From Pinguiococcus pyrenoidosus (taxonomy: Eukaryota; Sar; Pinguiophyceae; Pinguiochrysidales; Pinguiochrysidaceae), in contig JAAMXY010000609.1 of assembly GCA_019677205.1 (NCBI GenBank), forward strand, positions 1 through 37,090: a stretch of 37,090 nt of DNA, in the 5' to 3' direction. Positions 1 through 37,090 of the stretch are shown here, in pieces. Position 1 is the stretch's first letter; each line of letters begins with the position of its first letter. The notes under the pieces were generated by a model that made no database searches, was not told the DNA's origin, and worked only from the letters and a program-made list of their open reading frames with translations. The position numbers were made by a program, and so were the translations under genes.

Positions 1-923
1 GAGTATGTCCTGCCCATTGGAGAGGTCGATCGGATCCTGCAAGGCTTGCTGGCGGGTCCAAGTGGCTCCGACTACGGTCCAGTGGCAGAGCGAATCGTTA
101 GGGGGGGCAAGGTGACGCTTTGCAGAGCAGGCGGACGCGAAGCAGTCTCGGCATATGGGTATGCCGAGGCGTGTCCGAAGACCGTGGTGAGGGAAGTCCA
201 CCTCGAAGAAGTCGATGCCCCCGATACGCCGGCTCCGAAAGGCGTGGGGCTCTTCGCGGACGAGGACATTCTTTCTGGACGTTTCATCGCTTTCTTCGGC
301 GACCACAAGTACGCCGATCTTCTAGAGTTTGAGGTCGTCCAAGCGTTGAAACGCACGTCCGCGGAGAGCGTAGCAGCAGCGAAAAGATACGTCGTCACCG
401 CAACGAACCGGGGGCTGATCATCGGTGCTCCCAATGGCACATCAGCGCCTGGTTGCAACGCTCAGTTTGCTAACCACGGGTGCGGCGAACAATCCTGCAA
501 TGCGATCGCGCGGAACTGCGGCGGCGAGGTCATGCTGGAGGCGTCACGGGACATTCGTCGAGGAGAGGAGATCATATGGGACTACTTCGCCATGGACCAG
601 CCCTGCGCCTCCGGCCAAATGCACTTCGATTGTGTCTGCCCACGCTGCGCGTCTCTGCGCCGTAGCCTCCCCAGCTTCTGGTTCTTGGAGAAGCCTTCCG
701 GTGGCCCGACGGATTGCCCTCACGAAGGATGGAGTCGAACGATAGACATGGTTCCGCCGGGATTTTACAGCTTGGACAACTGTGGCAATGGCTGGTGCCT
801 TTACATCAGCGCCTCCATGCGCGCAGGTGTAAGCATGGACGTCGCCTTCGCCGCTGGATTGTGCGGGGCAATGTATGACGCTGGCGTCAAGTACGCGTGT
901 CAATTGGAGCAGGGTGAACAAAG
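1..923 (+). CDS. SET-domain (lysine methyltransferase-like) exon, 5' partial; probably the N-terminal part of a SET-ankyrin gene
   Basis: The frame is open from base 1, so the true start lies outside the window; the first in-frame ATG-like positions are not reliable. The middle part matches a SET domain: a GVGLFA start near base 241, the structural motif QFANHGCGEQSCNA near 465-505 (family form NHxCxPN), and a catalytic-side GEEIIWDYF near 562-590. A post-SET zinc-type cluster, CVCPRC, follows near 632-650. SET proteins transfer methyl groups from S-adenosylmethionine to lysines; the substrate cannot be told from sequence. Unspliced, the frame stops at 1065, where it reads out of frame through an ankyrin repeat. 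A GT at 924 joined to an AG at 988 or 1024 restores the ankyrin frame. I infer one SET-ankyrin-DUF4116 gene. Domain call is firm, fusion is likely, splice site is uncertain. Confidence 0.72.
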
Positions 924-1024
924 GTTTGGCTCGGTTCTTTCCTTCTGTCATGCCGCCAACTATCTGCGGGCGGTAACGCCGCAGATAGGAAGCGCCGCAC
1001 ATCTCGCGCGGAAACCAACAAGAG
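924..1024 (+). other. Candidate intron joining SET and ankyrin exons
   Basis: The exon side reads AG at 922-923, then GTTTGG. Using the AG at 1023-1024 (101-nt intron) or at 987-988 (65-nt intron), both of which leave position 3 of a codon, gives a continuous SET-to-ankyrin frame. The stretch after the donor is pyrimidine-rich (TTCTTTCCTTCTG). The two acceptors cannot be separated without RNA. Confidence 0.45.
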
Positions 1025-2573
1025 CCACCATGTCGGATACACGCCACTTCATCATGCCGCTATGAATGGCCACTTGGGGGTGGTACGTGAATTGCTAGCG
1101 CAAGGGGCGAACAGAGACGCTGCCGACAGTGTTGGACACACGCCACTTCATTTTGCTGCTGAGCATGGTCATCTGGAGGTGGTCCAAGAACTGTTGAGAG
1201 AAGGGGCAGACAGAGACGCTGCCGACAAAGGTGGAAAAACGCCACTTCATTTTGCTGCTGAGCATGGTCATCTGGAGGTGGTCCAAGAACTGTTGAGAGA
1301 AGGGGCAAACAAGGACGCCGTCGACCACAACGGATGGACGGTTCTTCATGTTGCTGCACATGGTGGTCACTTGGAGATGGTCCGAGAACTGCTTAGGCAA
1401 GGGGCGGACAAACACGTCGTCGACAACCGTGGATACACGCCGCTTCATCGTGCTGCTAAGACAGGCCACTTGGAGGTGGTACGAGAATTGCTAGCACAAG
1501 GGGCGGACAGAGACGCCGCCGAGGATTGTGGATACACGCCACTTCATTTTGCTGCTGAGAAAGGCCACTTGGGGGTGGTACGTGAACTGCTAGCACAAGG
1601 GGCGAACAGAGACGCTGCCGACAAAGGTGGAAACGCACCACTTTATATTGCCGCTGTGAAAGGCCACTTAGAGATGGTCCAAGACTTGCTGAGACAAGGG
1701 GCGAACAAAGACGTCATCAACAACACTGGAAACACGCCACTTCATGCCGCTGCTGTCTTTGATCGACTGGAGGTGCTACAAGAACTGCTAAGACAAGGGG
1801 CGAACAAAGACGTCATCAGCGGCTTTGGAGACACCCCACTTCATCGTGCCGCTGATAGGGGCCACTTGAAAGTGGTACAAGAACTGCTCATACAAGGGGC
1901 GAATGCGGAAATCGAGAACAACAACAACAGAACGCCACTGATGAATGCTGTTGATATGGGCCACGCGAAAGTGGTCCGTTTCATGCTAAATCATAGGCCT
2001 TTCAAAAGCACCCTTCCATCAATCCAAGACGCTCGGGATCAAGCGTTCCGTTTAGGAAAGCGAGAGGTCGCTGATGTCATTGCAGATTATCTTGAATCGC
2101 ACTCTGCTGCCTCTGTTGATTTCACGTCTGCGGAATCGCGAAGCAACCCTGCGATGGTTCTCGCAGCTGTATCAGAGAATGGACGTGCTCTACGATTCGC
2201 TGCTGATGAGCTACGCAATGATCGAAGGATTGTCCTTGAAGCTGCTAAACAAGATGGACGCGCTTTCTTGTACGCATCGGATGAGTTGCAAACTGACCGT
2301 GAAGTCATTCAGCTCGGATTGGAGCACTATGATAAGGATGGCTCGAGCAAAAGCACAATCGAGGACATCGCCAAGGAAGCGGAGTATGGAAGAGAAGTGG
2401 TGAGATGGGCAGCGTCTCAGGGAAGACTAGAAGATCTTTCATTCTCCGAAGTGAATGCCATCTTCATGTCGTATCCGACAGAGAAGCCGGACGAGAAGTT
2501 TCCCAATCTAGGATGGAAATTTCGCGAAGAATTAGAGGATGATCCAAGTAGCAAACGTCAGAAGGTTGTCTAG
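989..2573 (+). CDS. Ankyrin-repeat and DUF4116-like repeat region, probable C-terminal exon of the SET gene
   Basis: Ten ankyrin repeats of 33 residues run from about 1035 to 2000, each with a GxTPLHxAA core and an LLxQGAN/DxD turn. The frame is open upstream of the first ATG (1062): bases 1035-1061 encode GYTPLHHAA, a perfect repeat start. A start at 1062 would therefore cut a repeat, which supports splicing from the upstream SET exon. After the ankyrins, residues encoded at about 2145-2320 form two DUF4116-like units (NGRALRFAADELRNDRRIV, then DGRAFLYASDELQTDREVI). The tail is acidic with a basic SSKRQKVV end that could act as a nuclear signal (inference). Ankyrins bind protein partners. 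Two neighbouring repeats are almost identical in DNA, so the array has expanded recently. Alternative: a separate gene starting at 1062. Confidence 0.8.
1141..1307 (+). repeat. Recently duplicated ankyrin unit (99-nt period)
   Basis: The segments 1141-1208 and 1240-1307 are identical over 68 bases and lie exactly 99 nt (33 codons) apart. Other repeats in the array differ at many positions, so this is the youngest duplication in the array. Confidence 0.85.
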
Positions 2574-3004
2574 CAAGGCTTCTCGTCGCTTAGGAAAATC
2601 CTGGGTACCGCACGGCCCACTGGGGTGCTGCTCGAGGTCAGGCAGCATTTTGAGGAGAGGCCTAAGCTTTCGATCAGCCAACGGAAATCTCCTTCTTCGA
2701 CGAGCCGCCACGAAAGTAGTAGCAGACTATCTTGGACGAGCCATGTTGTTGTTGTCCATTGTTTGTGAGAAGACGCATCAGGCTGTGAAAAGGAGGCCCG
2801 CAAGGAAGGTGTGAAAGAAGTCGGAGGTAGAACATGGCAACTGGCCGTCCGCAACGAATGCAGCACCGCGGATTTTGCATGTCGTGTTTCTCGTCCGCTG
2901 CTTTGGTGCACGAGTCCGACCGGTATCTCATTCAGCGCTTCACGATCTCTGCTGTCCCTTGTCATCGGGTCCCCTTCGGACTGGCACAGCGACCTGAGCA
3001 ATAA
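2574..3004. other. Intergenic or unresolved stretch between ankyrin gene and Tudor-like gene
   Basis: No recognisable protein is seen. Several medium-length frames are open on both strands, but none shows family motifs or a convincing set of splice sites. The 5' exon(s) of the downstream Tudor-like gene are likely to be hidden here, because its first visible exon has no start codon near its beginning. Confidence 0.4.
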
Positions 3005-4289
3005 ACCATCCCGCTGGGGAAGAGTGTGGTGGTTAGTGATCCAGTCTTCGAAGGATGCCGACTTGAAAAGCCGCTGGTGGATAGGAAGCGGCTGGATTGC
3101 GCTATTGCCATGCTGAACGATTCCGACAAATCCAAATGTATCATCACTTCACCTTGCGATGACGAGGGTGAGTACGAGATCGATCGCTTTCCTTTCCTGG
3201 CATGATCCTGTTTGGCAGGGGTCCGAAGTGAGAATGCGGCAGGGTGGGAAATGGGTTCGAGCTGGGTTTGTGTCCAGGATGCATGGAAAGGGCGTCTGCC
3301 GAGGACGAAATTGGCACACCGGGGAAGAGAGTTACGTATCTCTTCATTGGACGTCTGCTTGCCTCCCTTCGTCGAGGGAGAAACAGTGGCCGTCTCGGAC
3401 GAGAGGTTCTTGGTCTGGAGACCAAACGTAGAGGGCGGCGCTACCGTATGCAGCGACCTGGACGGAGATGGCGAGTATGAAGTGGGGATTACTAGATGGG
3501 TGAAGGTTCTTCAAAAGCGCATCTCAGGAAAGCAACTTGTACCTCGCATACGTGTTCCAGCTTCCCACATCAAGCATCGGCCCGATGTTTCCGAGGTATT
3601 CGTGCTGTCAGACGGTTTTGATCGGAAAAGTGCCGGGGCTACCGCCTGCCATGCGGAATGCAAGGTCTCGGCGCTTTGCGACGCAAGTGGAGAATACGAA
3701 GTCACGCTTCGGCGCTGGGATGATCTGGTGAACAAGAATGACGTCGCACAAGTCCGTCACGAAGGCAGATGATTCCATGGTCGCCTCCTCTCAAGCATCT
3801 CCACCTTTCAGGGCGTCTGCTCCATTTACGTCGCAGAACTCGGGCAAGACCGGAAGATCTCCGTGGATGAGTGCACGCACGACTTGCGTTTGGGAGAGCT
3901 AGTGGCGCTGCAGACAGATAGGGAGCAGGATGGTGACCGCAATGGTACGATCTGCGGCGAACTTGAGGGCAACGGAGAATATGAAGTGGAGTTGGCCGAT
4001 GTGAAGCATTGTCGCATCTTTGCTAAGCATCTCGTGGGCCGGATACGAGTAGGTCCAACACGCCTTCTCACACGGCATGTAAACCCCTTAATCCTTGCGT
4101 TGCGCAGAAGAAGAGGCGCTCTCCATCGCGCAGATACGTGGTCTGAAGGAAGACGACGTGTTAACTGGCGAAAAAGCCGCGCTCGGCAAAGTTCTGCGTC
4201 GGATGGCGGCATTCACGGGCGTGATTCGCCTCGCGACGCAGGGCTTTGTGGATCCACAGGTCGGCCGGCGCAGTGGCATTGCTCTGTGA
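3005..4289 (+). CDS. Repeated Tudor/Agenet-like module protein, 5' end unresolved
   Basis: Four exons fit in phase: up to 3167, 3219-3751, 3812-4052 and 4108-4289 (stop TGA 4287-4289). The first intron (3168-3218) has a GTGAGT donor and a TTTGGCAG acceptor; the others use weaker GTCC donors, and a GTGAAC at 3728 is an alternative for the second. The protein repeats one module: G-E/K-x-VAV/VVV, a 15-25 residue variable loop, then a G-x-GEYEV strand followed by a W- or K-rich helix and RIRV. Clear copies centre on about 3390-3560, 3600-3740 and 3880-4050, with a partial one at 3015-3185. The GETVAV...GEYEV pattern resembles Tudor/Agenet-type beta-barrels that bind methylated peptides (weak structural analogy, not a firm family call). 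The last exon is helical. An in-frame ATG lies at 3110. No function assigned. Confidence 0.6.
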
Positions 4290-4442
4290 CGTCCCTGGTG
4301 TCGTGCAAATATCTGGGAAGCTCCCTCGTAGGTGCAGTATAGTGCAACACCTTCTAGTGGGACCAGTCTCCTCCCCTGTCCGCCGACTTCTTGTACACCG
4401 ACAGTATTGTTCAGCTCTGTTTCAGGAGGCGGCGATGGATAT

Positions 4443-5971
4443 TCACTTGGTATTCCCGGCGTCATTCAGGTCTGCTCCCGCCGACCCCGCACTGCCCTGC
4501 GAGAGTGCTGCTCCGAGAGGCTCAATTTTTTTGAGAGCACCATCTCTGTCTCCAAAAGATAAACATCGCCCAATTCGGGCGTACTTTGAAAGGAAAAGTG
4601 CCACAGGCAGAAGAAGCGGCATTGTCAAGGCAGCTTCTGAGAAAACCCTGGGAGAGCCTCCCACAGGTTCCATCCATGTCCAACACACGTGCGACGACCC
4701 GCCTAAAAACATGTATGCGATGCCCGCGGAGATACCGATGAACAAGAAGCATATCACCAAGACGCGCAAGCCTTTGAGCTTCCTTAACGTCTTTTCCAGG
4801 GCCTGGACCCGGTGACTCGGCCTGGGCAGCGGGGATTGAGGATGCTGCGAGCCTGGCGACTTGGGCCATACCGACCCTGTGGAGATACAGACATTAGCTT
4901 CGGACAGGGACACAAGGCTCCTTAAGTACGTCGAACAATCCTCGCACCTGCAGTCATTTGGGTTGACTCCTTCCTGGCGTTTGTTTGGGTCATTTGCCTT
5001 CGTAGTTTTTCGCACTCCTTGATGGCGAAGTTGGCGGACAGCAGGTATCGAATGCAAACCGCAATCAAACTGAGCTGAGTCCAGATCGCCCCAACTGCCA
5101 ATGGGATGATATGATACACGCCGTACTTCGCATCCGACGGGCGTCTAATGGGGCTTGCGTAGCCTATAGGGACCACGATGAGAGAGCTCACCACGAAGAA
5201 GAGTTCATATACACCCATCGGCGACACATCGGAGAATTTTTCGTTGATGCGTTTCAGGTCCACACCCACGAGCAAGAAGAGACTGAGAGTGGATGAAGAA
5301 GAGAAGCCGACTACTCCGCGGCTGATGGGGAGGAGGATTAGTCCTGCCTCGCCTTCGGCGTCAATCCAGTAGACGCCTAGTGACCAGCTAGCGAGCATGG
5401 AGAGCAAAAGCTTCTGCGCCACGCGTTTCCTGAACAGCCACTTGATATTGCTCCGTGTGTGAACGTCCCAGGCTATTCTGCCAAACTCGTACGTCACGCC
5501 TATGGCGACCAGGAACGAGAAGGCACAGAGACAACAGCGGCGGGCAAGTATCGTGGAGTCAGCCTCTATAGACCGATGGAGCGCCAGCACGTCACATTCG
5601 GGATCGTCCATCCAGTCTTCACTCCTCGGCGTCCAAGGCCAGTCGCACGGGAACTCCGCGAGGTATCTCTTCTCATCTGAGCACAGCGGGTACACCATCT
5701 TGCTCAGCGTCTCGTACAGAAGCGAACTCGAGTCCCGCTTTGCCGCCCGTCTACCAAGACCAAAGCCAGAACACTTACCACGGAGGCGGACGCCTTCGTT
5801 CCCGAAACGGTCGTGACGGATGGAACCTCTGCTGGGTTCTGAGCTCCTCCAGAACTCTCCAGATACGAGCCGGACGGCGACCCTTCCTTGCAGACGTGCA
5901 TCTTGCACCTTCTCTCTCACCGAATCTGGCCACGAAGGGATTGGGCGCATCCTTGTGGGGTGCCCATCCAC
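4443..5971 (-). CDS. Seven-transmembrane-helix protein, receptor-like topology
   Basis: Two exons, 5971-4948 and 4876-4443, are separated by a 71-nt intron (4877-4947) with donor GTGCGA, acceptor TCTCCACAG and matching phase; the product is 485 residues. The soluble N-terminus (about 140 residues) is followed by hydrophobic segments near residues 141-162, 185-204, 208-238, 251-273, 285-313, 378-400 and 421-443, which makes seven. The loop between helices 5 and 6 is long and basic (about 65 residues), as in G-protein-coupled receptors, but I see no DRY, NPxxY or other class motif. It could equally be a transporter or an unnamed seven-helix family. An upstream ATG at 6050 with a 34-nt intron could extend the N-terminus. 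The gene is divergent from the SmpB gene, with 254 bases between starts, and convergent with the Tudor-like gene. Confidence 0.6.
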
Positions 5972-6225
5972 CTTCCTTCAGGGATTTCACGCGCCTCAGC
6001 TCACATTGCAAACGAGACTCGTAGACCGAGAAGCGCACGAAAGCCCACATCCCCGAGTCTCCGTCCACAGCACAACCGCTCGTTTCCGTCCGTCTCCCGG
6101 GTGTTCGCGAACTCGATGACTGGATGGCGGAGGAATTGAGGCGCGGAGGGGAAGGGAGAGACCAGAAGAGAGAGGGAGGGTTACGTGGTCGGTCCGGCGG
6201 CATACTAGGGTAGCACTGCGCTCGG

Positions 6226-6905
6226 ATGGTCAAGATGAGACTTGCTGCATGCTGGGTCCTGCTGGGCGTCCTAGTGTCGTCGCTTTGGAGTGGATCCGGC
6301 TTGGTCAGGTAGCTCATTGCGCTGTGAGACGGCTGTTTCCCATTGTAATCCGGGGCTGTCCACCCAGCTTCGCCGGTAGAGGCGCGAGGCGGACGAGCCG
6401 AAGCATCCTAGACATGAACAAGAAGAAGGAGGACAGCGCGTACCGAGTGGTGGCGGAGAATCGCGTGGCGAGGAGGAACTACGAGATATTCGACACGATA
6501 GAAGCTGGCCTCGAGCTGAAGGGCACCGAGGTCAAGAGCGTGCGCTACGGCAGCGTGAACCTGCGCGATGGCTTCGCCGCCATAGACGACGCGGGAGAAA
6601 TCTGGTTGAGGAATGTCCACATCCCGGAGCACAAGACAACCGGGGGCTACTTTAACCACAAGCCGAAGCGTCCGCGCAAGATGCTGATGCACAAGAAAGA
6701 GATCCGCAAGCTCCGGCAGCAGATCATGGAGAAAGGCGTGACCTTGGTGCCCCTTCGGATCTACTTCAACAAGCGGTCGTGGGTCAAGGTGCTGGTGGGC
6801 ATTGGGAAAGGAAAGAAGCTGTACGACAAGCGAGAAGCGATCAAGAGGAGGGACACGGATCGAATGGTGAATCGCGCAATCCGAGCAGGCATGCGTGGGG
6901 AGTGA
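6226..6905 (+). CDS. smpB: SsrA (tmRNA)-binding protein SmpB, plastid-targeted
   Basis: SmpB binds tmRNA and brings it to stalled bacterial-type ribosomes for trans-translation. Exons 6226-6308 and 6368-6905 (intron 6309-6367, AG|GTAGCT to CCACCCAG, phase 2) encode 206 residues. Residues 1-26 are a signal peptide (MVKMRLAACWVLLGVLVSS...). The splice creates GLVSFAGRGARRTSRS, a phenylalanine-containing junction followed by basic/serine residues, as in ASAFAP-type leaders of red-lineage complex plastids. The core is canonical: an ARRNYEIFDTIEAGLELKGT start, EVKSVRYGSVNLRDGFA, the HKPKRPRKMLMHKKEI segment, and GKGKKLYDKREAIKRRD, the conserved tmRNA-binding tail. The partner tmRNA is expected in the plastid genome (known for red-lineage plastids), not in this window. 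Convergent with the RecG-like gene, 95 bases apart. Identity is very secure; plastid destination is inferred. Confidence 0.95.
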
Positions 6906-7000
6906 CCAAAGCGATCCAGAGGAAGCCCTTCGTCTCCAATGTGCACCAAAACCGAGACGTGCCTTGGCCCTTGTTGTTGTCTATGGGACGCCCGCACGCA

Positions 7001-10000
7001 TTAGAACGGGCAGGCGTCGCGTTCCAGCTCGATCTGCTCGACCTTCACCTCCTTCGCCTTCGAGTAGCCCGGGAGCAGATCTTCGAAGGGATTCTTCCAC
7101 ATCTTCACTTCCACAATGATGTTGTCGTCCTTCTCCAGGTCCTTGACCAACCTCTCGATCTTCGATTCCTCGCGAAGCGCATCCTGCAGGCGGATGCCGG
7201 CCGCGTGCTTCTTGCTCTTCAGATGCTTCAGGCGAGAGAGCACTCCCGTCTTCGTCCTACACAAGGACATGGCGAGCACGTCGACGGGCAGATCACGGTT
7301 CTTCCAAAGCCATAGATCGTGGTCCACCGGCCAACGCCGAGCCTTCGTCGTGGGCACATCCGCGAAGCCATCGTCCGCAGCGGCGCCCGATTTGCCGCCG
7401 TTGACGCTCTTCACACGAGGTACTGCATGGTGCACCACGACGCCATCGAAGGTCCGCTCACCAGGCCCCGGCGCGGCTTGCGTGCCTGGCGGGGGTCGGA
7501 AGTTCAGGCCGGGGATGTGACCGAGCGACGAAACGACCTCGGGAGGCACCGGCATGAGGATCTGCGAGCGCATCGCATGCTTGCGCCATACTCGGCCTGC
7601 GGGACTGTCAACTAGAATCCTCTCCAAACCCAGGACATCCCCAACGGCATTGTGGGCAAATCGCATTTCCTCGTCGAGCAGCGTGTTGTAGATGACCTCC
7701 TGCTTGCAGCTGGAGGGCTTGCCGATCTCCATGTCTTCCCAGATGGATTTGCTGCGGAACAAGCGTAGCGTGCACAGGAAGCTCACCACCCCTTCCAGGC
7801 CCAGACCAAACTGCGACGCGAGGCCGCCAGCCGGAAGCTTGAGCTCCCTGGAGTGCGTCTGAAACTCAGACTGCAGCACTCGGGAGTCGAAGATCGCGTT
7901 GTGAGCTGCAAAGACGACCGGCGGCAGGGGAAGCGCCTCGAGGTCCATGTCAGCCACGAAGCGGCTTAGCTCCTCTGCCGATTTGCCACCCTCGCCAGAC
8001 CACTGGGAGAATCGATCGAGGACAGCCGCTTTGATTCCGGCTTGCAGCCTTTGACGAGCTAGCCACTTGCGGAACTCGTTCCAAACCACGGGAAACCTCT
8101 TCGCCCCGGCTTCCTGCAGAGTCTCGCTGCTGATCCCTGTGATCTGTGCGACCTCCGTGGGCACCGGAACGGATGGCATCACATATCTGCTAAAGAGCGT
8201 TCCATCTGCGGGGCCCAACCCGAGGCCGCTTCCGTCAACGTCATCGCTGAACGCGAACTCCTCCGAGTCTGCGACCTCCTCGCCGCTCTCCGTGTTGAAG
8301 CATGTCCTTGACACCGCAGTGGCCGTTTCCGTGTCTGCTGGGTTGACGCGCACCAGCGAGTACGGGCTGTTGCTCACTTGACGGTCTGGAAGAAAGCCGT
8401 CGTCATCTATCACTTTGGCAGCCAGTTGGATGACCTCGGCATCCTTGCCGAGGCCCGTTGCCTCCACATCAATGACAATGACGAGCGGTGGGGGCCGCAC
8501 GCCGAGCCCTATGCCAAGCTCTTCGTCGGCAAATGGCAGCGACACCTCGAGGTCGACGGCACGATGCTCGGGCGCCAGCACCACTTCGGGGTCCCACGCC
8601 CTTCTCCACGCCTCCATTCCGTCTCCTGGCGGCGGTTCCGGAACGAACATCGCGTAGCGGGATTCTGCCTCGGGCCCGTTTGGTTCGTCCGACGCCTCGA
8701 TCGCCTCTGGGGCTTCGCATTGTGGGCGAGGATAGCGCTCAGGGTCCAGCAGATGCCGAGCTGCCGCCAACGCCGCGAGCTGGCTGGCGGTGGTGTTCAT
8801 CGCAGCATCTGGCACCCGAATCTGCGACGGATGCGGCAGCTCGGGGCCCGGAGGCGAGTCTGCGGCAAGATCATCGTCATCTGTATCTACCTCCGCGACA
8901 ACGTGCGACTGCACGTGGGGCATATGCAACGGCTCGCGACTGCAGTCTCCATACAAGCTTAAGAAACCATTGTCGTGCAACTCAGACGGGAAGGCTTCGG
9001 AGTTGGGCAGGAACCTCAGGAGGCTGCCATTGCGACCGAAGAGAGCCATCGTCACGCCAAGAGCATGTGCCAGCGGAGAGTCCTTCGGCACCTTCTGCAC
9101 AAGATCCAGGCCGACTTGATCTGCATCCCTGAGCAAGCTTAGCGTACGGTTCAGATTCTGCCTCGCGTCGCCGTTCTCAGGCGTCGCTTCTGTCGCTGCC
9201 TGCCCAAAGGAGCCGTTCCTCGCATCCGTGAGAAGGTCCAGCGTTCTGAAAGACGGAAGCGCTGCAGACCTGTCCGCGAGGAACTGCTCAAAACCGCTGC
9301 GCCGCAGATCTTCCTCCACTACACGGGCTCCGTCCCTCAGCAAGTGAACCAGCTCTTCCGTCCGCTTGTCCTTCTTTGTCCTCTTGGATGCTTGAGCAGC
9401 GTCGCGGGGGTGAATGACGACCATCCTCGGGGCCACATTCTTCAGGGAGTGGTCATTCCCATCGCCTTTGCAAGGCGATCCGCTCCATATCGCGAGTCGG
9501 CGCAGCATGCAGTAGATGCTCTTCAGGGGCACTGCATCATGCGAGGCATCCGTCAGCTTCAACGGAAGGACGGGCGCTTCGACAACGACGAGATCTGCCT
9601 CCAGCATATCCACCCCCATGTTGCGCCCCACATGCAACGGAGCAACGAGCATTCGCTTCTCTCCCTTATTGAAGGAGCTGATGGCCGCCCTCGCCATCTG
9701 CGCGCTGCTGTCGAGTCCGAGAGAGACAATGCAGTCCTTCGGGAGAGCCCGCTTCGCTGTCTTGAGAATCGCCGGACTGGGATCCTCGCCTTCCGCCGTC
9801 GAGTTCGGAAACGCCCAGAGGACGCGCCCGCCGCTGCTGATGACGTCCTTCGCACTCGAGAGGACATCTCGGATAGACTTTGGCGTGTCGCTGACAACCT
9901 GAAGCGCAGACGCATTGGCCTCTGAGCGCCGTGCCCTCTTGCTTCGACTCTCGCTGTCGCTGCGCTTCACCGGGACGATGCTGGTGCAATCAAAAAGAGT

Positions 10001-11809
10001 GCAGTGGACGAGCTCTGAGGGTATCGGAGAGTTCGGAACCATGACGACGTTCTCCGCCTGCCTCCGGAGAACATCTCTCAGATCGCGAGGGAGCAGCTGC
10101 TCGTCTTCGACAATCACAAGTCCAAACTGACTCAGCGAGTTCCGAAAGTCTCCCTGCAGGATCTGGTGCGGTCCCACCACGACCGCAAGGTCTTTCACGT
10201 CTGCGCTGTCGAGCATTTGCATGAGCCGCTGCTTGCGCGAGCTTGTGAGGACCGCTTTGAAGGAAAGCTGAGGGCTCTCGTGCGCCGAACCTGGCAGTCC
10301 TCCATCGTTCGCTGCAGCAGCCTCCACCTCTTCGGCAAGGAGAGTCAGTTCCTCGAGCCGCCGCCGGACCAGGAGATCCGAGGGCAGCAGCAGCAGCGTG
10401 CGCCTTCCCGATTCTGCCGCGCGGGCAGACAGACACAGGTCGAGGCTAGCTGGATGGAGCATGGTCTCGTCGTTGATCAGGGCCGAGGTTCGCAACGGCT
10501 TTGCGAGCTCATCCCAGATCTGGCGCACTGCAGCTTCTTGGTTGGGTTCGATGCGTCGTCTCGCCGCCAGCAGGGCCAGTTGCCCAAGCCCGGGCTGCTG
10601 GCAGTCGCCCGCTTCCGAAACATCCACCTCTGGCAAGGCAAACACCGCTGGCTTGGTCGAGCGCGGCTTGCTTGCTGCGTCGATCGCGCTCGCATACTGC
10701 TCGAGGAGCAACTCGACGCTGTTGGCCACAATCTCAGAGTGAGCAAGCCGAGTCCGCACGGCTCCGGTCGGACTCGCCTCGCCCATCTCAAGCGGCTTGT
10801 GAGTGGACACGATGGCGTTTCTGAGGCTAGTCCACTTCTGCGAGGAGAGATCGTCGCCCGACATGAAATCCGCAAGCTGCGCATACGTCTCCAGCTGCTC
10901 TAATGCGTTTGTCAACGTGCTTTGCACCTTCTTAGAGGTCAAGCCTTTGACAAGCTTGTACACCGTCTCTATGGAAAAGGCGTCCTGCACCGCCTCCATG
11001 CCGACGTCTTGGCTTTTCTGGCGGCTGGACTTCTCCTCTTTTCCGACCGGGAATCTTTCTAACAAGTCGGGATACTTCAGCTCCGCCTGAAACCGAGTCC
11101 CGGGCTGGCCTCCCTCTTCCCAGTCCGCATGCGGAGTCAACGTGGCCTTGCCGCTCACAAGAAGTACGTCTCCCTTTCTGAACGTCTGCTGCGTTCCGCG
11201 CACGCCGTAGCCATAGCCAAAGCCGAAACTCCTTTGGAATCGGCTCACATTGACCGCATCGCCATTGACATCCTTGCATTCCAGCACCACCAGGGTACCA
11301 CTACCGGTCTTCCGCTCGTAGCTCTTCTGCACCACGACGACGAAGCTGACGGGATCCTGCGTCGCCCGGCGGCGGGACAGCGACCGCACGGTTTCCACGC
11401 GCGCGCGATCGATGTAATGCCGGGGAAGATGGAGCAGGAGGTCTCGAATGTGTCGGATGGACAGGCGCTGAAAGGCCTGGGCCATCTTCGGACCAACGCC
11501 CTTGATGCTGCTCACAGGCTCGTTGAGAAAGGCGACTTGCGACGAGCTGGCAGAGACCTCCGCAACAGAAACCGGGACTGGCAACCAATCTGGGTGCCCA
11601 TCGTGCAGATCAGGACTCGGAGGCGCAGAGCCGAGGCTGTTGGCACCACCCTTTGCCAGGGGCTCCCTTTGCGTGGACGAGAAGACGCGGGAAGGAGGGC
11701 GTAAAGATCTTGCCGGCCGGTGCAGCCACCGGATGCCGAAGCAGCGCGGTAAGGACGCCGCTGCCATGAGCACAGCGGGGATCCAAAGCCGCGCGCTAGG
11801 AGACCTCAT
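7001..11809 (-). CDS. Degenerate RecG-like helicase fused to a DEDDh 3'-5' exonuclease, organelle-targeted
   Basis: One uninterrupted frame of 1602 residues, starting at the ATG at 11809. Residues 1-25 form a signal peptide (MRSPSARLWIPAVLMAAAS...), followed by a basic, serine-rich stretch. Residues ~85-280 match the RecG wedge region: a SIKGVGPKMAQAFQRLSI helix-hairpin-helix, LLLHLPRHYIDR, then an OB-fold. RecG helicase motifs follow but are broken. The Walker A position (~446) reads LINDETMLHPA with no GKT. The DEQH box reads VIVEDEQLLP. The TATPIPRTL box reads NSPIPSELV. The GRVGR region is lost. RecG-like context is kept (VVVGPHQILQGDF, SSFNKGEKRMLVAPLHVG). Residues ~1110-1390 are a DnaQ-type exonuclease with all acidic/His positions: DVEATG, HNAIFD, HNAVGD. 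A short WxxxHD...RLKHL helix-turn-helix-like segment follows near 1490. I infer a plastid (or mitochondrial) DNA-maintenance factor: nuclease active, helicase dead. Confidence 0.85.
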   Translation of the reverse strand: MRSPSARLWIPAVLMAAASLPRCFGIRWLHRPARSLRPPSRVFSSTQREPLAKGGANSLGSAPPSPDLHDGHPDWLPVPVSVAEVSASSSQVAFLNEPVSSIKGVGPKMAQAFQRLSIRHIRDLLLHLPRHYIDRARVETVRSLSRRRATQDPVSFVVVVQKSYERKTGSGTLVVLECKDVNGDAVNVSRFQRSFGFGYGYGVRGTQQTFRKGDVLLVSGKATLTPHADWEEGGQPGTRFQAELKYPDLLERFPVGKEEKSSRQKSQDVGMEAVQDAFSIETVYKLVKGLTSKKVQSTLTNALEQLETYAQLADFMSGDDLSSQKWTSLRNAIVSTHKPLEMGEASPTGAVRTRLAHSEIVANSVELLLEQYASAIDAASKPRSTKPAVFALPEVDVSEAGDCQQPGLGQLALLAARRRIEPNQEAAVRQIWDELAKPLRTSALINDETMLHPASLDLCLSARAAESGRRTLLLLPSDLLVRRRLEELTLLAEEVEAAAANDGGLPGSAHESPQLSFKAVLTSSRKQRLMQMLDSADVKDLAVVVGPHQILQGDFRNSLSQFGLVIVEDEQLLPRDLRDVLRRQAENVVMVPNSPIPSELVHCTLFDCTSIVPVKRSDSESRSKRARRSEANASALQVVSDTPKSIRDVLSSAKDVISSGGRVLWAFPNSTAEGEDPSPAILKTAKRALPKDCIVSLGLDSSAQMARAAISSFNKGEKRMLVAPLHVGRNMGVDMLEADLVVVEAPVLPLKLTDASHDAVPLKSIYCMLRRLAIWSGSPCKGDGNDHSLKNVAPRMVVIHPRDAAQASKRTKKDKRTEELVHLLRDGARVVEEDLRRSGFEQFLADRSAALPSFRTLDLLTDARNGSFGQAATEATPENGDARQNLNRTLSLLRDADQVGLDLVQKVPKDSPLAHALGVTMALFGRNGSLLRFLPNSEAFPSELHDNGFLSLYGDCSREPLHMPHVQSHVVAEVDTDDDDLAADSPPGPELPHPSQIRVPDAAMNTTASQLAALAAARHLLDPERYPRPQCEAPEAIEASDEPNGPEAESRYAMFVPEPPPGDGMEAWRRAWDPEVVLAPEHRAVDLEVSLPFADEELGIGLGVRPPPLVIVIDVEATGLGKDAEVIQLAAKVIDDDGFLPDRQVSNSPYSLVRVNPADTETATAVSRTCFNTESGEEVADSEEFAFSDDVDGSGLGLGPADGTLFSRYVMPSVPVPTEVAQITGISSETLQEAGAKRFPVVWNEFRKWLARQRLQAGIKAAVLDRFSQWSGEGGKSAEELSRFVADMDLEALPLPPVVFAAHNAIFDSRVLQSEFQTHSRELKLPAGGLASQFGLGLEGVVSFLCTLRLFRSKSIWEDMEIGKPSSCKQEVIYNTLLDEEMRFAHNAVGDVLGLERILVDSPAGRVWRKHAMRSQILMPVPPEVVSSLGHIPGLNFRPPPGTQAAPGPGERTFDGVVVHHAVPRVKSVNGGKSGAAADDGFADVPTTKARRWPVDHDLWLWKNRDLPVDVLAMSLCRTKTGVLSRLKHLKSKKHAAGIRLQDALREESKIERLVKDLEKDDNIIVEVKMWKNPFEDLLPGYSKAKEVKVEQIELERDACPF

Positions 11810-12280
11810 GCCCGACGGCGCTCCGCGCGTGGCCACGGAGCCTCACTCGCGGAAGGTGGCACCCAAAAAAAAAGCGCGCCAAATTGATTCGCGTGAACAT
11901 GACTTGCAACAAAAGTTACTCCAAAATAGTACCGTTCCCAATCATCATCGTCCCTTGGACGTATTCAAAATAAATCTTGTAGTTACGTTTCTTATTTCAA
12001 AGCTCATATAAAAGACTTCAATTAACCCTTCCACAAACGGTTTCGATCAAGTGTTTGAAAAATTCTGCCTTTTGGATTTCTTTTTCATCAAGGTATGGTG
12101 TGAAACAGGTGAATATCTTTCCTTCGGTTTCATTGGTAGCGGAGTACGTACACGTCCGGAGGGCGTTTTGGCGCCAGATCTCGCTGGATTTCGCGAGATC
12201 CTCCGCCCGAGGCGTCCCCGGCCTCCCATATTCTCCTTTTTAAAGTGGAGCAGCAAGGCTGCCCCTAACGTGTTGCATCC
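11810..12280. promoter_or_regulatory. Divergent intergenic region with AT-rich core
   Basis: This 471-base gap separates the starts of two divergent genes (RecG-like fusion on the minus strand, exporter on the plus strand). Bases ~11866-12130 are clearly richer in A and T than the GC-rich surroundings and contain an A10-like run near 11867-11876 and a TATA-like CATATAAAAG at about 12005-12014. No coding motif is recognised. A shared promoter is the simplest reading (inference); a small AT-rich insertion is the alternative. Confidence 0.4.
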
Positions 12281-13138
12281 ATGTGGCGTAGCGGCCTCGT
12301 TTTCCTTTGGTGTCTGTCCGGCGTCCGTGGGCTAGCGCTTCCTCTGCGGCGCTCCGCATCTGTCGCGCCGTTTGCTTCCGTGTCCCAGCGTGCAACCCCG
12401 AGATTGTTCATGAAGCCTGAGCCAGCAAAGGTGGTGGCGGAGGCAGAGGCGGCACCGCAGCCGTGGAGACGGAAGGCGATGAAGACGGCGGCCGCGGCTG
12501 CAGGCTCGGCCGCTTGGTTCGCCCTTTGCGCAGCGGCGATGGCCGCCACTGGGGAAGGAGAGCACCTTCACGTCGGCCAGAAGCTGGCTATCTGGCTGCA
12601 GTCCAGTGGCTTGCCTGCGGAGGCGATTCTGATGATCATCTCAGCGCTCCCGGTCGTGGAGCTTCGCGGCGGCGTGCCCGTCGGCATTTGGATGGGGATG
12701 CCCGTGGCGAAGACCTGCCTGCTTTGCGTGATTGGCAACATGCTCCCGATCGTGCCAATTTTGCTGGCTCTGCGCTCGCCCCTCGTGCGCCGCATCATGA
12801 AGCCGATTCTCACCAGGGCGCAGAGCAAGGCCGAGGCCTTCGCCGACGAAGCGTCGCGAGCGCGGGGTCTGGCGATCTTCGTGGGCATTCCGCTGCCCGG
12901 AACCGGAGCATGGACGGGTGCCATGGGTGCCTACCTCTTGGGAATGCCCCTTGGCCTGGCGGTGTCCTCCATTTTTGCGGGAGTCCTGCTGGCTGCAGCA
13001 ATCATGTCCCTGATCGTCACGACGGGCACGGCAGGAGGAGTTGCTGCCTGCGTGGCCTTAGTGGCCATTTTTGCCATCCAAACTTGGAAAGGACCTAGCA
13101 GCAAGGGGAATACGGCAAAGCCAGAAGGTGCGGAGTAG
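12281..13138 (+). CDS. Small multidrug-export family protein (Sm_multidrug_ex type), plastid-targeted
   Basis: 285 residues, single exon, ATG at 12281. Residues 1-18 are a signal peptide (MWRSGLVFLWCLSGVRG), followed by an arginine/serine/alanine-rich transit-like stretch to about residue 65. The mature part has five or six hydrophobic helices and the family signature: ISALPVVELRGGVPVGI near residue 120, GNMLPIVPILLAL, the IFVGIPLPGTGAWTGAM loop near 205, and a glycine/alanine-rich last helix. The family (COG2426 type) occurs in bacteria and in plant/algal plastids; its substrate is not established, and the 'multidrug' name is historical. The conserved P-x-P-G-T-G-A-W-T-G loop and the E-L-R-G motif look intact. 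It probably sits in a plastid membrane (inference from the leader). It is divergent from the RecG-like gene. Confidence 0.88.
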   Translation: MWRSGLVFLWCLSGVRGLALPLRRSASVAPFASVSQRATPRLFMKPEPAKVVAEAEAAPQPWRRKAMKTAAAAAGSAAWFALCAAAMAATGEGEHLHVGQKLAIWLQSSGLPAEAILMIISALPVVELRGGVPVGIWMGMPVAKTCLLCVIGNMLPIVPILLALRSPLVRRIMKPILTRAQSKAEAFADEASRARGLAIFVGIPLPGTGAWTGAMGAYLLGMPLGLAVSSIFAGVLLAAAIMSLIVTTGTAGGVAACVALVAIFAIQTWKGPSSKGNTAKPEGAE

Positions 13139-13340
13139 CTCGCTCTGGCAGGGGATCCAGGGGAATGCCGAGCAACAGGCTTGGCGTGTTTTGCCTCCAC
13201 CTCTCTTCAACAACGAGCGAACGCAATGTCAACCTGTCCCTGCTCCTCGCCGTCTTCAATTGCCACAGCCTCCTCCGCATACGATCCGCTTGCCTGCACC
13301 TGCCCGCCTCTCTGCTCTTGGCCCGACGCTTTGCTGTTGG

Positions 13341-13378
13341 CCCTACTCTCTGCGCCTGGCCCTACTCTCTGCGCCTGG
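13341..13378. repeat. 19-bp perfect tandem repeat, two copies
   Basis: The unit CCCTACTCTCTGCGCCTGG occurs at 13341-13359 and again at 13360-13378 without mismatch. Confidence 0.9.
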
Positions 13379-13533
13379 CGCGACTCCAGACGCGGGACGA
13401 GCCCAAGAGAAAGGCAAACCCACCAGTTCCGTGACGCGGCCTGGGCTTTGCGAAAGGCAGCCTTCTTCAAGGTACTGCAGTTGGCGGCGGGCGGAAAGCC
13501 CAAAACAAGGCGATCTGACCTTGTTTCCTGCGC

Positions 13534-13566
13534 GCTTTTCAAGCACGCTTTTCAAGCACGCTTTTC
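13534..13566. repeat. 13-bp tandem repeat, two and a half copies
   Basis: The unit GCTTTTCAAGCAC occurs at 13534-13546 and 13547-13559, and the first seven bases repeat again from 13560. Confidence 0.9.
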
Positions 13567-13752
13567 TGGCTTCTGCCTGAAGTTGAGTAGGCTTTTCACA
13601 CTGGCAGGACTGCTACTCGAACGAGAGGCAATGGCCACGACTTCAAGACAACCTTCGTTGGAAAGTCGTGCGCTTATCTTGGTGCGTGTGGGTGAAAACT
13701 CCATTCCCTCGTGTTTGATTGCTGGTGCGATGCGGCACAGCTTAAGGTCCTC

Positions 13753-16700
13753 TCACCCATGCTCGCGGGATCCTGTCAGACGGCGAAGACGAGATCGATT
13801 CTCTGCCGAAGGGCTCCTTTGCATCCGAGGAGGTGTGCGTCTTGCAGAGGAAGCAAAGCTCGAGGTAAGACTAGAATCCCTTCCCGGCAGGCTCCGTCTT
13901 CGGTACGCGGACAGCTCCGAAAAGGTCTGCGGCACTCGGACGTCTCGAAAGGTGAACAGGCTCAGCGGCCGAGGCTCCGATTCTCGACGTCGCACCAGAG
14001 AAGGTGCGCTGACCCGTGCATTCTGCCCTTGCGCAGCCAGCTCTTGGGGTGACGGCGCCTCTAAGGCCGCAGCGTCTTGGTTTCCTGACTCTCTGGGGCG
14101 AGGTGCAGCTGTATCCTCGCCTTTGTCGCTTTCGCCACCCTCCACGAGTGCCTTCACGCGGTTGAAGTACTTCTTCGCAAGATAGCCACGAGCTTCAATC
14201 AGCTCACGGAGGGTGCTGTCGAAGAGCGTCCAGCAACTCGTGCTGGTGAAAGCGCGATAGCCTAGCTTCTCGAAGGACCCGAAGAGCCAGTCATGCCCGA
14301 AGAAGTGATTGCTATCCAGAATTCCGCGGATTTCGATGCGATGGTCCGACGCGGTGGCCACGCGCTCCACAATGCCTTCCACGATGAAGTACGTGCCGTC
14401 GCTTTCCACGCCGGGGTACCAGAAGAAGTCGGACGCGTTCACAAAGACGCTCTTCAAGATCGTCACGATCTCCACCACGAAGCTCGCCTCTTGATTGCGG
14501 AATAGGACCAAGGCCGGGATGAGCTCGGTGTAGGCGAGGAGCACCACGTTGCGCCGCAAGTAGTACGGCAATTGCTCTAGAATACTCGCCTCGTCCAAGG
14601 CGGTGCGGTACCGCATCTGGGACTTGGCTTGGATGCGGACATCTCTCTGCACGTCGACGCCGCAGCCCTGCTCGCGAAGGTAGTCTTGGATCTCCATGAG
14701 CTGCTCCTGCATCATACTCTTCGCCGCCGAGCCTCGCGTGGCCAACTCGGAGAGGCTCCCGACTGCGTAGCCGAAGACCGTCGCCCCCACGAACATGATG
14801 GCGGTGGCGACGCGTCTCTCGCTGTCGTTCACCGAAACGATGTCACCGTAGCCAACGGTCGTCATGGTGGTGAAGGCCCAATACAGAGACGCCACGTATC
14901 GTTCGCCCAGCTGCTGCTCGCGCAGGCCCACCGCGCCCCACCACGTCGTCCCTGCAAAGTCGTCCTCGTCGCCGGCCAGGAAGCTATTGTACGACCAGAT
15001 GCAGCAGAAGAGGTGCCCGATGAAGCCGAGGACGATCATGATCGTTAAGATCCGCACACTTGCGGTCCCGACGTAGTCCTTCAGCTCCCGCACGATCTCC
15101 ATCTGGCCGAAGTTGAGCGCGCGAAGCGCCTTGAACAGGCGGAAAATGCGCAGGGCTCGAATCAATTTGACCGAGCGCGTCTCCTTGCCCGACCCGATGA
15201 GGCCTTCGAAGATCCTGTCGAAGGGGATCGTCGTGATGACATCCACGGCGAACCAACCGCGGAGATACCTCTCCTGAATCATGCTCGGCACCGTGACGTA
15301 CACGCCTCGGTCGTCGTTGTACGCCGTCCGGAACGCGAAGACGATGTCCACGAAGAAGCAGCTGTCCACCGAGTAGTTGACGATGACCCAGTATCCATCG
15401 TTTGCCACGTCAAAGCCAAGCTGCAGCGGCGTCAGCGTCACCGTGAACACGATGAGGAGCGCAATGAAGATGTCCCACTTCATTTTGATCGGATCCTTGG
15501 GATACCAGATCAGACGAGCGCGGAGGTCGGCGTTGGCCTCCGTGTCTTCCATGAGGATATCCCCCACTTTGTGCAGCGTGGAAATCGGCTTCGTGCTGCT
15601 TCTCACCCCATCGACGTGAAGGCATCTTGCAAGGCCGGCAACCAAGTGGTACGAGCTGCGCCGCCGGGCCTCCCTGTCGCGCGCCACAGCACGGGGGTCC
15701 TTCCCGGCAAAGTCGACCCGCCGTGACTTGACGAGCTTCCTGCCCACGAGGATCGTCTCCTTCACCAGCCCCGCTTCCGTTTCAAGCGTAGCCGTCGCGA
15801 AGATCTGCTTCAGCATGCTCTTGTCCTCCTGCAGCCGGTCGTGGAACACCGACGACATGTCCGGGTGCTCCGACAGCAGGTCGGTCAGCTTTCGGTACGA
15901 AATCCAGTACAGCGAGCTGGGAACGGGGCAGACATAGCTCCCGGAAACCGGAGCGTCCTCCACGCCGCAGGGCAGCGCCACTTCAAGCCCCGCGTTGTAG
16001 ATGCCGAAGAGCACGTCGCCTTTGGGCGATGGTATGAAGGCTTGAACCCGGCCCTTGTCGATGAAGTAGCACTCGGACAGGAAGTCACCCTGCCTCGCCA
16101 AGCATTCCTGCTCCGGCACCTGCATAGGGTTCAACCTGGCCAGAAAGTCCACGATGAAGTTGGTGGAGCAGCACTCGAGCACCTCGAGCTTCGTCATGGC
16201 TTCTTCGTAGATGTTGAAGCAGATCCTTGCCTTCAGGAGCGCCGGCAGCGTCAGCAGCATTGGTTGCGTCGTCATGATGGACTTGTGGTGGCAGTAGTAC
16301 TCGAAGTGGCGGATCACCGCCTTTCGCAGCGGTCGAGGGATCTGCCGGTCCAACAAATAGTCCTGCACCTCCCCGATGCGATTCTTCAGCGCCGTCGCCA
16401 CGGGATCCCAGGACTGGATGATTAGCGTGACCGTCGCCAGGATGAGGCCAAAGGTCGTGGCGCCCAGCAGCTGCGTCATCAGCGCGAAGATTCGCTCGTT
16501 GATGGTCACGCCGGAGATGTCGCCGTAGCCGACGGCGAGCATCGTGGCAATGGTGAAGTACAGCGCGCTGGTGTACTGGGAAGCCGGCGTGTTGCCTCCA
16601 CACCTCGTCCAGTCCTGGGCCACCTCGATCTCCTCGTCGCTGTAGTGGCCGGCCGGTCGACAGTCGTTGGTCCAGAACCACGCGCAGGCGATGAGGTGTG

Positions 16701-17190
16701 CGACGAAGATGATGCGTGCCATCAGTGTAACCAGCTTGATGATGGACGGGTTCACGTTGTCGAAGTTCCTCCCTTCGCTTAGCTTCTTCAGCTTGAGGAG
16801 ACGCGTCAGCTTGACGAGTCGGAAGAGGCGCAGGGAGCGTACGAGCTTGAGGCTTTGCACCTCGTCGCGACTGGTACTGGCGAGCAGCAACGGGATGAGG
16901 AGATCAAAAGGCAGCGTCGACGCCACGTCGACCAGAAGCCAAGTCTTGAGGTAGCGCTTCGCGATCTTCATCCGGTTCTTGATCAGCACGTCATCACAGA
17001 GCACGGCGGTATTGAAGGTGACTCCCACGTCCAGAGCGAAGAGGCTGTCGATCACTAGGTCGACCACGAAGGCGGCGCCGCGAGGGTCTAGCCCGAAGGC
17101 GATGCGGTAGGGCACGACCAGCACGCTGTACACAATCCAAATGCCGATGAAGATGTCCCAAGCGATCTGCACCGAGGCACGGGGTGACAC
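13753..17190 (-). CDS. Two-repeat (2 x 6TM) cyclic-nucleotide-gated/EAG-like potassium channel
   Basis: An open frame of about 1145 residues carries two complete voltage-gated-like channel units in one chain. Unit 1: S1 at the start, an S4 rich in Arg/Lys (KLVRSLRLFRLVKLTRLLKL), pore filter MLAVGYGDIS near residue 220, C-linker, and a cyclic-nucleotide-binding-like fold near 355-455. Unit 2: S1 near 565 (KWDIFIALLIVF), S4 RSVKLIRALRIFRLFKALRA, filter TMTTVGYGDI near 780, C-linker and a second, more divergent cNBD-like region near 890-990. Both filters have the K+-type GYG. The C-terminal ~130 residues are Arg/Ser-rich and disordered. Two such chains would give a four-unit pore (inference). 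No ATG lies at the 5' end of this frame: the frame enters through an AG at about 17209-17210, so at least one upstream exon exists, probably within 17250-17610. Probably a plasma or internal membrane channel. Confidence 0.85.
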   Translation of the reverse strand: MSPRASVQIAWDIFIGIWIVYSVLVVPYRIAFGLDPRGAAFVVDLVIDSLFALDVGVTFNTAVLCDDVLIKNRMKIAKRYLKTWLLVDVASTLPFDLLIPLLLASTSRDEVQSLKLVRSLRLFRLVKLTRLLKLKKLSEGRNFDNVNPSIIKLVTLMARIIFVAHLIACAWFWTNDCRPAGHYSDEEIEVAQDWTRCGGNTPASQYTSALYFTIATMLAVGYGDISGVTINERIFALMTQLLGATTFGLILATVTLIIQSWDPVATALKNRIGEVQDYLLDRQIPRPLRKAVIRHFEYYCHHKSIMTTQPMLLTLPALLKARICFNIYEEAMTKLEVLECCSTNFIVDFLARLNPMQVPEQECLARQGDFLSECYFIDKGRVQAFIPSPKGDVLFGIYNAGLEVALPCGVEDAPVSGSYVCPVPSSLYWISYRKLTDLLSEHPDMSSVFHDRLQEDKSMLKQIFATATLETEAGLVKETILVGRKLVKSRRVDFAGKDPRAVARDREARRRSSYHLVAGLARCLHVDGVRSSTKPISTLHKVGDILMEDTEANADLRARLIWYPKDPIKMKWDIFIALLIVFTVTLTPLQLGFDVANDGYWVIVNYSVDSCFFVDIVFAFRTAYNDDRGVYVTVPSMIQERYLRGWFAVDVITTIPFDRIFEGLIGSGKETRSVKLIRALRIFRLFKALRALNFGQMEIVRELKDYVGTASVRILTIMIVLGFIGHLFCCIWSYNSFLAGDEDDFAGTTWWGAVGLREQQLGERYVASLYWAFTTMTTVGYGDIVSVNDSERRVATAIMFVGATVFGYAVGSLSELATRGSAAKSMMQEQLMEIQDYLREQGCGVDVQRDVRIQAKSQMRYRTALDEASILEQLPYYLRRNVVLLAYTELIPALVLFRNQEASFVVEIVTILKSVFVNASDFFWYPGVESDGTYFIVEGIVERVATASDHRIEIRGILDSNHFFGHDWLFGSFEKLGYRAFTSTSCWTLFDSTLRELIEARGYLAKKYFNRVKALVEGGESDKGEDTAAPRPRESGNQDAAALEAPSPQELAAQGQNARVSAPSLVRRRESEPRPLSLFTFRDVRVPQTFSELSAYRRRSLPGRDSSLTSSFASSARRTPPRMQRSPSAENRSRLRRLTGSREHG

Positions 17191-17249
17191 GGGTAAGAGC
17201 GATCCTACGTTCTACTTCTTGGGCTGGGGAGTGCAGGATGGTCGCGGCG

Positions 17250-17610
17250 TTCAGACAGACGACAAAAGCATCGAGGGGCGCTGCACCTTGCGTTGGTCCG
17301 ATGGATCCACAATCCATTTCTTGCGACGATCTCTACGAGCGCGCAGAGTCTTGCTGAAGTTGTTGGCGGCAACGTACACGGAGTTTCGATACCCATCTGC
17401 AATGCCGACTGCAGAGGAGGCGTCAGATAAGTCCAGAGTGGCAATACGTCGAAGCGAGAAGGTCAGGAAGCAACGATCGACCAGGCGTACTTGCTGCCGC
17501 CGCTTGGCGCTTCCGAAAGGGAAGCGCAAAAGCCTTTGTAGAGCCGCTGGAAGTCGCCGACGCCTCGGCTTCATCGCTGTCGTTCTGCCTGGAGCCCTTC
17601 ATGCTCCACT
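17250..17610 (-). CDS. Candidate N-terminal exon(s) of the channel gene
   Basis: The minus strand here stays open in coding-like frames: one reads YRNSVYVAANNFSKTLRA with RRDRRKKWIVDPSDQRK, typical of a basic cytosolic N-terminus; another, beginning at an ATG near 17603, reads MKGSRQNDSDEAEASATSSG. A pyrimidine tract and AG near 17210 would link to the main channel exon in phase 1. I could not choose a donor that satisfies every phase, so boundaries are approximate. Confidence 0.35.
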
Positions 17611-17671
17611 TGGTGTACGTGACGACTTCATGTCTCCGTGAGCGCCCGCACTGGAATCCTCGGAGCGGCAA

Positions 17672-18099
17672 ATGGCCGGCTCTTCCGGAACCATGCTAGG
17701 AAGTACACGAGCTGATGACTGGACCGGCAAGCTCATCGTTGCTCTTCGCGTGCGGCACAACATTCCTTTCCAGGATGGCGTCGGGATCGATGCGGGCGTT
17801 TTGCCATTCCCGGCTTCTAGATGCAAGGTATGTGGGAACAGCAGATATGTATCTATCGGCTGGTAACGAGGGAACGCATTGGCTGGGAAGGCGCTTTCGA
17901 AGGCAAGCATCTTTGTGTGCCTGCTGTACAGATCGACGTCTGCAGAGCTGCTTTGAGGGAACCCGGGCTCTGCATCACCACGGTAAGCAAATCGAACACT
18001 GTACAGCAATCCTGTGATCCTGTGATGATCCTTTTCGCCTTGGGCCTTTGGGCCTCGACCAAGGGATGCTTGCCTCGACGTCACCGACGAGCGACTTGA
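17672..18099 (+). CDS. Possible small spliced gene of unknown function
   Basis: An ATG at 17672 opens a frame with a coding-like stretch (DDWTGKLIVALRVRHNIPFQ, then GVGIDAGVLPFPASRCK) up to 17827, where a GTATGT donor begins. A pyrimidine-rich acceptor ending CTGTACAG at 17931 continues in phase for 51 bases to a GTAAGC donor at 17983; an AG at 18062-18063 then leads to a stop near 18099, giving about 80 residues. A second frame from 18064 to about 18228 also looks coding but is out of phase. A 174-residue minus-strand frame covers the same bases. No domain is recognised. Splice consensus favours the plus strand, but this is weak. Confidence 0.3.
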
Positions 18100-18255
18100 A
18101 AGGGCTCCGCGCGGCTCTGGCATCGTCGTCTCCCATTCTACGAAAATGAAGCCTCAACTCATCAAGGAGTCAAGCGTGCACGCTTTACGAAAGCGCCTTG
18201 GACCGTTCCACACAAGCCCTTGAGAAGGGAAAGCCGCTGACGTCGATTGTAGACC

Positions 18256-19612
18256 ATGGACCTGGCGTCGTTGGAGTCGGAGGAAGAGCGGGAGCTGCGC
18301 CGCCAAGTGGAGGAGATGGAACAGAAAACGAAGCACTATCTTCGACTGCTCCCGGATGGGCGGACGAGGCAGTAAGACTATGACTTTGGTGGGCAGGTCA
18401 AAGTGATCATAGCTCAGAGAGGCGTCTCAGGACGGGCACATCCTACTCCGGGGACAAGAAGGAGATCGGAGATGCGTGGGTGCCGCATGGGTTTGGCGAG
18501 CTACGCGTTGCAGGTCGGCGTTGCTACAAGCATGGCTCCCACGGACCGCCGCTAAAGTATGCTCCTCTCGCAAAGGCGATACCATCTACGCAGGGAACTA
18601 CAGGGAGGGTCGGATGCACGGGCAGGGGACCTATCTCTTTGAGAACGGCGACCAGTGGAAAGGCGGATTTCGTCACTACTTCCCCCATGGCTCAGGGACG
18701 CTCATAAGAAGCAACGGCGCCAAGCACGAAGCGCTATACAGAATGGGTAAGCTGGCGTCAAGCTTGTTTGGACGTGAACTAATGGCTTTTGGCTGCAGGC
18801 AGGCGAGTATGCTATCGGCAGAGCTTGAAGCCTGGAGCACGCATCCGCCTACACGATCCAGCGCACGCGCGCCGTCCATTTGGAACGATTATTCGTGAGT
18901 CCTAAAGACGTGAGGAGCCCGATAGTATCGAGTTGATGGATGCACAATAGGAGAGCGGCGGGGGAAGTTCTTGGTCAAGTTTGATGGAGGGACCGAGGAG
19001 CTCTACCTGGACTTGGCGTCGGAGGATTTTAACCTCCTGAAGGGACTTCCGCTGGCCCTTGACTTGGAGATGGCGACTGCGGAGCCGCTGATAGTCGAAT
19101 CACGTTACGGCTATGAGCACGACCTGCGGCATCCGTCGAGGAGTCATCATACGGAGAACTTCTTTCACGAAGTTGACGCCAAGGAGAGGGAGGCCGCGAA
19201 AGACAGGTGATTCCCGTTTCACAAGCGGCGCCGCCGGAGGCTGTGGACCCGCAATGAATGACACGTGATGCTTGCGCCGGTGATAGGGAGGCTCGACAGC
19301 GAGCCCTACGCGAGGCGTGGCGGAGCAAGCAGCAAAAGGAGCGCCAAGAAGCAGAAGAGGCACGTCGAAAAGCCAAGGAGGCCACAGACCTTGAGGAGGC
19401 CCTCCAGAAACGGCGGGAAAAGGCAAGTCGGATGAGGATTGTGCGGTTCATCTGTTCACTCATTCACACGCACCTCGCAGGAGGAGAAGGAAAGGAGGGA
19501 GCAAGAAGAGCTGGAGAAAGAGATGGAGGCCGCCGTCCACGCGGCGAAGGAAGACTGGCAGCGAAGGCAAGAGTCACTTGCGACAATCCAACGAAAGAAG
19601 GAAGCGCCATAG
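18256..19612 (+). CDS. MORN-repeat / Tudor-like / coiled-coil protein
   Basis: Seven exons fit in phase: 18256-18371, 18431-18513, 18576-18746, 18799-18894, 18951-19206, 19287-19422 and 19481-19612, giving 329 residues. Introns are 52-80 nt; the last starts with GC (AAG|GCAAGT), a classic GC-AG type. Residues 1-40 are an acidic coil (MDLASLESEEERELRRQVEE). Two to three MORN units follow (YSGDKKEIGDAWVPHGFGEL; YAGNYREGRMHGQGTYLFEN; WKGGFRHYFPHGSGTL). A beta-rich segment near residues 125-180 (GARIRLHDP...GKFLVKFDGGTEELYLDL) looks Tudor/SH3-like. The last ~95 residues are a highly charged coiled coil (KQQKERQEAEEARRKAKEA). MORN proteins commonly tether complexes to membranes or the cytoskeleton. 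The stop codon lies only 3 bases from the stop of the IF-2-like gene on the other strand. Confidence 0.75.
19423..19480 (+). other. GC-AG intron in the MORN gene
   Basis: The junction AAG|GCAAGT...CCTCGCAG|GAG removes 58 nt in phase 0 and joins two stretches of the same charged coiled coil; without it the frame runs into unrelated sequence. The donor fits the extended consensus that GC introns normally need. Confidence 0.75.
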
Positions 19613-19615
19613 GTT

Positions 19616-22448
19616 CTATCGCCTAGTCCTCCTCCTTCTATGGCGTGGTGTCTTTTCCGTCATTTCCGAGGCCACGACCTTCGTCTTTATCAGCTCTTGA
19701 GCTACGCCAATGTCTTGAATGTCCTCTTCGTGAGCCCGAATCTGCATGCGAAGAGCGATATCATGGCGTCAGAAGCGAAGGCCCAACGGGAGGAAGGTTT
19801 CAACGGCATACCACGCTGTCTCTTCGCGCCTTCATGTAGGTCTCGGCCTCCTTGATAAGCCTCGTTCGCTGCGCCTTCTCCTGTGCTGTATACCTCCTTG
19901 AGTTACCAGCTTGATGTTGCTTGCGCCGCTCGGGCTTCTCTGGAACTGTCGGGTCGACGAACTGGCTGGTGTCGAAGAAAGGGGAATCGTTGTCGTGCAG
20001 CTGGCCCACCATCGACGGACTCGATGCTTTCGACAGAGCGTCGCGAGCACCGACATCGAACACAGGAAGCCCAGTTGTGTCTTCTTGCTCTTCTGCTGAC
20101 TGCGCAGGAGTCCTCTTCTCGGTCATCAGGAAATGCACGAACTGCGGCACGGTTTCGAAGGTCTCCAGCCGAACTCGGCGAAGCTCGCAGAGCCTGCGCA
20201 GGCTATGGACAACCCTCTGTCCTACTCGGTGGTTCCCATGATACCGAAGTTAGCCCACGTCCTTGCCAGCAGAGACTAGCCGTACACGCGGTCAAACGCA
20301 CCATAAACGGAAACGAAAGCGACGATGGCCTTTGCCTCGACCGCCGTTGCCACGTCGGTTGGTGTCACGTTGCCAATCCCTTGGGCAAGAGACCCGTGAG
20401 TCCGTGGCCCGAGCACTTCCAGGACGAATCCTGCTCGACCTCAACTCGGAGACTTACCAACATTCGTGATGAAATCCGACGTCTCGAAAAGGTCGTCCAC
20501 GGCGTCAAGAATTGCCGCAAGAGTGTGACCGGATGGCGTCTTCAGGATGATTGGGGGCGGGGCATGCCCAGGCACGCTCGCCGTCGGTGTATGATCCTTC
20601 TCTGGCAAGTCCTGGACGACATTTTCCATGTCTGGCTCGAGGCTCTCGCCATGGCCGGTTGAGGTACTTGCGAAAGCTGTCAGGGCGTCCCTCATCTCCA
20701 GCTGCATCACCGCTTGGTCCCTCAGCGCAGCCGCCCGAGACTTGGACACGCCAAACAGCGTCTCGCCCAGAGGGGCGTCGATCGCCTTTCCTGCGGATCC
20801 ACGATTACCCTACGGACGACGGTATCAAGCAATCATTCTGAGCTCCTACCCAAGTTCTTGATAATCACGTGAACGGCTTGACCGGGGTACGCGCTCTCCA
20901 ACGGTCTCAAGGTCGGCGGTGTTGCCATCCCCAGTGCCGCATGGTCGACGTCGTTGGTGGTTGTCCCAAGCGTCATCGAGCGAACAAAGCCCGCCAGATG
21001 GCCGACAACGAAGTGATCGCCAACCTACATTTCGCGGACGAGACGATGAGGTCCTGCAGGTTGTGCAGACGAGCACCATGGGACTCGCCTTGAGAACACC
21101 TTCCTGGACGAGCAAGAACATGTTCTGGCCTTTCGTGACATCAAGATGAACGTCAATGACGGTACACACACAAGATGCGCCAGGCGGTGGACCGCTCGGG
21201 GCCAGGCGCAGCTTCGCTTCTTCATCCTCAGCCTGCCCGGGGACTTGTACTTCCGCTGCTGAGCCAGCGGATGCCAGCTTGAACACGTGGTCCAAGACGG
21301 AGTCAACCCCAAGCCCAAGCGGAGAGCTCGTCAGATACGCGCACGGCGTACTAGAAGAAGCAGCGTGGAAGTCTTCGCTCGATTCGCGAAGCGTGAGCCC
21401 ATCCATGATCGTGAAGGCCCTCAGATCGTCCAGGAGCTTCGCAACGAGCTCATGACGGGGGAGACTTGATGCGTCCTGGCCGGGGCGCTCCAATCGATCT
21501 GCCATTGTAATCGCCACGACGAACGGCACTTCCAGCTCCTCTAGGATTCCAACTGCTTCGGCCGTCTCGGCGAGGTCTTGGCCGCCGAAGGGCGAGACCG
21601 TGACGATCGCGGCGTCCGCGAGTTTCCCACCAGCGTTGCGCATTCTCCAGAAAACCGCCTGTCCTGGCGTGTCAATGAACGTGACGTCCTCCGTGCCCTT
21701 TAGCTTCTGGTTTGTGTGCCGCCAGTGCCTTCGGGGCACCTGCGCAATGCGCAGCTCCTGCGTCATTCCGCCAAGTTCCGCGCCTGCCAACTCGGCGCGG
21801 GAGCCGATCCCCGCCATCCTCGGCGGAACTCCGGTCTCGGGAGCTCCCAGGCGATACGCCTGCCTGGTGAGGATGGCCTCCAGGAGCGACGTCTTCCCGG
21901 CATCAGCGTGCCCAAGCAGCACGACCACAGGCATCTTCTTGGGGACGACCTCTCCCTCCGTGCGCTGGTTCGTGGCCTTCTCCGCCGGCAGATGATCCGC
22001 GATACCCAGCGATCTGAGCGCGCGCCGCAGTGCTGGACAGGTACCAGGCGCGATCTGCGCACCTGGCTGCACCTTGACCGAAGGAATGAGGTGGAAGTCT
22101 CTTCGGATCCGCTCGAGGAAGATCCAGCAGTACCTGCAAAATATCCAGCTGCTCGTCATGCACGCGAAAGCCCTCCTCCGCGGCTATCTTGCTCGCCGTG
22201 GCATGGTCCAGCACGATCTGCCTCCGCGACTTGTAGCCGTAGGTGTTCCCGTTGCTTGCAGAGAGGTAGTAGGTCTTGCTCTCCCGGCGCAGATGCTGCT
22301 TGACCAGCTGCAGCTTGTTCCTCTTGAGGATCTCCGCCAGCTGCGGCAACCTCAGAAACGCCGGGAGGCGCAGAATCTCCGAGGCCCCGCACATATGAGC
22401 GAGAGGCTTGTGTGAGACATGCGCGGCGTCAGACTCCCGAAGCGGGCG
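19616..22448 (-). CDS. Divergent IF-2-like GTPase, organellar; N-terminal leader interrupted by assembly gap
   Basis: Seven minus-strand exons join in phase: from the gap to 22134, 22072-21089, 21024-20850, 20790-20458, 20379-20302, 20221-19812 and 19741-19616. At least 806 residues are visible. The order is IF-2: an N-domain (LRLPQLAEILKRNKLQLV; IVLDHATASKIAAEEGFRV), G-domain (VVVLLGHADAGKTSLLEAI; GGMTQELRIAQVP; TFIDTPGQAVFWRMRNAGG), domain II (QEGVLK|VGDHFVVGHLAGFVRSM), and domain III (PPIILKTPSGHTLAAILDAV; GIGNVTPTDVATAVEAKAIV). IF-2 places initiator tRNA on bacterial-type ribosomes. Oddities: DTPGH is DTPGQ, the NKxD base-recognition motif reads TMAD, switch I is shortened, and the last domain, which binds fMet-tRNA, is absent, replaced by a charged tail. 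One intron is GC-AG. It may be a repurposed paralogue rather than the working factor. The start lies in or upstream of the gap. Confidence 0.8.
21025..21088 (-). other. GC-AG intron in the IF-2-like gene
   Basis: On the minus strand, CTCAAG|GCGAGT...AATGTAG|GTTGGCG removes 64 nt in phase 0 and yields VLK followed by VGDHFVVGHLAGFVRSM, which matches IF-2 domain II (family pattern LKVGDxxVxGxxxGRVRAM). No GT donor nearby gives this match. Confidence 0.75.
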
Positions 22449-22537
22449 NNNNNNNNNNNNNNNNNNNNNNNNNNNNNNNNNNNNNNNNNNNNNNNNNNNN
22501 NNNNNNNNNNNNNNNNNNNNNNNNNNNNNNNNNNNNN
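22449..22537. other. Assembly gap (89 N)
   Basis: Run of undetermined bases within the 5' part of the IF-2-like gene; the real length is unknown, so reading frames must not be carried across it. Confidence 1.
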
Positions 22538-22644
22538 GAGACGTCGACAATCCTCTCCCGTAGCAGCTCGTGGAGCCAATTTTCTTGGCGGCAGGTAGAA
22601 GTCGCAAAGATATGATGGTGCCGAGAAGCGAAGACGAAGGCCAA

Positions 22645-22672
22645 AGATCAAGAGAGAGAGAGAGAGAAAGAG
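22645..22672. repeat. (GA)n microsatellite
   Basis: An imperfect AG/GA run between the IF-2-like gene and the RRF stop. On the minus strand it is a CT run placed in the probable 5' untranslated or leader region of the IF-2-like gene. One frame through it (from an ATG near 22690) would encode a hydrophobic leader of Leu/Ser. Confidence 0.85.
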
Positions 22673-22750
22673 AGCCGAAGAATCGAAATACATATGCTTC
22701 TTCTTTACTTTTGGGGGTTCTTGCATGCTGCGCATGCACTCGCTCGGCCA

Positions 22751-23434
22751 CTAGAGGGTGAGAATCTCCTTCTCCTTCTTCGACACGGCTTCGTCAATGG
22801 CCTTGCTGAATTTGTCAGTGACGTCTTGAACATCTCCCTGGTTTCCGGTGGAGTCGTCCTTGCTGATGTCGCCACTCTTCTCCAGCTTCTTCAGCTGATC
22901 CACGGCATCCCTCCGAATGTTGCGCAAGGCCACCTTCCCATCCTCGCCCATCGCCTTCGTCTGCTTGGCCAGCTCCTTGCGGCGTTCCTCCGTGAGCGGC
23001 GGGATGTTGAGACGGATGATGGTGCCGTCGTTCTGCGGAGTGAGGCCCACGTCCGACTCCATGATCGCCCGTTCCACGTCCGCGATGCTGCTCTTATCGT
23101 AGACGTCCACGGTCAGTTGCGTCGCCGAGGGAACGCCGATGTTGGCCAGCTGCTTGAGCGGCGTCGAAGTGCCATAGTAGTCCACGTTCACCCGGTCCAG
23201 AAGCGACGCCGACGCACGGCCGGTGCGAATGGTGTTCAGCGAGCCCTTCACCGACTCCAGGCTCTTCTCCATGCGGCTCTCCGCCTCCAGCACGATCTCC
23301 GCGGGGTCGACGTCCACCTCGGACATGAAGAGAGGGCGGAACGACGCCTGGTAGCCGAGGCGCGCCGGCGGGCGGTGCCAGCCCGCGACGCCGGGGCACA
23401 AGAGCGGTGCGAGCCACGCCACAAGAACGCGCAT
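22751..23434 (-). CDS. frr: Ribosome recycling factor, plastid-targeted
   Basis: RRF works with EF-G to split the post-termination 70S ribosome. The 227-residue frame starts at the ATG at 23434. Residues 1-18 are a signal peptide ([18 protein letters not shown]), followed by W and a basic stretch ([16 protein letters not shown]). The mature protein begins near residue 48 and shows the whole family: [36 protein letters not shown] with the TPLKQLANI loop, and a C-terminal helix with [20 protein letters not shown] plus [11 protein letters not shown]. The two-domain layout and length are normal, with a short acidic insert ([15 protein letters not shown]) in the last helix hairpin. It lies on the same strand as, and upstream of, the IF-2-like gene, but the ~200-base spacing with separate leaders argues for separate transcripts. 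Very secure identity. Confidence 0.95.
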
Positions 23435-24132
23435 TGTTTCAGTCACGAGGAAGCTATGCTCCAGCAAAGCTTACCACGCACAACGCCTCCGAACGCTGGC
23501 GTCGCAATCTTGAAGTGCGGCGTGGCGGGCTGGTCCGTCTGTCTCGCCGGCGCTTCGCCTGTCGCGCTCCGGACGGCTCCGGAGCGGCGGAGTCGATCCG
23601 TCACCGCGTTGCGGAAGGCTTGGCGGGCTGTCTTTTGGCTGACGAAGAGCCGCTTCTCGTTCCGCGCTCGGGATCTGCGGCGCCGCTTCTGCGCAGTGGC
23701 GTGAGAGCGAAGGAATTCGCTGACCTCGAGGCGGAGTCCGCTGACTTGCGGAGGGCTGGAGCCACTCCGGCGAGAGCTCTTGCCGAGGAGCGCGCGGTGG
23801 TCGCTCGTCCGGACGCGTCTGGTGGCGCCGCGGTGCCAGGTCCTCGCGGAAGGATTCTTTGAGGTTCGCGGCACTCTTCGTTCGAACACAAAGGGATCTC
23901 TGGCGGCTGACCCCAGGCTGAACCTGTCGTCTCTGCTTGCTTGCAGGGTGCGCGCAGCAGGACCTCGCTTGGTCCTGGAGCCAGAGACGCGCGCGAGGGC
24001 TGCGCAAGCTTTTCTGGCTGCCGCGTGCTAGGACCCTGTCCTGTTGATCTTTGATCCACCACCACTTTCAGAAGCCTACTTGATCTATCCAGTGTTCGCG
24101 GCGGAGACGTACGGAGCGAAAAGACGACAAGC
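23435..24132. other. GC-rich stretch without a resolvable gene
   Basis: About 700 bases between the RRF start and the next plus-strand gene. Several frames of 80-180 codons are open on both strands because the sequence is GC-rich; they are rich in Arg, Ala, Pro and Ser and show no family motif. A consensus GTAAGC donor-like site lies on the minus strand at 23474, just upstream of the RRF start, so an untranslated or leader exon of the RRF gene could lie here (inference). Confidence 0.4.
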
Positions 24133-26896
24133 ATGCGCATCGACAACCCCTACGTGTACCCCGGCGCCAGCAACCGGGAGCCTGTTTACACGCGCAGCGG
24201 AGTTGGGTACGTCGCGCATGAAGCTTTTGGCTTGCTCCAAAGTAGTCCGACGCTCGTCAAGCAGCATGCCAGACTAATCTTTGACTCTGGAATGGAACGG
24301 TAGGCGCAGGCGATGTTACTTTGCTTCTCTCATCGCAGTGGGGACGCTCATCTTCGTGTTCTCGTCCACCTTTGAAGACGGCACTGCTGGCTTGCGCAAG
24401 CAAGGCGGGTCCGACGTGGCGTTCGCCGGGCCGACGGCACTGGGCGACCTCCCCGATCAGACAGATCAGAAGCTTGTCCCACCTGCCATCGAAAGACAGG
24501 AGGCGCCTGCCTATGTCGAAGTCCCCCGCGGCAATGACGCAGCGAATCGAGACCCAGGCGGCGTGCCGGACTTGAGCCCTTCGGACAACGATCGACCAGA
24601 TGAGCCACCTCGTATGGTCGATGAGAACTTGGAGGCAGAGGATCTTGACGAGGACGAGCGTTCAGATTCCCCAGTCGAAGACCCCTATCGTCCTCCTGAA
24701 GAGCCTGCCAGTGGGAATCCGCAGGAAGCTTTCGTCCCCAACGATCCTACTGAGAAGGATGTGGAAATCGAGAAGGTTGCGAATGGTGAGACGGCTGAGA
24801 AGGATGAAAACGACGAAAAGGAGGAGAAGGACTTGGACGTAATTGCACAGGAGACGGACGTGGGCAGTGAGAATGACCTCGCCGAGAAGGAAGAGGATGG
24901 CGACGAGAACGAGGATTTGCGAGGCGACCCGGGTGACGGTACGAATGCATTCGGGCCGTCCGGGGAAATTCGCACCGTGCCGATTGTACCACAACGTACA
25001 CCGGATCTTCCTGACACGGCGACACCAGCCGAGGAGCCCCTTGCAGACGAACCCGACGTCAAGCAGTCCAGTGCGCTTGCGCAGGCAATGCTTTGGTGGA
25101 CGCCAAGCGACGTCACGTATGAAGAGGAGCCGGATAAAACGCGGATCCTCCAAAGCTGGCCCCCCAAGTCCAGGTCGGAGGCTGACGAAGGGATTCTGCT
25201 ACCCATGGATGGAGAGGCTCGCGATGCGTCCAAACGCGCGTTCGAAGAATTTGCCAAAGAGCACGACGGGGTCCCGATGTTGAGAGCCGCGGACTTCTCC
25301 GAGCAGGTCAAAGGGGAAGAGGATGGAAAGTCGGCAGACGCAGGCATCGCCTTCCCCTGCGGCGTCCACGCGAGCAGCAGCTCTACCCCCTTTATTGCGC
25401 CGTCAAGGACCTTTGTTCTCAGCGTCAGGCCACAATGGACCACAGGGAGTGACAAGATCGAGCAGGTGCTGTTGGCCGATCGAAGGACGCTGCAGCTTGC
25501 CTTGCGCGACGACACCGTCATACTCCTGGAAGCGGAAGAAGCCGCCGAGGATGGCGAGGCGAGGACCGAAGGACTCCCGCATCTTCTGGAAGCAACTCGT
25601 ATCAACAAGGATGACTGGAATGTTGTCGGGCTCTTAATCGACTCGGCTGGTGCTGTGAGCGTCGCCGTCAACAGTGGTCCAGGGAAAGAGATGGACGTCC
25701 ACATCCCCACCGCCGACGCTCGGAAGGCTTCCGTCCAGCATGACCTCTTCATCGGCTCGACTGGCGAGTCGTGCTTCTTCCTCGGGAACGTCGGCGAAAT
25801 TGCAATGTTCGACACCGCCTTGAAAGACGAAGAGCTGTCTCGCGTCATGGGCGAGCTGCGCTCTCGCTGGGCCCCGGCCCCGGAAGCACAGCACCCCCCA
25901 AAAAACCTTCGCTCAGAGCCGACTTCCGCGGAAGAAGAGGGCAACTCAACAGAGGACAAAGCCGGCGAAGGTGACTTCACCGGGACGGAAGAACATCGGC
26001 AAGAGATGAGCGGCGATGGAGTGCGTGACCCGGAGCAAGCCGGCAGTGTGGAAGAAGATGGCGGCACCTCCACCGACGAAGCTGAGGCCCTGGAGCATCA
26101 TGAAGATCCAATAGACGAGTTGCTGGCTCTTTCGCAGCAGCAAACGGAGCAGGACGAGGCTAGGAACGCCGACGAAGCACAAGAAGAAGAGGACGAAGCA
26201 CCAGCAGAGATTTTGCCCGGTGGTGAGGAGGACACGCAAGCCACGGAAACGACGGAAGCAACGGAAGCCGCGGAAGTCGCGGAAACCGCGCGATTCACGG
26301 ACGCCAGTGACGAGCAAGAAGACGTTGGGAATGGCCCGCCAGTTGGGAACGACAGTGGGGAGGAAAGCGGGCCAAAGCAGGAAGACAGCGAGAATCCGGA
26401 CGAGGGGCCATTGCCAGAGCAATCTTCTGTCAAAGCCCAGGAGAAGATACAAGCAATGCGAGGACAGGGCAAACCTACCGGTGCTCCACAAGGATCCGCT
26501 GAGGAGACCACACCCTTTCCAAAAGATGCTGGGATCCCTCCCGAGAGGGAAGACCGGTCCGGGACAGAGCAGGACAAAGACGGCGCAGTGACGACTCCGG
26601 CTATCCCGGAAAAGCGGGAAGGCAGAAAAAAGGGGGACTGCGCCGTGGGGGCAACTTTTGACGACGAGGACGACGTCACCAAATGGGAGCCCCCGCTAGA
26701 AGCAGACTACGCAGGCAAGCAGCAATGGAAAGAGGCAGTTGAAAAGGTCCTTGACGAGACGAAGAAGACTTCCTATGGAGGGGATAAAATGCGTGCGGAA
26801 GTTCGGGAGCGCGTCAAGGAGCTGAGACTACTTCGCCACGAGCTGTTCTGCCATCTCATCGAGCCCCAGAAGGGGGACGAGTCGCAGAGGAGGTAG
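24133..26896 (+). CDS. Acidic type II single-pass membrane protein with LamG/concanavalin-like domain
   Basis: Exon 1 (24133-24206) starts MRIDNPYVYPGASNREPVYT; a 97-nt intron (24207-24303, phase 2) leads to one long exon ending at 26896, 888 residues in all. A short cytosolic N-terminus is followed by a single membrane helix at residues ~29-46 (CYFASLIAVGTLIFVFSS), typical of a type II Golgi/secretory protein. Residues ~60-360 are acidic and low in complexity (Asp/Glu/Pro). Residues ~370-548 form a beta-sandwich resembling LamG/concanavalin jelly-rolls: FVLSVRPQW, WNVVGLLIDSAGAVSVAVN, LFIGSTGESCFFLGNVGEIA and MFDTALKDEELSRVMGEL. A second acidic Glu/Thr-rich linker is followed by a basic helical end (LRLLRHELFCHLIEPQ). 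LamG domains bind glycans or protein partners. Function unknown; a wall or surface scaffold is possible. Confidence 0.72.
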
Positions 26897-27392
26897 AAAC
26901 GACCTACTGTGCAAAGGGTCTGCTCCACAGCTTCAAGAATCTTACGACATATCGGTTTACCGGCTAAACGGCTTGCAGGGTCCCAAGGTAGAGTCGTGAG
27001 ACCCAGTATCAAGAACCCTTTGCCGAAGACGCTGACAAGTCACATGGTGGCTGCCCATGCTCTCGTCACCCTGCATCCCGAGCAAGGAACGGCCCTACTC
27101 CCTCAAGAGGTGTTTGCTCGAAGTGCAAGTACGACGGCTGAGTTGAGGCGGTCGCACCGGGCTCAACTGGACTTGGTGAATCAGGCCATGGAGGAGCAAC
27201 CCGAGAAAGACAAACAGTCATTACTTTCCTTCTGTCGGCCTCTAAGAGAAACACAGCAGAACGGGAGCTGCTGAGCGAATCCCGTCCTCACGGCCTACAA
27301 GACCAAGATGGCCTACAAGACCAAGATGTCCTACAAAAGTCACGGGGAAACCTAACCTCCCACCGACCTGCGCTCCAAGTATCCACAGTATG
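26897..27392. other. Intergenic region between convergent genes
   Basis: No gene is supported. A plus-strand frame at 26909-27274 lacks motifs. The region holds a short tandem repeat at 27292-27339 and probably the 3' untranslated parts of the two convergent neighbours. Confidence 0.45.
27292..27339. repeat. 18-bp tandem repeat, about two and a half copies
   Basis: The unit GGCCTACAAGACCAAGAT occurs at 27292-27309 and 27310-27327 and partly again afterwards with a T for a G. Just outside the neighbouring coding exons. Confidence 0.85.
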
Positions 27393-28607
27393 TCACGGAG
27401 CCGCATCTGCGGTCGACCTCGACAGCAAGAGTCGCCGAAGCTCTTCAATCTCCTCTTGCTGCCGTCGCGCTATTTCCTCTAGATCAAGAATGCGTTTTTC
27501 CATCCTCTGGTTGTTGGCGAGGACTCCGCCGATCATCGGCGACAGGCGCTCAAAGAGGGCCTTCTCGCTTGCTAACACCGCCTAGGCCCGCGGAGGCGAC
27601 TCTCAGACGCACGTCTCGAGACGTCAAAGCACCTCACGTTCTTACCTCAGACACAAATGTCTCTCTCAAGCTTTCAATCGCCTCGGCTCCGCCAGGAAAC
27701 ATCGCCGCCGCTTTCCTGGCCGCGGCGGGAGCAGCCCGCTGCCCTCTCTGGGGCTGCCCTTTCGGACTTGCCACGGCGCACTGGAGCCTCTGAAGGGAAA
27801 AGATGTTCTTGGAAGGCTTCAGCGAGAGGAAGCGGAGCACGAGGGCCTCCCCTTGCTCCAGCGAGGGGGCGCAGCTCCCAGCGAAGGTCGGCTCTTCGGC
27901 GTCGGGTTCCGGCGCACAGCGGATGGTCTCCAAGTAGTGCCCAGTGTCGTCCTCTTCCTCCTGGTTTTCTTCCCGAAGGATATAGACCTCCACGTTCTTC
28001 GCGTTGCTGGCCCAGGAGAGCGACGCCTTGTCCACGCCGCCGCCAAAATCCAAGCGAAGCTCGCATTTCCTCGCCGGCCGCTTCCCTCCGTCTTCGACAA
28101 AGTAGCAACAAGAATCGCGCACTCAGCAAAGCTCGCATCTGAGGAGAGAGAATCGCCCCACGCGCTCCAAAGACTCACTCACGCGCAGGCTCAACAGGCA
28201 TCTGGCTCTCCCTTTCGGCTCAAGGGAAACCCCACGGACAAGCACTTTTGGAACGAAGCGGCGCAAACCTCCGAGGATGCCGCCCGAAATGATGTCCCGG
28301 CGCTTCACACGGCTCATGGCTCACCTGCCATCTGCGCGTGCTGCACCAAGCCATCCGGAGACACGAGGGCCAAGGTCCAGAGACTCCCTACGGGCCGCGA
28401 GGTGAGTCGCCGAGGCGCATCACGTCGAAGGATGTTCGTGCTCTCACCGGAAGAGTCCTGCTCGCAGCGCCACGCGTCAGTGGGGGCACCCCAGGTCATC
28501 GTGGGCGTGATCATGGCGAATTTCCAGCGACGGCGCCGCAGCGACTTCGGCCAAGATGCGGCGCTGGTGTCCGTCCAGTTTTCGGAAGCCTTGCGTTGCC
28601 ATAGCAT
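27393..28607 (-). CDS. Uncharacterised protein with beta-rich domain and C-terminal coiled coil (weak resemblance to PAAT-like proteins)
   Basis: Four exons fit in phase: 28607-28448, 28387-28325, 28121-27646 and 27563-27393, giving 289 residues. Introns are 60, 203 and 82 nt with donors GTGAGA, GTGAGC and GTAAGA. The central exon encodes a probable beta-sandwich (CYFVEDGGKRPARKCELRLD; SWASNAKNVEVYILREENQE; ALVLRFLSLKPSKNIFSLQR), followed by an Ala/Gln-rich linker and a coiled coil (MEKRILDLEEIARRQQEEI). The EVYI strand plus a helix-forming tail recalls the C10orf88/PAAT-like family of mitochondrial ATPases, but the nucleotide-binding signature is not visible, so this is only a lead. The start is uncertain; an ATG at 28676 in the same frame is possible and would almost touch the divergent carrier gene. 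Confidence 0.5.
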
Positions 28608-28789
28608 AGCAGCAGTAGCTGGGAACGGCGAGCAGATCTGACGTCTGCGCCACATCCGCCGTCTCTTTGGAGTCATGGTGGAGGCCCGGACTCGTCCGTC
28701 ATGGAGCTGGACGGTACCGCATCGCGCCTGCATCCAAGCTGCTCAATCCGCTGACTCGTGCGCTGTCGCAGGCGCTCAGCAGCTCCAAG

Positions 28790-29862
28790 ATGTTCGTGGC
28801 CGGGGTGTTCGCGGGCACCATCGAGGCGCTGGCGACCACGCCGGTGGAGGTGTTGAAGGTGCACATGCAGAACGCAGCCCTGCTGGAGGCCAAGACCTCG
28901 CTGGGCGTTGGGGCGGCCCTGCGCGGCATTCTGAGGGATGGGGGACCGATGGCATTGTACCGCGGAGCCGGTTCGTGGCCGCCACGTTGCGTGCGGGGTG
29001 GCTTGCAGCGCTGACGCCGTTGCCGGATGCCAGGCCCGCGAGTGCTCAGTGGAGCCATCGGCGCTTCCGTGCTTTTTGGCGTCAATGGCAAGCTGAGGAC
29101 GATCTTCGCGGCGGACAGCTCGGAGCCACTGGGGATTGCCTTCCTGTGCGCGGCCCTGGGGACTGGCGTCGCGGAGGCGGTGGTGTACTGCCCGATCGAC
29201 TTGGTCAGGACGCGAGTGCAGGTAAGCCGGCGCGCCTCGATGGAGAGCAAATTGCCGCGAAAGAGGAGAAACCAAGCTGACAGGCGCTGTCGTCTCCGCA
29301 GGCCAACCGGGCGGGCGTCGCTTCCGGCGGTTCCATTCCCGTTACGATGCAAATCTTGAGAGAGGAAGGGATTCGCGGGCTCTACCGCGGCTTCTCCACG
29401 TTGCTCCCCAAGGAATCGATCGGCAACCTGGCGTACTTCACCACGTACGAACTGTCGCGGCAGATCTTTGGGCGGGAAACGCAAGGCAAGTCCATGCTGC
29501 AGCAGCAGCTTGAAATTGGGGCATCTGGGGCGCTCGCAGGGGCGTCCTACGCATTTTTGATACACCCCCTCGACACGGTGAAGGTGAGTGGCGCATAGAG
29601 GCAACGGGACCTGGCCCGTGCCTCACCGTTCCCTCGCCCTCCCTCGTAGACGATTCTCCAGGCAGAAGCTGGCCCACCCCGCTTCCGTACGCCCGTTGAC
29701 TGTGCGCTTCATATCTACGCTGGTAGTGGAGTGGCAGGGATCTACGCGGGGCTGGGACCGTCAATTGTGCGGGCAGCCCTAGCGAACGCGTGCACATTTG
29801 TTGCTCTGGAGTACGCAGTCTCGCAGATCGATGGATTTCTTGCGGACAGCGCTCGGTGGTGA
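28790..29862 (+). CDS. Mitochondrial carrier family (SLC25) protein
   Basis: Carriers exchange metabolites across the inner mitochondrial membrane (some act in other organelles). Exons 28790-28970, 29034-29221, 29302-29583 and 29650-29862 join in phase to 287 residues, the usual family length. All three repeats show the signature PX[DE]XX[KR]: PVEVLK, PIDLVR and PLDTVK, each with its following Gly-rich YRG or YAG segment (GPMALYRGAGPRVLSGAIG, GIRGLYRGF, GVAGIYAGLGPSIVRAA). Introns are 63, 80 and 66 nt, two of them with strong GTAAGC/GTGAGT donors. The frame is open upstream of 28790 without an ATG, so a short upstream exon is possible. The substrate cannot be read with confidence; the RxxLANACTF segment recalls amino-acid or carnitine-type carriers. 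Confidence 0.9.
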
Positions 29863-30179
29863 ATCAACTCGGGGATCGCGACCTTGCCGTCGTTTCTTTT
29901 ACACTCGTGCAGATTGGAAGCGCTAGGAGAGAGGGAGATCCTTAGTTCGTAAGATTTTGTCAGTTGTTGCCGAAAGGGCACGAAGTTTTTCGTGCGTTCT
30001 GGTTCATAGAGAGGGAGGGAGAGCAGGCGAGAGTTGTCCTTCCTCCCCTTGTGTGTACTGCGATGGACGGTCCATGAAGAGTGCGCACCCTCGTGTAAGG
30101 GAAGACGCTGATGATGCTGCGAAAGCCGAAGATGTTACGATATTGAGATTCTGTAGGACCATCGCTCCCGTGCAGCCCG
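29863..30179. other. Intergenic region between convergent genes
   Basis: 317 bases separate the carrier stop from the stop of the tandem GST_N gene. It is somewhat richer in A/T than the coding sequence. I see no gene or repeat in it. Confidence 0.5.
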
Positions 30180-31528
30180 TCAGACCGTGTACACTTTCTC
30201 GAGGTACTCGCAGATTTCCGGCGACTCGAACATCTCCACCCCCGTGTTTGGGTCCCGAATGTAGGGCACCTGGAAGCGGCCGGTCATCTGCTGGAGCTTG
30301 TCTCTGTTTGCCGAGCCACGGGGGCAGTTCACAAGACGGTGCGCGAGGCCAAGCTCTGGCACGCGCAACGAGCGAGCGTGAGCGGAGGGAAGCGGTCGGC
30401 ACAAATCTGGTAGCGCAACTCACCGCTGAGCTTCTCCCGGACAGGCCTGACGAAAGGACTGGCTTCGTATCCCCACAGCTCGATCGGCTTCATATTCATG
30501 TTGTCAGGCCGCGCGTTGGGCAGCATTCTCGATCCGGCGAAGCCTCGCGCGGCAGCAGCGTACGCCGCAGACTGTACCGCAAGAGGACCCTTCAGAAGGA
30601 AAGGCACCTACGCCGCAAAATTCAAGAAATGAGTCCCACTGACCGCAGGATGCCAGCCGCGCTCTGGACAAAAAAGCTCAGTCAGCAACACACAAAATGG
30701 TCCGACCTGGTCCCGTCCCGGTCCATACGTATCGAAGAGGTAGTTGATGATGTCGTCCGACTCGTACATGCTCACCCCCGTGTTTGGGTCCACGAGGAAA
30801 GGCACCTGGACGGCAATGTGAGGCCACAGATCTCTTCTTCGTTGTCACGAAGAGAGGATAGGAAAAGATACCGTCATCTTGCCGCCTTTCCGCTCGAGCT
30901 CCTTTGCGAAGCCTTGGCGTGCGCCAGGGCACGGCTTCAGGATCACCTACAGCAGAATGCACCAGTGAATCCCTGATGCCACACATCCCGATGAACGTTG
31001 GCAAGACGCCTACCGTAAGGTCGAGAATCGCCATTGCCTCGCGAACTTTCCGCGCGAAGGGGCTTGCTTCGTACTCGTACAGAACGAGGTCCTTGACGGG
31101 GCGTGGAGGATTGACCAGGGCGGCGCTGGAATCTTGCAACGCAACCGGGCCGAACTTCAAGGCGTACTCGTCTTCGGCAACGTTGCTTGACAGCGTCAGG
31201 CGTGGGCGCCACCCTGCGACGAAGACGCCCGAGCCCAGACGAGCCGCCAATGCCAGGGTGCCCGTTGCAACGACAGGGAGCCACTCTCCGCGCGTGACGC
31301 TCAAGGGTCTCGGCTCCGGCGCCTCAAAGTCCGCCGGCCGGGACACGCCAGAAGGCTTGTTGAAGGGATTGAGGCTCATCGTCATCCTGGATCTGGGAAG
31401 AAACCGCGTTAGACGGCGGGAAACCCTGCGGATGACCCTCCTCAGGGAGCGTACGTTCTTGCTTGGAGGGCGCATGACACCGCCGCGGTGGCAACGCCGA
31501 GCAGCACCTGCAGAGCGGAAGAGCGCAT
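30180..31528 (-). CDS. Tandem GST_N (thioredoxin-fold) protein, plastid-targeted
   Basis: Six exons join in phase: 31528-31455, 31392-31014, 30946-30872, 30805-30707, 30607-30424 and 30355-30180, giving 328 residues, close to plant two-domain GST_N proteins such as At5g03880. Residues 1-20 are a signal peptide (MRSSALQVLLGVATAAVSCA), then a QARTSRMTMS transit-like start. Domain 1: LVLYEYEASPFARKVREAM, an LKPCPGARQGF segment, and VPFLVDPNTGVSMYESDDII. Domain 2: IELWGYEASPFVRPVREKL, VPYIRDPNTGVEMFESPEIC. In the plant relatives the first domain usually carries a CPFC-type redox pair; here both sites read EASPF, so no disulfide chemistry is expected there. One Cys-Pro remains in the strand after it. 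It may bind rather than reduce. Introns are 62-99 nt. Confidence 0.87.
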
Positions 31529-31865
31529 TGGGAGAGGCAGCGGGCTTGGGCTTGCAACGATCCGTGGCGGAGACGTGCAATCGTACCGTAGCGAGGCGCT
31601 TCCGCCACGTCACAGGGAATGATGAACACAAGACGGCGCGGAAGGCCGCGCTTGCTTGGGCCGGTCGAGGCGTCTTCATCCCTTCTTTCTCGTGCACACC
31701 AAGGCAAGCGCACCAGGGGGTGACGAAGTCCAGTGGGAGGATCAAAAGACAGTTCTTCCGTCAACCTGTCCTACTGAGCAACTTCTGGCACGCACGGGGC
31801 GCGCGATCAGGGCGGCGAGGTCACGAAGCCCCCCCGCTGGTCTTCCCCTCCACCGAGCAAATCGC
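31529..31865. other. Intergenic region between two minus-strand genes
   Basis: 337 bases between the oxidoreductase stop and the tandem GST_N start; presumably 3' untranslated sequence plus the promoter of the GST_N gene. Open frames here lack motifs. Confidence 0.4.
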
Positions 31866-33359
31866 CTATGCGAGCTGCTCCTGAAGCTTCGGCGTGAGCA
31901 TCTCGGCAACCTTCAGGGTCTCGATGGCAATATCGATGGTGGCGATACCCTCCGGCGCACCGGGCTTGCCTTCGACGATGTGCTTGCAGCAGCGCTCCTT
32001 CAGCGTGATGTAGTCGTCGTGCTGCAGGAAGAAGTACGGCATGTAGTCCGGATTCTCGGCCTGCTTGACGGCGACAATCTTCTCGAGCTCCTCGTCAGGG
32101 GTCATGGACTTGAACTTCTCCACGCCATCGACGTGCACCACCGCTTCCGAGAAGGACCCTCCCGTGCGGTTGGCCTTCACCGTCACGGTCTTGCCGGCGG
32201 TGGTGGTGATGGTGAAACCGACCGACGCGAAGTCGGTGTAGCCGTTGAGCGTGAGGACGCGAGAGAACTCCTTGTCCGCCTTGATGTCCTGGATGGTGTC
32301 GGCAGCGACGCCATAGTAGGTCACGAGCAGGGCAAGTTCGTGCACGGCCATGTTCTTGAGCATCCCCTCCGAGTTGCGTTCGAAGCACTCCGGAAGCTCC
32401 TCCTCCTTGTAGGCGTTGTTGTGGATGAAGGTCGTGCTCGCCCCCGGGGTCTGCGCCTCGAACTCACGAGCGAGGGTGACGTACTTGGTCACGTTCTTGT
32501 TGTAGCCCATGAAGACCGCGACGTTCTTGGCAGCTGCGAAGGCCGCCATCTCCTCCAGCTCTCCCACCGTGGGGGCTCCCGGCTTCTCCAAGAAGATGTG
32601 AGTGCAGCCCTTGGCGATCACCTCCTGGAGCAGGCGCGGGTTGTCGGCAGTGCGGCCGGAGATGAGCGCCAGCTTCTTCTCCGTGGTCATCGGCAGAGCA
32701 TCGACGGAGTCGTAGAAGGAAACGCCCTTGGGCTCCACTTCGTTCTTCCAGGCCACGAACTCCTGGCCCGGCGGGCTGTCCATCCCGGCCCCGAGGAACC
32801 ACGGCTCGACGATCTCCGTCAGGTTCGCCGACGGCACATCCCCGTCGATCATCTGCTTCGCGTGGTACCTGGAGATCGATCACGACAAGGATCCGTCAGG
32901 GACATTGCGTTTCGTCCTTCCTTTCCGTTGCTTCTGGGTATCTTTCTCTCCATCTGTCTGCCGGCGCTTCCCACTCGCATGCAGAAGCTTACGTGGCTCA
33001 AACGAGTCTTCGCCTCCTCCTCGCGCCACTTGTCGTATGTCTAGATCGTATCCAAAGTCCATCTCACACCACCACCGAAGACGGCTTTCAGCCGCGGCTT
33101 CCGCCTCTCTCTCTCTCTCTCTCTCTCTCTTCTCGGATGTCACTTCGATCCTCGGACACACTTATGCACGAGGTCGTCTGTGGCCCGTGCAGGGCGATGT
33201 CCGCCGTTGAAAGCGCTCCGAGGCTTACCATCCCATACCACGCTTGGGTACACCGCAGCCAACCAACACGACCGCACATTTGTCGGAGTCGCTGGACCAG
33301 AAGCTGCGCTTCGCCACGCTGCTGGTGCTCCGCAGAGACGTGCGCAGGGAGCGGAACAT
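31866..33359 (-). CDS. Gfo/Idh/MocA family NAD(P)-dependent oxidoreductase, probably mitochondrial
   Basis: Exon 1 (33359-33229) and exon 2 (32868-31866) are joined in phase 2 across a 360-nt intron (donor GTAAGC, acceptor CTCCAG), giving 377 residues. Exon 1 starts MFRSLRTSLRSTSSVAKRSF, an Arg/Ser-rich amphipathic leader typical of mitochondria, then the Rossmann turn VVLVGCGVPKRGMG, which continues across the splice as WYHAKQMIDGD. Residues ~136-141 carry the family EKPG motif (IFLEKPG), followed by NVAVFMGYNKNVTKYV. The C-terminal half is the alpha/beta substrate domain (HNNAYKEEELPECFERNSEG, MLKNMAVHELALL). The family oxidises or reduces sugars, inositols or related polyols; the substrate is unknown. 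The splice is strongly supported because it restores a complete nucleotide-binding site. Exon 1 overlaps a plus-strand gene. Confidence 0.9.
33105..33130. repeat. (CT)13 microsatellite
   Basis: Perfect CT dinucleotide run within the 360-nt intron of the oxidoreductase gene (GA on its coding strand). Confidence 0.95.
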
Positions 33360-33573
33360 TTTGGCGCAGATGAAGAGCGTTGCTGGCGAGGCCGGATCGG
33401 CGTCAGGTGGGGCAGCGGTTCAGAAAGCGCGCGAAGAACGCCGAAACCAGCTGCTCAACGCGTACGTACCAGCCCAGTTTTAAACTAGTCTATCTTCTTC
33501 CAGGGGGAATAAGACGGCCGAGGTGGAGCACTTCAACGCCGTATTGAAAATAAAGATTCCTCGCCATGGTTGA
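33197..33573 (+). CDS. Small basic helical protein, antisense-overlapping the oxidoreductase exon 1
   Basis: Three exons join in phase: 33197-33247, 33289-33461 and 33504-33573, giving 97 residues beginning MSAVESAPRLTIPYHAW. Both introns are very short, 41 and 42 nt; the second has a good GTACGT donor and a TATCTTCTTCCAG acceptor, and its removal bypasses a stop and continues as NKTAEVEHFNAVLKIKIPRH. The middle is charged and probably helical (FATLLVLRRDVRRERNILAQ; KAREERRNQLLNA). No family is recognised; size and charge would suit an organellar accessory subunit (inference). Exons 1 and 2 share about 90 bases with the opposite-strand exon 1 of the oxidoreductase. The first intron is the weaker one; the start could differ. 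Confidence 0.55.
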
Positions 33574-34069
33574 CATCATTGGCGTAAACTCCAAGTTCTT
33601 GTTACCATCATCGAGCCATTGGATGGGATACCAAGGCGAGCTAATCATCCATACAGCGCGGTGCAATGGAATGGCAAAGCTATTCATCTCTTGTTTTCAT
33701 TCATGGCTCCACAGCGAGCCACAGCAACCACAGCGACCACAGCGACGGCGGCCGAGCAGGCTTGGCGCCACAGTCGGGCTTCGCATATCAAGATTCCTTC
33801 TTCCACAGTCGGGCAAAACGATGCCATCGCTACCTCGGTATGAAGCAAGGGAAAGGCAGGAATCGAAGATGGCCGAAAACAGCCAACAAAGATCAACGAC
33901 TTGTGAAACTGGAGCATCTTCGGACGCCGCAGCTGTGCTTCTCTCGGCGTCTCTCCTCCTCTCTTTCTGCAAAGCATGGCTTGACGAGGCCGGGGACAAG
34001 CGAAGCAACACTACAGCAGCAGCCTGCATGAGACACTTCGACGGTGTACAAAATTGTGGTGGTTCTCGC
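33574..34069. other. Intergenic region with short CA-rich imperfect repeats
   Basis: About 500 bases between convergent stops. Near 33713-33755 there is an imperfect CCACAGCGA-type repeat. Open frames on both strands show no motif. No gene supported. Confidence 0.45.
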
Positions 34070-35522
34070 TCAAGCGGCGGTTGCCCAAACCCCTGCCCGC
34101 AGACTTGAGCCCTCGTAGTCCGCGCTGTTGCTCAAGCATGCCTCCTCCGGCAGCGCCGCCAGCACCTGGTCAATTTTCTTTCAGTTAGTCGACAGGAGCC
34201 CAGCGGGGCTATTGCGATGTACCCACCTCCTCCGGCAACTCCTTTGCTGCGGCCCACACGACTTGTGAAAAGCTCTGCTCGGGATTGCAAATGTTCTCGT
34301 CCAAGGCCTTGCGATACCGCTTTCCGCTGCGCTCCCCCGCAAACAAGTTTTGCAGAGGTTTGCCAAGAAAGCGGCGGATGCGGATCTCCTCGTCTGCCAG
34401 CTGCTCCTCCGCGTAGGCACAGTACTGCTGGAGGACGGCTCCTCGCGATCGCTCTGGGAATTGCCCCAGAGGAGTGGCCACGAGTTCACCGCTCTCCGGC
34501 GGATCTCGCCCGTACACAAGCTCATCGACGCGAGACCAGTAGAAGGGGCGGTAGATTGCCGCTCTCCCTATCATGACGCCGCTGCAGCCGGCCTCCAGGA
34601 AGCGGTCTATCTCTTCGAATGTGGTGATGCCTCCGTTGATGGTGACTCGGAGCTGGGGCATGTCTTGCATCAAGCGCAAAACGCGATCGTACTGAAGCTT
34701 GGGGATCTTTCGATTGTCCTCCGGCGTGAACTTCTTGCCCAGCAGAGCCTTCCTCGCATGCACCACGAAGTGCTCGACGCCGGCCCTCTCGTGGATGGTG
34801 GCGACGAAGTCCCTAAACTCGTCGTAGCTGTCCATCTCGTCGACGCCGACGCGGCATTTGACGCTCGCAGGCAGGCCCGGCATGCCCTCCTGCACGGCCT
34901 GCATGATGTCGGCAACGAGGTCCTTCTCTCGCATCAGGGCGGCACCAAAGCAACCCTTGCCAGCCACGCGCTCGGACGGGCAGCCGCAATTGAGGTTCAC
35001 CTCGTCGTATCCAAAATCGCTTGCGATGCGAGCTGCCCCTCTCACGACATCTGGATCCGACCCGCCCAGTTGCAGCACCAGAGGCTCCTCCTGAGGACTG
35101 TACGCAAGGAAGCGGTCGAGCAGAGCGTCGTCCGGGGCGTGAACGACCTTCTGGGCCGTGACCATCTCCGTCCAAAGCACGGTCTCCTTGCTGCGTAGAA
35201 AAGTCCACAAGCGAAAGACTGTGAGGCATACCTTTTAAGGCATAAGGGCATGGAACAAGGAAGGGGAGCGCGACTCACCTAAGCAGGCGGAAGAGGAAGC
35301 GGAAGTGGCGATCGGTGTAGTCCATCATGGGCGCAACGCTGAACAGCGGTCTCTTCACCCCTGGAGCGCAAGACCGCAGCCAGAGTCAGACGTTGTGGCC
35401 TGTTTGCGGTTGTGAAGCCACGAAAAGAGCGAAAAGCACGAACCCGCGAGGGCAGCGGCCCGGACGCTTCCCATCAGCAGTGCAGCGATCAGCACAGCGA
35501 GAAGGGCTTCTTTCACCGCCAT
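34070..35522 (-). CDS. dusA: DusA-type tRNA-dihydrouridine synthase, plastid-targeted
   Basis: This FMN enzyme reduces uridine to dihydrouridine in the tRNA D-loop. Exons 35522-35444, 35360-35279, 35190-34227 and 34165-34070 join in phase to 406 residues; introns are 83, 88 and 61 nt. Residues 1-26 form a signal peptide (MAVKEALLAVLIAALLMGSV), spliced to VKRPLFSVAPMMDYTDRHFR, the FMN-phosphate start of DusA. Other motifs: SKETVLWTEMVTAQ, VLQLGGSDPD, NLNCGCPSERV with the catalytic Cys near residue 124, SVKCRVGVDE, HFVVHARKALL, TINGGITTFEE and GVMIGRAAIYRPF. Catalytic and FMN residues look complete. DusA (rather than eukaryotic Dus1-4) features and the leader indicate a bacterial/plastid origin. 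The last exon encodes a 31-residue tail; without that intron the frame ends at 34209. Confidence 0.93.
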
Positions 35523-36013
35523 AAGCAGCCTCCCAGGCGACTTGTAAGCCTCACCAGGCGACGTAGAGCTTACGGTGTAGCTTGTGAATGAGCAGAGGAG
35601 GTAGAATGCGTCGAGGTTGCCCCAAAAAGTCGTTTTGGTGGCGTTCTCCGTTCTTTGCGTTTGACAATGCATGCGGGCGTGCTGTCGTCGGAAACAGAAT
35701 GTCTTGTTCGGCCGTCACAAAGCTGCATAAGACGGCCTCTCGACAGTTCTGTGAGGTGGGCGGCGTCGCTGCAACGACGGCCCTCTCAAGCCAAGCTGGA
35801 TCAGCAAGACGTCGGAGACGGCAAAAGGTCGAGTTTCGTTTTTTCTTTTTTTCGTAGTACATGGGAGAGCGGCATTGCCTCGTCCTCCAACATGCAAGGG
35901 TGTCTCTCTTGGACGCTGCACGGTCGCGGGATTATTGAACGCCTTGCCCACGCACACGATCACACGCACACCCACACACATATACATCCATACGCAATCC
36001 GATGGGAGAAAGA
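35523..36013. other. Intergenic region with CA-rich simple sequence
   Basis: About 490 bases between two minus-strand genes: 3' untranslated sequence of the DUF4116 gene and the upstream region of the dihydrouridine synthase. It includes a T-rich tract near 35840-35852 and an imperfect CACA-type run near 35951-35985. No gene supported. Confidence 0.45.
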
Positions 36014-36919
36014 TCAGCTCTTCCCGGCGAGGGCCTTGAGCTCGGCATCGTCCTGAAAATCTGCCGAAGCGAACTGCAGCGCCTCTGCGGAGCGTTGCAC
36101 CGCCGCCTCCACCAGCGCCCGTCGTCGGCGCATCTTCGCGGGTGCATACTGCAAAGCGTTGCCGTCGGCAGACACGGCACTCAGCACGAGCTCTTCATTC
36201 ATCTTGCATGCAAGCGGCAGGACCTCCAAGACCGCTGGGCTTGCTGGGAGGATCTCCTCCTTGAGCAAGGCACTCTCGGCAATGACCGCAGATTTTGGGA
36301 AGCTTGCGACGGCCGCTGGATTCCCTCGGACAACAGTGCGGAAGAAGGCCCGTTGGGTCGACTCCGACGCCCGCTTCATCCTGCCCAGCAGCAATGAGAG
36401 CAGAGACGGATCCGCAGCCAGGGCATCCGTGACAATGCCGTTCGGGTTCGCGGCGAGGATCGAAAAGTGCGCGTACTGGACTGCTCTCGGATTCTGCTGC
36501 ACCGCCAAGCTCACCACGTCCACATCGCTCCTGAAGGCATCGTCGGCCAGCTCGAGCGCCAAGCCGTCGTTGCTCACAGCCGCCCTGGTCACGGAGGCAA
36601 GCTTGCGGGCCTCCTCGCCAACATCGCGGAGGGCAACGCCGGTCTGCTGGACGGCCATCAACGCCAACTCGACGTCATCCTTGAGCGGCGCCGCGGCGAA
36701 GCCAATGGCCGTGCCATCATTCTGCAGCGCCATCACCACCATCTTGCGCTCGCCGCGAAACCTCTCCGAAGCGAACTGTAGCGCGGCGCCACGACTCTGG
36801 AGTGCGGCCGTGACGACATCAATGTCGTCCGCGAAAGATACTGCGTGACGAAGGTTGAAGCCGTTCTCGGACACCTTTTTCAGCACGAAGTGCACATTGC
36901 GATACTGGAGAGAAGCCAT
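36014..36919 (-). CDS. DUF4116-like repeat protein
   Basis: The ATG at 36919 gives about 302 residues; the frame stays open to the window end (37090), so a longer N-terminus or upstream exon is possible. The chain is a series of ~45-49-residue units of the type D-x-VVxxALQxxGxALxFAxxxLxxD: VVTAALQSRGAALQFASERF, VVMALQNDGTAIGFAAAPLK, ALMAVQQTGVALRDVGEEAR, RAAVSNDGLALELADDAFRS, VSLAVQQNPRAVQYAHFSIL, VLSAVSADGNALQYAPAKMR and AAVQRSAEALQFASADFQDD. These match the DUF4116 repeat, a helical solenoid of unknown function common in protists. No membrane segment is seen after residue 1; an upstream open stretch with an Ala/Arg-rich composition could be a leader. The same domain type ends the ankyrin gene at the opposite end of the window. 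Confidence 0.8.
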   Translation of the reverse strand: MASLQYRNVHFVLKKVSENGFNLRHAVSFADDIDVVTAALQSRGAALQFASERFRGERKMVVMALQNDGTAIGFAAAPLKDDVELALMAVQQTGVALRDVGEEARKLASVTRAAVSNDGLALELADDAFRSDVDVVSLAVQQNPRAVQYAHFSILAANPNGIVTDALAADPSLLSLLLGRMKRASESTQRAFFRTVVRGNPAAVASFPKSAVIAESALLKEEILPASPAVLEVLPLACKMNEELVLSAVSADGNALQYAPAKMRRRRALVEAAVQRSAEALQFASADFQDDAELKALAGKS

Positions 36920-37090
36920 GGCAGAACGCGAGTACGAGGGCTTCCGGCTGCGCAGCACAATGCGCGGTGCCAGGGAGCGCCAGACCGCAGCGAAATGAGC
37001 GCGCGTTTCCTTGCAGATTGCTGTTGCCACCGCCGCCGCCGCTGTACAACGCAGGACTTTCTGCTTCCATCGGCATCTTAACAAGTTCAA

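Follow-up and report, generated by a model that had tools for sequence, protein, structure and literature searches.

A RecG-derived pseudo-helicase joined to a TREX/DPD1-like exonuclease in an apparently non-green alga

RecG is the textbook fork-remodelling motor. The specificity of RecG for branched DNA comes from its wedge domain, and in T. maritima RecG the residues Phe204 and Tyr208 at the wedge tip are important for the binding of such DNA (PMC7889586). The 3' flaps which arise where replication forks meet can be removed by a 3' exonuclease or unwound by RecG, whose affinity for 3' flaps is high, and E. coli recG cells that are also deprived of three 3' exonucleases are inviable (PMC5055574). 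In a moss, loss of RECG leads to more recombination between short repeats (PMC7076466). The reuse of an inactivated helicase for recognition is known from AddB and RecC (PMC4824097).

Proteins which combine RecG with an exonuclease have been described from green algae: Micromonas, Ostreococcus, Volvox and Cymbomonas have RecG fused with a DPD1-like exonuclease (PMC12292046, Plant Cell 2024). In green plants DPD1 is found fused to other DNA-binding proteins, MutS1 and RecG (PMC12292046, PMC12079397), and the role of such DPD1 fusions still awaits exploration (PMC12079397). In land plants DPD1 degrades organellar DNA in pollen and in senescing leaves (PMC12292046, PMC12079397). A sequence-only reading of the DNA studied here took its helicase-nuclease arrangement to be wholly new, which does not hold in view of these published fusions. 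Judged against the published passages on the green proteins, what seems to be new is the dead motor, and its occurrence in an apparently non-green alga. Within the open-licence PMC literature we found no report of an inactive RecG and none of a further RecG-DPD1 fusion beyond PMC12292046.

Anatomy of the fusion protein

The window, that is the whole stretch of DNA analysed, comprises 37,090 nucleotides of one contig. An open frame of 1602 amino acids (P0001) occupies 7001..11809 on its minus strand, with the ATG at 11809 and the stop at 7003-7001, in a single exon as far as the sequence tells. The coordinates agree with those given earlier and the strand is corrected to minus, as a plus-strand reading of 7001..11809 meets many stops. 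All features of P0001 named below lie on the minus strand.

In total three bacterial-type translation genes are found on the contig, encoding SmpB (6249-6902, +), an IF-2-like GTPase (20849-22159, -) and ribosome recycling factor (22754-23467, -). Further genes encode an ankyrin-repeat protein with DUF4116 (1062-2570, +), a DUF4116-repeat protein (36017-37090, -), an ion channel with a cyclic-nucleotide-binding domain (13756-17190, -, open frame of 1145 aa) and a dihydrouridine synthase (34212-35210, -). A run of N lies at 22449-22537.

The N-terminal part of P0001 is RecG-derived according to several profiles. The NCBIfam RecG model matches it with an E of 6.8e-26, Pfam RecG_wedge (PF17191) reaches 27 bits on the whole protein (cut-off 23), and our own profile of 59 RecGs scores 70.6 bits, while 500 shuffled sequences gave at most 1.6 bits. 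The curated cut-offs for whole RecG proteins are far from reached (NF008164, 90.7 vs 785 bits; TIGR00643, 64.1 vs 659.4 bits). A protein search with the RecG part returned 15 matches of 621-870 aa, helicase domains being listed for all of them. Profiles, alignment and model place a wedge (OB) domain with N-terminal hairpin helices and linker helices at residues 95-400 (10610..11527), followed by two helicase lobes without the ATPase motifs at residues 400-800 (9410..10612); an eroded C-terminal (TRG) region with a tail is aligned at residues 826-945 (8975..9334). The order of wedge and lobes noticed in the sequence-only reading is thus borne out by profile matches above chance, and structure prediction, which that reading had proposed as a check, gave a RecG-like fold over the length of the RecG part. 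Residues 880-950, by eye suspected to be a Pol I-like exonuclease remnant, belong to the RecG tail in alignment A1. Behind the tail lies an acidic, proline-rich linker (residues 946-1094, 8528..8974; assigned by composition), and no Pfam match of residues 881-1085 came up to its cut-off.

The exonuclease follows at residues 1105-1425 (7535..8497), where Pfam RNase_T scores 40.4 bits (cut-off 24). The five DEDDh residues recognised earlier are all in place: D1114 and E1116 (8462..8470) in ExoI (VIDVEATG), D1308 in ExoII (HNAIFD, residues 1303-1308, 7886..7903), and H1386 together with D1391 in ExoIII (HNAVGD, residues 1386-1391, 7637..7654). An insert of about 58 residues after ExoI is poorly modelled. 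NCBIfam matches of the exonuclease are of DnaQ/DinG type, every one below its cut-off, and a phmmer search matched none of the PDB chains even with E allowed to reach 10. The predicted structure is a DEDDh fold whose closest solved chains among those listed are TREX. The DEDDh part of the former DnaQ/DEDDh assignment stands, but by predicted fold the domain appears closer to TREX/DPD1 than to DnaQ. Judging from its residues it would be a 3'-5' exonuclease. Helices at model positions 403-466 (block pLDDT 33 to 68) may form a helix-turn-helix at residues 1491-1545 (7175..7339), which we propose with low confidence.

Loss of the ATPase motifs in P0001, and the genome's other helicases

For the motor we compared P0001 with the 145 columns which are conserved in at least 90% of 59 RecGs, mostly proteobacterial. 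It keeps 48 of them and has gaps at three. Under the usual motif names, the kept residues per conserved ones are 1/3 for Q/0, 2/8 for Ia, 3/5 for Ib, 3/8 for III, 2/6 for IV, 0/2 for IVa, 5/13 for V and 4/12 for TRG. Motifs I, II and VI together retain 5/34. At the place of Walker A (residues 444-457, 10439..10480; LINDETMLHPASLD vs LLQGDVGSGKTVVA) one out of 11 conserved residues is left, at that of motif II (residues 566-578, 10076..10114; IVEDEQLLPRDLR vs IIDEQHRFGVHQR) one out of 10 is in register, and at that of motif VI, the arginine-finger motif (residues 761-783, 9461..9529), three out of 13 remain. A D-E-Q triplet at 569-571 is one residue off the register of the DEQH box and is not followed by the His, and the PIP of TATPIP is still present at residues 595-597. 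The losses of GKT, DEQH, TATPIP and arginine finger claimed before are therefore real, although the D-E-Q triplet and PIP survive. The pattern G-x4-GK[ST] is absent from P0001 and from all six frames of 7000-12200, so that no overlooked exon in this region supplies a Walker A, a possibility which the earlier reading had raised against itself. We conclude from these comparisons that the RecG part is probably without ATPase activity. Sequence and predicted structure both speak for a pseudo-helicase of RecG descent that shares its chain with a DEDDh exonuclease, in which all five catalytic residues are retained.

The assembly searched comprises 23.7 Mb in 768 contigs, and it was searched for RecG exon by exon. 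Searches with RecG_wedge, RecG_dom3_C (PF19833, without any match), TIGR00643 and NF008164 revealed no canonical RecG in it. What is left over are weak helicase matches with an E of 9.8e-6 or weaker (8 out of 12 for NF008164, 7 out of 11 for TIGR00643). The strongest helicase match, a seemingly intact second RecG at C502:17674-18870 (E 6.9e-79), turned out to be Mfd: TIGR00580 matches it at E 4e-185, and it has a RID domain of the CarD/TRCF type. The matches on C253 and C13 belong to a DEAD-box RNA helicase and to UvrB, respectively. Because the search went exon by exon, because the assembly may be incomplete, and because RadA itself gave only weak partial matches below cut-off in the same assembly, the absence of a canonical RecG from the genome is a lead and not a result.

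The Mfd-like frame (L003:1006-3498, G000:C502) encodes 831 aa with an ASAF-type leader. Homology sets in with the RID domain, at model position 310 of 907, and the UvrB-like module which bacterial Mfd carries N-terminally is thus missing from this frame.

Host, targeting and proposed function

The first 48 residues of P0001 (11666..11809) form a leader with a hydrophobic stretch, IPAVLMAAASL at residues 10-20, then a Phe after a Cys and an Arg/Ser-rich part; the leader contains nine Arg but neither Lys nor any acidic residue. This composition agrees with the secretory-type leader noticed earlier. Concerning the host, light-harvesting proteins gave 29 exon-level matches in the assembly. The leader in one of the light-harvesting frames ends with ADAFAF, when read from a Met internal to the listed ORF, and that of the Mfd gene on contig 502 ends with SSAFVRPF. 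Both fit the pattern of a signal peptide plus ASAF described for stramenopiles, dinoflagellates and cryptophytes (PMC4329603), which points to an alga with a complex plastid. On sequence evidence this host appears to lie outside the green algae, and its plastid could still be of a green-derived complex type. Judging by its leader and by the type of alga, P0001 would be targeted to an organelle, for which the plastid is a better guess than the mitochondrion.

Sequence and modelling together show that P0001 is a fusion, that its helicase part descends from RecG and has lost the ATPase motifs, and that its nuclease part has the five catalytic residues and a TREX-like predicted fold. Starting from these we consider it moderately probable that P0001 is an organelle-targeted, motor-dead RecG with a TREX/DPD1-type exonuclease which trims 3' ends at branches. 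The RecG part would have kept its junction-gripping wedge and its two-lobe shape and would neither bind nor hydrolyse ATP, so that branched DNA would be gripped but not moved. The attached exonuclease could then trim 3' ends at the branch, such as the 3' flaps where forks meet. An alternative substrate would be the invading 3' ends in D-loops that form between repeats, a second possible task suggested by the phenotype of RECG loss in moss. One chain would in this way keep the flap-finder and add the trimming, and flaps would be removed without a motor. Junction binding, the substrate and the other steps of the mechanism which go past sequence and fold are what we infer for such a protein; its likeliest role would be to act as a 3'-5' exonuclease which needs no ATP and is directed to branches, with 3' flaps or D-loop ends of organellar DNA as its substrates.

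A different task, which we hold to be unlikely, would be bulk degradation of organellar DNA by a DPD1-type nuclease, the RecG remnant serving as a general DNA-holding scaffold with no branch specificity. Land-plant DPD1 does degrade organellar DNA and is found fused to MutS1 as well as to RecG (PMC12292046, PMC12079397), and the RecG part of P0001 is strongly eroded, its TRG region too. However, the best-kept RecG stretch is just the wedge on which branch specificity depends (PMC7889586): with our own RecG profile residues 97-184 score 37.4 bits, the lobes 8.7 bits. Both alignments also put an aromatic residue at the wedge tip, F191 according to A1, where the column has Phe in 14 out of 15 RecGs, or F195 according to A3.

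It is quite improbable that the gene is mis-assembled or decaying, or that its halves are spliced into separate proteins. A neighbouring gene (about 18250-19620) seems by eye to have introns, and a homologue of the whole protein was not found: no relative of P0001 appeared at E up to 0.001 among 7987 scored proteins, none of its C-terminal 508 residues at E up to 0.01 among 7996, and none among the 12 and 42 pattern-matching stretches of viral contigs. These protein searches score only the candidates with the largest overlap in short words, and more distant orthologues may escape them. Against an artefact, 1602 codons are open, the five catalytic residues are intact and a similar fusion is published for green algae (PMC12292046). 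Moreover, when codon usage learned from 3694 codons of this genome, taken from seven frames apart from P0001, is scored in 60-codon blocks, the P0001 frame exceeds both alternative sense frames in 25 out of 26 blocks, across RecG part, linker and nuclease; the single exception is the first block, which holds the leader. Antisense frames, which are only roughly placed, score higher in four out of 26 blocks (starting at residues 1, 61, 481 and 1381). We are highly confident that the RecG-exonuclease fusion with the anatomy given above is real and beyond chance.

That the helicase still works via a divergent nucleotide site is the least credible reading and very improbable. In its favour are the retained D-E-Q triplet and PIP, and the case of S. 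aureus DinG, once reported helicase-inactive and later shown to be active, and for this activity rejected by us as a dead-motor precedent (PMC12345164). Against it, one residue out of 11 is left in Walker A and three out of 13 in motif VI, a G-x4-GK[ST] stands in no frame, and the former doubt about DinG is ascribed to an incomplete FeS domain and not to a lost Walker A (PMC12345164).

If the branch-trimming reading of P0001 is true, flap removal and not remodelling can be the RecG function worth keeping in an organelle, and it becomes testable which RecG function organellar genomes require. RecG-exonuclease fusions seem to reach beyond the published green algae, which bears on the age of the fusion.

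Comparison with known helicase-nuclease systems

DinG of S. aureus (PMC12345164) and of B. subtilis (PMC12525004) resembles P0001 in having an SF2 helicase and a DEDDh exonuclease on one chain. It differs in being DinG/XPD-like, and in S. aureus the exonuclease is N-terminal and the helicase active (PMC12345164). The green RecG-DPD1 fusions likewise carry RecG, a protein known from organelles, and a DPD1/TREX-like DEDDh exonuclease on one chain (PMC12292046). The published passages do not call the RecG part of these fusions inactive; in P0001 the ATPase motifs are lost, and its host is apparently non-green.

When its parts are considered separately, P0001 shares with bacterial RecG and plant RECG1 the wedge, the two lobes and, by alignment, an eroded C-terminal region in the same order as well as a RecG-like predicted fold, but motifs I, II and VI are erased, a nuclease is added and the scores are far under the family cut-offs. 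With DPD1, TREX1 and TREX2 it shares the fold, here a predicted one, and the five catalytic residues; it differs from them by being fused, by the poorly modelled insert of ~58 residues after ExoI and by a C-terminal extension.

AddB bears a nuclease domain of its own. In AddAB it provides, like the RecG part proposed here, a dead helicase fold for DNA recognition within a helicase-nuclease enzyme (PMC4824097). It belongs to SF1 and not to SF2, reads Chi and has the motor AddA as partner (PMC4824097), and no common ancestry is claimed. Tentatively, and at somewhat less than even chances, RecG may have been turned in this complex-plastid, apparently non-green alga into an ATP-independent, branch-recognising scaffold which replaces canonical RecG and guides an exonuclease of the TREX type to forks and D-loops in the organelle, and which would then be an SF2 counterpart of AddB.
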